From Bacteroidota bacterium (lineage in GTDB: Bacteria > Bacteroidota > Ignavibacteria > UBA10030 > UBA8401), in assembly GCA_008933835.1 (NCBI GenBank), contig WBUG01000008.1, forward strand, positions 1 to 64,000: DNA of 64,000 nucleotides. The letters are read 5' to 3'. The translations under genes were made by a program, and so were the position numbers. Below, piece after piece: positions 1 to 64,000 of this stretch; positions within the stretch are counted from its first letter, which is position 1; each line of letters opens with the position of its first letter. The notes beneath the pieces were generated by a model. That model saw only the letters and a program-made list of their open reading frames with translations. It searched no databases and had not been told where the DNA came from.

Positions 1-352
1 CCACCGCGCGGAACATCGCCTGCTCCCCTCCGGCGATGATCCCCTGCACCATGTCGAAGGGGACGCCGTACGTGGGGGGACACTCCGACGCATCCACCAC
101 GCCGACGCGGCCGCTGGTGCCGGCTCCGACGTAGATGAGCCGTCCGCCGTTGAGGAACGCCTTCACCGTCAGTTCCACCGCCTGCGCGATGTACGGGATC
201 TGCGTCCGCACCGCCTCGGCCACGCGGTGGTCCTCGTCGTTGATGATGGTGAGGATGTCGGTGACGGAGCGGGCGTCGATGTCCATCGAGGCGGGATTGC
301 GCTGCTCGGTGGAGAGGTGCTGCAGTTGCCGGAAGAGCTCTTTCTGTTCCAT
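1..352 (-). CDS. murQ: N-acetylmuramic acid 6-phosphate etherase MurQ (3' end cut off by window edge)
   Basis: MurQ cleaves the lactyl ether of MurNAc-6-phosphate to give GlcNAc-6-phosphate and lactate during cytoplasmic recycling of cell-wall sugars. About 117 N-terminal residues of a protein usually near 300 are visible. They include the SIS-domain sugar-phosphate motif [21 protein letters not shown] (residues about 76-96), with Glu90 matching the catalytic Glu83 of E. coli MurQ. The second catalytic glutamate would lie beyond the edge. The ATG at 352-350 was chosen because the reading begins [11 protein letters not shown] and runs into the conserved INDED segment. It starts 2 nt after the rsmG stop, so it is probably the downstream gene of the mnmE-mnmG-rsmG operon. 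Confidence 0.9.
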
Positions 353-354
353 AC

Positions 355-1062
355 TTATGACCGGGTGACGATGACGAGTTTCTTGTCCAGATGGTCGAAC
401 TCCTCGCTTCCGGGGAAGACGAGCGGAACGCTGCGGAAGCGGAGCGACGGATATCCGCGGCGGGCCTCCCGTTCCTCCTCCTCGATCTCCTGCCCCTTGA
501 ACGTGACCAGCGACGGTACCGTAAGATACGCTTTTCCGCCGTCGGATGAACCCCCTCCGTCCCGTTTGAGGAAGGGCCATCCCCAATCCAGCAGGTTCGA
601 CAGACGGCTCACGGAGCGGGCGACCACGGCGTCGAACCCCTCCCGGTAGCGCGCATCGGCGTTCACCTCCTCCGCCCTTCCCCACACGGTCTCAACGTTC
701 GTCAATCCTATTGCGTCGGCCATCGCCCGCACGGCGTTCACCTTCTTCTGGGTGGAATCGAGCAGCATAAAGGAACACCCCGGCAGCATCACCGCCAGCG
801 GGATGCCCGGAAATCCGCCCCCCGTACCGAGGTCCAGGATGCGCGAACCCTCCCGGAACGACACTTTGAAGAGCATCGTCAGGGAGAGGGCGATGTGCCC
901 CCGCCAGAGGTTCTCTTCGTTCTTGCGGGAGACGAGGTTGATCTTCGCGTTCCAGTCGAGCAGTTCCTGCCGGAAACGGGAGAGCCGGGACAATTGAATG
1001 TCCGTTATAAATATCCCGTTCTTCCGGCAGAGCGTATGGAGCCAGAGTTCGTCGTCGGTCAT
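355..1062 (-). CDS. rsmG: 16S rRNA (guanine-527-N7)-methyltransferase RsmG
   Basis: RsmG methylates G527 of 16S rRNA using S-adenosylmethionine. The 235-residue product carries the SAM-binding motif [16 protein letters not shown] at about residues 75-90. Upstream is the family-typical segment with WNAKINLVS (about residues 37-45). It is slightly longer than the usual 205-215 residues because of a glycine/serine-rich insertion near residue 175 ([11 protein letters not shown]). The gene lies 21 nt downstream of mnmG and 2 nt upstream of murQ, the usual mnmG-rsmG pairing. A parS-like palindrome fills the gap just before its ATG. Confidence 0.95.
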
Positions 1063-1063
1063 G

Positions 1064-1077
1064 GTTTCACGTGGAAC
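1064..1077. promoter_or_regulatory. parS-like palindrome (ParB/Noc-type site), copy 1
   Basis: The 14-mer GTTTCACGTGGAAC lies in the 21-bp gap between mnmG and rsmG. It is the exact reverse complement of the 14-mer in the gap upstream of mnmG. It closely resembles the known parS consensus TGTTTCACGTGAAACA and the variant TGTTCCACGTGGAACA. Two identical copies placed only between genes argue against chance. Binding by ParB is inferred; parB itself is not in the window. Confidence 0.75.
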
Positions 1078-1083
1078 GCCGCA

Positions 1084-2976
1084 TCATTGGCGGCGCTCGT
1101 TCTGTTTCAGGAAAATACCGAGCACCGACACGTCCGCGCTGGTGACGCCGGCGATGCGCGATGCCTGGCCGATGGAGCGGGGCCGCACCCGCTGGAGTTT
1201 CTCCTTCCCTTCCGCGCTCAGCGAGGGGATGGATCGGTAATCGAAGTGTTCCGGGATGAGCATCTCTTCGAACTTCGCGAAGCGGACGATCTGTTCGTTC
1301 TGCCGTTGAATGTATCCCTCGTACTTCACATCGATCTCCACCTGCCGCATCACCTCTTCATCGCGCAGCGACGCGGAGACCTCCGGCGAATCGATCAGCT
1401 CCGCGACATGACGGATGGAGATGTTCGTGCGGCGGAGGATCTTCACCAGCGGTTCGTTCTCGGCGATGGCCGTCTCTCCGTTCCGTTCCAGCACCGGATT
1501 CACTTTGGACGGCGCTGCCATCGTCGTGCGGAGATGTTCGACCGTTCGCTCGATGGCGTTCTCCTTCGTCGCCAGGCGTTCGATCCATCCGTCCGGCACC
1601 AGACCGAGCATATGCCCCATCCGCATCAGCCGTCGGTCCGCATTGTCCTGACGGAGGAGCAACCGGTACTCAGCGCGGGAGGTGAACATACGGTACGGTT
1701 CTTCGGTGGATTTGTTGATGAGGTCGTCGATCATCACCCCGATGTACGCGTCGCTGCGCTGAAGGATGAACGGCGGACGTTTCTGCACTTTCAGAGCGGC
1801 GTTGATGCCGGCGACGAGTCCCTGCCCCGCCGCCTCTTCGTACCCGGAGGTGCCGTTGATCTGTCCGGCGAAGTAGAGTCCGGACACGAGCTTCGTTTCC
1901 AGCGTGTGATGGAGCTGGTGCGGCGGAAAGTAGTCGTACTCCACGGCGTAACCCGGACGCAGCATCTTCACCTGTTCCAATCCGCGGATGCTGCGCAGAC
2001 CTTCGAACTGCACCTCTTCCGGAAGGCTCGTCGAGAACCCGTTCACGTAGACGACGTTCGTATCATACCCTTCCGGTTCGAGAAAGATCTGATGCCGCTC
2101 CCGGTCCGCGAACCGATGCACCTTGTCCTCGATGGAGGGACAGTACCGCGGTCCCACCCCCTTGATGCGCCCGGTGAACATGGGAGAGCGGTCGAATCCC
2201 TTCTCAAGAATGGAGTGTGTCGAGCCGTTGGTGTAGGTCAGATACATCGGTATCAAACGGTTCGTGATGGAACCGGTCTGGTATGAGAACGGTACCGGAG
2301 GATCATCGCTGTGCAGCACTTCGGTCTTCGCAATGTCGATGCTCTGCAGGTCAATCCGAGGCGGAGTGCCGGTCTTCAGCCGTCCTGTGACGAATCCGAG
2401 CTCCGTCAATGTCTCGGTCACTCCCCGTGACGGCGCTTCTCCGAACCTCCCTCCCGACCGGTGCCTCTCGCCGGTATGCATCAATCCGTTCAGGAACGTA
2501 CCGGCACACAGCACCATGGCGCCGCCGAGGATTTCGAAACCGTTCGCAGTGGTGACACCCCGGAGCATCCCTCCTTCGACATGCATGGAAGTGACAGAAT
2601 CTTCCAACACGTCGATCCCCGGGGCGCTAAGGATCCTCCGTTGGGCATCCCGGGCATACCATTCACGGTCACTCTGGCACCGTGGGGACCAAACGGCCGG
2701 ACCCTTGGAGGTGTTCAGCATCTTGAACTGAATGCCGGTGGCATCGGCGATCCTCCCCATCTCCCCTCCCAGCGCATCGATCTCCCGTACAAGATGTCCT
2801 TTCGCCGTCCCTCCGATGGCCGGGTTGCACGACATCCTCCCGATGGCATCCGCCTTCAGCGAGATGAGCAGCGTCGAACATCCCATGCGGGAAGCGGCGA
2901 GCGATGCCTCGATACCGGCATGGCCGCCCCCCACAACGATGACGTCATAGGATGATTTTGGGATCTTCACCAGCAT
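1084..2976 (-). CDS. mnmG: tRNA uridine-34 5-carboxymethylaminomethyl modification enzyme MnmG (GidA)
   Basis: MnmG is the FAD-binding partner of MnmE. Together they add the carboxymethylaminomethyl group to wobble U34 of certain tRNAs. The 630-residue length is normal. The N-terminal FAD-binding motif [11 protein letters not shown] starts near residue 14. Further family signatures are [14 protein letters not shown], the RLKTGTPPR segment, [18 protein letters not shown] and [12 protein letters not shown]. The C-terminal part, which contacts MnmE and tRNA, is complete. The gene sits between mnmE and rsmG, each separated by a 21-bp gap that holds a parS-like site, so it is probably co-transcribed with both. 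Confidence 0.97.
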
Positions 2977-2979
2977 GAT

Positions 2980-2993
2980 GTTCCACGTGAAAC
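2980..2993. promoter_or_regulatory. parS-like palindrome (ParB/Noc-type site), copy 2
   Basis: GTTCCACGTGAAAC in the 21-bp gap between mnmE and mnmG. With the preceding T it matches 14 of 16 positions of TGTTTCACGTGAAACA. It is identical, on the opposite strand, to the site at 1064-1077. Origin-proximal location next to mnmE/mnmG/rsmG is where parS sites and parAB are commonly found. Function is inferred. Confidence 0.78.
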
Positions 2994-2997
2994 GTTC

Positions 2998-4392
2998 TTA
3001 CTTTCCAATGCAGAAACGGGCAAAAATATTGTTGAGAATGTCTTCCGGTGTGGTCAATCCAATGATGTCACCTAGGTGATTCAGGGCCTCGCGCAGGTCT
3101 ACGGCGACGAACTCTCCGCTCATGTTTTGTTGTATGGAACGCTCGGCACTATCCAGTGATTCCAGGGCGTGGACGAGCGCATCCTTATGCCTCTCATTGG
3201 TGATGAGGGGGGCATCGGACTCGTCCGCATGGTCGGGAATGGCGGTCTCGAACAGCATACTCTTCAGCATGTCGATACCGGTATGGGTCTTACAGGAGAT
3301 TTCGACCGATGGCCGGTCGGGTATGACGGGGAGGGAGAAACCAGACGCTTTCCGGTCTGCCTTGTTCACGACGAGAATGGATTTCCCATGCTTGGGAAGC
3401 GAGTTCATGGCCTCTTCCAGCATGTCCGCCTCCCCCTTCCCGATCTCTTCCGACGCATCGACCATGAACAGGACGATATCCGCCTTCCGGATATGCTGCA
3501 TGGTCCGGCGGATCCCCTCCTTTTCGATGAGGTCCACCGACTCCCGGATACCGGCGGTATCCGTGAAAACGAACTCCATGCCGTGCAGGGTGATGCTTTC
3601 TTCGATGACATCCCTCGTGGTACCCGGGATCTCGCTGACGATGGCCCTCTCCTCTTCCAACAGGATATTCAATAGACTGGACTTCCCGACATTCGGTTTT
3701 CCGGCCAGTGCGACCCGCACCCCTTCCCTTGCCATTTTTCCGGTAGAGTACCTTGAGAGGATGGTTTGGATTCGTTCCCGGACTCCGGAGAGTTTCGAAA
3801 GAAGTTCATCCCGGCGCGCCAGTTCTATCCCCTCCTCCGAAAAGTCGAGCTCCAGTTCTAATAAAGAGCAAAGGTCCGTGAGGGTCGACCGGAGTTCGCG
3901 GATGTGTCCGGAGAGTTTCCCGGTGAGCTGCTCCATGGAAACCCGGTGTGCGCGTTCGCTGCGGGCGTGGATGAGGTCCGCCACCGCTTCGGCCTGGGCC
4001 AGGTCGAGCCGGTCATTGAGGAAAGCGCGGAGCGTGAACTCGCCCGGGTCCGCAGGACGGGCGCCGGCGGCGATGACGAGACGGAGAACGGCGCGGGAGA
4101 CGAAATGGCCGCCATGCGTACCGAGCTCGACCACCTCTTCGCCGGTGTAGGAATGCGGGGCGCGGAAGACCGTGGCGAGGATGGCGTCCGCCGGGCGTCC
4201 GTCCTCGCCGACGACGGAGCCGTAGTGCACGGTATGGCTCGCGGCGGACGAGAGCGGGATGCGGCCGCGGAAGACCCGGTCCGCCACGCCGACGGCGTCC
4301 GGCCCGCTGATACGTATAACGGCTATACCGCCGTTCCCGGCGGGGGTCGCCACGGCGGCGATGGTGTCCTGTGTTCGAAGCGGTGCGGTCAT
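2998..4392 (-). CDS. mnmE: tRNA modification GTPase MnmE (TrmE)
   Basis: MnmE is the potassium-dependent GTPase partner of MnmG in wobble-uridine modification. It has an N-terminal tetrahydrofolate-binding domain (DTIAAVATPAGNGGIAVIRI), a helical middle domain, an inserted G domain with P-loop GKPNVGKSS, switch motif DTAG and NKAD. The C-terminus ends FCIGK, the conserved C-x-G-K motif. The ATG at 4392 is preferred to an upstream GTG at 4407. It gives the usual MTAP-type N-terminus, and a minus-strand -10-like TACATT at 4413-4408 would place the transcript start downstream of that GTG. It is probably the first gene of mnmE-mnmG-rsmG-murQ. Confidence 0.96.
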   Translation of the reverse strand: MTAPLRTQDTIAAVATPAGNGGIAVIRISGPDAVGVADRVFRGRIPLSSAASHTVHYGSVVGEDGRPADAILATVFRAPHSYTGEEVVELGTHGGHFVSRAVLRLVIAAGARPADPGEFTLRAFLNDRLDLAQAEAVADLIHARSERAHRVSMEQLTGKLSGHIRELRSTLTDLCSLLELELDFSEEGIELARRDELLSKLSGVRERIQTILSRYSTGKMAREGVRVALAGKPNVGKSSLLNILLEEERAIVSEIPGTTRDVIEESITLHGMEFVFTDTAGIRESVDLIEKEGIRRTMQHIRKADIVLFMVDASEEIGKGEADMLEEAMNSLPKHGKSILVVNKADRKASGFSLPVIPDRPSVEISCKTHTGIDMLKSMLFETAIPDHADESDAPLITNERHKDALVHALESLDSAERSIQQNMSGEFVAVDLREALNHLGDIIGLTTPEDILNNIFARFCIGK

Positions 4393-4425
4393 GATGAAGA
4401 TCTTCACAATGTAGAAAATTATCTC

Positions 4426-4453
4426 TTGACTTCAGTACCGAAAATCGTATCTT
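4426..4453 (+). promoter_or_regulatory. Promoter for the ilv operon leader
   Basis: TTGACT (4426-4431), 16-bp spacer, TATCTTG (4448-4454). The same TATCTTG element precedes rpmH at 61820. A start near 4460 would give about 38 nt of leader before the small peptide gene at 4498. It is divergent from a minus-strand -10-like element (4413-4408) for mnmE. Assigned by pattern only. Confidence 0.6.
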
Positions 4454-4497
4454 GAAGATGTGTAACACGCTGCACCGTTCACTGTCCGCTCAAAAGA

Positions 4498-4647
4498 ATG
4501 TACGAGAACACACGACAGACTCGAATCACCCCGCGGCGCTCCGGCGTCCGTGTGATTCCTGTACGCGCGTCTCTCCTTCCGTTCGTCGGTATTACCATTC
4601 TTCTGGGGCTTACGCTCGCGATCCTTCTGCCGATTCTACTCGGCTGA
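4498..4647 (+). CDS. Putative Leu/Ile-rich leader peptide of the ilv operon (49 aa)
   Basis: This 49-codon reading frame begins MYENTRQTRITPRR and ends in a hydrophobic run with 15 Leu/Ile/Val among the last 24 residues (10 Leu, 4 Ile, 1 Val). Codon choice is striking. Four of six Ile codons are ATT, and Leu uses four CTT and one CTA, while the neighbouring ilvB uses ATC and CTC/CTG almost exclusively. Placement fits a translated attenuator leader like those of enteric ilv operons: downstream of a promoter, upstream of acetolactate synthase, followed by competing hairpins. The alternative is a small single-pass membrane protein with an arginine-rich cytoplasmic N-terminus. No strong ribosome site precedes it. 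I do not recognise a homologue. Confidence 0.6.
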   Translation: MYENTRQTRITPRRSGVRVIPVRASLLPFVGITILLGLTLAILLPILLG

Positions 4648-4656
4648 GCGAACGCA

Positions 4657-4754
4657 GAGGTTACCCCAACGAACCCTTCCCACATCGACGTCATCCGCAG
4701 TACGTGAGAATCCAGGAATCAGGGAGTAACCTCCGGGCGAGGATACTGTTCCTC
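4657..4754 (+). promoter_or_regulatory. Possible attenuator: mutually exclusive hairpins between leader peptide and ilvB
   Basis: GAGGTTAC (4657-4664) can pair with GTAACCTC (4726-4733). The downstream arm overlaps CCTC, which can instead pair with GAGG at 4739-4742. That GAGG is also the 5' arm of GAGGA (4739-4743)/TCCTC (4750-4754), followed by a T-rich stretch to 4767. These pairings cannot all form together, as expected of an attenuator, but the last hairpin is weak for an intrinsic terminator. No tRNA or other gene is seen in 4454-4777. Confidence 0.45.
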
Positions 4755-4777
4755 ATTCATTCATTCTCAGGTACGCC

Positions 4778-6526
4778 ATGACACACTCCTCCTCCCACCA
4801 ACGCCTCATGACCGGGGCCGAGATCTTCGTCCGTTCGCTGGTCGAAGAGAAGGTCGACGTCGTCTTCGGATATCCCGGCGGCGCCGTCATCGGCATCTAC
4901 GACGCGCTGCACGACATCTCGGACATCAAGCACATCCTGACGCGTCACGAACAGGGGGCCGTGCATGCCGCCGAAGGGTACTCGAAAGCGAGCGGCCGTC
5001 CGGGCGTGGCGCTGGTGACCTCGGGTCCGGGTGCGACGAACACCGTCACCGGCATCGCGGACGCCTACATGGACTCCATCCCCATCGTGGTCTTCACCGG
5101 CCAGGTGGCGCTGAAGCTCATCGGCAACGACGCGTTCCAGGAGGCGGACATCGTCGGGATCACGCGCCCCATCACCAAGCACAACTACCTGGTGCGCGAT
5201 GTGAACGAACTCGCCGCGACCATCAAGGAGGCCTTCTACGTCGCCACCACCGGGCGGCCGGGTCCCGTGCTCGTGGACCTGCCGAAGGACGTCATGGCGT
5301 CCAAAGCGGTCTTCTCGTACCCGAAGAGCGTGAAGCTCCGTTCCTACCAGCCGCACACCGAAGGACATCAGAAGCAGCTCAGCAAGGCGGCCGAACTCAT
5401 CGCGAAGGCGAAGCGGCCGGTGCTGTACGTCGGCGGCGGCACCATCCTCTCCGGCGCTTCTGAGGAACTGACGGCGTTCGCGCGGGCGACCGGCATCCCG
5501 GTCACCACCACGCTGCACGGGCTCGGCGCATTCCCGGAATCGGACGAACTCTCGCTGGGGATGCTCGGCATGCACGGCACGTGGTACTCCAACACCGCGG
5601 TGCACTACAGCGACCTGCTCATCGCCGTCGGCGCGCGCTTCGACGACCGCGTCACGGGGCGCACGGACGCGTTCGCGCCGGAGGCGAAGAAGATCCACAT
5701 CGACATCGACCCCTCCAACATCAGCAAGAACGTGAAGGTCGACGTTCCCATCGTCGGCGACGTGAAGACGGTGCTGAAGCAGCTCACGCCGATGGTGAAG
5801 CCGCTCGACACGAAGGACTGGGTGCGCACCATCCGCGCGTGGAAGGAGGAGCATCCGCTGCGCTACCGCAACGGGAAGGAGGTCCGGATGCAGCACGTGA
5901 TCCAGACGCTCTCCGGCCTGACGAAGGGGAACGCGGTGATGGTGAGCGACGTGGGACAGCACCAGATGTGGATGGCGCAGTTCTTCAACTACATGCTGCC
6001 GCGGACGCACCTGACCTCCGGCGGTCTCGGCACGATGGGCTTCTCGCTGCCGGCGGCGATGGGGGCGGCGTTCGCGCGGCGGGACATCCCGGTCATCTCC
6101 GTGAGCGGGGACGGCGGGTTCCAGATGAACATCCAGGAGCTGGCTACCATCCGCGAGCACAGCGTGCCGGTGAAGATCATCATCCTCAACAACGGCTACC
6201 TCGGCATGGTGCGGCAATGGCAGCAGCTCTTCTGGCGGAAGCGGTACTCGCACGTGGAGATGTTCGGACCGGACTTCGTGAAGGTGGCCGAGGCGTACGG
6301 CATCCCGGGGTTCCGCGCCACGCAGACCGCCGAGGTGGAGGAGACGCTCCGGCGCCTGCTCGACACGGAGGGACCCGCGCTGGCGGAGTTCCGCGTGATG
6401 AAGGAGGACAACGTCTACCCGATGATACCGGCGGGACAGACGTACAACGAGATCATGGACGTACCGGAGGCGACGGAGGAGGAGCAGGGGGAACGACTCG
6501 AACTGGTCACCATCGCAAAGGGTTGA
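4778..6526 (+). CDS. ilvB: Acetolactate synthase, large catalytic subunit
   Basis: This thiamine-diphosphate enzyme condenses two pyruvates to acetolactate, or pyruvate with 2-oxobutyrate, as the first common step to valine, leucine and isoleucine. The 582-residue length is usual. Visible features are the activating glutamate Glu58 in RHEQGAVHAAEGY, the FAD-binding middle domain, and the C-terminal ThDP/metal motif beginning GDGGFQMN and ending in the conserved asparagines of ILNNGYLGM. It heads a tightly packed operon: the regulatory subunit starts 1 nt after its stop. The putative leader peptide and hairpins upstream suggest regulation by branched-chain amino-acid supply. Confidence 0.97.
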   Translation: MTHSSSHQRLMTGAEIFVRSLVEEKVDVVFGYPGGAVIGIYDALHDISDIKHILTRHEQGAVHAAEGYSKASGRPGVALVTSGPGATNTVTGIADAYMDSIPIVVFTGQVALKLIGNDAFQEADIVGITRPITKHNYLVRDVNELAATIKEAFYVATTGRPGPVLVDLPKDVMASKAVFSYPKSVKLRSYQPHTEGHQKQLSKAAELIAKAKRPVLYVGGGTILSGASEELTAFARATGIPVTTTLHGLGAFPESDELSLGMLGMHGTWYSNTAVHYSDLLIAVGARFDDRVTGRTDAFAPEAKKIHIDIDPSNISKNVKVDVPIVGDVKTVLKQLTPMVKPLDTKDWVRTIRAWKEEHPLRYRNGKEVRMQHVIQTLSGLTKGNAVMVSDVGQHQMWMAQFFNYMLPRTHLTSGGLGTMGFSLPAAMGAAFARRDIPVISVSGDGGFQMNIQELATIREHSVPVKIIILNNGYLGMVRQWQQLFWRKRYSHVEMFGPDFVKVAEAYGIPGFRATQTAEVEETLRRLLDTEGPALAEFRVMKEDNVYPMIPAGQTYNEIMDVPEATEEEQGERLELVTIAKG

Positions 6527-6527
6527 T

Positions 6528-7052
6528 ATGACCGCCGCAGAACAGGAACAGGACCCGCAGGTCCACAAGCACACCATCTCCGTGCTGCTGGAGAACAAAT
6601 TCGGCGCGCTGAACCGCGTGGCCGGGATGTTCTCCGCCAAGGGATACAACCTCGAGTCCATCACCGTCGGTCCGACGGAGGACGAGAGCGTCTCACGCAT
6701 GACCATCGTCACCACGGGGGACGACGCCATCATCGAGCAGATCATCAAGCAGCTCAACAAGCTCATCGACACGCTCAAGGTGGTGGACCTGACGTACGAG
6801 AGCTTCATGGAGCGGGAGCTGGCGCTCATCAAGGTCTCGACGAGCGCCGACACGCGCTCGGAGATCATGCAGATCGCCGAGATCTTCCGCGCGAAGATCG
6901 TGGACATCAGCCACAAGACGATGACGGTGGAGGCGACCGGGAGCGGGCAGAAGGTGGACGCCATCATCAAGATGCTCAAGCCGTTCCACATCAAGGAGCT
7001 GGCGCGCACCGGACGCGTGGCGCTGAAACGCGAGTTCGTGGGGGACGTGTGA
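6528..7052 (+). CDS. ilvN: Acetolactate synthase, small regulatory subunit
   Basis: The 174-residue regulatory partner of IlvB confers feedback inhibition, usually by valine. An ACT domain occupies about residues 15-90 (HTISVLLENKFGALNRVAGM, NLESITVGPTED), followed by the C-terminal acetolactate-synthase small-subunit domain with the FRAKIVDIS segment. Its ATG follows the ilvB stop by one base, and its stop overlaps the GTG start of gltB, indicating translational coupling along the operon. Confidence 0.96.
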   Translation: MTAAEQEQDPQVHKHTISVLLENKFGALNRVAGMFSAKGYNLESITVGPTEDESVSRMTIVTTGDDAIIEQIIKQLNKLIDTLKVVDLTYESFMERELALIKVSTSADTRSEIMQIAEIFRAKIVDISHKTMTVEATGSGQKVDAIIKMLKPFHIKELARTGRVALKREFVGDV

Positions 7053-10000
7053 CGGACGGCGCGCAGCGGCGGCGTTTCCCGCTCTACGACCCGGGCTTCG
7101 AGCACGACGCGTGCGGCATGGGCTTCGTGGCCGCCATCGACGGCACGCGGAGCCGGCGCGTCCTTTCGCTGGCCCTGAAAGGGGTGTGCAGCGTGAGCCA
7201 CCGCGGGGCGGTGGACGCCGACGAGCAGACGGGGGACGGCGCCGGCATCCTGACGCAGCTTCCGCACGCGATGCTGAAGAAGGCGGTGCGGGGACTCTCG
7301 GCGATGCTCGCGTCCGACGACGAGCTCGGCGCCGGCGTCTTCTTCCTGCCGAAGGAGAGCGCGCGGTTCCAGCGCTGCCGCGAACTGATCGAATCCGTCG
7401 TGCGGAGCCGGGGCGTGCGCATCCTCGCGTGGCGGACGGTGCCGACCGATCCGTACTTCCTCGGCGAGAAGGCGGCGGCCACGCAGCCCAATCTGCAGCA
7501 GCTGCTCACCGCGCGCCCGGCCGCCATGTCCGCCGACGCGTACGAACGGACCCTCTATATCATCCGCAAGGAGATCGAACAGCGGGCGGGGGAGGAGGGA
7601 CTGGAGCTGTACGCCGCCTCGTTCTCCTCCCGCACCATCGTCTATAAAGGACTCGTCACGCCCGCCGCGCTGGAGAAGTTCTTCCTCGACCTGCAGGACC
7701 CCGAGTACGCCACCGCCATCGCGGTGTTCCACCAGCGCTTCAGCACGAACACCTTCCCGAAATGGGAACTGGCGCATCCGTTCCGCATGCTGGCGCACAA
7801 CGGCGAGATCAACACCATCCAGGGGAACCGGAACTGGACCCGCGCCCGCGAAGCGGAGCTGCGCTCCGACGTGTGGGGCGACGACATCCGCTTCATCACG
7901 CCCATCGTGCGGCCGGGCGGCAGCGACTCCGCCCATCTCGACAACGCGCTGGAGGCTCTGACGATGTCCGGCCGCAGCGTGCTGCACTCCATGCTGATGC
8001 TCGTCCCCGAAGCGTGGGCGTCGTCCTACCGGGTGGAGCCGTACGTGCGGGGATTCTTCGAGTACCATGAGTGCTTCAGCGAACCGTGGGACGGACCGGC
8101 GGCGCTCGTCTTCACCGACGGACGCACGGTGGCCGCGTCGCTCGACCGGAACGGACTGCGTCCGGCCCGTTACGCGGTGACGGAGGACGGTCTGGTGATC
8201 CTCTCGTCCGAAGCGGGAGCGGTGGAGATCGCGGACGCGTCGGTGGTCCGGAAGGGGAAGCTGGGACCGGGGCAGATGATCGCCGTCGACACGGCGGCGA
8301 AGTCGCTCGTGCGGGACTACGACATCAAGAAGGGGCTGTCGCTGCAGCGGCCGTACGGACAGTGGGTGAAGGAGCATCTCTACCGGCTGAGCGAGCATGT
8401 GACCTCGACCGAACGGTCGGCACCCGCGTACGGAACGGAGGAACTGCTCCGGCTGCAGGTGTGCAACGGATACAGCGCGGAGGAACTGTCGCTCATCTTC
8501 GCTCCGATGGCGGAGGAGGGGAAGGAGCCGGTCGGGTCGATGGGGGACGACGCCGCCATCGCGGTGCTCTCCCGCGAACCGAAACTGCTGCCGTCGTACT
8601 TCCGGCAGCAGTTCGCGCAGGTGACGAACCCGCCCATCGATCCCATCCGCGAGCGGTCGGTGATGTCCCTGACCGGCAAGCTGGGTCACCGCCGCAACTG
8701 GTTCGGCGAGACCCCCGAGCATGCGAAACTGGTGCAGATCTCCTCGCCGTTCCTCTTCGACAACGAACTGGCGGCGCTCACCGCCATCGACGATCCGGCG
8801 TTCCGCAGCGCGACGCTCTCCGTGCTCTTCCCCGCGGCGGAAGGGACCGCCGGGGCCGAGCGGCGCCTGGAGGCGTTGTGCGGCGAGGCCGAGCGCGCGG
8901 CGGACGAAGGGAAGTTCCTCATCGTCCTCTCGGACCGCGGAACGGACCGCGACCGCGCGCCGCTGCCGATGCTGCTGGCGGTCGGCGCGGTGCACAACCA
9001 TCTCATCCGCGCCCGCAAGCGGTTGAAGCTGAGCGTGGTGACCGAGACCGCCGAGGCGCGCGACGTGCACCACATGGCGACGCTCATCGGCTACGGCGTG
9101 AACGCGGTGAACCCGTACCTCGCCCTGCAGACCGTCCGCCGCATGACGGAGGCGAAAGGGGAGAGCGAGGCGGCGGTGGAGCGGGCGTTCCGCAACTACC
9201 GTAGCGCCGTCGAGGCGGGCATCCTCAAGACGATGGCCAAGATGGGCATCGCGCTGGCGGGAAGCTACCGCGGCGCGCAGATCTTCGAGGCGCTCGGCCT
9301 GAACGCCGCCGTGGTGGAGAAGTACTTCACCGGTACGCCGACCCGCATCGGCGGACTGGGGCTGCACGACATCCTCGCCGAAACGCTGGAGCGCCACCGG
9401 CGCGCGTTCGACGCCGCGAACGGCGCGCTGCCGGAGCGCGGTGAGTACAAGTTCAAGAAGAACGGCGAGACGCACGCCTGGTCCCCCGACGCGCTGCGCG
9501 CCATGCAGCAGTTCCGCAAGGGGGCCTCGCGCGAGACGTACTCCCATCTCGCCGCGGCGCTGGACCGGCACGAACCGGTGACGCTGAAGGACCTGATGCG
9601 CTTCCGGCCGGACCGCGCCCCGGTGCCGCTGGACGAGGTGGAACCGGCGGAGGAGATCATGAAGCGCTTCACCACCGCCGCGATGTCGCTCGGCGCGCTG
9701 TCGCCCGAGACGCACGAGGTCATCGCCGTGGCGATGAACCGCATCGGCGGAAAGAGCAACAGCGGCGAGGGAGGGGAGGACCCGGTGCGGTTCCGCCTCC
9801 GTCCCGACGGCGATTCGGCGAACAGCGCCATCAAGCAGATCGCCTCCGCGCGGTTCGGCGTGACGGCGGAGTACCTCGCCAGCGCGAAGGAGCTCGAGAT
9901 CAAGATGGCGCAGGGGGCCAAGCCGGGCGAGGGGGGCCAGCTGCCGGCGCACAAGGTGTCGCCGCACATCGCGCGGCTGCGCAAGTCGATGCCCGGCATC

Positions 10001-11587
10001 CAGCTCATCTCGCCGCCGCCGCATCACGACATCTATTCCATCGAGGACCTGGCGCAGCTCATCTACGACCTGAAGCAGGTGAATCCCCGCGCGAAGATCT
10101 GCGTGAAGCTGGTGAGCGAGGCGGGAGTGGGGACCATCGCCGCCGGTGTGGCGAAGGCGGGGGCGGACATCATCCTCATCTCCGGACACGAAGGAGGGAC
10201 CGGCGCATCGCCGTGGAGCTCCATCAAGAACGCCGGCAGCTGCTGGGAGCTCGGCGTGGCGGAAGCGCAGCAGGTGCTGCAGCTGAACGGACTCCGTTCA
10301 CGCGTGACGCTGCGGACCGACGGCGGGTTCAAGACCGGACGCGACGTCCTCACCGGCGCGATGCTCGGGGCGGAGGAGTTCAACTTCGGCACGGCGGCGC
10401 TCGTCGCGGTCGGATGCAAGTACGTGCGGCAGTGCCATCTCAATACCTGTCCCGTCGGCATCGCCACGCAGGACGAAGCGCTGCGGCGGAAGTTCGACGG
10501 CACGCCCGAACAGCTCACCGCCTACCTCCGCGGCGTGGCGGAGGACGTGCGCGAACAGCTCGCCTCGCTCGGATACACGTCGCTCTCCGACGTCATCGGC
10601 CGGACGTCGCTGCTCGAGCAGCGGAGCGTGGAGGGACATCCGAAGGCGAACACGGTGGACCTCTCCGCCCTCATCGCGCCGCCGGACACGCGCGACCAGC
10701 GGCAGCACCGCATCGACCAGCGGGGCGAGCGCGCGGCGAAACCGCTGGACGACACCATCCTCGCCGATGCGGCGGACGCCGTGCGCGCGCGGGTGCCGGT
10801 GCGGCGGTCGTACCGCGTCCGCAACACGCACCGCTCGGTCGGCACGAAGCTCTCCGGACAGATCGCCTACCTGCACGGCGATGCGGGCCTGCCCGACGGG
10901 ACCATCGACCTGCGGTTCACCGGCAGCGCCGGACAGAGCTTCGGGGCGTTCCTGGTGAACGGTGTCCGCCTCACGCTCACCGGCGAGGCGAACGACTACG
11001 TGGGGAAGGGGATGGGGGGCGGCGAGATCGTGATCCTCCCCGGCGCCCGAAAGCGGGAGGCCGCGCTCAACATCATCGCCGGCAACACGGTGCTGTACGG
11101 CGCCACCGGCGGACGGACGTTCATCAACGGACGGGCGGGGGAACGCTTCGCCGTCCGGAACAGCGGCGCGCTCGCCGTCGTGGAGGGGATCGGCGACCAC
11201 GGCTGCGAGTACATGACGAACGGCACCGTGGTGGTGCTCGGCACCATCGGAAAGAACTTCGGCGCCGGCATGACCGGCGGCACCGCGTACCTGTTCGACG
11301 CGGACGGCAACGCGAAGGAGCGGGTGAACAAACAGCTCGTGACGCTCCACCGGCTGCACGACGAACAGGACGAGAAGTTCCTCCAGTCGGTCATCTTCCA
11401 GCATCTGGAGCTGACCGACAGCGCGCGGGCGGACGAGCTGCTGAAGGGATGGAAGGATTTCCGGTACAACGTCTGGAAGGTGGTCCCCACCGCCATGCTG
11501 CAGCGTCCGAAGGAGACCAACGACGCGCTCGACGCAGCGAAGGAGGATGAACCGGGCGACGATACGAACACACGAAAGGAACCATGA
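7049..11587 (+). CDS. gltB: Glutamate synthase, large subunit
   Basis: Glutamate synthase makes two glutamates from glutamine and 2-oxoglutarate. The 1512-residue protein has the class-II amidotransferase domain with Cys22 (EHDACGMGF), expected to become the N-terminal nucleophile after removal of a short propeptide. The central and FMN-binding domains follow (SGEGGED, HEGGTGASPWSSIKNAG). The 3Fe-4S cysteines lie in CKYVRQCHLNTCPVGIA, and the C-terminal GxGxG beta-helix domain is complete. The GTG start overlaps ilvN by 4 nt. No small subunit gltD is nearby, so the electron donor (NADPH via a distant GltD, or ferredoxin) cannot be told. Its place in the ilv operon would supply the amino donor for branched-chain transamination. 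Confidence 0.96.
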   Translation: MTDGAQRRRFPLYDPGFEHDACGMGFVAAIDGTRSRRVLSLALKGVCSVSHRGAVDADEQTGDGAGILTQLPHAMLKKAVRGLSAMLASDDELGAGVFFLPKESARFQRCRELIESVVRSRGVRILAWRTVPTDPYFLGEKAAATQPNLQQLLTARPAAMSADAYERTLYIIRKEIEQRAGEEGLELYAASFSSRTIVYKGLVTPAALEKFFLDLQDPEYATAIAVFHQRFSTNTFPKWELAHPFRMLAHNGEINTIQGNRNWTRAREAELRSDVWGDDIRFITPIVRPGGSDSAHLDNALEALTMSGRSVLHSMLMLVPEAWASSYRVEPYVRGFFEYHECFSEPWDGPAALVFTDGRTVAASLDRNGLRPARYAVTEDGLVILSSEAGAVEIADASVVRKGKLGPGQMIAVDTAAKSLVRDYDIKKGLSLQRPYGQWVKEHLYRLSEHVTSTERSAPAYGTEELLRLQVCNGYSAEELSLIFAPMAEEGKEPVGSMGDDAAIAVLSREPKLLPSYFRQQFAQVTNPPIDPIRERSVMSLTGKLGHRRNWFGETPEHAKLVQISSPFLFDNELAALTAIDDPAFRSATLSVLFPAAEGTAGAERRLEALCGEAERAADEGKFLIVLSDRGTDRDRAPLPMLLAVGAVHNHLIRARKRLKLSVVTETAEARDVHHMATLIGYGVNAVNPYLALQTVRRMTEAKGESEAAVERAFRNYRSAVEAGILKTMAKMGIALAGSYRGAQIFEALGLNAAVVEKYFTGTPTRIGGLGLHDILAETLERHRRAFDAANGALPERGEYKFKKNGETHAWSPDALRAMQQFRKGASRETYSHLAAALDRHEPVTLKDLMRFRPDRAPVPLDEVEPAEEIMKRFTTAAMSLGALSPETHEVIAVAMNRIGGKSNSGEGGEDPVRFRLRPDGDSANSAIKQIASARFGVTAEYLASAKELEIKMAQGAKPGEGGQLPAHKVSPHIARLRKSMPGIQLISPPPHHDIYSIEDLAQLIYDLKQVNPRAKICVKLVSEAGVGTIAAGVAKAGADIILISGHEGGTGASPWSSIKNAGSCWELGVAEAQQVLQLNGLRSRVTLRTDGGFKTGRDVLTGAMLGAEEFNFGTAALVAVGCKYVRQCHLNTCPVGIATQDEALRRKFDGTPEQLTAYLRGVAEDVREQLASLGYTSLSDVIGRTSLLEQRSVEGHPKANTVDLSALIAPPDTRDQRQHRIDQRGERAAKPLDDTILADAADAVRARVPVRRSYRVRNTHRSVGTKLSGQIAYLHGDAGLPDGTIDLRFTGSAGQSFGAFLVNGVRLTLTGEANDYVGKGMGGGEIVILPGARKREAALNIIAGNTVLYGATGGRTFINGRAGERFAVRNSGALAVVEGIGDHGCEYMTNGTVVVLGTIGKNFGAGMTGGTAYLFDADGNAKERVNKQLVTLHRLHDEQDEKFLQSVIFQHLELTDSARADELLKGWKDFRYNVWKVVPTAMLQRPKETNDALDAAKEDEPGDDTNTRKEP

Positions 11588-12012
11588 TGAGAACGTTCTT
11601 CCTGTCCTGTTTTTTCCTTCTCCTCACCGGCACGGGCGCGGCGCAGACGCCGATGACCGTCCGCATCGACGGATTGCGGAACACCGACGGCCAGGTGATG
11701 GCGTTCCTCTTCGACAATGCGGACGACTTCCCGACCAAGCGCGATCGCGCGTTCCGTTCGGCGAAGACGGCTGTGAGCGGAACCTCCATGACGCTGCGGT
11801 TCGACGACGTCCCCGCCGGCACGTACGGCGTGGCGGTCTACCACGACGAGAACGCGAACGACAAGATGGACCGGAGCTGGTACGGTATGCCGAAGGAGGG
11901 GTACGGCGCTTCCAACGACGCCACCGGCACGTTCGGTCCCCCGAAGTTCAAGGATGCGCAGTTCCCCTTCCGGAACGCGCAGGACACGGTCAGGATCATC
12001 ATCCACTATTAA
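11584..12012 (+). CDS. DUF2141 family secreted protein
   Basis: A 142-residue protein with a signal peptide (about residues 1-20, hydrophobic core FLSCFFLLLTGTGAA, likely cut after AAQ). A small beta-rich DUF2141-type domain follows, recognisable from GQVMAFLFDNADDF and AVYHDENANDKMD. The Asp/Asn-rich loop could bind metal, but that is inference. Family function is unknown. It overlaps the gltB stop by 4 nt (ATGA) and is followed closely by ilvC, so an exported protein is translationally coupled inside a cytoplasmic biosynthesis operon, which is odd. Confidence 0.8.
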   Translation: MMRTFFLSCFFLLLTGTGAAQTPMTVRIDGLRNTDGQVMAFLFDNADDFPTKRDRAFRSAKTAVSGTSMTLRFDDVPAGTYGVAVYHDENANDKMDRSWYGMPKEGYGASNDATGTFGPPKFKDAQFPFRNAQDTVRIIIHY

Positions 12013-12034
12013 CCATCACGCCCGGAGAACACCC

Positions 12035-13093
12035 ATGGCTCAGATCAATTTCGGCGGCACGGTCGAAGAGGTCGTCACCCGCGAAGAATATCCCCTCGAC
12101 AAAGCGAAGGCCTTCCTGAAGAACGAAACGGTGGCCATCATCGGCTACGGTCCGCAGGGGTACGGACAGTCCCTCAACATGCGCGACAACGGCATCAACG
12201 TCATCGTCGGGCAGCGCAAGGGGGGCAAGGGATGGGACGACGCGGTGCGGGACGGATGGGTGGAGGGGAAGAACCTGTTCTCGGACATCGAAGAGGCGGT
12301 GCGGAAGGGGACCATCGTCCAGTACCTGCTCTCCGACGCCGGCCAGAAGCAGCAGTGGAGCACGGTGAAGCGGAACCTGCGGGCGGGACAGGCGCTCTAC
12401 TTCTCGCACGGATTCTCCGTGGTGTTCAAGGAGCAGACCGGCGTCGTTCCTCCGGCCGACGTTGACGTCATCCTCTGCGCGCCGAAGGGGAGCGGACGGA
12501 CGGTGCGGTCGAACTACCTCGAGGGGAGCGGAATCAACGCGAGCTTCGCGGTGTTCCAGGACGCCACCGGAAAGGCGCGGGAGCGCGCCGTCGCGTGCGG
12601 CATCGCCATCGGGTCCGGCTACCTCTTCCCGACGACGTTCGAGAAGGAGGTGCTGAGCGACCTCACCGGCGAGCGCGGCGTACTGATGGGGGCCATCGCG
12701 GGACTGATGAAGGCGCAGTACGACGTGCTGCGCTCCATGGGGCATTCGCCGAGCGAGGCGTTCAACGAGACGGTGGAGGAGGCGACGCAGAGCCTGTATC
12801 CCCTCGTCGGGAGGCACGGCATGGACTGGATGTTCGGCGCCTGCTCCGTCACCGCGCAGCGCGGCGCGCTGGACTGGGCGAAGAAGTTCGAGGCGGCGAA
12901 CCGTCCCTTGTTCGAGCTGCTCTACCGGGACGTGCAGTACGGCGTGGAGACGAAGCGCGTGCTCGATTCCACCAGCGCCGCGGACTACCGCGACACGCTG
13001 CAGAAGGAGCTCGACGAGATCCGGAACTCCGAAATGTGGCAGGCGGGAGCGGCGGTGCGCGGGCTCCGTCCGGAGAACTGGGGCAAGAAGTGA
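12035..13093 (+). CDS. ilvC: Ketol-acid reductoisomerase
   Basis: IlvC converts acetolactate or acetohydroxybutyrate to the dihydroxy acid using Mg2+ and NAD(P)H. The 352-residue product has the nucleotide-binding motif GYGPQGYGQSLN near residue 35 and the metal-binding C-terminal domain (NETVEEATQSLYP). It is longer than the common 330-residue form and begins MAQINFGGTVEEVVTREE, resembling the variant found in Bacteroidota. The ATG at 12035 was chosen because upstream codons are not conserved and GGAG lies about 10 nt before it. Confidence 0.96.
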   Translation: MAQINFGGTVEEVVTREEYPLDKAKAFLKNETVAIIGYGPQGYGQSLNMRDNGINVIVGQRKGGKGWDDAVRDGWVEGKNLFSDIEEAVRKGTIVQYLLSDAGQKQQWSTVKRNLRAGQALYFSHGFSVVFKEQTGVVPPADVDVILCAPKGSGRTVRSNYLEGSGINASFAVFQDATGKARERAVACGIAIGSGYLFPTTFEKEVLSDLTGERGVLMGAIAGLMKAQYDVLRSMGHSPSEAFNETVEEATQSLYPLVGRHGMDWMFGACSVTAQRGALDWAKKFEAANRPLFELLYRDVQYGVETKRVLDSTSAADYRDTLQKELDEIRNSEMWQAGAAVRGLRPENWGKK

Positions 13094-13122
13094 CGACGGC
13101 GGTTCAATAACCAACCACGGAC

Positions 13123-14724
13123 ATGTCCACGACCATCCGCATCTACGACACCACGCTCCGCGACGGCACGCAGGGGGAGGAGGTCTCCTTCTCCGCCGAG
13201 GACAAGGTGAAGATCGCCCGGCGCCTCGACGCGTTCGGCATCGACTACATCGAAGGGGGCTGGCCCGGTTCGAATCCGAAGGACATGGAGTTCTTCGAGA
13301 AGATCCGCGCCGTGCCGCTGACGCACGCGAAGGTGGCGGCGTTCGGCAGCACGCGCCGCGCGAAGAATCCGGTGGAGGAGGACGCGAACATCCGCGCCCT
13401 GCTCGCCGCCGGCACGCCCGTGGTGACCATCTTCGGCAAGACGTGGCTGCTGCATGTGAAGGAGGCGCTGCAGATCACCGAGGAGGAGAACCTGGAGCTC
13501 ATCGCCGACTCCGTCGCCTACCTGAAGAAGAACGGCAAGGAAGTGGTGTACGACGCGGAGCATTTCTTCGACGGCCACAGGTCCGACGCCGGGTACGCGA
13601 TGCGGACGCTGGAGGCGGCGCAGGAGGCCGGGGCGGACGTCATCGTCCTGTGCGACACCAACGGCGGCACGATGCCATGGGAGGTGGAGGCAGCGGTGCG
13701 CGGTGTCATCGCCCGTCTCCGGGTGCCGGTGGGCATCCATACGCACAACGACTGCGAGCTCGGCGCGGCCAACACGCTGGCGGCCGTACGGGCCGGCGCG
13801 GTGCACGTGCAGGGGACGATGAACGGGTTCGGCGAGCGGTGCGGCAACGCCAACCTCTGCTCCATCATCCCCACGCTGCAGCTCAAGATGGGGTACGACA
13901 TCGCCGGCGACCGGCTGCGGTCCCTCACCGACCTCTCCCGCACCGTGAGCGAGCTGGCGAACCTGAAGCACCGCAAGAACCTCCCCTTCGTGGGGGAGAG
14001 CGCGTTCGCCCACAAGGGGGGCGTGCACGTGAGCGCGGTGATGAAGACGCCGGTGACGTACGAGCACATCCCGCCCGAGAGCGTCGGCAACGCCCGCCGC
14101 GTGCTGGTGTCCGACCTCTCCGGCAAGAGCAACGTCCTCTACAAAGCGACCGAACTCGGCCTCACCCTCGACGAGCGCTCTCCCGCCGCCCAGAAGGTGG
14201 TGGAGGAGATCAAGGAGATGGAGCACTACGGCTACCGGTTCGAGGACGCCGAAGGCTCCTTCGAACTGCTCATCAAGAAGCACACCGGCGAACTGACGAA
14301 ACTGTTCGAGCTCGAGCGGTTCAAGATCAGCATCCATAAGGACTCGCACGACGCCGAAGCGCGGAGCGAAGCGCTCATCAAGGTGCGCGTGGGGGACGAG
14401 ACGGAGATCACGGCGGCGGAGGGGAACGGTCCCGTCAACGCCATGGACACGGCGCTGCGCAAGGCGCTGGAGCGGTTCTACCCGCAGCTGCGCGACATCC
14501 AGCTGACCGACTACAAGGTGCGCGTGCTCGACTCGCAGAACGCGACCGCCGCGAAAGTGCGCGTCCTCATCGAGACGAAGAACGGTCACTCGTCGTGGAA
14601 CACGGTCGGCGTCTCGTCGGACGTCGTCGAAGCGAGCTGGAAGGCGCTGGTGGACAGCGTCACGTACCATCTGTTGAAGCACACCCAACCATCACTCAAC
14701 CGTAAAGGCACCGCTACCGTATGA
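13123..14724 (+). CDS. cimA: (R)-citramalate synthase, CimA family
   Basis: CimA condenses acetyl-CoA with pyruvate to citramalate, giving 2-oxobutyrate for isoleucine without threonine deaminase. The 533 residues show the HMGL-like TIM barrel with [16 protein letters not shown] at the N-terminus, the metal-binding [12 protein letters not shown] segment and [13 protein letters not shown], then the C-terminal LeuA-type dimerisation/regulatory domain. DGTQGEE, rather than the DGEQSPG of LeuA, marks the CimA-type clade. It lies between ilvC and aroF, and its stop overlaps the aroF start by 4 nt. Confidence 0.93.
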
Positions 14725-15734
14725 TCATCGTTCTGAAACCCGCCGCCACCAAGGACCAGTACCAGCACATCATCGACCGCGTGCAGGAGTACGGCTTCAA
14801 ACCGCATCCCATCGTGGGAGAGGAGCGCACCGTCATCGCCTGCATCGGCGACGAACGGGACAAGGCGCAGCTCCAGCAATTGGAATCGCTCGACTACGTC
14901 GAGAGCGTGATGCCCATCCTGAAGCCGTACAAGCTCGCCAGCAAGGAATCGAAGCCCCGCACCGTCGTGAAGGTGGGAGGGGTGGAGATCGGGGGCTCGG
15001 GCTTCGTGGTGATGGCGGGCCCGTGCTCCGTCGAGACGCGGGAGCAGATCCTGCTCAGCGCGCGGCAGGTGAAGCAGGCCGGCGCCCACATCCTGCGCGG
15101 CGGTGCGTTCAAGCCGCGCACCTCGCCGTACTCGTTCCAGGGACTGGAAGAGGAGGGGCTGAAGTACATGGCGGAGGCGCGCGACGAGACCGGACTGCCG
15201 TTCGTCACCGAGGTCATCCAGCCGGGCGACGTGGCGCTCATCGAGCGGTACGCGGACATGTTCCAGATCGGCGCGCGCAACATGCAGAACTTCGCGCTGC
15301 TGAAGGAGGTGGGGCGCGCGAAGAAGCCGGTGCTCCTCAAGCGCGGCATGTCCAGCACGTACAAGGAGCTGCTGATGTCCGCCGAGTACATCATGTCGCA
15401 GGGGAACTACGCCGTGGTGCTGTGCGAGCGGGGCATCCGCACGTTCGAGGACTACACGCGGAACACGTTCGACCTCGCGGCGGTGCCGGCGCTGAAGGAG
15501 CTCTCGCACCTTCCGGTGATCGTGGACCCGAGCCACGGCACCGGCGTGCGCAGCCTCATCCCGCCGATGGCGAAGGCGGCCGTCCCGTCCGGGGCGGACG
15601 GCCTCATCATCGAGGTGCATCCGAACCCCGAGAAGGCCTTCTCCGACGGCGCGCAGTCGCTCACGCCGGAGCAGTTCGGCGGACTGATGGCGGACCTCCG
15701 CCGCTACGCCCCGCTGGAGAACCGAACGCTGTAA
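14721..15734 (+). CDS. aroF: 3-deoxy-7-phosphoheptulonate (DAHP) synthase, AroF type
   Basis: It catalyses the first step of the shikimate pathway, phosphoenolpyruvate plus erythrose-4-phosphate to DAHP. At 337 residues it is the I-beta type with an N-terminal ferredoxin-like domain (about residues 1-70), which carries feedback control in the Thermotoga enzyme. The barrel shows [41 protein letters not shown] and DPSHGTG. Its ATG overlaps the cimA stop, so an aromatic-pathway entry enzyme is coupled to branched-chain genes. No other aromatic gene is in the window. Confidence 0.95.
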
Positions 15735-15761
15735 GGACACGAACCCGACACCGAGACGACC

Positions 15762-17318
15762 ATGAACGACCGAGTGTACATCTTCGACACCACGCTGCGC
15801 GACGGGGAGCAGTCCCCGGGCTGCAGCATGAACTTCAACGAGAAGATCCGCATGGCGCGCCAGCTGGAACGGCTCCGGGTGGACGTCATCGAGGCGGGGT
15901 TCCCCATCGCCAGTGAGGGGGACTTCGAATCGGTGCGCGAGATCGCGCGGCAGGTGCGCTCGTGCACCATCGCGGGGCTCAGCCGCGCGAACAAGGGGGA
16001 CATCGACCGCGCGTGGGAGGCGCTGAAGCACGCCGCGAAGCCGCGCATCCACACCTTCATCGCGACGTCGGACATCCACCTGAAGTACAAGCTGAAGAAG
16101 TCGCGCGAGGAGGTGCTCGACGCCGCCGTCGCCGCCGTGCGCCTGGCGAAGTCGTACTGCGAGGACGTGGAGTTCTCGTGCGAGGACGCCTCCCGCAGCG
16201 ACATCGACTACCTCTGTCAGGTGGTCGAGGCGGTCATCGCCGAGGGGGCGACCGTCATCAACATCCCGGACACGGTCGGGTACGCCATCCCGGACGATTA
16301 CGGCACCATCATGCGCTCCCTCGTGGAGCGGGTCCCGAACATCGGCACGGTCGTCCTGAGCGCGCACTGCCACAACGACCTCGGCATGGCGGTGGCCAAC
16401 TCGCTGGCCGCGGTGATGAACGGCGCGCGGCAGATCGAGTGCACGGTGAACGGCATCGGCGAGCGGGCCGGCAACGCGTCCCTCGAGGAGATCGCGATGG
16501 CCGTCCGCACGCGCGGCGAGGCGCTCAAGGTCCGCACGAACATCGACACGGAGGAGATCTACCGCTCCAGCAAGCTGCTCGTCTCGCTCACCGGCATGCA
16601 CATCCAGCGCAACAAGGCGGTGGTGGGGGACAACGCGTTCGCGCACGAGGCGGGCATCCATCAGGACGGGATGCTGAAGAACTCCATCACCTACGAGATC
16701 ATGACGCCGCAGAGCGTCGGCATCAAGCACAGCACGCTCGTGCTCGGCAAGCACAGCGGACGGCACGCCCTGAAGCAGCGCTACCAGGAGCTCGGCTACA
16801 ACCTGTCGGCGGAGGAGCTGGACAAGGCGTACGCCGTCTTCACGAAGGTCGCCGACGAGAAGAAGCAGGTGTTCGACGACGACCTCGTCGCCATCCTGCA
16901 GGACGAACTTTCCAACCTTGATGAGACGTACACGCTCTCCACCTTCCAGGTCACCAGCGGGCTCAACCTGGTGCCGACGGCGACGGTCGGGCTGAAGAAG
17001 GGGGAGGAGTCGTTCCAGGACTCCGCCACCGGCGACGGTCCGGTGGACGCGGCGTACCGCGCCATCGAGCGCATCACCGGCATCGGCGTGGAGCTGCTCG
17101 ACTACTCCATCAAGTCGGTCTCCTGGGGACGCGACGCCATCGGCGAGGTCTTCGTGAAGATCGCCATCGACGGCTACGTCTTCAACGGCCGCTCCGCCAG
17201 CACGGACGTCATCACCGGCAGCGTGAAGGCGTACCTGAACGCCATCAACCACGCCGTCAGCGCGCGGTACCGCAAGGACCGCGACCCGTCCGTCCGTCAG
17301 GAGGCGCAGGCGGTCTGA
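15762..17318 (+). CDS. leuA: 2-isopropylmalate synthase
   Basis: LeuA makes 2-isopropylmalate from 2-oxoisovalerate and acetyl-CoA, the committed step to leucine. The 518-residue length is normal. It has [17 protein letters not shown] at the N-terminus, metal ligands in [26 protein letters not shown], and the C-terminal allosteric domain where leucine binds. It begins 27 nt after aroF and precedes leuC by about 40 nt, so it is part of the same operon. Confidence 0.96.
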
Positions 17319-17358
17319 TCACAACGGCATCCACACGAACGAACAGGGCGACACCACC

Positions 17359-18657
17359 ATGGGCATGACCATCACGGAAAAGATCCTCGCACGGCACTCC
17401 GGCAGAACGTCGGTCCGTCCCGGCGACAACGTCTGGGTCGACGTCGACGTACTGATGACGCACGACGTCTGCGGACCGGGCACCTTCGGCATCTTCAAGC
17501 GCGAGTTCGGCGCGGAGGCGAAGGTGTGGGACCGCGAAAAACTGGTGGTCATCCCGGACCACTACATCTTCACGAAGGACATGCACGCGAACCGCAACAT
17601 CCAGATCCTGCGCGACTTCGCGAAGGAGCAGGGACTGCCGCACTACTACGACGTCGGGACGGACCGCTACAAGGGGGTCTGCCACGTCGCGATGCCGGAG
17701 GAGGGTTTCACCCGTCCGGGCGAGGTGCTCTTCGGCACCGACTCGCACACCTGCACGGCCGGGGCGTTCGGCGAGTTCGCCACCGGCATCGGCAACACCG
17801 ATGCCGCGTTCATCCTCGGCACCGGCAAGCTGTGGGTGAAGGTCCCCGAGACGATGCAGTTCGTCTTCGAGGGGGAGATGCCGAAGTACCTGATGGCGAA
17901 GGACCTCATCCTGGCGGTCATCGGCCGCATCGGGGTGGACGGCGCCACGTACCGCGCGATGGACTTCGCCGGCTCCACCGTCGATGCGATGACGATGGAG
18001 GACCGGATGACCCTCTGCAACATGGTCATCGAGGCGGGGGGGAAGAACGGCGTCTGCACGCCGGACAGGACCACGACCGACTACGTGCGGGCGCGGACGG
18101 CGAAGGAGTTCGAATGCCACACGAACGACGGCGACGCACGGTACCACTCCGTGCACCGCTTCAACGTCGCGGAGATCGAGCCGACGGTGGCGAAGCCGCA
18201 TTCGCCCGACAACAAGGCGGCGGTGAGCGAGGTGGCGGGGACGCGGCTGGACCGCGCGTACATCGGCAGCTGCACCGGCGGAAAGGTGTCGGACTTCGTC
18301 GCGGCGGCGGAGGTGCTCTACGGCGAGAGGGTGCGCATCGACACGTTCATCGTGCCGGCCACCACGGACGTGGCGCGGGAGATCCGCACGCTGAAGGTGA
18401 AGGACAAGACCGTCATGCAGATCTTCGAAGAGGCGGGGTGCCGCATCGGCGAATCGTCCTGCGCGGCGTGCCTCGGCGGTCCGTCGGACACCTTCGGCCG
18501 TCTCAACGGCGCCGAGGTGTGCATCTCGTCCACCAACCGGAACTTCCCGGGACGGATGGGCTCCAAATCGTCGCAGGTGTACCTCGCATCGCCGTACACC
18601 GTCGCCGCATCGGCGGTGAAGGGGGTCATCACCAGTCCCCGCGAGTTCTTCGCGTAA
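17359..18657 (+). CDS. leuC: 3-isopropylmalate dehydratase, large subunit
   Basis: LeuC carries the 4Fe-4S cluster of the isomerase converting 2- to 3-isopropylmalate; it can also act on citramalate. The 432-residue length places it in the shorter LeuC group seen in archaea and many non-enteric bacteria. Cluster cysteines are visible in GSCTGGK and [10 protein letters not shown]; substrate-site motifs are VIPDHYIFT and [14 protein letters not shown]. It ends the first operon: a hairpin with a T-run follows directly. The partner leuD lies 0.5 kb away beyond panD. Confidence 0.95.
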
Positions 18658-18667
18658 CGCGGCGCCC

Positions 18668-18700
18668 GGGGAACAAAGATGCTGTTCCCCACCGATTTTT
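18668..18700 (+). terminator. Intrinsic terminator after leuC
   Basis: GGGGAAC (18668-18674) pairs with GTTCCCC (18684-18690), 9-nt loop, then ACCGATTTTT. It ends the ilvB-to-leuC transcript. Confidence 0.75.
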
Positions 18701-18704
18701 CCTG

Positions 18705-18712
18705 TATATTTG
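18705..18712 (+). promoter_or_regulatory. -10/-7 element for panD
   Basis: TATATTTG fits the Bacteroidota TAnnTTTG element and lies 33 nt before the panD ATG, directly after the terminator. No convincing -35 hexamer is seen. Confidence 0.45.
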
Positions 18713-18745
18713 GAGGGATTCTCCGGTCCATTCCACAGGAAGAAC

Positions 18746-19087
18746 ATGCGCTGGCTCATACGTTCCAAGATCCACAAAGCGACGGTCACCGAAGCGGACA
18801 TCAACTACGTCGGAAGCATCACCATCGATGAGGACCTCATCGACCGGACGGGGCTGATGGAGGGGGAGCGGGTGCTCGTCACGAGCAACTCCTCCGGCGC
18901 GCGGCTCGAAACGTACGTCATCCGCGGCAAGCGGGGCTCCGGCGTCATCTGCATGAACGGCGCCGCCGCCCATCTCATCAAGGAGGGGGAGGAGATCATC
19001 ATCATGGGGTTCGAACTGACGGACGCGCCGGTCGAGCCGAAGATGATCCTCGTGGACAAGAACAACAAGTTCATCCAGTACCTGTAA
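18746..19087 (+). CDS. panD: Aspartate 1-decarboxylase
   Basis: PanD makes beta-alanine from aspartate for pantothenate and coenzyme A. It is made as a proenzyme that self-cleaves at Gly-Ser to form a pyruvoyl cofactor. The 113-residue reading starts [18 protein letters not shown], with the cleavage site YVGS at Gly23-Ser24; INGAAA-type residues appear as MNGAAAH. The ATG at 18746 is chosen because longer upstream reading would include the promoter. It sits as a single gene between two terminators, splitting leuC from leuD. Confidence 0.95.
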
Positions 19088-19105
19088 CCGACGCATTTCA
19101 TCACG

Positions 19106-19147
19106 GGACCTTCGGGGCTGATGGATGCTCCGAAGGTCCTTCCATTT
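19106..19147 (+). terminator. Terminator after panD
   Basis: A 10-bp stem GGACCTTCGG (19106-19115)/CCGAAGGTCC (19130-19139) followed by TTCCATTTT. It separates panD from leuD, whose ATG is at 19165. Confidence 0.7.
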
Positions 19148-19164
19148 TCAGCGGAAGGATCGAC

Positions 19165-19731
19165 ATGAAACCGATCATCACCGGCCGGGCGTTCGTGCTC
19201 GGCAACGACATCGACACCGACCAGATCATCCCGGCGGCGCATCTCGTCTACAAGCTGGACGACCCGGAGGAGCGGAAGAACTACGGCCGGTACGCCCTCT
19301 CCGGCGTTCCCGCCGCGCAGTCCGGCCTGCCGCAGGGGAACGTGCCGTTCGTCCGCGACGGGGAGTGGCGGAGCGGCTACACCATCATCGTGGCGGGGAA
19401 GAACTTCGGCTGCGGCTCCTCGCGCGAGCATGCGCCGTTCGCCCTGCAGGTGGCGGGCATCGAGGCGGTGGTGGCCGAGAGCTACGCTCGCATCTTCTAC
19501 CGCAACGCCATCGACGGCGCGTTCGTCGCTCCGTACGAGACGCCGGACCGCCTGGCGCAGGAGGTGCGCACCGGCGACGAACTGACGCTCGACACCGCCG
19601 CCGGAACGCTGACGAACCGGACGCAGGGGAAGGAGTACCGGCTGAACTCCCTCGGGGACGTGGAGCACATCCTCCGCGCCGGGGGCATCTTCGAGTACGC
19701 CCGCACGTCGGGCATGCTGCAGAAACGCTGA
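19165..19731 (+). CDS. leuD: 3-isopropylmalate dehydratase, small subunit
   Basis: LeuD is the swivel-domain partner of LeuC and sets substrate specificity. The 188 residues include GNDIDTDQIIPAAHL at the N-terminus and the loop FGCGSSREHAPFAL near residues 81-94. ATG follows a purine-rich AGCGGAAGG. It begins a transcript with proC after the panD terminator, or is reached by read-through. Confidence 0.95.
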   Translation: MKPIITGRAFVLGNDIDTDQIIPAAHLVYKLDDPEERKNYGRYALSGVPAAQSGLPQGNVPFVRDGEWRSGYTIIVAGKNFGCGSSREHAPFALQVAGIEAVVAESYARIFYRNAIDGAFVAPYETPDRLAQEVRTGDELTLDTAAGTLTNRTQGKEYRLNSLGDVEHILRAGGIFEYARTSGMLQKR

Positions 19732-19741
19732 CATCATCACG

Positions 19742-19758
19742 GGACCCCGCGCGGGTCC
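19742..19758 (+). other. GC-rich hairpin between leuD and proC
   Basis: GGACCC (19742-19747)/GGGTCC (19753-19758) with no T-run, 13 nt before the proC start. It shares the 13-mer TCATCACGGGACC with the panD terminator (19101-19110 region). It could stabilise mRNA or cause partial termination; its role is unknown. Confidence 0.4.
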
Positions 19759-19771
19759 GGAAGGGGCCATC

Positions 19772-20596
19772 ATGCTGAACAAGAGCATCGCCGTCATCGG
19801 CGCCGGGAACATGGGAACGTCGCTCATCCGCGGCATCCTCTCGGCGCAGCTCACCGCGCCGAAGCGCATCGTCGCCAGCGGTCCGCGGCTGGAGAAGCTC
19901 GCGCGGCTGAAGACCGAGTACGGCATCGCCGTCACGGACGACAACCGTGACGCGGCGAAGCAGGCGGACATCATCATCCTCTGCGTGAAGGCGGCGGTCA
20001 TCCGTTCCGTGCTCGAACAGATGCACGATGTGCTGCACAAGGACCAGTTCATCATCTCCATCGCCGCCGGCGTCACCACCGCGTCCATGGAGAAGGTGGT
20101 CGGGAAGAACGTCCCCATCGTCCGCGCCATGCCGAACATCGCCTCCACCGTGGGGCTCGGCTCCACCGCCGTCTCGTTCGGGAAGCATGTGCACGAGAAG
20201 CAGCACGACATCGCCGTGAAGATCTTCGAGGCGGTGGGGGAGGTGGTGGTGGTGGGCGAGCATCATCTGGACGCGGTCACCGGCCTCAGCGGCAGCGGTC
20301 CCGCCTACATCTACATGGTCATCGAGGCGCTCATCGACGGCGGCGTGAAGATGGGGCTGCCGCGCGACATCTCGACGAAGCTCGCCATCCAGACGGTGCT
20401 CGGCTCCGCCAAGCTGGTGAAGGAGTCGAACGTGCATCCCGCCATCCTGCGGGACCAGGTGACGACGCCGGGCGGCACCACCATCAACGCCATTCACGAA
20501 CTGGAATCGCACGGCCTCCGCTCCATGCTCATCGACGCGGTGGCGACGGCGACGAACCGTTCCAAGGAACTGTCGGAGCTCATCAATAGGCATTGA
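19772..20596 (+). CDS. proC: Pyrroline-5-carboxylate reductase
   Basis: ProC reduces pyrroline-5-carboxylate to proline with NAD(P)H. The 274-residue length is normal. The N-terminal Rossmann motif is AVIGAGNMGTSLIRG. The C-terminal helical dimer domain has the PROSITE-like segment DQVTTPGGTTINAIHELE and GLSGSGPAYIYMVIEAL. It is probably co-transcribed with leuD. A degenerate octamer array follows its stop. Confidence 0.96.
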   Translation: MLNKSIAVIGAGNMGTSLIRGILSAQLTAPKRIVASGPRLEKLARLKTEYGIAVTDDNRDAAKQADIIILCVKAAVIRSVLEQMHDVLHKDQFIISIAAGVTTASMEKVVGKNVPIVRAMPNIASTVGLGSTAVSFGKHVHEKQHDIAVKIFEAVGEVVVVGEHHLDAVTGLSGSGPAYIYMVIEALIDGGVKMGLPRDISTKLAIQTVLGSAKLVKESNVHPAILRDQVTTPGGTTINAIHELESHGLRSMLIDAVATATNRSKELSELINRH

Positions 20597-20607
20597 AAAC
20601 TCGTTCT

Positions 20608-20687
20608 ATTGATTCAGTGTGTCATCGGTCCATTGATTCAATGATTCGATGAACCGATGAACCAATGTACCAATCTACCATCACTCC
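20608..20687 (+). repeat. Degenerate tandem octamer array (ten units) upstream of leuB
   Basis: The AT-rich spacer divides into ten consecutive 8-mers with the loose pattern rATgnnyC. They are ATTGATTC, AGTGTGTC, ATCGGTCC, ATTGATTC, AATGATTC, GATGAACC, GATGAACC, AATGTACC, AATCTACC and ATCACTCC. Within it are the palindrome CATTGATTCAATG (20631-20643) and the inverted arms CATCGGT (20623-20629)/ACCGATG (20653-20659). Base composition differs sharply from flanking genes. Function is unknown. Confidence 0.7.
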
Positions 20688-20716
20688 ACACTTTTGAATC
20701 GTCCCGTCATCGAACC

Positions 20717-21784
20717 ATGAAGAAAACGATCACCCTCATTCCCGGGGACGGCATCGGTCCCGAGGTCGTCGCCGGCGCGGTGACGGTCCTGAACCGCGTC
20801 GCCGTCCGCTTCGGCCACACGTTCGAATACCGCACCGCGCTCGCCGGCGGCGCGGCGCTGGACGCGCACGGCGTTCCGCTGCCGGACGATACGCTCGGGA
20901 AGTGCCGCACGAGCGATGCCGTGCTGCTCGGCGCCGTCGGCGGACCGAAATGGGACCCGAACCCGCAGCACCTCAAACCGGAGCGGGCGCTGCTCGGCCT
21001 GCGCAAGGAGCTCGGCCTCTTCGCCAACATCCGCCCGGCGAAGATCTATGCCGCGCTCGCGGACGCTTCGGCGCTCAAACGGGAGGTGGTGGAGGGGGTG
21101 GACATCGTCGTGGTGCGCGAACTGACGGGGGGACTGTACTTCGGGAAGCCGGCCGGCTTCGAGATGCGGAACGGAGAGCCGGTGGGCTTCAACACGATGA
21201 TCTACTCCGAATCCGAGGTGCGCCGCATCGTGCGCGCCGCGTTCGATATCGCGCGGAAACGGTCGAAGCGGCTCTGCTCGGTGGACAAGGCGAACGTGCT
21301 CGAGACGTCGCAGCTGTGGCGCCGCGTGGCGACGGAGACGGCGGCGGAGTTCCCCGACGTGGAACTGTCGCACATGTACGTGGACAACTGCTCCATGCAG
21401 CTCGTCCGCAATCCGAAGCAGTTCGACGTCATCGTCACCGAGAACATGTTCGGCGACATCCTCAGCGACGAGGCCGCGATGCTCACCGGCTCCATCGGCA
21501 TGCTCGCCTCCGCCAGTCTCGGCGGCACGGTGGCGCTGTACGAACCGGTGCACGGCAGCGCACCGGACATCGCCGGACAGGACAAGGCCAACCCCATCGC
21601 CACCATCGCCTCCGCCGCCATGATGCTGAAGTACTCCTTCGGCCTCACGGACGCATCGGACGCGGTCGAGCACGCCATCGAGACGGTGCTCGGCAAGGGC
21701 CTGCGCACGGGGGACATCCATACGCCGGGCACCACGCTGCTCGGTTCCAAAGGGATGGCGGAGGCCGTCGCCGCGGAGGTGTGA
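20717..21784 (+). CDS. leuB: 3-isopropylmalate dehydrogenase
   Basis: LeuB oxidatively decarboxylates 3-isopropylmalate to 2-oxoisocaproate with NAD+, and probably also the methylmalate of the citramalate route. The 355-residue product begins [18 protein letters not shown]. It has [12 protein letters not shown], and the metal/substrate aspartates in [10 protein letters not shown] and [15 protein letters not shown]. The ATG at 20717 is chosen over an upstream ATG that would read the repeat array as protein. Its TGA overlaps the next ATG (TGATG). Confidence 0.97.
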
Positions 21785-22773
21785 TGGAGTACCGACGGTT
21801 CGGCACCACGGACCTCACCGTCAGCGTCGTCGGTTTCGGCGCCTGGGGTATCGGCGGTCCGGCGATGGTCGGCGCCACCCCTATCGGGTGGGGAGGTACG
21901 GACGATGCGGTGTCGCGACGGGCGCTGCGCCGCGCGCGCGAACTCGGCATCACGTTCTACGATACCGCCGATTTCTACGGTCTCGGGCGCTCGGAAGAGC
22001 TCATCGGCGAGACGTTCGGGAACGCGCCGGACATCGTCGTCGCGACGAAGGTCGGCCATCGCGCGGCGGAGGGGGACCGCATCGTGCTCGATTATTCCGC
22101 GGCACACATCATCGCGGCGTGCGAACGGAGTCTGCGGCGGCTCCGCCGGGACGCCATCGATTACTATCAGCTCCATTCCGCTCGTATGCCCCATCTCGAA
22201 GAGGGGGAATGTCTCGAGGCGATGGAGCGGCTGGTCCGTGACGGGAAAGTTCGGTACTGGGGACTCTCCCTGAACACCTTCCATCCGGACGCGGAATCGT
22301 CGTTCCTCACCGGCCGCTCGCTCGGACACGGATTCCAGCTGGCGCTCAACATCATCAATCAGCGCGCGCTCGGCGTGGTCCGTTCGGCGGCCGCATCGGG
22401 ATACGGCGTCATCGCACGGATGCCTCTGCAGTTCGGACTGTTGACGGGGAAGTTCGCGCCGACCGCGCGTTTTGCCAAGGACGACCACCGTTCGTTCCGG
22501 CTGACGCCGGAGATCGTCGAACGGTCCCTTGCCGGCATCGCCGCCGTCCGGCCGGTGGCCGACCGCCGGGGCATCTCGCTGACGACGCTCGCGTTGAGCT
22601 TCTGCGCGGCACTGCCGGGCATATCGACGGTCATCCCCGGTATAAGGACGCCGGAACAGGCGGAGGAGAACAGCGTCATCGTTCCTCTCGATACTGCGGA
22701 GATGGCGGAATTGACCGGAGCGTACGAAGAACGTTTCGCACCGGTCGTCTCTTTAATGGAACAACAAGGCTGA
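21784..22773 (+). CDS. Aldo/keto reductase
   Basis: A 329-residue NADP(H)-dependent aldo/keto reductase. The family tetrad is visible as Asp and Tyr in FYDTADFYG, Lys in VATKVGH and His in YQLHS. The C-terminal cofactor loop appears as STVIPGIRTPEQAEEN. It resembles the YajO/perakine-reductase-like group by its N-terminus ([21 protein letters not shown]). The substrate is unknown. It overlaps leuB by one base and lies 8 nt before lysC, so it is part of the leuB-thrB operon, but no link to leucine or lysine synthesis is established. Confidence 0.88.
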   Translation: MEYRRFGTTDLTVSVVGFGAWGIGGPAMVGATPIGWGGTDDAVSRRALRRARELGITFYDTADFYGLGRSEELIGETFGNAPDIVVATKVGHRAAEGDRIVLDYSAAHIIAACERSLRRLRRDAIDYYQLHSARMPHLEEGECLEAMERLVRDGKVRYWGLSLNTFHPDAESSFLTGRSLGHGFQLALNIINQRALGVVRSAAASGYGVIARMPLQFGLLTGKFAPTARFAKDDHRSFRLTPEIVERSLAGIAAVRPVADRRGISLTTLALSFCAALPGISTVIPGIRTPEQAEENSVIVPLDTAEMAELTGAYEERFAPVVSLMEQQG

Positions 22774-22781
22774 CGAACACC

Positions 22782-24176
22782 ATGCTCACCATGAAATTCG
22801 GCGGCACGTCCGTCGGGGACACGCCGAGACTGCGCGAAGTCGTCTCGATCATCTCGCAGTTCATCAACGAACGGCCGATCGTCGTCGCCTCCGCCATGGG
22901 CGGGGTCACGAACGTGCTGCTGGAGACCGCCCGGAAGGCGCTGGAGCGCCGGACCGGCGAAGTGCACGCCGCGGTGGAATCGCTCAGCGAGCGGCACATG
23001 GCCGTGGCGCAGGAGTTCCTTCGCGATGACGCGCGCCGCGCGGCCCTCATCAAGGAACAGCAGGCGTCGTTCGACGAACTGACGCAGCTCTATAACGGCG
23101 TGGCGCTGCTCCGCGAACTTTCCCCCCGGTCGCTGGACGCCATCGCGTCGTTCGGCGAACTCCTCTCCTGCCGGCAGATCGCCGCCATCCTGGAGGAGAG
23201 CGGCATCCCCTCCGCCTTCATCGACGCCCGCACCGTCATCCGCACGGACGCGGCGTTCGGCGAAGCGGCGGTCGATTTCGCCTGGTCCTATCCACGCATC
23301 GCCGACGCGGTGACGCCGCTCGTCGCGAAGGGGGCCGTTCCCGTGGTGACCGGTTTTATCGCCTCCACCGAGGACGGCATCACCACCACCGTGGGGCGCA
23401 GCGGTTCGGACTACACCGGCTCCATCGTCGGCGCCGCCACCGGGAGCAGCGAAGTGTGGATCTGGACCGACGTGGACGGCGTGATGACGGCGGACCCGCG
23501 CACCGTGCCGACCGCTCGGGTGCTTCCGGCCGTCTCGTACCGCGAGGCGGCGGAGATGAGCTACTTCGGCGCGAAGGTCATCCATCCGAAGACGATGGTG
23601 CCCGCCATCGAGAAGCGCATCCCCATCCGCATCAAGAACACGTTCAATCCGTCCCACCCGGGCACGCTCATCACCGCATCGTCCCAGGCCGGAGAGCGCG
23701 CGGCGAAGACCGTCACTTCCATCGACGACCTCGCCGTCATCGCCATCGAAGGGAACGGGATGATCGGCGTGCCGGGGGTCTCCGGCCGCATCTTCTCCGC
23801 GCTGGCGCGCGCGCAGGTGAACGTGATGATGATCTCGCAGGCGTCGTCGGAGCACAACGTCTGCTTCCTCGTGCCGCGGAAGGACAGCGCGGCGGGCGTG
23901 CGGGTGCTGCGCGAGGAGTTCGGCGTTGATATTGCGAGGAAATTTATCGATGATGTGACGGTACGCGAGCCGGTCTCCATCGTCGCCGTGGTGGGCGAAG
24001 GGATGATCGGCGCGAAAGGGATCGCCGGACGCACGTTCGACGCCGTGGCGAAAGCGGACGTCAACATCATCGCCATCGCGCAGGGCTCGTCCGAGCTCAA
24101 CATCTCGTTCGTCGTGGAGCAGGCCGACGCCCGCAAGGCGGTGCGCGCCGTCCACGACGCCTTCTATGCCGCATGA
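22782..24176 (+). CDS. lysC: Aspartate kinase (monofunctional)
   Basis: It phosphorylates aspartate, the first step to lysine, threonine and methionine. The 464 residues show KFGGTSVGD at residues 5-13, a kinase domain with RSGSDYTGS and WTDVDGVMTADPR, and two C-terminal ACT domains (about residues 310-460) that bind inhibitory amino acids. No homoserine dehydrogenase domain is fused. Its stop overlaps the rof start by 4 nt, and thrC/thrB lie downstream, so the operon covers parts of the threonine branch. Confidence 0.96.
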   Translation: MLTMKFGGTSVGDTPRLREVVSIISQFINERPIVVASAMGGVTNVLLETARKALERRTGEVHAAVESLSERHMAVAQEFLRDDARRAALIKEQQASFDELTQLYNGVALLRELSPRSLDAIASFGELLSCRQIAAILEESGIPSAFIDARTVIRTDAAFGEAAVDFAWSYPRIADAVTPLVAKGAVPVVTGFIASTEDGITTTVGRSGSDYTGSIVGAATGSSEVWIWTDVDGVMTADPRTVPTARVLPAVSYREAAEMSYFGAKVIHPKTMVPAIEKRIPIRIKNTFNPSHPGTLITASSQAGERAAKTVTSIDDLAVIAIEGNGMIGVPGVSGRIFSALARAQVNVMMISQASSEHNVCFLVPRKDSAAGVRVLREEFGVDIARKFIDDVTVREPVSIVAVVGEGMIGAKGIAGRTFDAVAKADVNIIAIAQGSSELNISFVVEQADARKAVRAVHDAFYAA

Positions 24177-24424
24177 CCGACGCGAACGCACCATACCGCA
24201 GCATCGGCTGTTCCTACTACGACCGCCTGGAGGCGCTCGCCGTCCGGCGCACCCGCTGCACGCTGGTGTTCGAGGCCGAAGGGACGGAGCGGACCGCCGC
24301 CGGCGTCATCACGGACCTCTTCGTGCGCGACCAGGCGGAGTTCCTCCGCCTGGACGACGGCACCGAAGTGCGCCTGGACCGTCTGCGTTCGGTGGACGGC
24401 GTTCCGGTCACCTACGCCTGCTGA
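24173..24424 (+). CDS. rof: Rof/YaeO-like Rho-binding antiterminator
   Basis: An 83-residue acidic protein. Its order of motifs follows E. coli Rof (YaeO): YRSIGCSYYDRLEALAVRR corresponds to the YQPINCDDYDNLELAC region. A strand-loop region with ITDLFVRDQAEFLRL and EVRLDRLRSV matches the Rof C-terminal half. Rof binds Rho and inhibits termination. The match is by eye over the whole length. It is translationally coupled to lysC (ATGA overlap) and followed 40 nt later by thrC. Whether it acts on Rho here, or locally on this operon, is inference. Confidence 0.72.
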   Translation: MTDANAPYRSIGCSYYDRLEALAVRRTRCTLVFEAEGTERTAAGVITDLFVRDQAEFLRLDDGTEVRLDRLRSVDGVPVTYAC

Positions 24425-24463
24425 CGGAGAACGGAACACACGACCAACGCCCATGAGACACGC

Positions 24464-25735
24464 ATGAGCTCCATACTGAAAGCCGTCCACAGCGGCACCG
24501 AGTACCCCATCGACCAGGTCCGCTTCACCTCCGACGCCGGCGAACTGCTGGACGTGGCGCACGACCTCGACGAACTCCGCTCCCGCTACAAGATCTCCCG
24601 CGAGTACTTCCAAAAGAAGCGCAGCATCATCAACGACCAGCCCTCCGGCGGCGTCTGGCACTTCAAGGAACTGGTGATGCCCGACCTCCACGACGACCAC
24701 ATCGTGTCGAAGATGGAGGGGAACACCCGCCTCTACCGCAGCCGCAGCGTCGCGGCATGGCTCGGCCTGAAGTACGAGAAGTTCTTCCTGAAGCACGAAG
24801 GGGAGAACCCGACCGGATCGTTCAAGGACCGCGGGATGACCGTCGCCATCACCATGGCGAAGCTGCTCCGGCAGAAGGCGGTCACCTGCGCCTCCACCGG
24901 CAACACCTCCGCCTCCCTCGCCGCGTACGCCGCCGAAGCGGGTCTCACCGGCATCGTGCTCATCCCGAAGGGGAATGTGGCGGTCGGCAAGATCTCGCAG
25001 GCGCTCGCCTACGGCACGAAGACGCTCGTGGTGAACGGGGACTTCGACGACTGCATGCGGATGATCCGCGAGGCGCAGGAACGCCTGGCCGCCTACCCGC
25101 TCAACTCCATCAATCCGTTCCGCCTGGAAGGGCAGAAGACCATCATCTGGGAGACGCTGCTGCAGCTCAACTGGAAGGTGCCGGACTGGTTCGTCTTCCC
25201 CGGCGGGAACCTCGGCAACACCAGCGCGTTCGGCAAGGCGCTGTTCGAGGCGTACGAGCTGGGACTCATCGACCGGATGCCGCGCTTCGCCGTCATCCAG
25301 GCCGCCGGCGCCAGTCCGTTCTATCGGGCCTATAAGGACCATTTCGCGTCGCTCACCACGCAGAAGGCGGACACCATCGCCACCGCCATCAAGATCGGCG
25401 ACCCGGTGAACTACCCGAAGGCGGTCCGCGCGCTGAAGTGGACGAACGGCATCGTGGAATCGGTGACGGACGAGGAGATCCTGGAGGCGAAGGCGTACAT
25501 CGACGCCGCAGGCATCGGCGCCGAACCCGCCTCCTGCGCCACCGTGGCGGGGGTGAAGAAGCTCATCGGCAGCGGCGAGATCAAACCGAAGGAGACCGTC
25601 GTCGGCATCCTCACCGGCAACATCCTGAAAGACCCGCAGGTCATCGTCGACTATCACTTCCACCGCACGACCGGCCTGGCCAATCCGCCGCACGATATCG
25701 AGGCGGATATACAACAGTTACAGATGTTCCTTTGA
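24464..25735 (+). CDS. thrC: Threonine synthase
   Basis: ThrC converts phosphohomoserine to threonine using pyridoxal phosphate. The 423 residues contain the PLP lysine Lys121 in ENPTGSFKDRGM and the phosphate-binding loop CASTGNTSASLAAYA. FPGGNLGN and the C-terminal GILTGNILKDP are also present. Its TGA (25733-25735) is followed two bases later by the left inverted repeat of the GxxExxY unit, which separates it from thrB. Confidence 0.96.
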   Translation: MSSILKAVHSGTEYPIDQVRFTSDAGELLDVAHDLDELRSRYKISREYFQKKRSIINDQPSGGVWHFKELVMPDLHDDHIVSKMEGNTRLYRSRSVAAWLGLKYEKFFLKHEGENPTGSFKDRGMTVAITMAKLLRQKAVTCASTGNTSASLAAYAAEAGLTGIVLIPKGNVAVGKISQALAYGTKTLVVNGDFDDCMRMIREAQERLAAYPLNSINPFRLEGQKTIIWETLLQLNWKVPDWFVFPGGNLGNTSAFGKALFEAYELGLIDRMPRFAVIQAAGASPFYRAYKDHFASLTTQKADTIATAIKIGDPVNYPKAVRALKWTNGIVESVTDEEILEAKAYIDAAGIGAEPASCATVAGVKKLIGSGEIKPKETVVGILTGNILKDPQVIVDYHFHRTTGLANPPHDIEADIQQLQMFL

Positions 25736-25737
25736 TG

Positions 25738-25760
25738 CACCGCAGAGACGCGAAGACGCA
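25738..25760 (+). repeat. Left inverted repeat of the GxxExxY cassette
   Basis: Begins CACCGCAGAGACGCGAAGAC and ends 6 nt before the GxxExxY ATG. It is built of the octamers CGCAGAGA and CGCGAAGA. The right end at 26198-26220 is its inverted copy with three transitions. Confidence 0.7.
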
Positions 25761-25766
25761 GGCGGA

Positions 25767-26153
25767 ATGACAAAAGAGAAGTTGAACGAGTTGTCGGGAA
25801 CCATCCTTGACAGCTGTATCACTGTACATCGGGAGATGGGTCCCGGACTCATGGAGTCCATCTATGAACTCTGTCTTCTGGAGGAATTGGAGAGAAGGTC
25901 CGTGTCCGTCGATAGTCAGGTATCCATTCCGTTGGCGTATAAAGGGAGACATCTGTCGAAGGATTTCAGAATCGATGTTCTTGTGGAGCGTGAGATCATC
26001 ATTGAAGTCAAAGCGGTCGAAGTCATTTTACCGGTCCACGAAGCACAGATCATCTCTTATCTGAAATTGGCGGACAAACGTCTCGGATTTCTGGTGAATT
26101 TCAATGTTGCGTTGATGAAAGATGGTTTTCACCGTTTTGTGAACCGATTTTGA
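25767..26153 (+). CDS. GxxExxY family protein (PD-(D/E)XK-like)
   Basis: A 128-residue protein of the GxxExxY family. The name motif is at residues 27-33 (G-L-M-E-S-I-Y) after an N-terminal helix. A nuclease-like core follows with Asp70 in RIDVLV and Glu80-x-Lys82 in IIIEVKAV, then QIISYLKL and LGFLVNFNV. This order fits the PD-(D/E)XK superfamily, but biological function is unknown. Codon use is AT-richer than the neighbouring thr genes (many ATT, TTG, AAA), suggesting transfer. It is the only gene in the inverted-repeat-bounded unit. Confidence 0.9.
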   Translation: MTKEKLNELSGTILDSCITVHREMGPGLMESIYELCLLEELERRSVSVDSQVSIPLAYKGRHLSKDFRIDVLVEREIIIEVKAVEVILPVHEAQIISYLKLADKRLGFLVNFNVALMKDGFHRFVNRF

Positions 26154-26197
26154 TCGTGATGATTCCCGTTCATTCCATCATATTTTGAACACTTTTT

Positions 26198-26220
26198 TGC
26201 GCCTTCGCGCCTTTGCGGTG
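26198..26220 (-). repeat. Right inverted repeat of the GxxExxY cassette
   Basis: Read on the minus strand it begins CACCGCAAAGGCGCGAAGGC, matching the left repeat at 20 of 23 positions. It abuts the thrB start codon, with no base between. Confidence 0.7.
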
Positions 26221-27117
26221 ATGATGACAATTAGGATCCCCTGCTCCACCTCCAATCTCGGTCCCGGGTTCGACACGCTCGGGCTCGCGCTGGACCGGTA
26301 TCTGACCCTCCGCGCGGACGCTGCGGCGGCGACCTCCGTGACGGTGGAGGGGAACGGCCGCGAGCACATCGCGACGGACGATTCGAACCTGGTGCTCTCG
26401 TCGATGCGCTTCACCGCGTCGAAGCTCGGCGCCGCGCTCCCTCCCGTGCGGCTGCATCTGGAGAACGGCATCCCGGCGTACGGCGGACTCGGCGGCAGCG
26501 GCGCCGCCATCGCGGGGGGCGTGTTCCTCGCCAACGAACTGCTGAACGCCCGTCTCTCCCGCGGCGAAATGCTGAACATCGCCGTGGAGATCGAAGGGCA
26601 TCCGGACAACGTCTCGGCCGCATTGATGGGGGGGCTCACGGTCAACTGTTTCGACGCGGAGCGCAACGTCCGATGCCGGAGCGTGAAGCTGCGCGCGCCC
26701 CTCTCCGTCGTGACCTGCTCGCCGCACTTCCAGGTGCAGACGAAACAGGCGCGGAAGATCCTTCCATCCTCGGTGCCGCTGAAGGACGCCGTCACCAACA
26801 TCGAGAACGCCGCGTCCCTCGTCGCCGCGCTGATGAGCGGCGACCTTGAGGCGCTCCGGTACGTCACGGCGGACCGGCTGCACGAACAGTACCGCTCCGC
26901 GCTCATACCGGGATACGACGCGGTGAAAGCGGCGGCGCTCTCGGCCGGAGCGCTGTCGTTCAACATCAGCGGTGCGGGTCCGACCCTCTTCGCGTTCGCG
27001 GCGGAGAACGCCTCCGCCGTCGCCTCCGCCATGCAGGCCGCCTTCCGCTCCGCGGGACAGGATTCCACCCCCGAAGTGATGTCCGTCGAGAACGACGGAG
27101 CGGTCCGGCTCGCCTGA
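26221..27117 (+). CDS. thrB: Homoserine kinase
   Basis: A GHMP-family kinase that phosphorylates homoserine for ThrC. The 298 residues contain the substrate motif PCSTSNLGPGFDTLG at the N-terminus and the ATP-binding loop GGLGGSGAAIAGG, a variant of the usual GLGSSAA, near residue 90. The C-terminal NISGAGPTLFAF motif is also present. Two ATGs lie in tandem (26221 and 26224); either could serve. An in-frame ATG further upstream would translate the inverted repeat and is rejected. thrB is the last threonine gene of the run. Confidence 0.95.
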   Translation: MMTIRIPCSTSNLGPGFDTLGLALDRYLTLRADAAAATSVTVEGNGREHIATDDSNLVLSSMRFTASKLGAALPPVRLHLENGIPAYGGLGGSGAAIAGGVFLANELLNARLSRGEMLNIAVEIEGHPDNVSAALMGGLTVNCFDAERNVRCRSVKLRAPLSVVTCSPHFQVQTKQARKILPSSVPLKDAVTNIENAASLVAALMSGDLEALRYVTADRLHEQYRSALIPGYDAVKAAALSAGALSFNISGAGPTLFAFAAENASAVASAMQAAFRSAGQDSTPEVMSVENDGAVRLA

Positions 27118-27132
27118 CCGACCCGCACCGTC

Positions 27133-27906
27133 ATGGACCTCCTCGTCATCGTCATCGCCTCCGCTGCGGCCTCGTTCATCACCCTCTTCTCCGGATTCGG
27201 TCTCGGCACGATGCTGCTGCCGGTCTTCGCACTCTTCTTTCCGGTGGACGCCGCCGTGGCGCTCACCGGCATCGTGCATCTTCTCACCAATCTCTTTAAG
27301 GTCTCGCTGCTCGGCCGTCACGCAGACTGGAAGGTCGTCCTCTCGTTCGGACTTCCGTCGGTCATCGGCGCGGTCGCCGGCGCCGAACTGCTGCTTTCGC
27401 TCTCTCATCTGGAACCGCTCACCACGTACACGCTGGCCGGCCGCGAACACGCCGTCGGTCCTCTGAAGCTCGTCATCGCCATTCTCATGGTCGCGTTCGC
27501 CCTGGCCGAAATGAGGCCCGCGGCGTCGTCCTACACCCCTTCGCGGAGCCTTTTGCCGCTGGGGGGCGTGCTGAGCGGATTCTTCGGCGGATTGTCGGGC
27601 CACCAGGGGGCGCTCCGGAGCATCTTCCTGCTCCAGTACGGTCTCCCGAAGGAATCGTTCCTCGCCACCGGCGTCATCATCGCCTGTGCGGTGGACGTCA
27701 CGCGGCTCTCACTGTATGCGGACCGGTTCACCGCCTCCGGTCTGCTCACGCACTGGCCGCTGCTCCTCGCGGCGGTCGTGTCTGCGTTCGCCGGAGCGTA
27801 CACCGGCAACCGGCTCCTCACGAAGGTGACCATGCGCATCGTACAGCGGATCGTGGCGTTCCTTCTTCTCCTCATCGCCGCGGGACTGGGAAGCGGCCTC
27901 CTATGA
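27133..27906 (+). CDS. TauE/SafE family membrane exporter
   Basis: A 257-residue inner-membrane protein with seven to eight hydrophobic segments arranged as two similar halves. Each half has a family-type motif: FSGFGLGTMLLPVFALFFP near the N-terminus and LSGFFGGLSGHQGALRS in the middle. Relatives export sulfite, sulfoacetate or other organic anions; the substrate here is unknown. The start is 15 nt after thrB, and the stop overlaps the next gene by 4 nt. Confidence 0.87.
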   Translation: MDLLVIVIASAAASFITLFSGFGLGTMLLPVFALFFPVDAAVALTGIVHLLTNLFKVSLLGRHADWKVVLSFGLPSVIGAVAGAELLLSLSHLEPLTTYTLAGREHAVGPLKLVIAILMVAFALAEMRPAASSYTPSRSLLPLGGVLSGFFGGLSGHQGALRSIFLLQYGLPKESFLATGVIIACAVDVTRLSLYADRFTASGLLTHWPLLLAAVVSAFAGAYTGNRLLTKVTMRIVQRIVAFLLLLIAAGLGSGLL

Positions 27907-28709
27907 TGCGTCTCGTGTTCCTCCTCCTTCTTCTCGCTCCCATCCTTCCGGCACAGTACGATTCCGCCGGGGTCGCGGAGCATCTGGCGCTCGGCGCCCC
28001 CGCCCCGGCGTATCGCGACGTTCGGCGTCCGTCGGAGTATCTGCTCGCAAAGCGTCAGTACGTGCTGTCGTACCACCGCTTCAACGGCACCGCCAACTGG
28101 GTTGCGTGGCGCACGGACAGCACCTGGCTCGGAACGCTCGGACGGAGCAACGATTTCCGGGCGGACAGCACGCTGCCGGAGCCGTGGTACCGCGTGCATG
28201 AACGGAGCTACCGCCGCAGCGGGTACGACCGCGGCCACCTTTGTCCCTCCGGCGACCGCACGAACAGCGCCGCGGACAATTCCGCCACCTTCGTGATGAC
28301 GAACATGATACCGCAGGCGCCGAACAACAACCAGGGTCCGTGGGCGCAGCTGGAGATCTTCTGCCGGGAACTGGTGACGAAGGGAAAAGAGCTCTACATC
28401 GCGGCGGGAGGGTGGGGATCGAAGGGATTCCTGGACAGCGGGCGCGTGAACATTCCTGCGCTCACGTGGAAAGCGGTGCTGGTGCTCGATGCGGGAGAGA
28501 ACGACGCGGCGCGCGTCACAAGGAACACTCCGGTCATCGCCGTGGTGATGCCGAACGACAACGCGCTGATACGCAAGGGGGACGATTGGCGGACGTTCCG
28601 GGTGACGGCGGACTCGGTCGAGGCGCTCACCGGATTCGATCTCTTCTCCGCCGTGCCGGACTCCGTGCAGCGGTTCATCGAATCGCGGACGGATGCGCCG
28701 CTGCCGTGA
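27903..28709 (+). CDS. Secreted DNA/RNA non-specific endonuclease (NUC1 type)
   Basis: A 268-residue protein with an N-terminal signal peptide (LVFLLLLLAPILPAQ). The catalytic motif of the betabeta-alpha-Me nuclease family is DRGHLCPSGDR at residues 109-119. The Mg-binding asparagine region is NMIPQAPNNNQGPWAQLE (about 134-151). Serratia-nuclease relatives degrade extracellular nucleic acid. It overlaps the TauE-type gene (ATGA) and is last in this plus-strand run; a convergent gene ends 6 nt away. Confidence 0.9.
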   Translation: MMRLVFLLLLLAPILPAQYDSAGVAEHLALGAPAPAYRDVRRPSEYLLAKRQYVLSYHRFNGTANWVAWRTDSTWLGTLGRSNDFRADSTLPEPWYRVHERSYRRSGYDRGHLCPSGDRTNSAADNSATFVMTNMIPQAPNNNQGPWAQLEIFCRELVTKGKELYIAAGGWGSKGFLDSGRVNIPALTWKAVLVLDAGENDAARVTRNTPVIAVVMPNDNALIRKGDDWRTFRVTADSVEALTGFDLFSAVPDSVQRFIESRTDAPLP

Positions 28710-28715
28710 ACGGCG

Positions 28716-29993
28716 TTACGGCTGCGGTGCTGCGAGGGGAAGCTTGAGGACGACCGGCGCATGCAGCATCGCCGGAGGAAGGATGTTCCCCTCCGCATCG
28801 AAGCTCTGCAGCTGGCTGTTGGCGATGTAGTAGAGGTCGTCGCCGACGATGACGCCGGTGGTGGGGATGCGGTGGTCCGGATGGGCCGATTCGAGCACCG
28901 TCGCTTTCGTCACCGCGTCGTACGTTCGGTTCAGGTCGAACCGCATGACGCGGGACTGCGGACCGGCGGAGTTCTGCACGGCGATGAGCGCGCCGTCATA
29001 GAAGGAGAGCCCGTCGATGCCGGTCATCGTCGTCTTCTGTTTCGCGGTGAGCAGTACCGGCACGCGGTCATCGAGTCCGATGCGGCTGATGCCCTGCCAG
29101 TGGGCGACGAAGAGGCAGCGCTGGTCCGGCGACATGGTGATGCCGTTCGGGTAGAACATGTCCTTCGCATCGTACCAGACGGACATCGTGCGGTTCGCGG
29201 CGTCCACTTTGTAGACGGAGCCGTTGTCGCTGTCCGTGATGTAGACGTCGCCGTTCGAGGCGACGGTGAGGTCGTTGAAGAGGTGCGACAGCGAGTCCGC
29301 CGGAGCGTAGGTGTTCACCAGCTTCATCGTCGCGAGGTCGTACTGGTGGACGCGTCCTTTGCCGACGTTCACCGGGTCCTTCACGCGGGTGCGCGACGCC
29401 TGGAGCGAGCTCAGCACCCACAGCTGGTTGCGCGCGGCGTCCACCCGCAGGCCGAGCGTGCTGAAGAGCCCGTCCGCCGTCTCCGGCAGCAGGTCCTGCG
29501 GCGTCCCGTCCGGCAGCACGGAGACCACCTTCCGCTTGTAGACGCTGCTGAGAAAGAACGTCGTGCGCCGAGGATCGTAGGCGATCCCTTCGGGAACGAG
29601 GTCCTTCTCCGGCAGCACGAAGGCGTGCGTCGACGCGGTGCGGACCGACCCCTTCTTCGCCCGCGCGGTGATCCCCTTCAGCAGCGAATGCCTCCACACG
29701 TTCCGGAACCCCTCGTCGTTCTCCACGCCGAAATCGAATCCCAGCACCGCCAGGTCGTCCAGCAGCTCGATGCACTTCGTCTTCTGTCCGTTCATCGCGT
29801 AGGCGCGCGCCAGATTGTGGGCGAACCACAGGTCGAACGGCGCCATCGTGTACGCCCGGAGGGCGTACCGGCCGTAGCCCGCCGTGTCACCCTGCGCCAG
29901 GGCCTGCTGGGAGATGGTGAAGGTCTCGAACGGGTTCTGCGCCGCGGCCGAGGCGCAGAGGAGAAGGATGAGAAACGGTGTTCTGATGGACAT
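28716..29993 (-). CDS. Exported SMP-30-like beta-propeller protein
   Basis: A 425-residue protein with a signal peptide (residues 1-18, MSIRTPFLILLLCASAAAQ). A helical, TPR-like region covers about residues 20-110 (ALAQGDTAGYGRYALRAYTM, DLWFAHNLARAYAMNGQ). The rest is a six-bladed-propeller-like domain with repeats such as VPEGIAYDPRRTTFFLSSV, NDLTVASNGDVYITDSDNG and PNGITMSPDQRCLFVAHW, typical of SMP-30/gluconolactonase/strictosidine-synthase-like proteins. Activity is unknown. The ATG at 29993 puts the signal sequence at the N-terminus; an earlier ATG adds 12 unlikely residues. Confidence 0.8.
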   Translation of the reverse strand: MSIRTPFLILLLCASAAAQNPFETFTISQQALAQGDTAGYGRYALRAYTMAPFDLWFAHNLARAYAMNGQKTKCIELLDDLAVLGFDFGVENDEGFRNVWRHSLLKGITARAKKGSVRTASTHAFVLPEKDLVPEGIAYDPRRTTFFLSSVYKRKVVSVLPDGTPQDLLPETADGLFSTLGLRVDAARNQLWVLSSLQASRTRVKDPVNVGKGRVHQYDLATMKLVNTYAPADSLSHLFNDLTVASNGDVYITDSDNGSVYKVDAANRTMSVWYDAKDMFYPNGITMSPDQRCLFVAHWQGISRIGLDDRVPVLLTAKQKTTMTGIDGLSFYDGALIAVQNSAGPQSRVMRFDLNRTYDAVTKATVLESAHPDHRIPTTGVIVGDDLYYIANSQLQSFDAEGNILPPAMLHAPVVLKLPLAAPQP

Positions 29994-30025
29994 ACCCCTG
30001 TCGTGTGCGTGGAGGACCGGCCGGT

Positions 30026-31684
30026 TCACCGCCAGAGGGCGGAGACGAGCACCTGCGCCAGGACGATCTTCGCGATCATCGAGGCGGGATACACCATGGC
30101 GTAATGCATGTTCGGCTGGTCGTTCTTCGCCGTCTGATTGGCGTAGGCCAGGCAGGCCGGCTGTGTGCCGACGCCGCTCATCACCCCCATCACGGCGGAC
30201 ATCGGTAATCGAAGATACTTATATCCGAGGACAATTGTAAACAGCGACGCGACCGTGGTGATGAGCGCCCCCGCGGCGAGGAAGCCGAGACCGCCGGACC
30301 GCACCGTGGCGCCGAACCCGTCCCCCGCCTTGATGCCGATGCCGGCGAGGAAGAAGACGAGCCCGATCTGCCGCAGCACGAGGTTCGCGTTGAACGGCAT
30401 CGTCCAGGTGACCGAACCGGTCCGCTGCAGCCGTCCGAGGATGAGCGACACTACGAGCGGTCCGCCGGCGAAGCCGAGCTTGAAGGTGGAGCCGTTGGGC
30501 AGCGGGATGGGCATCATGCCCACGAACACGCCGAGGACGATGCCGAGGGAGATGGAGAGGAAGTCGGTCTCGGAAATGGACTTCACCGAGTCGCCGAAGA
30601 ACTCCGTCACCGCCCGGATGTTCTCGTGCCGCGTCACCACGCGGACGCGGTCGCCGAGCTCGAGACGTGTGTCGGGGGAGGGGACGAAGTCCACGTCGCC
30701 GCGCCGCACGCGGGTGATGGTGGCGCTGAACTTTTTCTCGAGATGGAGCTCATGGATGGGCCGGCCCACTGTCTCTTCGCTCGAGACGAACATGCGGCGG
30801 TACTCGAAGCCGGCGGTGTCGAGCGTCAGCTGCTCGTCCGACTCTTCGCCGAGGATGACCTTCGCCCCTTCGAGCGCGTCGGGGGCGCCGACCGCCACCA
30901 CCAGGTCGTCTTTGCGAAAGACCGTCTCCGGCAGGATGATGTTGATCTCGCCGCCGCGTTTGTAGCGTGTCAGCACGAAGCGGCGGTGCTCGATGAGCTT
31001 CAGCACGTCCCACGCCTCTTTGCCGGTGACGGCGGGATTGGTGACGCGGTACGTGCGCACCTGGATGGAACCGACGCCCGACTCCTTCAGCCGGTCCGCC
31101 TCCTCCCGGGCGAAGTCCACCCGGAAGACGCGCGAGAAGAGGTAGAACCAGAGGATGACGCCGAGGACGCCGAACGGATAGGCGAGACTGTAGGCGATGA
31201 CCGGCGCGTTGACGAGCTGGTTGCGGAGCTCCTCCGGATGGTCCAGCGTGAAGGACTTCACCGCCTCCACGGACGCGGCGAGCGCCGGCGTGTTGGTGAG
31301 CGCGCCGCAGAAGAGTCCGGCGGCGTGCGGGGCGTCCATCGCGAAGAGGAGCGAGAACGAACCGGCGACGAGGGCGCTGATGAGCAGCGCGGCGATGACG
31401 AAGAGATTGATGCGGAGGCTCTTCTGGTTGAACGACGAGAAGAAGCTCGGACCGGACTGCAGCCCGACCGAGTAGACGAAGAGCACGAGGCCGACGATGT
31501 AGATCTCCTCCGGCAGCACGAGCCGCTTGTCCAGCGCGCCGAACGCGATGCCGACGAAGAGGACCGCCGCCACGCCGAGGCTGAAGCCGTAGATGCGGAT
31601 CTGACCGAGCAGGTATCCCAGACCGATGACGGAGAACAGGAGGAGAAGTTTATTATGCGCCAAGAGTGCGATGAGCGATTCCAT
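30026..31684 (-). CDS. AspT/YidE-family transporter with two RCK-C (TrkA-C) domains
   Basis: A 552-residue integral membrane protein in the aspartate:alanine exchanger family. About five hydrophobic segments come first (including GLGYLLGQIRIYGFSLGVAA). A soluble centre with two TrkA-C-like domains follows (HRRFVLTRYKRGGEINIILP; RRMFVSSEETVGRPIHELHL), then a second membrane half related to the first (GFAGGPLVVSLILGRLQRTG, GLVFFLAGIGIKAG). The duplication is diagnostic. The substrate is unknown; many relatives exchange organic acids. Start ATG at 31684 chosen because the N-terminus then begins directly before the first membrane helix. Confidence 0.9.
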   Translation of the reverse strand: MESLIALLAHNKLLLLFSVIGLGYLLGQIRIYGFSLGVAAVLFVGIAFGALDKRLVLPEEIYIVGLVLFVYSVGLQSGPSFFSSFNQKSLRINLFVIAALLISALVAGSFSLLFAMDAPHAAGLFCGALTNTPALAASVEAVKSFTLDHPEELRNQLVNAPVIAYSLAYPFGVLGVILWFYLFSRVFRVDFAREEADRLKESGVGSIQVRTYRVTNPAVTGKEAWDVLKLIEHRRFVLTRYKRGGEINIILPETVFRKDDLVVAVGAPDALEGAKVILGEESDEQLTLDTAGFEYRRMFVSSEETVGRPIHELHLEKKFSATITRVRRGDVDFVPSPDTRLELGDRVRVVTRHENIRAVTEFFGDSVKSISETDFLSISLGIVLGVFVGMMPIPLPNGSTFKLGFAGGPLVVSLILGRLQRTGSVTWTMPFNANLVLRQIGLVFFLAGIGIKAGDGFGATVRSGGLGFLAAGALITTVASLFTIVLGYKYLRLPMSAVMGVMSGVGTQPACLAYANQTAKNDQPNMHYAMVYPASMIAKIVLAQVLVSALWR

Positions 31685-31777
31685 GTGGGGGGCTTTCGGT
31701 GGTACAAATGGTGCGATGACTCCGTAAAATACGCAAAAAACGGCGCAAATTAAAGGAGCGGCGACGGTCCGGGAACG

Positions 31778-31806
31778 TTGCTTTCCTTCAAATCGAGGCA
31801 TACATT
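31778..31806 (+). promoter_or_regulatory. Promoter for the GNAT gene, apparently leaderless
   Basis: TTGCTT (31778-31783), 17-bp spacer, TACATT (31801-31806). The ATG at 31812 is exactly 6 nt downstream, so transcription would start at or next to the start codon. Confidence 0.5.
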
Positions 31807-31811
31807 AGGCG

Positions 31812-32288
31812 ATGCCGCTCTCCGTTCTGCGTACCGACGCATCTCACTCCGGATTCCTCGCTCTGGTCCGCCGCCTCGACGCCGAATTGGCGGAGCGGGA
31901 CGGTCCGGACCACGCCTTCTATGCGCAGTACAACACCGTCGCGCCGCTCCGTCACGCCGTCGTGGCGTTCGACGGGGACGTTCCCGTCGCCTGCGGGGCG
32001 TTCAAGCGCTACTCGGAGGATACGATGGAATTGAAGCGGATGTACACGGTGCCGGAGCGGCGGGGAGAGGGGGCGGCCGGAACGGTGCTGCGCGCGCTGG
32101 AGCGGTGGGCGGCGGAGGAGGGATATGTGCGCGCAGTGCTTGAGACGGGAGAACGGCAGCCGGAGGCCATTGCGCTCTATGTCAAGCACGGATACGTCCG
32201 CATTCCGAACTACGGACAGTACGCCGGGATGAAGAACAGCGTCTGTTTCGAAAAATCGCTCACCACTCTATCGCACCGCGAACCATGA
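31812..32288 (+). CDS. GNAT family N-acetyltransferase
   Basis: A 158-residue GCN5-related acetyltransferase. The acetyl-CoA-binding motif is seen as MYTVPERRGEGAAGTVLRAL (about residues 77-96; Q/R-x-x-G-x-G/A form). It is preceded by strand VPVACGAFKRY and followed by AVLETGERQPEAIALYVKHGY. The acceptor is unknown. The stop overlaps the start of the next gene by 4 nt. Confidence 0.88.
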   Translation: MPLSVLRTDASHSGFLALVRRLDAELAERDGPDHAFYAQYNTVAPLRHAVVAFDGDVPVACGAFKRYSEDTMELKRMYTVPERRGEGAAGTVLRALERWAAEEGYVRAVLETGERQPEAIALYVKHGYVRIPNYGQYAGMKNSVCFEKSLTTLSHREP

Positions 32289-32665
32289 AACGCATCGTAC
32301 GGCCCCTCCTTCTCTTCTTCACCGCATTCCTCTCGCTCACGGCCCTCACCGGCGGCATCGGACTGATGACCGGATGGAACGCTCCTCCTCCGGAGATGCT
32401 CGACGGCTCTCCGTTCACCGGGTATCTCGTTCCGGGGCTGGCGCTGTTCGCGCTGGTGGGAGGGACGGCCGGAGCCGCGTTCGTGATGCTGCTCCGCCGG
32501 CATGCGCGGGGCGGCGACGCCGCGTTCGCGGCGGGGGTCTTCATCATCGTCTTCGAAACGGTGGAGGTCGCGGTCATCGGCGCGCCGGCGGGCATCGCCC
32601 GGACGCTGCAGGTGTTCTACCTGTCGCTGGGCGCGGTCATCGTTTCGCTGGCGCGGCGCGCGTGA
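32285..32665 (+). CDS. Small four-helix membrane protein, unknown function
   Basis: A 126-residue hydrophobic protein with about four predicted membrane segments (LLLFFTAFLSLTALTGGIGL; LVPGLALFALVGGTAGAAFV; AAFAAGVFIIVFETVEVAVI; LQVFYLSLGAVIVSLARR). The WNAPPPEML segment lies in the first outside loop. Similar short proteins are common as conserved hypotheticals, but I cannot name the family. It is translationally coupled to the acetyltransferase. Confidence 0.75.
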   Translation: MKRIVRPLLLFFTAFLSLTALTGGIGLMTGWNAPPPEMLDGSPFTGYLVPGLALFALVGGTAGAAFVMLLRRHARGGDAAFAAGVFIIVFETVEVAVIGAPAGIARTLQVFYLSLGAVIVSLARRA

Positions 32666-32672
32666 CCGACGG

Positions 32673-33482
32673 TCACGGCTTCTCGGCGGCCACGAGCAGG
32701 CCGGTGCCTTCGGCGTTGGCCGAACGGTAGTCGACCCACATCAGCAGCAGCGAGAACCAGAGCGTCAGCAGATAGTAGAAGGGGAGGAGCAGGAAGAAGA
32801 GCTTGCTGGCGTTGAGCATCAGCAGCGGATATTTCACCACCAGGCGCCACGACAGCGTTCCGACCGGACCGTACGAGTACCGCGTGTACAGCATCCGGAA
32901 TCCGGCCCCCGTCAGCTTCGCCGTGATGTCCTCCACCGAGTACCCGTCCCGCGCGTGTTCCTCCACGAAACTGGTGTCCCCCTCCTTGTGCACGTCCGAA
33001 CCGCCGAGGTTCGACGGGGTGTGGATGAGGAGACGTCCTCCGCTCTTCATCGCCGCGAAGAAGTTCCGGAACACCGTCACGTCGTCCGCGATATGCTCCA
33101 TCACGTCCACCGAAAGGATGACGTCGAAGCGCTCCCGGTGCGCAGGGACGGTCAGGTCCTCCACTGCGAAGCCGACCGAGGAGAGACCTTCGGCGCGGAA
33201 GAACGCGCGGCAGTCCGCGATGTAGTCCTCCTTCACGTCGATGGCGTGGATGGAGGCGTTGGGCCACCGCGAAGCGATGTAGTACGAGTACTGGCCGAAT
33301 CCGGTGCCGGCGTCGAAGAGCGCGAACGGCCCCGTGTGCTTCGCGAGCAGTTCCCGCAGCGCGCGTTTCACGTACCACGTGCGGAGGAACATCACCCCCA
33401 GCAGCCAGTAGAAGAACTTCCGGAGGACGGGGGTCCGTTTGGCGACGTCGCCGATGACGTTTTTTATCGGATCGTACTGCAT
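32673..33482 (-). CDS. SAM-dependent methyltransferase with C-terminal membrane segment
   Basis: A 269-residue class-I methyltransferase. Motif I is FALFDAGTGFGQYSYYIA, motif II follows as HAIDVKEDYI, and the acidic SVDVMEHI gives motif IV. A hydrophobic hairpin near the C-terminus (LFFLLLPFYYLLTLWFSLLL) suggests membrane attachment. It is last in the minus-strand group GT2-GT4-methyltransferase, so it may modify a surface glycan or polyprenyl-linked intermediate (inference). Start ATG at 33482 chosen because earlier codons read repeat-adjacent spacer. Confidence 0.85.
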   Translation of the reverse strand: MQYDPIKNVIGDVAKRTPVLRKFFYWLLGVMFLRTWYVKRALRELLAKHTGPFALFDAGTGFGQYSYYIASRWPNASIHAIDVKEDYIADCRAFFRAEGLSSVGFAVEDLTVPAHRERFDVILSVDVMEHIADDVTVFRNFFAAMKSGGRLLIHTPSNLGGSDVHKEGDTSFVEEHARDGYSVEDITAKLTGAGFRMLYTRYSYGPVGTLSWRLVVKYPLLMLNASKLFFLLLPFYYLLTLWFSLLLMWVDYRSANAEGTGLLVAAEKP

Positions 33483-33518
33483 ACGGTTCTTTCGGTGCGC
33501 TGACGCCGCACCGCCATT

Positions 33519-33567
33519 GTTCACTGCTTCCTGTTCACTGCTTACTGCTTACTGTTCACTGCTCACT
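33519..33567 (-). repeat. Tandem heptamer array (seven units) at the 3' end of the GT4 gene
   Basis: Read on the minus strand there are seven successive heptamers of pattern AGTrArC: AGTGAGC, AGTGAAC, AGTAAGC, AGTAAGC, AGTGAAC, AGGAAGC, AGTGAAC. The first two overlap the end of the glycosyltransferase gene and encode its last residues and stop. The array resembles the short tandemly repeated sequences known from cyanobacteria, here between two co-oriented genes. Confidence 0.75.
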
Positions 33568-34689
33568 GTCTTTCACGAGCTCTTCGATGGCGTCCCCCAT
33601 CGCTTCCCACGTGTATTTCTTCCGTTCCTGCGCTGCGCCGGCCGACAGCCGTTCCTCCATCTTCTCCGTATAGAACCGCTCCATCGCCCCGGCGAGCGCT
33701 TCCGGATCGTTCGGAGGCACGATGAGCCCCGAGACGCCGTCGATGACCACCTCCGGCAGCGCGCCGACGCTGGTGGCGATGATGGGGGAGGAGAAGAAGT
33801 AGGCCATCTGCGCGATGGCGCTCTGCGTGGCGGAGACGTACGGCTGTACCACGACGTCCGCCGCCGAGAAGTAGAGATGCACCCGCTCGTTCGGGACGTA
33901 GTCGGAATGCACGGTGGTGACGCCGTCGATGCCCGCTTCCGTCATGTGCGCGCGGTACTTCTCCTCGTCGCCGTAGAACTCGCCGCACACCAACAGCCGC
34001 ACCTTCATCCGCTCCTTCACCAGCCGCATCGCGTCGATGAGCACGTGGAGCCCCTTGTACGGCCGGATGTAGCCGAAGAAGAGGACGACCCGTTCGTCCG
34101 TGATGCCGAGGGTCCGTTTCGCCTCCTCCTTCGGGATGCGCTCCTTGAAGAGCGAGAACATCGGCAGCGAGACGCGGCGGTACCGCGCGCCGGGGACGAA
34201 CGCCGTCAGTTCCTTCTCCACCGAGGCGGACTGCGCGATCCAGAGGTCCGTGAACCGGGCGAGGAACCGGGTGAACACGACGTCACCGGGCCGGCGCTCG
34301 TGCGGGATGAGATTGTGCAGGATGGTGAGCGCCTTCGTGCGGGTGCCCCAGCGCAGCAGCGCGTGCAGCGTGCCGGTGCTCGGACCGAAGAAGGGGAGCC
34401 AGTAGGTGGAGATGACCAGGTCGGCCCTCCGTCCGCGGAGACGGAGGCCGTTGAGGACCCAGTTGAACGGATTGACGGAATCGATGAGCGGCGTGCTCGG
34501 CACCGGAATGCCCGGTTCGCCGCTCTCCTGCTGCGTCTTGCCCGGAAAGAGGAGCGCCGGATACTGCCGGGTGAAGTTGACGATCTCCACGTCGTGTCCG
34601 CGCCGCGTCAGTTCGGTGTACAGCAGCGCGATGAAATGCGCCATGCCGCCGCGCAGCGGGTACGCCGGACCGAAGAGGAGGACCTTCAT
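33556..34689 (-). CDS. Glycosyltransferase family 4 (GT-B fold)
   Basis: A 377-residue GT-B glycosyltransferase. The N-terminal glycine-rich loop is FGPAYPLRGGMAHFI. The C-terminal donor-binding domain has LFFGYIRPYKGLHVLIDAM and the EX7E region around VVQPYVSATQSAIAQMAYFF and TSVGALPEVVIDGVSGLIVPP. The donor and acceptor sugars are unknown. It lies 6 nt after the GT2 gene and before the methyltransferase, suggesting a small glycan operon. The last three codons and stop lie in a heptamer repeat array. Confidence 0.9.
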   Translation of the reverse strand: MKVLLFGPAYPLRGGMAHFIALLYTELTRRGHDVEIVNFTRQYPALLFPGKTQQESGEPGIPVPSTPLIDSVNPFNWVLNGLRLRGRRADLVISTYWLPFFGPSTGTLHALLRWGTRTKALTILHNLIPHERRPGDVVFTRFLARFTDLWIAQSASVEKELTAFVPGARYRRVSLPMFSLFKERIPKEEAKRTLGITDERVVLFFGYIRPYKGLHVLIDAMRLVKERMKVRLLVCGEFYGDEEKYRAHMTEAGIDGVTTVHSDYVPNERVHLYFSAADVVVQPYVSATQSAIAQMAYFFSSPIIATSVGALPEVVIDGVSGLIVPPNDPEALAGAMERFYTEKMEERLSAGAAQERKKYTWEAMGDAIEELVKDSEQ

Positions 34690-34695
34690 CGCGTC

Positions 34696-35961
34696 CTACA
34701 GTTCTTCCCGGACCGCGTACTCCTTCTCCATCTGCCGGTCGCGCGTGATGAGCTCGCCAAGCAGTCCCATCGACACGAACTGCACCCCGACGATGATCAT
34801 GATGAGCGCGACGAGGAAGAGGGGACGGTTGCTGAGCGGTTCGCCGTTGACGAACTTCTCGTACGTGAGCCACCCGCCGACGGCCAGTCCGGCCAACGTG
34901 GAGAGGATACCCCACCCGCCGAACAGGTGCAGCGGTCGGGTGACGTAGCGCGTGGTGAAGACGACCGTCAGCAGGTCGAGGAACCCGCGCGAGTAGCGCG
35001 CCATGCCGAACTTGGTCTTGCCGAAGCGCCGCGGACGGTGATTGACCACCGTCTCGCCCACCCTGAAGCCCTGCCAGTGCGCGAGGGCCGGGATGTACCG
35101 GTGGAGCTCGCCGTAGACGTTCACGCTCTTCACGACATCCTGCCTGTACCCTTTGAGACCGCAGTTGAAGTCGTGGATCTTCACGCCGGTCACCTTCGAC
35201 GTGACGAAGTTGAAGAAGCGCGACGGAACGGTCTTGTTGAACGGGTCCTTCCGCTTCTTCTTCCATCCGGAGACCACGTCGAGCCCCCCTTTGAGCTCGC
35301 GGAGCAGATTGCCGATCTCCGCCGGATCGTCCTGCAGGTCGGCGTCCATCGTGATGACGAACTCCCCCTTCGCCTTCTGGAATCCGACCGCGAGCGCGGC
35401 GCTCTTGCCGTAGTTGCGGCGGAAGCGGACCGCCTTCACGCGGGGATTGCGGCCGCGCAGGTCGCGCAGCACCTTGAAGGAACCGTCGGTGGAGCCGTCG
35501 TCGATGAAGATGAGCTCGTAGTTGCCGTTCACGCGCGCCAGGGCGTTCTTCAGCTGCTCGTGCAGTTCGCGGAGCGATTCCTCCTCGTTCAGCAGAGGGA
35601 TGACGATGGAAACGACCGGACGGCCGCTGTGCTGCTGCCGCTCCCCCTGTTGCTGCCGCTGTTCTCCCTGATGCTGCTGGCGGGGCTGATGCTGCCGCTG
35701 CTGGTGCTGCTGCGGCTGACGCCGTTGATGCTGCTGCGGTTCGGCCGGCGTTTCCGCGGCGGCCGGTGCGGCGTCTTCCGCCTTTTCCGCGGAAGCGGTG
35801 TCGCCCTCTTCGCCCTGGGGACGCGGCTGCTGGGGATAGCGCGACTTGAAATTCCTTCTCCGGAAGGGGTTCTCGCGGCGTTGCGGCTCGTTCTGCGGTT
35901 GGGACTGTTGTTCGGGTTGAGGCTGGCCTTGCGGTTGGTCCTGCTGCTGTTCGTCTGCCAT
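34696..35961 (-). CDS. Glycosyltransferase family 2 (polyprenyl-phosphate glycosyltransferase type) with long Gln-rich N-terminus
   Basis: The 421-residue protein has a GT-A domain like dolichyl/undecaprenyl-phosphate sugar transferases: VSIVIPLLNEEESL (from about residue 116), FIDDGSTDGS, MDADLQDDP and the acceptor motif GLKGYRQDVV. Two C-terminal membrane helices follow (GGWGILSTLAGLAVGGWLTY; LVALIMIIVGVQFVSMGLLG). Unusually, residues 1-113 are a low-complexity Gln/Pro/Arg/His extension, for example QQHQRRQPQQHQQRQHQPRQ, predicted disordered. It likely charges a polyprenyl phosphate at the inner membrane for the adjacent GT4 pathway (inference). Confidence 0.9.
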   Translation of the reverse strand: MADEQQQDQPQGQPQPEQQSQPQNEPQRRENPFRRRNFKSRYPQQPRPQGEEGDTASAEKAEDAAPAAAETPAEPQQHQRRQPQQHQQRQHQPRQQHQGEQRQQQGERQQHSGRPVVSIVIPLLNEEESLRELHEQLKNALARVNGNYELIFIDDGSTDGSFKVLRDLRGRNPRVKAVRFRRNYGKSAALAVGFQKAKGEFVITMDADLQDDPAEIGNLLRELKGGLDVVSGWKKKRKDPFNKTVPSRFFNFVTSKVTGVKIHDFNCGLKGYRQDVVKSVNVYGELHRYIPALAHWQGFRVGETVVNHRPRRFGKTKFGMARYSRGFLDLLTVVFTTRYVTRPLHLFGGWGILSTLAGLAVGGWLTYEKFVNGEPLSNRPLFLVALIMIIVGVQFVSMGLLGELITRDRQMEKEYAVREEL

Positions 35962-36055
35962 ATCGCTGGAATTGGTGAATTTGCGGGGGTATTAGTCGTT
36001 TTCACGGTTCGTGTCCAATCGGTTCATCCCCGCAAAGGAAAGTCGATTGTGCCCC

Positions 36056-36084
36056 AAAGTAGCATAAATAGGGGTGAAATGCAA
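36056..36084 (-). promoter_or_regulatory. Promoter for the GT2-GT4-methyltransferase group
   Basis: On the minus strand TTGCAT (36084-36079), 17-bp spacer, TACTTTG (36061-36055). It would start transcription near 36049, about 88 nt before the GT2 start. It follows the hairpin CCGCG-TTTGAC-CGCGG that spans the stop of the upstream gene. Confidence 0.5.
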
Positions 36085-36095
36085 TGTAACCGCGG

Positions 36096-38828
36096 TCAAA
36101 CGCGGATCTGGGCGATGACGGTGTCGAGGTACTTTTCCATCCTGGCGAGGAAGACGAGGTACGCGCTCTTCCAGTCCGCCGGCGTGACGGGCTTCTTCCC
36201 GATGCAGTCGTTGAAGATCTTCTGCACGCTCTGCGCCAGTTTATGCTTCCCTTCTTCGACCACCATTTCGAGGTCGGAATGGTAATAGGCGTACATCTGC
36301 TGGATCTCGGCGGCGATGCGCGCGTCCACCTTCGCTTTGGAGGCGAGCGGATGGTCCATGCGGTGGGCGTTGGAGGTCTCGTAGATGAGGAGGTTCCACA
36401 TGTTCATCACCCCCTTGAAGTCGTTCTCGTTCTCGCACTCCGCGTCCGGCAGGATGACGGCGAACTGCTGCGTTTCGACCGAGGTCCGGTAGAGCGGGGC
36501 GGTCTCGAGGTACTGCGCCACGGTGTTCACCGAATCGCGCTTGGCGAGCACGCGGAGCGTCGCGGCGTGGATGTCGGCGCGCAGTTTCCGGTCCGCCACG
36601 GCGATGGTGCCGGTCGACGGCCGGGACGGGTCGGCGGAGGTGAGGCGGTGCTGCTCCAGCACGGCGCGGTACTCGGCGGTCTGTTTCTCCGCGGCGGTGG
36701 AGGAAGCGACGCGGCGGCGGAGCGCGGCGGGCAGGTCGTCGAACCGGCGGGCGGCGGCGGCGATGGCCGAGGCGTTCTCGGAACGGGCGGCCAGCGTGTC
36801 GAGCAGCCGGGTGACGAAGCGGTCCTTGTACCGTGTCCGGAAGTGCGAAAGGTCCGCCACCACGTACAGGTCGTCGCGCACGGTGGAGAGGAGCGTATTG
36901 AAGGTGTCGGCGACGCGCACCAAGCCGGTCTTCCGCTCGTCCAGCATGCGGAGGGTGAAGTCGAGTCCCGCCACGGTCAGGTCCAGCACCATCGCGCGCT
37001 TGACGCAGAGGCGCACCGCGCCGAGCACGGCGATCTCCACGTCCGTGAGTCCGGCGGAGCGGAGCGGCTCGCGCAGGTAGAGCGACTGTCCGCTCGGCGG
37101 CGTCACGACCACCACGTCGTGCTGCGACACGGCGCCGTGCATCAGGGCGTGCTTCACGCACTCCACCGTGCGGCGGCCGTTCGCCTCGTTGAACGGAAGG
37201 ATCTTCTTCTTCCCGATGTACTGCGCCGACACCGCGCGGTGTTCGGAGGTGTCGATGACGTGCACGCGGCCTCGCGCGTTCGCCGGCACGGCCGTGCCGT
37301 CCAGCGCGTGCGCGAGACAGGCATCGAACAGCGTGGGAAGGCGGTCCTGCAGCGTCAGCACGCTCACCGAACCGGAGGGCAGGGAGGCGGTGGTGAAGCG
37401 CCGCTCTTCGCCGGCGGCGTCCTGCAGGTAATGGAAGTAGCTCTTCTGCAGCCAGGCGCGCGGACCGGAGGTCTGGGCGGCGGACTGCGGCGGCTGCTCG
37501 GTGATGTCCGCCAGCACGCAGCACCGTTCGCGCGCCAGCGAGGCGACGTAGAAGAACTCGGCGAGATTGAGCGCGTGCGCGTCGTCGATGCAGACGGCGT
37601 CGAAGCCCTGCAGCAGCGACGGATCGAGCTGCAGCGCCTGGGTCAGCGTCGTCGCCACGCAGCGCCGTTCGGCGATGACGGCGGCCGCGGCGGCGGGTCC
37701 GGCGAATCCGGCGGAGAGGGAGGCGAGAGGCTCGAGCGTCCTGCGTTCCTTGAGCGGAACGAGCAGGGCGGTCTCCTTCCGGAACTGCTCCTTCGTCAGC
37801 GACGCCACCTGCTGCCGCAGACGCTCCACCAAGGCGGTCTTGTGCTGCACCGCCCCCTGCGCGTCGTCCAGCATCGTCTTATGGTTCCGCAGTTTCACCC
37901 GCTCCATCATGCTCATGGACTGCAGGCGGTTCAGCTCCTGCTTCGCCCGGTCCGTCTCGGCGGACGCTTCTTCGATCTGCCGCTGTTTCTCGCGTACGCG
38001 TGTGTCGAGATCGGCGATGCGGCGGTACTCCTCTTCGGCGAAGATGGCGGTGAAGAGACGGCGGAGCCCTTCGGCGTGCGCCGGGTCCACGGCGCTGTCC
38101 GCGCCGATGTGCGGCACCGGCAGTTCGGGCTGCAGGTCGAGTCCCGCGTCGATGATGGCGATGGATTCTTCCGCCACGGCGGGGTTGAGGGAGGCCGCCT
38201 CGTGCATGCAGCCGTGCAGTCCGTGCGACGAGGAGGCGAGGTAGAGCACCCGCTTCCCTTCGCGGATCATGTTGAAGAGGAAGGCGGCCGCCACGCCGGT
38301 CTTGCCGTGGTACCGTTCGCCGATGACGAACGAGATGCGGCGTCCGAGCGATTCCTTGAGCGCGGCGAGCTGCGAGGGACTGAAGGTGGAGGGAAACAGC
38401 GGCTCGCGACCCGGCGCGGGAAGGGCGTTCTGCGGGAAGAGACGGTCCGCCAGCTGCTGCTCCAGCGGATGTGGAACGGCGGCGGTCCAGCGGTCAAGCA
38501 GCCGCGTCACGGTCTCCGCAGGGTCCCACTCGCAGTGCAGTTCCGGGATGCGTTCGCCCATCATCGCCGGCGCGGCGAGGAACGCGAACTGGCTCTGCAC
38601 GTCCGCCACCACCGCCGGGAAGGCGAAGCGGAGCTCGGTGCCGACGCTGCAGCGGACCATCGTCCCCGGCGCGAGGACGAAGTTGTCCGGCACCTCGAAG
38701 CGGTAGCAGGTCCGTCCGGTACGGACGGGCATGCGGAGCCCGTTGATGAGCAGCGCGGTGCGCGGCAGGGCGGCGAGGGCGTTCCGCTCCTCGGTGAGCG
38801 CCGCGATGATGTCCCCGGAATGATGCAC
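36096..38828 (-). CDS. Degenerate SF1 (Upf1/Dna2-like) helicase-related protein
   Basis: A 910-residue protein with the order of an SF1B helicase but eroded motifs. Seen are a Q-motif-like FSPSQLAAL (149-157), Walker A GERYHGKT (170-177) and a coiled-coil insertion (about 265-345), as in the Upf1 stalk. Motif Ic-like VATTLTQAL (391-399), Walker-B-like DDAH (415-418) in place of DEAx, and ADITEQPP (440-447) in place of GDxxQLPP follow. The normal arginine-rich motif VI is not recognisable. Residues 1-140 may form a beta-barrel domain. Start: GTG at 38828, 8 nt after GGGGAG; an earlier ATG would overlap the promoter at 38860-38888. Function is unknown. Confidence 0.75.
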   Translation of the reverse strand: MHHSGDIIAALTEERNALAALPRTALLINGLRMPVRTGRTCYRFEVPDNFVLAPGTMVRCSVGTELRFAFPAVVADVQSQFAFLAAPAMMGERIPELHCEWDPAETVTRLLDRWTAAVPHPLEQQLADRLFPQNALPAPGREPLFPSTFSPSQLAALKESLGRRISFVIGERYHGKTGVAAAFLFNMIREGKRVLYLASSSHGLHGCMHEAASLNPAVAEESIAIIDAGLDLQPELPVPHIGADSAVDPAHAEGLRRLFTAIFAEEEYRRIADLDTRVREKQRQIEEASAETDRAKQELNRLQSMSMMERVKLRNHKTMLDDAQGAVQHKTALVERLRQQVASLTKEQFRKETALLVPLKERRTLEPLASLSAGFAGPAAAAAVIAERRCVATTLTQALQLDPSLLQGFDAVCIDDAHALNLAEFFYVASLARERCCVLADITEQPPQSAAQTSGPRAWLQKSYFHYLQDAAGEERRFTTASLPSGSVSVLTLQDRLPTLFDACLAHALDGTAVPANARGRVHVIDTSEHRAVSAQYIGKKKILPFNEANGRRTVECVKHALMHGAVSQHDVVVVTPPSGQSLYLREPLRSAGLTDVEIAVLGAVRLCVKRAMVLDLTVAGLDFTLRMLDERKTGLVRVADTFNTLLSTVRDDLYVVADLSHFRTRYKDRFVTRLLDTLAARSENASAIAAAARRFDDLPAALRRRVASSTAAEKQTAEYRAVLEQHRLTSADPSRPSTGTIAVADRKLRADIHAATLRVLAKRDSVNTVAQYLETAPLYRTSVETQQFAVILPDAECENENDFKGVMNMWNLLIYETSNAHRMDHPLASKAKVDARIAAEIQQMYAYYHSDLEMVVEEGKHKLAQSVQKIFNDCIGKKPVTPADWKSAYLVFLARMEKYLDTVIAQIRV

Positions 38829-38859
38829 GATTGGTCTCCCCGTTGGCGTGTGCGTTGAC

Positions 38860-38888
38860 AGAGTACCGAAAACGGCATGGAAAGTCAA
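38860..38888 (-). promoter_or_regulatory. Promoter for the helicase-like gene
   Basis: On the minus strand TTGACT (38888-38883), 17-bp spacer, TACTCTG (38865-38859). A start near 38853 leaves about 25 nt before the GTG. This placement argues against the longer reading from 38903. Confidence 0.6.
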
Positions 38889-38979
38889 TCTTTCCCGTTT
38901 CATCTTCCATTAAAAAACTCTACATTTTATGATTGATTTCACGCATCCGAACGACACCGAACGCACCGGGGACCGCATC

Positions 38980-40656
38980 ATGCACAATCAGCGCAGCGCC
39001 ATCATCACGCAGGGGACCAACCGTACGCCCAACCGCTCGATGCTCCGGGCGGTCGGCTTCACGGACGACGACTTCTCCAAGCCCATCGTGGGGGTGGCGA
39101 ACGGCTTCTCCACCATCACTCCCTGCAACCTCGGCCTGAACACGCTCACCGCGGCCGCCGAGGCGGGCATCCGGGAGGCGGGGGGAATGCCGCAATCCTT
39201 CGGCACCATCACCGCCAGCGACGGCATCGCCATGGGGACGGAGGGGATGAAGTTCTCGCTCGTGTCGCGGGAGGTCATCGCCGATTCCATCGAGACCGCC
39301 TGCAACGCGCAGTGCATGGACGGCGTCATCGCGGTGGGGGGATGCGACAAGAACATGCCCGGCGGGATGATCGCGATGGCGCGCATGAACATCCCCGCGG
39401 TGTACGTGTACGGCGGCACCATCAAGCCGGGGAAGCACCCGAAGGACGGCCGGGACCTGAACATCGTCAGCGCGTTCGAAGCGGTGGGACAGTACAGCGC
39501 GGGGACCATCACGGCGGACGAACTGAAGGACGTGGAGTGCTTCTCCTGCCCCGGCGCCGGTTCCTGCGGCGGCATGTACACCGCGAACACGATGTCCTCC
39601 GCGTTCGAAGCGATGGGGATGAGCCTGATGCGCTCGTCCACCATGGCGGCCGAAGATGCCGAGAAGGAGGAGAGCGCGCGCGAATCGGGCCGCGTGCTGA
39701 TGAACGCCGTGAAGAAGGGGATCCGCCCGCTCGACATCATCACGCGCCGCTCCATCGAGAACGCCGTCACCGTCGTCAACGCGATCGGCGGTTCCACGAA
39801 CGCGGTGCTGCACTTCCTGGCCATCGCCCATGCGGCGAACGTCCCCTTCACCATCGACGACTTCGAGACCATCCGTCGCCGCGTGCCGGTGCTCTGCGAC
39901 CTGAAGCCGAGCGGGAAATTCCTGGTGGTGGACTTTCACAAGGCCGGCGGCGTACCGCAGGTGATGAAGATGCTGCTCGAGAACGGACTGCTCCACGGTG
40001 ACTGCCTCACCGTCACGGGACGGACCATCGCCGAACTCCTGAAGGACGTTCCCGCGCAGCCGCGCACGGACCAATCGGTCATCCATCCCTTCTCCCGGCC
40101 GCTCTATAAAGAGGGACATCTCGTCATCCTCAAGGGGAACCTGGCCTCCGAGGGTGCCGTCGCCAAAGTGACCGGCGTGAAGCATCCGGCCATCACCGGA
40201 CCGGCGCGCGTGTTCGACTCGGAGGAGCTCGCGATGGAAGCGATCACCGGGGGACGCATCGCGGCGGGGGATGTGCTCGTCATCCGCTACGAAGGACCGA
40301 AAGGGGGGCCCGGCATGCGCGAGATGCTCGCGCCGACCTCCGCCATCATCGGCCGCGGACTGGGGGACACGGTGGGGCTCATCACGGACGGACGTTTCTC
40401 CGGCGGCACGTACGGCATGGTGGTGGGCCACGTCGCGCCTGAAGCGGCCGTCGGAGGGAACATCGCGCTCGTGCAGGAAGGGGATTCCATCACCATCGAC
40501 TCCACGAAGAACCTGCTCACGCTGAACGTGAACGATGCGGAGCTCGCGAAGCGCCGAGCCGCCTGGACCCCGCGTCCGGCGCGCTACACCCGCGGCGTGA
40601 TGGCGAAGTACGCGAAGCTCGTCTCGACCAGCTCGCTCGGCGCGGTGACCGATTGA
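38980..40656 (+). CDS. ilvD: Dihydroxy-acid dehydratase
   Basis: IlvD dehydrates dihydroxyisovalerate or dihydroxymethylvalerate to the 2-oxo acid using an iron-sulfur cluster. The 558-residue reading from 38980 matches the usual length and starts [20 protein letters not shown]. Cluster cysteines are in [15 protein letters not shown] and [17 protein letters not shown]-terminal [19 protein letters not shown] is present. An upstream ATG at 38929 would add 17 unconserved residues and lies too near the -10-like TACATT (38921). It stands alone, 27 kb from the ilvBNC operon, and is closed by its own terminator. Confidence 0.95.
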
Positions 40657-40701
40657 ACCGCCTCCGGCGTTTGGTATCTTCCCGCAGGATTCGTATTTTA
40701 G

Positions 40702-40727
40702 AAAAGGCACCCGCACGGGTGCTTTTT
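40702..40727 (+). terminator. Intrinsic terminator after ilvD
   Basis: GCACCC (40707-40712)/GGGTGC (40717-40722) preceded by AAAAG and followed by TTTTT (40723-40727). It lies 14 nt upstream of the serine-hydrolase ATG. Confidence 0.85.
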
Positions 40728-40741
40728 CGTGTCGGTCCGTC

Positions 40742-41839
40742 ATGAACCTCATCGTCGTCATACCGCTCATCGCCGCCGGTCTGCTCTCCGCCGGCACCGG
40801 TCCCGCCCCGTCGCCGGAGCCCCGGTCCGTCGTCATCGCCCAGAAGTTCGATTCGCTCTTCACCTCCCTCTCCCAGAAGCGCGGATTCAACGGCGCGGTG
40901 CTCGTGGGCATCCACGGCACGGCGGTGTACAAGCATGCGTTCGGCTACTCGGACCTGCGCGCCAAGAAGCCGCTCGACGTCCGGTCGGTCTTCCAGATCG
41001 CCTCGGTCTCCAAGCAGTTCACCGCCGTGGCGGTGATGATGCTGAAGGAGCAGGGATTGCTGCGGTACGACGACCCCGTCTCGGCGTACATCCCCGGATT
41101 CCCCTACGCCGGCGTCACCGTGCGCCAGCTGCTCGCACACCGTTCCGGCCTGCCGAACTATATGTACTTCGCCGGGAAGTACTGGAAGGAGAAACGGAAG
41201 GCACTCACGAACGGGGACGTCATCGCGATGCTGGTGAAGCACAAGCCGCGGCCCGAGTTCCTGCCGGACCGGCGCTACAAGTACAGCAACACCGGCTACG
41301 TGGTGCTCGCGCACATCGTAGAGCGGCTCTCCGGGCTGCCGTTCGACGAGTACATGGAACGGACGGTGTTCGCTCCGCTCGGCATGACGAGCACGTTCGT
41401 CTACAACCCCTCGAACCGCAAGACGGTGGAGTATGAGACGAGCGGCCACAGCCGAAACCGGCGGAAGGTGTACACCGACTTCCTGGACGGCGTATCGGGG
41501 GACAAGGGGATCTATTCGACGGTGGAGGACCTCTTCGCGTGGGACCAGGCGCTGTATACGGAGCGGCTGGTGCAGCAGGAGACGCTCGACGAGGCGTTCA
41601 CCCCGTCGAGCTACGACATGAAGCGGGACAACAACTACGGATACGGCTGGCGCATCGACACGCTCGACGACGGCAGCAAGGTGGTCTACCACGGCGGATG
41701 GTGGCGCGGATACAACAGCCTCTTCCTCCGGCGGCTGGACGACCACACCACCATCATCATCCTCTGCAACAAGGTGAACTGGAGCTGGGGGGAGAAGGAG
41801 GACCTCATCGGTCTCATCGACTCCGCCGACGCTCCCTGA
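40742..41839 (+). CDS. Serine hydrolase, beta-lactamase/class C penicillin-binding-protein family
   Basis: A 365-residue protein with a signal-like N-terminus (MNLIVVIPLIAAGLLSAG). The catalytic motifs of the class C family are present: Ser88-x-x-Lys91 in ASVSKQF, Tyr181-Ser-Asn183 in YKYSNTGY, and HGG in VVYHGGWWRG near the C-terminus. Members include esterases, D-amino-acid peptidases and beta-lactamases; the substrate is unknown. GTPDGS-type loops are absent, so beta-lactamase activity should not be assumed. Confidence 0.9.
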   Translation: MNLIVVIPLIAAGLLSAGTGPAPSPEPRSVVIAQKFDSLFTSLSQKRGFNGAVLVGIHGTAVYKHAFGYSDLRAKKPLDVRSVFQIASVSKQFTAVAVMMLKEQGLLRYDDPVSAYIPGFPYAGVTVRQLLAHRSGLPNYMYFAGKYWKEKRKALTNGDVIAMLVKHKPRPEFLPDRRYKYSNTGYVVLAHIVERLSGLPFDEYMERTVFAPLGMTSTFVYNPSNRKTVEYETSGHSRNRRKVYTDFLDGVSGDKGIYSTVEDLFAWDQALYTERLVQQETLDEAFTPSSYDMKRDNNYGYGWRIDTLDDGSKVVYHGGWWRGYNSLFLRRLDDHTTIIILCNKVNWSWGEKEDLIGLIDSADAP

Positions 41840-41848
41840 ACACCGGCC

Positions 41849-43156
41849 TCACTTCCTCCGCGTACTCTTCTTCACCAGCACCATTCCCGCGACGCCGGCG
41901 ACGGTCGACGCCGCCAGGATGGCGATCTTCGCGACGTCCATGGTCGCCGGGTCCGTGAACGCGAGCCCCGCGATGAACAGCGCCATCGTGAAGCCGATGG
42001 CGCACAGCCAGGTGAGCGCGTAGATCATCGGCCAGGAGACCCCCGACGGCAGCACGGCGACGCCCGTCCGCACCGCCAGCCACGTGATGCCGAAGATGCC
42101 CGCCTGCTTTCCGATGATGAGGCCGAGCCCCACGCCGAGCGCCACCGGCGAAATGAGGGAGGCGGCGATGTCCCCCTGCAGCGCCACTCCCGCATTGGCG
42201 AGGGCGAACACCGGCATGATGAGGAACGCCACGTACGGCTGCAGCGCATGCTCCATGCGGTGCAGCGGTGACTGCGCGTCCTCCGTCACCGCTGCCACGT
42301 GGTGGATGAGCTCGTTCTCCGCCGCGGACGCATCGTCGTTCTCCAGCCGCTCCACCGCGTGCTTCGTCTCGCGGAGGAAGTCCGACTTGTCGATGCGGGA
42401 ACGGACCGGGATCATCATCGCCAGCAGCACGCCGGCCACGGTGGCGTGCACGCCCGACTTCAGGAAGCAGAACCAGAGCGCGAGACCGAGCAACAGGTAC
42501 ACCGCCGTGGAGCGGACGTTCATCCGGTTGGCGATGAAGAGCAGCACCAGGACCCCCGCGCCGGCCGCGAGCATCGCCAGGGAGAGTTCGGACGTGTAGA
42601 AGAGGGCGATGACCAACACCGCGCCCATGTCGTCGACGATGGCGAGCGCGGCGAGGAAGACCTTCAGCGCCGGCGGAACGCGGTCGCCCGCCAGCGCCAG
42701 CACGCCGAGCGCGAACGCGATGTCCGTCGCCATCGGAATGCCCCAGCCGTGCGCGGCAGGGGTGCCGGCGTTGAAGATGAGGTAGACGAGCGCGGGACCC
42801 GCCATCCCTCCGACGGCGGCGAGGATGGGAAGCAGCGCCTTCTTGAACGACGCCAGCTCTCCCACCGCGATCTCGCGCTTGATCTCCAGTCCCACCATGA
42901 AGAAGAAGATGACCATCAGCCCGTCGTTGATCCAGTGGTGGAGCGTCTTGGAGAGCGAGAACCCTCCGAACGCGAACGTGACGTTCGTCTCCCACAGCGC
43001 GAAGTACGACGCGGCGGCGCCGGAGTTCGCCCAGACGAGCGCCGTGACGGTCACCGCCAGCAGGATGACCCCGCCGGCCGTACTGCTGGTGATGAAGTCG
43101 CGGAAGGAGCGCGAGAGGACGGAGATGGTGCGGGAGCGGGGTACGTGTTGTTTCAT
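41849..43156 (-). CDS. nhaA: Na+/H+ antiporter NhaA
   Basis: A 435-residue inner-membrane antiporter that exports sodium in exchange for protons. Twelve hydrophobic segments are visible. The ion-binding aspartate pair lies in ALAIVDDMGAVLVIAL; other signatures are MVIFFFMVGLEIKRE and MATDIAFALGVLAL. It is longer than E. coli NhaA (388) because of a soluble loop (about residues 250-300, rich in Asp/Glu) before the last third, a common variation. Transcribed divergently from the duplicated membrane protein at 43364. Confidence 0.95.
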   Translation of the reverse strand: MKQHVPRSRTISVLSRSFRDFITSSTAGGVILLAVTVTALVWANSGAAASYFALWETNVTFAFGGFSLSKTLHHWINDGLMVIFFFMVGLEIKREIAVGELASFKKALLPILAAVGGMAGPALVYLIFNAGTPAAHGWGIPMATDIAFALGVLALAGDRVPPALKVFLAALAIVDDMGAVLVIALFYTSELSLAMLAAGAGVLVLLFIANRMNVRSTAVYLLLGLALWFCFLKSGVHATVAGVLLAMMIPVRSRIDKSDFLRETKHAVERLENDDASAAENELIHHVAAVTEDAQSPLHRMEHALQPYVAFLIMPVFALANAGVALQGDIAASLISPVALGVGLGLIIGKQAGIFGITWLAVRTGVAVLPSGVSWPMIYALTWLCAIGFTMALFIAGLAFTDPATMDVAKIAILAASTVAGVAGMVLVKKSTRRK

Positions 43157-43283
43157 GGTGCGGTCGAATTCTGTGGAACGGTTCGTTACGAGAACATCCG
43201 GAGCGGCCGGACGGTTCTCCTTTCAATCTATGACAAAAACGAAAAGATACAAGAAAGATAATGGGGCGGGACCGCTGTTTGTC

Positions 43284-43313
43284 TTGACTTTCGTGCGGAA
43301 ATTCGGCAAATTT
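43284..43313 (+). promoter_or_regulatory. Possible promoter for the duplicated membrane protein
   Basis: TTGACT (43284-43289), 17-bp spacer, then CAAATTTTC, a weak version of the TAnnTTTG element. The gene start lies about 50 nt downstream with the strong ribosome site TAAGGAG. The remainder of 43157-43363 is divergent spacer with nhaA. Confidence 0.4.
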
Positions 43314-43363
43314 TCGCTGTTTCGTACATCCCCACACCTCACCACGTTCGTAAGGAGCTCTGC

Positions 43364-44155
43364 ATGACGGTCGATACTGCTCAATCCAAGGGATTGGAGT
43401 GGAAGTGGATCATTTTCGGCGTCGTCGCGGGGACGCTGCTGTGCGTCACCCTGCATCAGATGATCGCCAACACCTTCCATATCCCGCTGATCCCCACCTA
43501 CATGTCGCTCCTCGGCTTCGTGGTGATGGGCATCGTCATCGGCTATAAATCGGAGGGGTACACGCTGAAAGAGCCGGCCATCGGCGGCGTCGTGACGCTG
43601 TTCCTCTCCGGTCTGGTGCTCTCCAGCGGGTTCGGATACGACTTCACCGGCACCGAAATGGTGGCCTCACCGGTCGTCGGGCTCCTGCTCGGGCTCATCG
43701 GCGGCTGGGTGGGGGAACAGATCCAGGTGACGCCCGAAGAGGCGGCGAAGGAACTGGAAGAGGCGAAGCATGGAAAGACGCAATGGGGATGGGTCATCGC
43801 GGGAACGGTGCTCGCCTTCATCCTGACGGCGTTCTTCGTCATCGGCGGGTTCGCACTGCTGAAGTTCGGCATCGAAGGGATCCTGCTCGCGTTCGGCGCG
43901 AGCTTCCTCCTCTCCGGCATGATGGTCGGATACTTCTCGCCGGGCGTCACCATCAAGGAAGCGGCCCTCTCCGGACTGCTCAGCGTCGCCCTCAACGCGC
44001 TCTTCCTCTTCTCCTTCTCGCTGCTGATGGCGGAGGAATACATCTACGTCGTCGAGGGACTGGCCGTCGGCTTCGTCCTCTCGCTGGTCGGCGGATGGCT
44101 CGGCGAGAAACTGCAGTCGTTCATGGACGGGAGCAAGCATCACGACCACGAATGA
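43364..44155 (+). CDS. Six-helix membrane protein with internal duplication, unknown function
   Basis: A 263-residue membrane protein made of two related three-helix units. The first (about residues 10-120) has IVIGYKSEGYTLKEPAIGGV and ends VVGLLLGLIGGWVGEQIQ. The second (about 140-258) has MVGYFSPGVTIKEAALSGLL and ends AVGFVLSLVGGWLGEKLQS. A charged linker (EEAAKELEEAKHGK) joins them. The C-terminus is His/Asp-rich (HHDHE). I do not recognise a named family. ATG follows AAGGAGCT by about 5 nt, one of the best ribosome sites in the window. Confidence 0.8.
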   Translation: MTVDTAQSKGLEWKWIIFGVVAGTLLCVTLHQMIANTFHIPLIPTYMSLLGFVVMGIVIGYKSEGYTLKEPAIGGVVTLFLSGLVLSSGFGYDFTGTEMVASPVVGLLLGLIGGWVGEQIQVTPEEAAKELEEAKHGKTQWGWVIAGTVLAFILTAFFVIGGFALLKFGIEGILLAFGASFLLSGMMVGYFSPGVTIKEAALSGLLSVALNALFLFSFSLLMAEEYIYVVEGLAVGFVLSLVGGWLGEKLQSFMDGSKHHDHE

Positions 44156-44175
44156 TGTTCTTCCCCCCGTACAGG

Positions 44176-44204
44176 AAAAAGGTCACGCATCGCGTGACCT
44201 TTTT
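44176..44204. terminator. Bidirectional terminator between convergent genes
   Basis: GGTCACGC (44181-44188)/GCGTGACC (44192-44199) flanked by AAAAA and TTTTT. It can serve the plus-strand gene ending at 44155 and the minus-strand gene ending at 44210. Confidence 0.9.
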
Positions 44205-44209
44205 CGTTT

Positions 44210-45427
44210 CTACACCGTTCGGAGGGTGAGCACGGTGATCTCGGACCGCGCGCCGAGCCGCACCGGCGGACCCCAGTATCCGGTCCCCTTGCTCACGTAC
44301 GCCCACGTCCGTTCCCCCCACCGGTTCAATCCCTTGATGAACGGCTGACCGATGGTCGCCACGAGGTTCCACGGAAAGAACTGCCCTCCGTGCGTGTGCC
44401 CCATCAGCACCAGGTCCGGCGCGAGCCCGTCCAGCTGGTAGAGACTTCGCGGCTGGTGCGCGAGCAGGATGCGCGCGGCGTCCGCGGGAGCCCCCTCCAG
44501 CGCGCGCTTCGGGTCCGAGCGGTGCGACGGATGGAAACCGCCGCCGGTGTAGTCCGTGACGCCGGCGACCACGAGCCGGGCCCCCTCCTTTTCCACGATG
44601 CGGTGTTCGTTCATCAGCGCATCGAAGCCGAGCGTGCGCGCATGCGCCACCCACGGTTCCACGCCGGAGTAATATTCGTGATTGCCGGTGACGAAGAACT
44701 TGCCGTGCGGCGCGGAGAGGGAGGCCAGCGGCTCCACGTCGTTCCGCAGATGTTCCACCGAACCGTCCGCCAGGTCGCCGGTGAAGGCGATCATGTCCGG
44801 CCTGGCGGCCCGCACGTCGTCCGCCACCGTCTCGATCCAGTCGCGCTTGATGGTGAGCCCCGCGTGCAGGTCGCTGATCTGCACGATGCGGAAGCCGTCG
44901 AACGCCGCCGGGAGTCCGGCGATGGGAACGTCCACGCCGACCATGCCGGGCCGCCGGCGCGCTTCGTAGATCCCCGCCGCCGTGAGCGACGCCGCCACCC
45001 CCATCACACCGAGGTTCGTCGTCTGCGTCAGGAACTCGCGGCGCGACGCGTCCAGGAACCCCGGACCGGCGGTGGCCCACTCGACGGCCTTCTGCACCGC
45101 CATGGCGGCGAGCAGCGCGGCGTCGCGGGCGACCAGCACGACGAAGAGGAACGACAGGAGGCCGAGCGAGATGTACGCGGTCCACGCCAGCGCGTCGCTC
45201 CACCGCTCCGCTGTGCGGAGCAGGAAGAACGACGCGAGGGGAACGATGTACATCAGCGTCAGGCCGGTCCAGGCGAGCTGCTTGTACGGCGCGGCGAGAT
45301 GCAGCGGCACCAGCAGCCGCCACCCCATGTAGGCGAACCCGATGCCGAGGGTGGAGAGCATGATGCCGATCCAGATGAGGAACTGTGCGTTGGCGGACAT
45401 GGTGCGTCGTTTGGGTTGTGATGTCAT
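44210..45427 (-). CDS. Membrane-anchored metallophosphoesterase
   Basis: A 405-residue protein. About four N-terminal hydrophobic segments (including FLIWIGIMLSTLGIGFAYMG) are followed by a calcineurin-like phosphoesterase domain. The metal ligands are seen in ISDLHAG, FTGDLADG, VTGNHEYYSG and LMGHTHGGQFFP. It resembles the YkuE/YaeI-type family, some of which act on lipids or UDP-sugar lipids; the substrate is unknown. ATG at 45427 puts a positive stretch (SQPKRRT) before the first helix; ATG at 45400 is an alternative. The start lies 15 nt after the F420-type reductase gene. Confidence 0.88.
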   Translation of the reverse strand: MTSQPKRRTMSANAQFLIWIGIMLSTLGIGFAYMGWRLLVPLHLAAPYKQLAWTGLTLMYIVPLASFFLLRTAERWSDALAWTAYISLGLLSFLFVVLVARDAALLAAMAVQKAVEWATAGPGFLDASRREFLTQTTNLGVMGVAASLTAAGIYEARRRPGMVGVDVPIAGLPAAFDGFRIVQISDLHAGLTIKRDWIETVADDVRAARPDMIAFTGDLADGSVEHLRNDVEPLASLSAPHGKFFVTGNHEYYSGVEPWVAHARTLGFDALMNEHRIVEKEGARLVVAGVTDYTGGGFHPSHRSDPKRALEGAPADAARILLAHQPRSLYQLDGLAPDLVLMGHTHGGQFFPWNLVATIGQPFIKGLNRWGERTWAYVSKGTGYWGPPVRLGARSEITVLTLRTV

Positions 45428-45441
45428 GGTCGGCGATGCGG

Positions 45442-46128
45442 TCAACGGACGATCTTGAACTGGAACATCGGCGTCTGGAACTTCCCGAACAATCGCACCC
45501 ACAGCGGCAGCAGCTGTTCGGTCCCGCGCGCCGTGGTGATGTCGCCGAGGTCGATGATGGACCCGTCCTTCCATCCGAACGACGTCAGCAGTTCGATGAC
45601 GGCGGCCTTCGCCGGGGCATCGTTGCCGCTCACGAAGATCGTGTGGTCTCCGCCGTTCACCAGCGAGGGGTCCACCATGAGCGGGTTGGAGAGCGTGTTC
45701 AGCGTCTTGACGACCCGTACGCCGGGGAAGGTGCGCTGGATGGTCTCGCCGAGCGAATCGGTGTTGGCGATGGAGAGCGACGGCGGGAATCCGTTCGAGA
45801 AGTCGAGCGGATTCGAGATGTCGATGAGCACTTTCCCTTTCAGGTTCGCTTCGCCGGCCGCCCTGAGCGCGGGGATGGAACCGGTGCCGGAGGCGGCGTT
45901 GACGATGAGTTCGCCGAAGGCGGCCGCTTCGGCGAACGTGCCGAGCGCGATCGCGGGATGCGACCGGTGCCATTCCGCGAACGACGGGTTCCCCATGCCG
46001 TCTCCCTGCGTCCTCTTCCGCGTCTCCTCCACGTTCCGCGTTCCCAGTATGACCGTGTGCCCCAGGGATGCCGCTTTCGCTCCGATGGCGCGTGCCACGC
46101 CGCCGGTACCGATGATGCCGATGTTCAC
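45442..46128 (-). CDS. NADPH-dependent F420-reductase-like oxidoreductase
   Basis: A 228-residue Rossmann-fold protein. The N-terminus MNIGIIGTGGVARAIGAKAA carries the nucleotide motif, followed by VILGTRNVEE, where Thr/Arg favours NADPH. The central DISNPLDFSNG segment is typical of the NADP-dependent F420 oxidoreductase-like family. Many members in organisms without F420 act on other substrates. It lies upstream of the metallophosphoesterase on the same strand. Confidence 0.85.
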   Translation of the reverse strand: MNIGIIGTGGVARAIGAKAASLGHTVILGTRNVEETRKRTQGDGMGNPSFAEWHRSHPAIALGTFAEAAAFGELIVNAASGTGSIPALRAAGEANLKGKVLIDISNPLDFSNGFPPSLSIANTDSLGETIQRTFPGVRVVKTLNTLSNPLMVDPSLVNGGDHTIFVSGNDAPAKAAVIELLTSFGWKDGSIIDLGDITTARGTEQLLPLWVRLFGKFQTPMFQFKIVR

Positions 46129-46162
46129 GATGCCTCCTCCGTTGTGTGTTGTGATGCGATGT

Positions 46163-46504
46163 TCACGAGCCCGCCTTGTCGTCGCCGGGGTACGAACCGC
46201 ACCGCCGCCGCCACTCCTCCTTGAACTTCTCGCGCTCTTCCGGCGTCATCGCCGCGAGCTTCTCCTCCATCTTCTGCTTCCACCGGTGCGATTTCCATCC
46301 GCTGTGGCCGCCGTTCCATCCGCGCACGAGGATGTGCGAGAGCAGCAGCAGGCCCACCGCCTGTCCGTACGTCACTTCGGGACCCCGGAAGATGTCGGGG
46401 ATCAGCCAGTTCCACAGCAGCATCACCGCCAGGCCGAAGAGTCCCACCATGGCCGCGATGAAGACGGCCCCTTTTACGATGCGTTTGATCCACCATGTCG
46501 TCAT
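46163..46504 (-). CDS. Small membrane protein downstream of ECF sigma factor
   Basis: A 113-residue protein with two hydrophobic helices (VFIAAMVGLFGLAVMLLWNW; AVGLLLLSHILVRGW). The cytoplasmic tail is highly charged and ends EEREKFKEEWRRRCG. It starts 20 nt after the sigma-factor gene, a position often taken by anti-sigma factors, but it lacks a recognisable anti-sigma zinc motif. A role in sigma control is only a possibility. ATG at 46504 was chosen; earlier ATG codons overlap the sigma gene in another frame. Confidence 0.75.
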   Translation of the reverse strand: MTTWWIKRIVKGAVFIAAMVGLFGLAVMLLWNWLIPDIFRGPEVTYGQAVGLLLLSHILVRGWNGGHSGWKSHRWKQKMEEKLAAMTPEEREKFKEEWRRRCGSYPGDDKAGS

Positions 46505-46524
46505 TGTTCCGCTCCTTGTTCGTT

Positions 46525-47079
46525 CTATGCGTTCATGTCGAATTCGTCGTACAGCTCCTGCAGCGCCTCGCGCAGCGCCAGCACGGCGTACCGTTTGCGG
46601 GAGAGGAGCGTGTTCACCGGCTCTCCGGTGATGCGCGCGATCTCCTTGAAGCTCTTCCCCTCCAGTTCGTGCATCACGAACACGTCGCGCTGTTCCTTCG
46701 GGATGTCGTCGAGCGCGTCGGCCAGTTCGGTCCACACCAGCGAACGCGCGAACACGCGGTCAGGGTCCTGCGCCGGGTCATAGAGGATGTCCTCCAGGTT
46801 CAGCGGCAGCCCTTCGTCGTCCGGAACGGCGGGAAGGGAGGCGGGACGTTTCTTGCGGTACCAGTCGATGATGCGGTTCCGCGCCACCGTGAAGAGCCAC
46901 GACGTCATCCGCTCGATCGGTTCCGTCACGCTGTAGCTGGAGAGGAGCTGGGCGAATACGTCGGACAGGATGTCCTCCGCGTCCTCCTCGGTGCGGACGC
47001 GCCGGCGGATGAACTCCAGCAGGCGCGTCCGCTCCTCGCGGAACGCCCGCTCCGCCGCCGCAGCGGCCGGTCTGTTCAT
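46525..47079 (-). CDS. ECF-type RNA polymerase sigma factor
   Basis: A 184-residue sigma-70 family factor with only regions 2 and 4. Region 2 is visible as EEDAEDILSDVFAQLL and TSWLFTVARNRIIDWYRKKR; region 4 as LDDIPKEQRDVFVMHELEG and the helix-turn-helix SFKEIARITGEPVNTLLSRK. The ATG at 47079 (MNRPAAAAAE) is preferred to a TTG 36 nt upstream. It is followed by a small membrane protein, suggesting a membrane-linked signal (inference). Confidence 0.9.
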   Translation of the reverse strand: MNRPAAAAAERAFREERTRLLEFIRRRVRTEEDAEDILSDVFAQLLSSYSVTEPIERMTSWLFTVARNRIIDWYRKKRPASLPAVPDDEGLPLNLEDILYDPAQDPDRVFARSLVWTELADALDDIPKEQRDVFVMHELEGKSFKEIARITGEPVNTLLSRKRYAVLALREALQELYDEFDMNA

Positions 47080-47187
47080 CGTCAATGTTTCGACCACGTC
47101 CGGTTCGTCCTTCAATGTTTCAGCGCTCTTTCCTGTAGACGGATGATGACAGGCGATATTGCACGGACCCGAAGGTCACGGAACAGA

Positions 47188-47213
47188 GAACCCCGAACGG
47201 AGGTCCGGGGTTC
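47188..47213 (-). terminator. Hairpin after the M1 peptidase gene
   Basis: GAACCCCG (47188-47195)/CGGGGTTC (47206-47213). On the minus strand it lies about 25 nt after the peptidase stop but has no clean T-run. It shares the sequence CCCCGAACGG with the terminator at 50322. Confidence 0.45.
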
Positions 47214-47238
47214 CTGGCCGCGGGCGTGCGCGGAACGT

Positions 47239-50238
47239 TCAGAGCCGCACCCCCGTCACGACGCGCCAGCGGAGGTCGAACGCATCGTCCGCCGGACGGG
47301 CCGGATCCTTCACCCACACGGGGAAGAAGAGGCCGAGACCGATGCCCTCGGTGCCGAGCCCGCCGATGTCGATGCCGGGGAGCGAGAACTGCAGGCCGAA
47401 CCCCGCGTCGAACGCGGGCCGCCGGTAGCGGGCGCCGGAGGAATCGCGCGCGATCCCCGCATCCGCGAAGAGAAGGAAGGGACCGCGGGAGAGCGCGACA
47501 TTGACGGCGGTGACATCCTTCGCGGCGGCATCGGCGTCGAGGAACATGTTCCCGCCGCCGGGCATGGAGAGACGCCTCCGTCCGGAGGCGCCGAACACCG
47601 GCGTGCGGAACATCCACCGGTCGAACCGCTCGACCGGCGAAGGACCGGAGAGCGTGTACGCGGTCTGCCGCGGCACCGCGCCGGCCGACGTCCCGGCGAA
47701 GAGCCGCCAGTGCATCGTCATGCCGGCGATGAACGGATGCTGCAATTTCGATTCCATCGTCAGCTTGGAGTACCGGAAGTCGCCGGTCGGCGCGCCGAAC
47801 TCGTCCTCCAGCCGGAACTGGAAACGGCCGCCGGAGAACGTGTCGATGTACCGCAGTCCGATGAACCCCGATTCCAGGACCCCGGTGCGGTCCCACTCCG
47901 CCGGATCCGCCAGGTACCGGTCGTCGTTGACGCGAAGCGACAGGATGCCGGTGCTGATGACGAAGGTGCGGCTGTAGGAGCGGGTCAGCTTCTTCCGGTC
48001 CGTGAAGCTCTTCTCGATCTTCCACTCCCAGCCGGTGAATCCGTCGAGCCGGAAGAAACGGAGCGCCGTCGTCAGGTCGGGGTCCCACACGCGCAGCGGC
48101 GTGGCGTACGACAGCTCGACGTCGGGGACGCCGCTCCGCGTTCCCTGATACACGGAGAGCGAGGTGCGGTGGTCCGCCGCCATGTAGCTTCCGCCGATGC
48201 GCGCGCCGAGCTCGAACCCGTCGCGCAGGTTGAACCCGACGGAGGGGGCGGCGTTGACGCGGTACGAATCGAGGGGATAGAGGAGCTGGTTCATCAGGCC
48301 GACACCGATGTCGAACGACACGGGGAACGACGACGCGTTGTTGAGACGGTCCACGTCCGTCAGCATCATGTCGGGATCGACGACCGCACCGGTGACCGCG
48401 GCGGGGAGCGAATCGAAGGTGACGGCGGCGGTCATGCCGCGGTCCCACACCCGCTCGGAGAAACGGACGTCGCGGTGCGAACCGTCCGCGAAGGAGAGCC
48501 GCACCGTCGCGGGCATCTTCGCCTGCTCCCGGTTCTCGAGGAAGAGCCGGACGCTCCGCCGTCCTCCGCGTTCTTCATTCGCGAATCCGGTGAGCGCGAT
48601 GTCCAGCCGCCACGTCTCCTGGAACCACTGGTGCCAGAACCAGTCGAGGTCGCGCTGCGCCGCGTCTTCGACGGTGTTGAAGAAATCGTCCGGAAGGGGA
48701 TGCCGGAATCGCCACCGGCGGTGATACTCCCGCATCGCGGCGAGGAACGTTTCGGTCCCGAGCACGTCCTCCAGCATCACCATCACCGAACCCGGCTTCA
48801 TGTACGCCATCACGCCGTACTCGTTCTGCGGGATGTCGTACGGGTGGGCGAGGAGCGAAGCGCCTCGCCGGTCGCGCGCCTCCTGCAGATAGAAGCGCTG
48901 CTGGAAGAGCCGGTCGCCGTGTTCGGGAAAGCCGGTCCAGGCGTACCGCGCGGCGAAGTCGCGGTTGAAGACCGACGCGTCGCCGTACTCCTCCTGCAGC
49001 ATGGCCGAGGTGATGTACGTGGTGAAGCCTTCGTCCATGAACGGATGGCTCGTCTCGTCGCTGCCGACCATCATCGGGTACCACTGATGCCCGAGCTCGT
49101 GCACGATGGTGATGGCCAGGCCGTTGGTGACCGCGTCGCCGTCTTCGATGAAGACCATCATCGGATACTCCATGCCGCGCACCGGACCGGAGACGACGGT
49201 GGCCTGCGGATAGGCGTACGGTCCGAAGCGCCGCGAGAAGAACTCGATGGTCCGTTTCGCCAGCAGGGCTCCGCGGTCCCAGTTCTCCGCGTCGTCGATG
49301 AGCGGCGGCAGGGAGGCACGGCGGTCCTCCGGTTTATAGAACGCATGGATCATGGTCCCGTCCCCGGTCCGCGTGGCGTCCCACACGAAGTCCGGCGACG
49401 CGGCCCAGGCGAAGTCTCGCACCGTGTCGGCGGTGAAGGTCCACGTTCGCGTCCGGCCCTTCAGCGTATCGCGCGCCGCGCCGGTCTCGTCAACGGCGAT
49501 GACCGCGATGACGGAATCGTCCGACACGGCCGCGTAGCGGCGGTGCTGTTCGGGGGTGAGCACCGTCTCCGGCGAAGCGAGCACGCCGGTGGCGGCGACG
49601 ATGTACTCGGCGGGGAGGGTGAGCGACGCGTTCCAGTTCCCGTACTCGGTGTAGAACTCGGCGATGCCGAGGTACTGCGACCGGTCCCACCCGCGCACGT
49701 CGTCGTACACGGCGATCTGCGGATACCATTGGCACAGACCGAAGTCGTCGCCGTCGCTGCCGGTGCGCAGGTCCGCGTTCTTCGGGATGTCGTACGACCA
49801 CCGGACGGTGACGCGGGCGGCCGTTCCCGGAAGGATGGGGGACTCCAGCGGCGTCTCCATCACGGTCTCGTCCACCTCGGTTCGCACCGCCGCGCCGTTC
49901 ACCGTCACGTCGGACACGGTGATGCCCTCCGTGACGCCGTACGCACGGGCGCTGGCGTCGTCGTTCTTTCGCGGGGAGGAGTCCTTGCGAAAGACGTTCT
50001 GGTAGAGATGCCAGACGAGGGTGCGGAGGGTGTCGGGGGAGTTGTTATGATAGAGGATGTCGGCGCGGCCGGTGAGGGTGCGGCGTTCGGGATGGAGCTC
50101 TGCTTCGACGGTGTAGTCGACGTGCTGCTGCCAGTACGAGGGGGAGGGGCGTCCGGTGGAGAGCCGCTCGGGCGTGCGGGCCGCCGACGCGGCAGTGAAA
50201 AGCAGGAGGAGCAGAAATGTCCGTTTCATCGCGGTCAT
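47239..50238 (-). CDS. Secreted M1-family metallopeptidase with probable C-terminal outer-membrane barrel
   Basis: A 999-residue protein with a signal peptide (MKRTFLLLLLFTAASA). The gluzincin site is HELGHQW (380-386), with the third zinc ligand Glu403 in FMDEGFTTY, exactly 18 residues after the second histidine. The usual GAMEN motif appears as GMEYP (355-359). After about residue 690 the sequence becomes alternating beta strands with aromatic girdles (LDSYRVNAAPSVGFNLRDGF, GVPDVELSYATPLRVW, WRLFAGTSAGAVPR). It ends RWRVVTGVRL, suggesting an outer-membrane barrel that would display the peptidase on the surface. Start ATG 50238 or 50229. Confidence 0.85.
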   Translation of the reverse strand: MTAMKRTFLLLLLFTAASAARTPERLSTGRPSPSYWQQHVDYTVEAELHPERRTLTGRADILYHNNSPDTLRTLVWHLYQNVFRKDSSPRKNDDASARAYGVTEGITVSDVTVNGAAVRTEVDETVMETPLESPILPGTAARVTVRWSYDIPKNADLRTGSDGDDFGLCQWYPQIAVYDDVRGWDRSQYLGIAEFYTEYGNWNASLTLPAEYIVAATGVLASPETVLTPEQHRRYAAVSDDSVIAVIAVDETGAARDTLKGRTRTWTFTADTVRDFAWAASPDFVWDATRTGDGTMIHAFYKPEDRRASLPPLIDDAENWDRGALLAKRTIEFFSRRFGPYAYPQATVVSGPVRGMEYPMMVFIEDGDAVTNGLAITIVHELGHQWYPMMVGSDETSHPFMDEGFTTYITSAMLQEEYGDASVFNRDFAARYAWTGFPEHGDRLFQQRFYLQEARDRRGASLLAHPYDIPQNEYGVMAYMKPGSVMVMLEDVLGTETFLAAMREYHRRWRFRHPLPDDFFNTVEDAAQRDLDWFWHQWFQETWRLDIALTGFANEERGGRRSVRLFLENREQAKMPATVRLSFADGSHRDVRFSERVWDRGMTAAVTFDSLPAAVTGAVVDPDMMLTDVDRLNNASSFPVSFDIGVGLMNQLLYPLDSYRVNAAPSVGFNLRDGFELGARIGGSYMAADHRTSLSVYQGTRSGVPDVELSYATPLRVWDPDLTTALRFFRLDGFTGWEWKIEKSFTDRKKLTRSYSRTFVISTGILSLRVNDDRYLADPAEWDRTGVLESGFIGLRYIDTFSGGRFQFRLEDEFGAPTGDFRYSKLTMESKLQHPFIAGMTMHWRLFAGTSAGAVPRQTAYTLSGPSPVERFDRWMFRTPVFGASGRRRLSMPGGGNMFLDADAAAKDVTAVNVALSRGPFLLFADAGIARDSSGARYRRPAFDAGFGLQFSLPGIDIGGLGTEGIGLGLFFPVWVKDPARPADDAFDLRWRVVTGVRL

Positions 50239-50312
50239 GGTTCGTTTGGGAGGGGCGTACGGGTGCATGAATATACCGGTCTGAGTCAACGGATTCCAGG
50301 CCGGTTCGTTGC

Positions 50313-50350
50313 AAAATAAAAATCCCCGAACGGGGATTCCGTTCGGGGAT
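50313..50350 (-). terminator. Strong terminator of the dnaA-gyrA-envelope run
   Basis: On the minus strand a 12-bp stem ATCCCCGAACGG/CCGTTCGGGGAT (50350-50339 with 50333-50322), 5-nt loop, followed by TTTTATTTT (50321-50313). It lies 25 nt after the small gene at 50376. Confidence 0.9.
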
Positions 50351-50375
50351 GCTGATGTTCCGGCCGCGCCGGCGT

Positions 50376-50597
50376 TCAGGGACGTTCGACGAAGCGGTAG
50401 TACTGCACCTTGATGTCGAACGACTGGCCCGGCGTGTATTGGGCCTCGTGCCGGCCGGGATGGGGTCGGACCACCGTGACGGTGGCCCAGCATCCCTGCG
50501 CGCGCTGCACCACCGCGTCGTAGAGCGGGGTGTCGTTCATCAGGCAGGTATAGGTCCTGCCGGGTTCGAGGGTCGACGGACGTTCGTGCGCGTGCAT
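50376..50597 (-). CDS. Small hypothetical protein (73 aa)
   Basis: A 73-residue soluble protein without signal or membrane segment (PGRTYTCLMNDTPLYDAVVQ, GQSFDIKVQYYRFVERP). The predicted beta-rich pattern could form a small barrel, but I do not recognise a family. It starts 6 nt after the coiled-coil protein gene and is followed by a strong terminator, so it is the last gene of the gyrA-linked run. Confidence 0.65.
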   Translation of the reverse strand: MHAHERPSTLEPGRTYTCLMNDTPLYDAVVQRAQGCWATVTVVRPHPGRHEAQYTPGQSFDIKVQYYRFVERP

Positions 50598-50603
50598 GGT
50601 CCG

Positions 50604-51803
50604 TTACGCCGACGGCGTCCGCTTCTTCATGCCGAGGTACAGGCCGGCGAGCACCGCCAGGGCCAGGGCCGCGCCCAGCAGGTAGAGCAGGGTGTTGCCG
50701 GGCTGCGTCTGCGCCTCCCACAGCTTCACCTTGGTGTCCACTTCGCTCTCGCGGTCGTCGGTGTAGAACCCGGCGCGCTTCATCACCGGCAGCCACACCG
50801 GCTTCACCCTGGCGCCCCAGGTGTTGTAGGCGAACGCTTCGAACGCGTCGCGCTGTTCGGCGTCGCTCTTGCCTTCCGCGCCGGCCATCTGTTCTTCGAG
50901 GTAGCGGAGGACGCTGGCGTGGAACTCATCCCCGTTGGCGAAGGGGGCCACGGCGACGTTGTTGTCCGTGAAGAGCTTGTGCAGCGCCTTCCAGAACGCT
51001 TCGTCCACCTGCGTGCGCCAGCCGGCCACCATGGTGTCGATGGCCGCGATCTCGCGGGCACGGTCCTTGGAGGAGATGTACGCGTCCGCCAGCTTGGAAC
51101 CGATCCCCTTCCAGTTCTTCTCGAACTTGCGCTGCTCGTCGAGCAGACGCGGGAAGTCCAGGCCGTCCGTGCCGGTGGTGGCGAGGAGCGACACATTGTC
51201 GTTCACCGACCGTTTGATGTTGGTGAGGACGTTGTTCTTCTCCAGCGAGGTGATCTTCTTCATGTCGGAGGAGGAGAGCCGCTGGGTGTCGTACTGGACG
51301 AAGAGGCTGTCCACCAGCGCGAAGACCGCGGCGTCGCGCTTCACGATCTTGTCCTGCAGTTCGGCCACCTTCTTGCGGAGGGCGGTCATCTCGGTCTTGA
51401 GCGAATCGAGCTGGCGGATCAGGCGGGCGTTCTCGTCGCTCATCGCGTCGATGCGGCCGGAGAGTTCGCGCACCTGGCTCTCCAGTTCGGCGATGCGTCC
51501 CTGGCTCTCGGCGAGCTGCTGCGATTCCTTCAGCTGGTCCTCGAGCTTGGCGACGGTCTCGTCGTACCCGTCGGGGTAGACGCTCTTGTTGAGGAACTCC
51601 TGATGCGCGCGGTACTCGTCGCGGAACGCGGCGACCTTCTGCGCGAGCGGAGCGATGGTGACGGAGTCCGCCGTGCGGAGGTCCTTCATCAGCTGGCGGT
51701 ACCCCTTCTCGAAATCGCGCTTGATTTCGGAATCGGAACGCTGGGCCGTCAGCGTCATGACGCCGAGGGCGAGGGAGAGGAACAGGATGATGGTCTTCTT
51801 CAT
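50604..51803 (-). CDS. Exported coiled-coil protein with C-terminal membrane anchor
   Basis: A 399-residue protein. It has a signal peptide (KTIILFLSLALGVMTLTAQ) and a long coiled coil at about residues 80-165 (SQGRIAELESQVRELSGRID, RLIRQLDSLKTEMTALRKKV). A mostly helical globular region follows, then a C-terminal membrane helix (LLYLLGAALALAVLAGLYLG) with basic tail KKRTPSA. This topology puts the coiled coil in the periplasm. Family unknown. It overlaps the upstream lipoprotein gene by 4 nt, so the two probably work together. Confidence 0.75.
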   Translation of the reverse strand: MKKTIILFLSLALGVMTLTAQRSDSEIKRDFEKGYRQLMKDLRTADSVTIAPLAQKVAAFRDEYRAHQEFLNKSVYPDGYDETVAKLEDQLKESQQLAESQGRIAELESQVRELSGRIDAMSDENARLIRQLDSLKTEMTALRKKVAELQDKIVKRDAAVFALVDSLFVQYDTQRLSSSDMKKITSLEKNNVLTNIKRSVNDNVSLLATTGTDGLDFPRLLDEQRKFEKNWKGIGSKLADAYISSKDRAREIAAIDTMVAGWRTQVDEAFWKALHKLFTDNNVAVAPFANGDEFHASVLRYLEEQMAGAEGKSDAEQRDAFEAFAYNTWGARVKPVWLPVMKRAGFYTDDRESEVDTKVKLWEAQTQPGNTLLYLLGAALALAVLAGLYLGMKKRTPSA

Positions 51804-52267
51804 TTCGCACCTCCTTGCTGGACGCCGCTCTTGGTCAGCTGCACCTTCGCGCCGCCGTTGAGCAGTTCGATGTAAGCGTTCCGCTGGTTGAATTTCGGGT
51901 CGTCCATCGGCTTCTCGGGCGAGACGGCGATGGCGGTGCTCATCGAGAGCGCCCCGTCGGCCTGCTGGAAGACGTACACGTTCCGGAACATCGGCGCGGT
52001 GATGAAGTAGAACCCGGCCTTGTCGCGGATGACGCGGACCACCTTCGTGTTCTTCGCGGCCATGGAATCGGCGGCGAACTCCTTCGCCAGCAGCGGTTTC
52101 ACATTGAAGGCGGTGTTGTATTGCCGGGCGGTGACCGTGCCCGAGGCGGGAACGTCGAGGATCTCCTCGGCCGGCCAGGCGAAATCCGCCGGCTGCAGCT
52201 GCAGGGAGGCACAGCCTCCGAGCGCGAGCGCGCCCAGCAGCATCGTTCGGATGAGCGTGTTCTTCAT
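51800..52267 (-). CDS. Lipoprotein of unknown function
   Basis: A 155-residue lipoprotein: the signal sequence MKNTLIRTMLLGALALGGC ends in a lipobox with Cys19. The mature part is rich in short strands (KVVRVIRDKAGFYFITAPMF, NVYVFQQADGALSMSTAIAV) and has no motif I recognise. It starts 25 nt after the gyrA stop and overlaps the coiled-coil protein gene by 4 nt. It is likely co-transcribed with gyrA. Confidence 0.8.
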   Translation of the reverse strand: MKNTLIRTMLLGALALGGCASLQLQPADFAWPAEEILDVPASGTVTARQYNTAFNVKPLLAKEFAADSMAAKNTKVVRVIRDKAGFYFITAPMFRNVYVFQQADGALSMSTAIAVSPEKPMDDPKFNQRNAYIELLNGGAKVQLTKSGVQQGGAK

Positions 52268-52292
52268 GTGGCGTCTCCTGATTGTGATTGGT

Positions 52293-54935
52293 TTATCGCT
52301 TCCCCTTGGTCTTTTTGGACGGCACCGGCCTCTTCGTCGGCGGAGTCCTCTTTGGTACGGCTTTTTTCGAAGCGGCGCCAGTTAATTTTTCTTTACTTTT
52401 CGCCGGCGGCGCCGTCACCGCTTTTTTTTTCTCCGGTTCCGGTTCCGCGGACGGGACGGACGCCGAGGCGCGGGCGCGGTCCGCCGCTGCGAGCTGCTTC
52501 TCCTCTTCGTCCTCCGATGTCACGATGGCGACCGCCGTCACCTCGTCCTTCGCGTCGAGCCGGATGAGCCGGACGCCCGAGGTGTTGCGGCCGGAGACGC
52601 GGATGTCCTTCGCGTTCTGCCGGATGACCATGCCGCTGGAGGTGACCACCACGATGTCGTCGGTGTCCTGCACCTCCTTGATGGCGATCATCTTGCCGGT
52701 CTTGTCCGTGGCCCGCAGCGTGGCGATCCCCTTGCCGCCGCGGTGGCTCACCCGGTATTCATCCAGGTCCGAGCGCTTGCCGAAGCCGTTCTCGGTGGCG
52801 ACGAGGAGCGTGGTCTTGAGCCGGCGCAGCGTGACGGCGCCGATGACCTTGTCCCCCTTCTCCAGCTTGATGGCGCGGACGCCGGAGGCGCCGCGGCCCA
52901 TGGCGCGGACCTCGCTCTCCGGAAAGCGGATGGCGATCCCCTCGTGCGTGCCGATGACGATCTCGTGCGCACCGTCGGTGAGCTTGGCGTCGCGGAGCAG
53001 GTCCTTGCCGTCCAGCGAGATGGCGGTGATGCCGTTGCGGCGCGGATTGCTGAACTCCATCAGCGACGTCTTCTTCATCTGCCCCTCTTCGGTGACCATG
53101 AAGACGAACTGGTTCTCGGTGAACTCACGCACGCCGAGGAACGCGGTGATGTTCTCCTGCGGGTCCTTGGCGATGAGGTTCGTGATGGCCTTCCCCTTGG
53201 AGGTGCGGCCCCCCTCGGGCACTTCGAACACCTTCAGCCAGTAGCACTTCCCCTTGTCCGTGAAGAAGAGGATGTAGTTGTGCGTGCTGGCGATGAACAT
53301 GTGCTCGATGAAGTCCTCTTCGCGCGCGGCCGCGCCGGTGACCCCTTTGCCGCCGCGGGACTGCCGGCGGTAGCCGCTCACCGGGAAGCGCTTGATGTAC
53401 CCGGCGTGCGAGATGGTGATGACCACGTCCTCGTCCGCGATCATGTCCTCGATGCGGAACTCGGTCGTCTTCACCACGATCTCGGTGCGGCGCGGGTCCG
53501 CGTACTTCTCCTTGATCTCGAGCAGCTCCTCCTTGATGATCTGGAGCTGCAGCTGCTTGCTGCCGAGGATGGCCTTGAGCCGGTTGATGAGCTTGATCAC
53601 CTCGCGGTACTCGTCCTCGATCTTCTTGCGCTCCAGTCCGGTGAGGCGCTGCAGGCGCATGTCGAGGATGGCCTGGGCCTGGATCTCGGAGAGCTTGAAC
53701 TTCTTCATCAGCCCCTGCTTGGCGGTCTCGGTGTCCTTCGATGCCTTGATGAGCTTGATGATCGCGTCGATGTTGTCGAGCGCGATGATGTACCCCTCCA
53801 GGATGTGCGCGCGCTTCTCGGCGGCGTCCAGGTCGAACTTGGTGCGGCGGACGACCACTTCGTTGCGGTGCTCGAGGAAGAGGTGGAGCATGTCCTTCAG
53901 CTGCAGCACCTGCGGACGGCCGTCCACCAGCGCCAGCATGATGATGCCGAAGGTGGTCTGCATCGGCGTGAGCTTGTAGAGGTTGTTCAGCACCACGCTC
54001 GCATTGGCGTCGCGCTTCAGGTCCACCACGATGCGCATGCCGTCGCGGTCCGACTCGTCGTTCACCCCGGAGATGTCCTCCAGCTTCTTCTCGCGCACCA
54101 GGTCGGCGATCTTCTCGATGAGCGAGGCCTTGTTCACCTGGTAGGGGATCTCGGAGATGATGATGCTCTGCCGGTCGTTCTTCGCGGTCTCGATGGTCGC
54201 CTTCGCCCGGAGGGTGATCTTGCCGCGTCCGGTACGGTACGCCTCCTTCACGCCGTCGTATCCGTAGATGATGCCGCCGGTGGGGAAGTCGGGCGCCTTG
54301 ATGTGCTTCATCAGCCGCTCGTTGTCGATGGAGCGGTCGGCGATCATCGCCACGAGGCCGTCCACCACCTCGCCGAGGTTGTGCGGCGGGATGTTCGTCG
54401 TCATGCCGACGGCGATGCCGCTGGCGCCGTTGACGAGCAGGTTCGGGACGGCGGCGGGGAGCACGGAGGGCTCCTGCAGCGTGTCGTCGAAGTTCGGGGT
54501 GAAGTTCACCGTGTTCTTCTCGATGTCCTTCAGCATCTCCTCGGCCACGCGGGTCATGCGGCACTCGGTGTAGCGCATCGCCGCGGCGGAGTCGCCGTCG
54601 ATGGAGCCGAAGTTCCCCTGGCCGTCCACCAGCGGGTAGCGCAGCGAGAAGTCCTGCGCCATGCGGACGATGGTGTCGTACACCGACGCGTCGCCGTGCG
54701 GGTGGTACTTGCCGAGCACCTCGCCGACCACGCGGGCGCTCTTCTTGTAGGGACGGTTCGGGGCGAGCCCGAGCTCGTTCATGCCGAAGAGCACGCGGCG
54801 GTGCACCGGTTTCAGGCCGTCGCGCACGTCGGGGAGCGCGCGGGCGACGATGACCGACATCGAGTAATCGATGTACGATCCCTTCATTTCCTCTTCGATG
54901 TCGACAGGGACGATCTTTTCGTTCGTTTGAGCCAT
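52293..54935 (-). CDS. gyrA: DNA gyrase subunit A
   Basis: GyrA cuts and rejoins DNA for negative supercoiling. The 880 residues include the catalytic Tyr122 in [10 protein letters not shown], aligned number-for-number with E. coli. The GyrA box appears as [10 protein letters not shown], then the C-terminal DNA-wrapping propeller. In the quinolone-determining region, [10 protein letters not shown] has Ala at position 83, where E. coli has Ser. The last 45 residues are a Lys/Pro/Ala-rich tail ([14 protein letters not shown]), typical of an acidic/basic regulatory tail but basic here. It follows gyrB by 22 nt. Confidence 0.97.
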
Positions 54936-54957
54936 ACGTTCGTTGGTTGTTCGGTGG

Positions 54958-58405
<3,448 letters not shown>

Positions 58406-58420
58406 TCCATGGCCGTCCGC

Positions 58421-59539
58421 TTAATTGTTCAAGCGCACCGGCATGATGAGCATCAGCACGTCCTCGCCCTCCCGGGGGGCGGCGGGCGAGATGACCGCAG
58501 CGCGGTTCGGGGAGCTCATGCGGAACTCGACCTCGTCCGCCTCGAGGTGCGACAGCACGTCCACCACGTAGCCGGAGTTGAAGCCGATCTCGATCTCGTC
58601 GTCGTTGTAGTCGCAGGAGACCTTTTCCTTCGCCTCACTGCCGAAGTCCTGGTCCTCCGCGGTGACCCGGATCTCGTCCTTGGCGACCGAGAAGCGGATC
58701 TGGTGCGTGGTGGAATTGGAGTAGAGCGAGACGCGCCGGACGGACTGCAGCATCTCGTGCTTGTTCACCACCAGCCGCTTCTCGTTGTCCTGCGGGATGA
58801 CGCTCTCGTAGTTCGGATACTTCTCCTCGATGAGCCGAGAGATGAGCGAGGTGCCGTCGAACCGGAACATCACGTGCGTTCCGGTGATGAGCACCTTGGT
58901 GGAGGCGCCCGCGGCGACCTTGTCCAGCAGGGACAGCGCCTTGGCGGGGATGATGATGTCCTTCGTGATCTTCACGGCCGGGATGTTCGAGTGCACGACC
59001 CGCACGAGCCGGTGTCCGTCCGTCGCCACGGTGCGCACCTGTCCCTTGGAGAACTGGAACAGCACCCCCATCATCGCGGGACGCAGTTCGTCCGCCGAAA
59101 CGGCGAAGAGGGTGGTGCCGATGAGCCGCTGCAGCACCGGCACGTCGAACGGGATCTCGGTCTCCCCCTTGAACTCGGGAATGGCGGGGAACTCCTCGCT
59201 GCTCTCTCCGGTCAGCGTGTACTCGCCGTTATCGGTCTTCATCTTCACCTTGTTGGACTCGGTGTCGATGGTGAAGACGATGTTGGTGTCCGGCAGCGCC
59301 CGCACCGTGTCGAAGATCTTCTTCGCCGGAATGGCGATGGTGCCGTTCTGTCCCCCCTGCACTTCCAGGGAGACGGAGACGGATATTTCCAGGTCGGTGG
59401 CGGTGATCTTCAACGTATTGGCATGGATGTCGAACAGCAGATTCTCCAGGATGGGGAGGGTGGAACGCGTGGGGACCACGCTGACGGTCTTCGACAAGGC
59501 CTTCTGCAGATCGGAGCTCCGAACGGAAAATTTCATCAT
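58421..59539 (-). CDS. dnaN: DNA polymerase III sliding clamp (beta subunit)
   Basis: The ring-shaped clamp holds polymerase III on DNA. The 372 residues form three similar domains. Family segments are SDLQKALSKTVSVVPTRSTL at the N-terminus, VATDGHRLVRV in the middle, and a C-terminus ending LMIMPVRLNN, which forms the hydrophobic protein-binding cleft. Two tandem ATGs occur; AGGAG lies 4 nt before the first and 7 nt before the second. It has its own promoter, 430 bp from dnaA. Confidence 0.97.
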   Translation of the reverse strand: MMKFSVRSSDLQKALSKTVSVVPTRSTLPILENLLFDIHANTLKITATDLEISVSVSLEVQGGQNGTIAIPAKKIFDTVRALPDTNIVFTIDTESNKVKMKTDNGEYTLTGESSEEFPAIPEFKGETEIPFDVPVLQRLIGTTLFAVSADELRPAMMGVLFQFSKGQVRTVATDGHRLVRVVHSNIPAVKITKDIIIPAKALSLLDKVAAGASTKVLITGTHVMFRFDGTSLISRLIEEKYPNYESVIPQDNEKRLVVNKHEMLQSVRRVSLYSNSTTHQIRFSVAKDEIRVTAEDQDFGSEAKEKVSCDYNDDEIEIGFNSGYVVDVLSHLEADEVEFRMSSPNRAAVISPAAPREGEDVLMLIMPVRLNN

Positions 59540-59584
59540 CTATCTCCTGAAAAGTGTGGGAGGGTGCGGAGGATTCAGTATATC

Positions 59585-59613
59585 AATATACGAAAAAGAC
59601 GCCGGAAACTCAA
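59585..59613 (-). promoter_or_regulatory. Promoter for dnaN
   Basis: On the minus strand TTGAGT (59613-59608), 17-bp spacer, TATATTG (59590-59584). The transcript would start near 59578, with AGGAG before the dnaN start. Confidence 0.6.
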
Positions 59614-59624
59614 AGGAAAGAGCC

Positions 59625-59905
59625 CTGTAACCCTATACCATATATGGAGGTTACGCGGTATATAATGATGGATTTTTAAAGAAGAATACTAACACTAATA
59701 ATGGGTGTGGACATGTGCATAACCATGTGAAAAACCATGTACACGGCGGTGTACGGACGTACGGCGGTGTGGAGAAGTTGTGTGAATGGAATCCGGTTGT
59801 CCACACGTATCCACACCGGACGGGATGCGGCGCTGAACGGGCGAACTATCAACATCGAATTCACATCTGTGCACATGTTCTGCCATGGGGAATGTGGATA
59901 ACCGT
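59625..59905. other. Origin region, dnaN-dnaA side: AT-rich stretch plus DnaA boxes
   Basis: The 430-bp dnaN-dnaA gap holds an AT-rich tract (59625-59705) and DnaA boxes. One box is perfect, TGTGGATAA (59893-59901). Near matches are TGTGCATAA (59714-59722), TGTGGACAT (59706-59714), TTGTCCACA (59797-59805) and GTATCCACA (59807-59815). The last two lie one helical turn apart. No coding frame of note is seen here. Confidence 0.7.
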
Positions 59906-59968
59906 CCGTTTAAAAAGAGAGAAGGCGGACAGTGAACGGCCCGCCTTCTCTCGCTCCGCACGGCTCGT

Positions 59969-61411
59969 TCACCGCGAGAGGATCTCTATCTTCCTCCGCA
60001 CCTGTTCCATCGACGTCCGGAACTTCGGGTCGATCTTCAATTGCTCCTCGACCGTCTGGTAGGCGTGGATGACCGTGCTGTGGTCCCGGCCCCCGAAGTT
60101 CAGTCCGATAGTCTTCAGGGAACAGTTGGTCAGTTCCTTCGCCAGGTACATCGCCACCTGCCGCGCGATGACCACCTCCTGCTTGCGCGTCTTGGCGCGG
60201 AGCAGGTCGCTCGGCAGGTCGTAGAACTCCGAAACGATGCGCTGGATCTCCTCGACGGAGAGGGGCGACTTCACGTCGTTCACGATGGAGCGGAGCACCT
60301 CGCGCGCCAGGTCGATGTCCACTTCCTTCCCCTCGAGCGACGCCTTGAACAGCAGGCTGGTGTAGCATCCCTCCAGCTCGCGCACGTTGGAAGTGACGTT
60401 GGCCGCCACGAAATCGAGCACCTGGTCCGGGATGTTCACGCTCTCGTCCTCGCACTTCTTCCGCAGGATGGCGGTGCGCGTCTCGAGGTCCGGCGGCTGG
60501 ATGTCCGCCGTGAGGCCCCACTGGAAGCGGGAGATGAGCCGGTCGTCCAGTCCCTGCAGTTCCTTCGGCGGCCGGTCCGACGACAGGATGATCTGTTTGC
60601 CGAGCTGATGGAGGGAGTTGAAGGTGTGGAAGAAGCTGTCCTGCGTCTTCTCCTTGCCGGAGAAGAACTGGATGTCGTCCACGATGAGGATGTCCATGCT
60701 CCGGTAGAAGTTCGAGAACTCGTTGGTCCGGTCACCCCGGATGGCGTCGATGAACTCGATGGTGAACTTCTCGCTGGAGATGTACATCACCCGCTTCGCC
60801 TTCCCGTGCTCCAGGGCGTAGTTGCCGATGGCCTGCATCAGGTGCGTCTTGCCGAGACCCGTTCCGCCGTACAGCACCAGCGGGTTGAACGAGGTGCCGC
60901 CCGGATTGTTCGCCACCGCCATCGCGGCGGCGCGCGCCAGCTGGTTGCTCTCCCCCTTGATGAAGTTGGCGAAGGTGTAGCGGCGGTTCAGGTTCGTCTT
61001 GTCGTACTCCAGAGGCCGCACGCTCTCCGCCGGCTCGATGCGCGCCTGCAGCGCCTCGTTCGCCTTCTGGCCGATCTCCGCGGCCGAGACGACCACGGAG
61101 GGGAGCGGTTCGTCCACCGGCGTCACGTTGTACGTCACCTTCACGCTCCGGCCGAAGACCTTCTGCAGGGCGCCGGCGACGAGGCCGTGGTAGTGTTCCT
61201 CAAGCCACTCGAAGAAGAACTGGCTCGGAACGTTCACCATCAGTTCGCCGTTCTCGTACCGGACCGGCTTGATGGGCTCGAACCACGTCTTGAAACTCTG
61301 CGAGTTGATCTGCGGCTGGATGAGGGAGAGCACCTCTCCCCAGGATGCGTCGAGCTGTTCGGACAGCGGACCGGATCCGTCCGAAATGTCCGTGTGGGCG
61401 ATGGAAATCAT
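59969..61411 (-). CDS. dnaA: Chromosomal replication initiator protein DnaA
   Basis: DnaA binds the origin and melts it. The 480 residues show domain I with SFKTWFEPIKP, a short linker, and the AAA+ domain with Walker A GGTGLGKTHLMQAIG and Walker B ILIVDDIQFFSGK. Domain IV is the helix-turn-helix region ending in the signature GGRDHSTVIHAY. DnaA boxes lie on both sides of the gene, so it is likely autoregulated. It is divergent from rpmH. Confidence 0.98.
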   Translation of the reverse strand: MISIAHTDISDGSGPLSEQLDASWGEVLSLIQPQINSQSFKTWFEPIKPVRYENGELMVNVPSQFFFEWLEEHYHGLVAGALQKVFGRSVKVTYNVTPVDEPLPSVVVSAAEIGQKANEALQARIEPAESVRPLEYDKTNLNRRYTFANFIKGESNQLARAAAMAVANNPGGTSFNPLVLYGGTGLGKTHLMQAIGNYALEHGKAKRVMYISSEKFTIEFIDAIRGDRTNEFSNFYRSMDILIVDDIQFFSGKEKTQDSFFHTFNSLHQLGKQIILSSDRPPKELQGLDDRLISRFQWGLTADIQPPDLETRTAILRKKCEDESVNIPDQVLDFVAANVTSNVRELEGCYTSLLFKASLEGKEVDIDLAREVLRSIVNDVKSPLSVEEIQRIVSEFYDLPSDLLRAKTRKQEVVIARQVAMYLAKELTNCSLKTIGLNFGGRDHSTVIHAYQTVEEQLKIDPKFRTSMEQVRRKIEILSR

Positions 61412-61423
61412 ACAGAATGGAAC

Positions 61424-61741
61424 TTATCAACAGTTATCGTCACGTTGTCCACACCGTTGTGCACAACGCGAAAAATCGTAATTCAGACACTTAGAGACAG
61501 GAATAGAATTATACACATCACCGACCCCGCCGTAACCCGTTGAAAAATAATGTACCTTTAAAGACGAGACCGCACTTATCAACAGAGAATGTGAATATCT
61601 TTTTCCGCCCCTTCCACCGTGCTTCCATGTGTGTGTGCGGAGTGAAAAGTTATCCACATTCCATCCACACGTACGGAAGCATCGTTCCTTTATGAAGTAT
61701 AGGATGTTGATATCCCCTCTGTCAAGTACTAATGTGGATAA
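61424..61741. other. Origin region, dnaA-rpmH side: DnaA box cluster
   Basis: The 444-bp gap between dnaA and rpmH contains two perfect boxes, TTATCCACA (61650-61658) and TGTGGATAA (61733-61741). Near matches are TTATCAACA (61424-61432 and 61576-61584), TTGTCCACA (61445-61453), TTGTGCACA (61457-61465) and CCATCCACA (61661-61669). AT-rich DNA lies between them. Together with the cluster at 59706-59901 it makes a bipartite layout around dnaA. Confidence 0.78.
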
Positions 61742-61796
61742 CTTTTAAATTGTTGGAAATCAGCGTGAAAAAAGGGGAAAGAGGGGTAAAAAACTC

Positions 61797-61825
61797 TTGT
61801 TTAGAGACGCCCCGTTTCGTATCTT
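61797..61825 (+). promoter_or_regulatory. Promoter for rpmH
   Basis: TTGTTT (61797-61802), 17-bp spacer, TATCTTG (61820-61826), 30 nt before the start codon. The -10 is identical to that of the ilv leader promoter. Confidence 0.65.
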
Positions 61826-61855
61826 GGGGGATATTTTTTCAACCAAGGAGAAGCA

Positions 61856-62008
61856 ATGAAACGTACTTTTCAGCCGCACAAGCGGAAACGCCGGAATACC
61901 CACGGTTTTCGTGAGCGCATGTCCACCAAGAACGGCCGCAAGGTCCTTTCCAGCCGCCGTGCGAAGGGGCGCCACAAACTGACCGTCAGCGACGAACCGC
62001 GGAACTGA
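61856..62008 (+). CDS. rpmH: 50S ribosomal protein L34
   Basis: The 50-residue basic protein begins [20 protein letters not shown] and continues [19 protein letters not shown], the full L34 signature. Its short acidic C-terminus (VSDEPRN) extends slightly past the usual 44-46 residues. ATG follows AAGGAGAAGCA, a clear ribosome site. It begins the conserved rpmH-rnpA-yidD-yidC cluster beside the origin. Confidence 0.97.
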
Positions 62009-62079
62009 CCGCGGCGTCGCACCGTGTTCGGCAGCGCCCCTCACGTTCGTCAACACGCCCGGCCGGCGGCGACCCCATC

Positions 62080-62472
62080 GTGCAGCAGACACTCCCCAAA
62101 TCCTCCATCCTCCGCGGCTACCAATCGTTCAGCAGGGTCATTTCACAGGGATTCGTCCTCCAGGGTGCCGTGCTGACGGCGTACGTCGAGGTGGTGCGAA
62201 CGGAGACTGCGGGCGGAGCGGTGATCGGGTTCGCGGTGGCGAAGAAGCGGGTGCCGCTCGCCGTACGGCGGAACCGCATCCGCCGGCTGATGCGGGAGGC
62301 GGTGCGGAAGGGATTCCGGGCGGTGCAGGATTCGGCGGAAGCGAAGAGCGAACAGGTGTCCGTGGTGCTCTCCTATAAAGGAAGGCCGGGCATGGATCCC
62401 CGCCGGATGACCTTGAGCGTCATCGAGCCGGACTGGACCGCGCTGCGCGCGCGCATCCTGGAGAAGCTGTGA
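62080..62472 (+). CDS. rnpA: Ribonuclease P protein component
   Basis: RnpA is the protein cofactor of the tRNA 5'-processing ribozyme. The 130 residues contain the conserved basic helix [16 protein letters not shown] (about residues 65-80), preceded by [12 protein letters not shown]. The N-terminal [14 protein letters not shown] corresponds to the F-x-x-V substrate cleft. The start is GTG at 62080. Its stop overlaps the GTG start of yidD by 4 nt. Confidence 0.94.
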
Positions 62473-62708
62473 GAAGCGCCGCCATCCTCCTCATCCGGAT
62501 GTACCAGCTCATCATCTCCCCGTTCCTTCCGGCGAACTCGTGCCGGTTCCATCCCACCTGTTCCCAGTACACGATGGACGCGATACGGAAGCACGGCGTC
62601 CTGAAAGGCATCGTTCTCGGCACCGTGCGCATCGCGAAGTGTCATCCGTACCACGAGGGGGGATACGATCCGGTGCCGGACGAATTCACGTTCACGAAAC
62701 GCCGGTGA
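62469..62708 (+). CDS. yidD: Membrane protein insertion efficiency factor YidD
   Basis: The 79-residue protein is defined by [19 protein letters not shown] with its two cysteines and a third in [16 protein letters not shown]. YidD assists YidC-dependent insertion at the inner membrane. An N-terminal amphipathic helix ([11 protein letters not shown]) is visible. GTG start overlaps rnpA, and yidC starts 18 nt after the stop. Confidence 0.95.
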
Positions 62709-62726
62709 CCCGGCCAACGAAACCCT

Positions 62727-64000
62727 ATGGGCAGACAAGAGACCTTCGGATTCATCCTCATCGCCGCCGTCCTGATGGCGTGGATGTGGTTCACCTCTCC
62801 GCAGCGGCAGACGCCGCCGCCGGAACCTCCGGCCGCCGAAACGGCGGTACAGCGTGACGCCGCACCGTCGTCGTTGCCGGCCGCTCCCGCGGTGACCGCC
62901 GCCCCCGTGCCGGTCGCCGCCGCGGACACGCTCGGCCGCTACTTCGCCGGTACGGACAGCGGCACCGAACGCACCATCACCGTCGAAACGGACCGCTACA
63001 TCGCCGAGCTCAGCACGCACGGCGGCACCATCGTGCGCTGGACGCTGAAGGGGTACTCGACGTGGGACGGCGGACACCCCGTGCAGCTGGTGAACGGCCG
63101 CTCCGACTACAGCGTGCTCTTCACCACCACCGACGGGAAGATAATCGACACGAAGCACCTCTTCTTCCAGACCTCCTCCGTCGCGCGGCGGACCCTCACC
63201 GGCAGCGACGAAGCGACGGTGGAGATGGTGCTGACGGCGCGCGAGGGACGCATCGTGAAGACGTTCACCTTCCGCAACGGCCGCTACGATTTCACCTCGG
63301 ACATCCGTTTCGAGGGGATGCAGAACGTGGTGGCGAACTACGAGTATCAGGTGCTGTGGGAGCACGGCGTGAAGTACACGGAGTTCAACAGCGTGGACGA
63401 GTCGAACTCCGCCGCCGCCTTCACCTACGGCGGGGGAGAGCTGAAGGAGGTCAACGCCTCCTCTGTCGGCGACAATCCGAAGGAGGACCCCTCCGGACAG
63501 ACCGACTGGGTGGCGGTGCGGAGCAAGTACTTCGCCGCGGCGCTCCTCTCCGAAGACCGCAAGGCGAGCGGCGCGTACCTGGAAGGGACGCACACCTCGG
63601 CGCCGGACAACGGTTCCGTGGAGCGGTACGCGGTCGCCCTCAAGTATCCGTTCAAGAACACGATGATGGAGAGCGCGAAGCTGACGGTGTACCTCGGTCC
63701 GCTCGAGTACTCGACGCTCGAATCGTACGGCCGCGGACTGCACGACATCATGTCGCTCGGCTGGTCGTGGATCCGTCCGCTCACAGTGTACCTCTTCATC
63801 CCGCTCTTCAACATCCTGCACTCGTTCATCCCGAACTACGGGCTGGTCATCATCGTCTTCTCCCTCGTCATCAAACTGGCGCTCCATCCGCTGACGCGGA
63901 GCAGCATGCGCTCCATGCGGAACATGCAGAAGCTGCAGCCGCTGATGCAGGAGCTGCGCGAGAAGTACCAGAACGACCCGCAGACGATGAACCTGCAGAC
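62727..64000 (+). CDS. yidC: Membrane protein insertase YidC (3' end cut off by window edge)
   Basis: About 424 N-terminal residues are visible. The first membrane helix (TFGFILIAAVLMAWMWFTS) is followed by a Pro/Ala-rich linker and the large periplasmic P1 domain (about residues 70-340). The first helices of the conserved insertase core follow (LTVYLFIPLFNILHSFIPNY, GLVIIVFSLVIKLALHPLT), then the cytoplasmic region KLQPLMQELREKYQNDPQ. The remaining three helices lie beyond the edge. The layout is that of the long Gram-negative form. ATG chosen at 62727 for the hydrophobic start. Confidence 0.96.
   Translation, partial: MGRQETFGFILIAAVLMAWMWFTSPQRQTPPPEPPAAETAVQRDAAPSSLPAAPAVTAAPVPVAAADTLGRYFAGTDSGTERTITVETDRYIAELSTHGGTIVRWTLKGYSTWDGGHPVQLVNGRSDYSVLFTTTDGKIIDTKHLFFQTSSVARRTLTGSDEATVEMVLTAREGRIVKTFTFRNGRYDFTSDIRFEGMQNVVANYEYQVLWEHGVKYTEFNSVDESNSAAAFTYGGGELKEVNASSVGDNPKEDPSGQTDWVAVRSKYFAAALLSEDRKASGAYLEGTHTSAPDNGSVERYAVALKYPFKNTMMESAKLTVYLGPLEYSTLESYGRGLHDIMSLGWSWIRPLTVYLFIPLFNILHSFIPNYGLVIIVFSLVIKLALHPLTRSSMRSMRNMQKLQPLMQELREKYQNDPQTMNLQ

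Follow-up and report, generated by a model that had tools for sequence, protein, structure and literature searches.

Leader peptides ahead of branched-chain amino-acid (BCAA) genes have been described in enterics, Corynebacterium and other Actinobacteria, S. aureus and Listeria, and have been proposed for Leptospira (PMC10272879, PMC1262725, PMC5794164, PMC5864092, PMC1183508). CUA has been discussed as the best Leu control codon, together with the loss of sensitivity upon replacement of CUA by CUG in the Salmonella leu leader (PMC1183508). In open-access papers, to which our search was confined, we found no description of a BCAA leader for Ignavibacteriota, Balneolia or Rhodothermia. A preliminary description of the DNA studied here knew of no ilv leader in this group.

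Here we analysed a 64,000-nt stretch of DNA from a Bacteroidota bacterium of the class Ignavibacteria (hereinafter the window), in which a short upstream ORF (uORF) precedes ilvB. Comparison with related loci indicates that this leader is very probably a ribosome-mediated attenuator, which would match the expression of a BCAA operon to how much charged Leu and Ile tRNA is available. The locus contains the following features:

4426..4453, + strand: sigma-70-type promoter, with −35 TTGACT, a 16-nt spacer and −10 TATCTT (1 found vs 0.2 expected)
4460..4475, + strand: imperfect dyad GTGTAAC-ACG-CTGCAC, close to where transcription should start and more distinct in relatives (GTGTAACCCAGTTGCAC)
4498..4647, + strand: leader peptide ORF (uORF) of 49 codons plus TGA; start, frame and stop position are kept in family f1
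4573..4644, + strand: putative control region, the last 24 codons, 15 of them for Leu/Ile/Val, with ATT, CTT and CTA
4604..4620, + strand: strand 1 (TGGGGCTTACGCTCGCG), inside the uORF, pairs with strand 2
4653..4667, + strand: strand 2, with its core GAGGTTACCCC at 4657-4667, 9 nt past the stop codon
4722..4733, + strand: strand 3 (GGGAGTAACCTC), partner of strand 2 in the proposed ON state
4739..4747, + strand: strand 4 (GAGGATACT), partner of strand 3 in the 3:4 hairpin; relatives have position-equivalent hairpins
4748..4768, + strand: pyrimidine-rich tail GTTCCTCATTCATTCATTCTC, a weak counterpart of the U-rich tract of relatives
4769..4780, + strand: AGG of the ilvB ribosome-binding region, and the ATG that starts ilvB (4778)
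4778..18657, + strand: putatively regulated operon of ilvB, ilvN, gltB, a gene for a small protein, ilvC, cimA, DAHP synthase (aroF), leuA and a leuC-family gene, with gaps of ≤40 nt

The promoter is divergent from mnmE, and its TTGAC...TATCTT elements are kept in 16 of 16 leaders of family f1, the family to which the window belongs. The dyad at 4460-4475 is well kept in close relatives as GTGTAAC-nnn-GTTGCAC and could be a 5' hairpin or an operator. As expected of an attenuator, the uORF is short and lies on the same strand as a biosynthetic operon, between its first gene and a promoter. The operon includes cimA, which encodes citramalate synthase, and we suggest that nine biosynthetic genes, including gltB and the DAHP synthase gene, answer to Leu/Ile supply. 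gltB, which encodes the glutamate synthase large subunit, lies inside the branched-chain operon (7049-11587 of the window), and a leader of the same kind stands directly ahead of gltB in another genome (G056, locus L193).

The uORF encodes MYENTRQTRITPRRSGVRVIPVRASLLPFVGITILLGLTLAILLPILLG, and its coordinates, length and sequence are exactly those of the preliminary description. Leu, Ile and Val account for 15 of the 24 C-terminal residues, as had been counted before (binomial P = 2.5e-5, taking 0.22 as the LIV frequency across genes), while the maximum C-terminal count in the 38 genes of the window is 12. The median count in the last 24 residues of 74 leaders is also 15. Such a cluster of end-product codons in the uORF is expected of an attenuator.

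The codons that the leader uses are unusual for this DNA. Specifically, its Ile codons are four ATT and two ATC, and its Leu codons are four CTT, three CTC, two CTG and one CTA, which agrees with the counts reported earlier. ATT makes up 4/6 of the leader's Ile codons vs 35/920 (3.8%) in the 38 window genes (Fisher P = 4e-5), and CTT/CTA make up 5/10 of its Leu codons vs 145/1666 for CTT/CTA/TTA/TTG in the same genes (Fisher P = 9e-4); part of this bias is general, since the GC3 of the leader's non-BCAA codons is also lowish (21/29). The adjacent ilvB has no ATT among its 36 Ile codons, and all 44 of its Leu codons are CTC or CTG, again as described before. The same preferences are found in the last 20 codons of the family-f1 leaders, where CTA accounts for 38/74 Leu codons (vs 12/643 in ilvB of the same loci) and ATT for 88/104 Ile codons (vs 283/688).

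It had been proposed that rare codons for the regulated amino acids heighten the sensitivity of the leader to tRNA charging. The genome appears to have one copy of tRNA-Ile, with anticodon GAT, for both ATT and ATC, and one tRNA-Leu each with anticodons TAA, GAG, CAA and TAG, of which GAG serves CTT and CTC. Because ATT and ATC have a common tRNA, and CTT and CTC likewise, rare-tRNA sensitivity is possible for CTA only. The proposal is strengthened for Leu, where CTA is strongly enriched relative to ilvB in family f1; for ATT and CTT, an explanation by separate tRNAs is not supported. CTA may share tRNA-Leu(TAG) with CTG. tRNA-Leu(CAG) was not found among the 44 tRNAs of the draft assembly, and CTG nevertheless makes up 44% of Leu codons in the window genes; either the draft lacks this tRNA, or tRNA-Leu(TAG) decodes CTG. 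Slower decoding and a need for an unstructured region are other possible reasons for the use of ATT. The preference for CTA is known from the Salmonella leu leader (PMC1183508), and its presence in a distant phylum offers an independent test of codon-choice theory.

The peptide differs between families while its composition is kept. In the alignment of 74 leaders, a comparison that the preliminary description had called for, identity over the last 20 residues is 0.20-0.25 between families vs 0.20 from composition alone, and 65% of the residues stay Leu/Ile/Val. Within family f1, the C-terminal half follows the pattern G-I-x-I-I-L-G-x-x-x-x-I-L-x-L-x-I-x-G with variation. In a set of nine close relatives, codons 2-25 have a pN/pS of 0.74 and a pS of 0.45, codons 26-49 have a pN/pS of 0.26 and a pS of 0.33, and the pS of ilvB is 0.75. 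Judged from these values, the N-terminal half drifts almost freely, and the C-terminal half is held at both the amino-acid and the synonymous level; its low pS is as a constraint on codons or RNA would give. Conservation of the peptide through synonymous changes, which had been named as the mark of a real protein, is therefore seen in the C-terminal half of close relatives only; it does not extend between families, and synonymous sites are themselves held back in that half.

These data bear on two explanations in which the peptide itself would matter. The first, raised in the preliminary description, is that a small single-pass membrane protein happens to precede ilvB. The last 24 residues could span a membrane, and the C-terminal half is conserved in close relatives (amino-acid identity 0.84, pN/pS 0.26), but we consider this explanation very improbable: identity between families is at the level of composition, synonymous sites are constrained, there is no match to a Pfam family, lengths span 32 to about 99 residues, a segment of the uORF pairs with RNA beyond its stop, and the ORF heads ilv operons whichever gene is first. 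The second is that the peptide stalls the ribosome as a nascent chain, in a TnaC-like manner, rather than through codon starvation. Arrest of this kind, just as improbable in our assessment, would fit the C-terminal conservation in close relatives and the recurring G-x-x-I-x-L-G; it would not fit the loss of sequence between families, or the retention of Leu/Ile codons biased to certain synonymous codons, which arrest by peptide sequence does not need.

Alternating RNA helices, which the preliminary description had missed, make the case for an attenuator as predicted from the sequence. Strand 2 can pair either with strand 1 in the uORF or with strand 3 downstream, and strand 3 can alternatively pair with strand 4. 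The helices 1:2, 2:3 and 3:4 are mutually exclusive and are placed for a choice by ribosome position, as expected of an attenuator. The model below, in which transcription, translation, stalling, switching and the direction of the response are all inferred, follows from this arrangement. Transcription would start near 4460, and the ribosome would start at 4498. When Leu- or Ile-tRNA is short, the ribosome would stall on codons within 4573-4644 and cover strand 1, so that strand 2 (from 4653) would be free to pair with strand 3 (4722-4733), denying it to strand 4 (ON). When supply is good, the ribosome would reach the stop at 4647 and cover strand 2, or would leave and allow 1:2 to form; with strand 2 occupied, strand 3 would be free for strand 4 (4739-4747; OFF). 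In close relatives of the window, the OFF state would consist of a hairpin followed by a U-rich tract, causing premature termination. In other relatives, strand 3 would instead occupy the ribosome-binding site of the first gene and block its translation.

The 2:3 duplex of the window has a z of −3.3, compared with a median of about −4.6 for 45 leaders and about 0 after the stops of 38 ordinary window genes; a few ordinary genes reach a similar z, so the window by itself is not conclusive. The window's own 1:2 duplex does not stand out from shuffled sequences (z about −1). At the level of family f1, the 1:2 helix has 13 compensatory cells vs 8.3 in shuffles (7/500), and in Fodinibius (L049) strand 1 TTCTAACTTCTGGC forms 14 pairs with strand 2 GCCAGGGGTTAGAA.

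A ribosome at the stop codon would cover the start of strand 2, as ribosome footprints imply. When the strongest helix was sought 0 to 29 nt past the stop of 72 leaders, strand 2 was found to start 4-12 nt past the stop in 69 of them. Such spacing is required for an attenuator but not for a protein gene. In relatives, the 2:3 pair is CAGAGGTTACTCCC / GGGCGTAACCTCTG, and different clades keep the helix with unrelated sequence, namely CAGAGGTTAC/GTAACCTCTG, GGTCAATCCC/GGGATTGACC, TGGTCAGCCTG/CAGGCTGACCA and AGGTTATTCCC/GGGAATAACCT. Support for the pairing comes from this between-clade comparison, because 2:3 is nearly invariant within family f1 and shows almost no covariation there. Similarly, covariation gives no support for 1:2 and 2:3 within Balneolales, where the helices hardly vary, and the result is neutral in both groups. 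The 3:4 helix of Balneolales does covary (score 0.198 vs 0.152, 8/500).

Rhodothermales (L043, L154-L156, L163, L164) have a strong local hairpin at strand 3, CCGGGG-GATTGA-CCCCGG in L043/L154, with neither a U tract nor a start codon nearby; in L043 and L154-L156, strand 1 lies about 80-90 nt upstream of the stop. A motif TATATC, GTATCT or TGTATC occurs soon after strand 3 in 11/14 Balneolales, 6/13 members of f7/14/17 and 4/16 members of f1, and nowhere else. It lies, for example, in the 3:4 loop AAAAGTATATCTGC of L114 in Balneolales and after the model match of L189 in f7; in f1 it lies after strand 4. It is possibly a pause site, a protein site or an internal −10. Some f7 members have a possible internal promoter that overlaps strand 3 (TTGACC...TATCTG); as it is not general, this reading was rejected.

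The output of the switch differs between relatives. In genera g1, g3, g7 and g9 of the window's family, strand 3 can fold with the adjacent downstream strand 4, as in GCGTAACCTC-TGAACC-GAGGTTGTGT, and in most of them the 3:4 hairpin is followed by 5-8 T in 10 nt. In genus g2, many ilvD-first operons and Balneolales, the partner of strand 3 is the stretch around the ribosome-binding site and start codon, as in GCAACCTC with GAGGTTGC-AATG; the pairs GTTCGCCT with AGGCGAAC-GATG and GTTCACCT with AGGTGAAC-TATG are compensatory variants. An output element, either an intrinsic terminator or a sequestered ribosome-binding site, is expected of an attenuator; it is clear in relatives and weak in the window itself, whose tail is pyrimidine-rich rather than U-rich. 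The window's 3:4 hairpin, AGTAaCCTC-CGGGC-GAGGaTACT, has 8 pairs, one A-A mismatch and −7.1 kcal/mol.

To model the decision stepwise, RNA before strand 2 was removed for the stalled state, and RNA was masked to 12 nt past the stop for the state with the ribosome at the stop. In the stalled state, 2:3 forms in 9/9 f1 leaders tested (0.77-0.89), with 0.89 for the strand 3 core of the window. In the stop state, 3:4 forms in 7/9 leaders (0.60-0.98) and partially in L027 (0.38). The 3:4 hairpin of the window, the weakest of the nine, is absent (0.00) in this fold masked to +12, where strand 2 remains partly paired. When folded at equilibrium through the start codon, L001, L002, L005, L007, L014 and L196 show no switch, and L027 shows a marginal one. 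Stepwise folding, itself a modelling choice, fits a transcriptional decision.

For the window, termination is somewhat favoured over translation block, because strand 4 lies where a terminator would be, even with a weak hairpin and a weak tail. The other version, in which the same attenuator acts mainly on ilvB translation by masking the AGG and ATG (4769-4780) with strand 3 or with the entire fold, is a lesser but real possibility. AGGTAC (4769-4774) is a potential partner of strand 3; in genus g2, families f5/f6 and Balneolales, the start region pairs with strand 3 with z down to −4.4; and a standard terminator search of the window leader gave no match and no U run. Yet in the window itself such pairing does not rise above shuffled sequence (z −0.2), and the nearest relatives have the longer 3:4 hairpin followed by the T-rich stretch.

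The leader is widespread in front of ilv operons. In 16 of the 16 readable members of the window's family, ilvB is preceded by a uORF of 48-52 codons that ends about 120-195 nt before the ilvB match. All 18 readable ilvD-first operons of the class have the leader before ilvD, 69-138 nt ahead of the called start of the ilvD ORF; the ilvD-region set also includes one genome of a different context without the leader and one contig that is cut. Altogether, all 34 ilv operons of the class that could be read have the leader ahead of ilvB or ilvD. A covariance model (R1) built from the 16 family-f1 members matches a single place in the window's genome, 4618-4735 (E 1.4e-14), and gives 21 matches in 245 class genomes. 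Several of these matches are some 1.9 kb away from ilvB, which places them upstream of ilvD, and the uORF and helix at those places are read ahead of ilvD and once ahead of gltB. The idea that other families of the order have no leader was rejected on the basis of this search, as their operons begin with ilvD and the leader precedes ilvD. In L200, the model match misses the actual leader, located further downstream in that locus.

Although built from f1 only, model R1 also finds most Balneolales leaders (E 1.4e-4 to 0.05), and the same layout is carried by Balneolales (Balneolia), Rhodothermales (Rhodothermia) and other families. Outside f1, uORFs were selected by their Leu/Ile/Val content, so that content is not independent evidence there; helix and spacing are. 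Elsewhere in Bacteroidota, short ORFs with Ile/Val runs (e.g. ...VLAAIIIVVVIIIPATFGGGV) precede ilvE or ilvD in L268 (663-762) and L264 (598-697), both on the reverse strand, and in L280 (1794-1856). They resemble another branched-chain leader design and have no clear strand 2/3 layout.

T-boxes control other ilv genes. If the ORF were incidental, ilvB could instead be preceded by a metabolite riboswitch or a T-box; such an arrangement would have a precedent in the ppGpp riboswitches that control ilv genes in some Firmicutes (PMC10272879), but its probability here is close to nil. Specifically, the Rfam covariance models (T-box, riboswitches, curated leaders) give no match to the window leader at the gathering score and no relevant weak match, and the alignments have no conserved unpaired core, with loops that vary in length and sequence.

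Taken with the attenuator reading, the distribution suggests that a single deeply conserved leader-peptide switch probably exists across Ignavibacteria, Balneolia and Rhodothermia, perhaps more widely. It would stay at the head of the operon (ilvB, ilvD, once gltB) and read Leu and Ile, via ATT and CTA/CTT, far more than Val, while its output would have changed between termination and block of the ribosome-binding site with uORF, spacing and strands 1-3 kept. The leader looks like a standard device of the whole class, and its variants allow a change of output to be traced while the sensor stays. Gene callers tend to overlook or misname such leader ORFs.

The leader peptides of enteric ilvGMEDA, ilvBN and leu are shorter than that of the window. 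The enteric leaders work by ribosome stalling on Leu/Ile/Val codons, with CUA as a control codon in the leu leader (PMC1183508), but their strands and sequences are unrelated, and relatives of the window leader also use translation block. The Corynebacterium ilvB-II motif, or ilvBNC attenuator (PMC10272879, PMC11857589), likewise has a BCAA-rich uORF before ilvB and mutually exclusive hairpins, one per genome; unlike the window leader, its uORF has 15-17 codons rather than 49 and its terminator a clear U tract, and its sequence is unrelated. The ilvB-OMG and ilvB (Leptospira) motifs (PMC10272879) also place a BCAA-rich uORF in an RNA motif before ilvB, with attenuation proposed, but threonine is enriched in them too and they belong to other lineages; the window leader has no Rfam match, though Rfam may not include each motif. 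The leucine-rich attenuator peptide of S. aureus ilvD (PMC5794164) resembles the leaders described here in preceding an ilvD-first ilv-leu operon, in its Ile and Leu codons and in its terminator and antiterminator, and differs in that the peptide has 26 aa, the host belongs to Firmicutes and CodY also acts. The actinobacterial leuA LEU element (PMC1262725) shares a uORF with Leu codons and pairing to the Shine-Dalgarno box, but it has a pseudoknot, codon mutations are without effect, and its authors judged classical attenuation unlikely. Thus, the mechanism proposed for the window is of a known kind, the leader family is apparently new, and the change of output between lineages, if confirmed, would be new as well.
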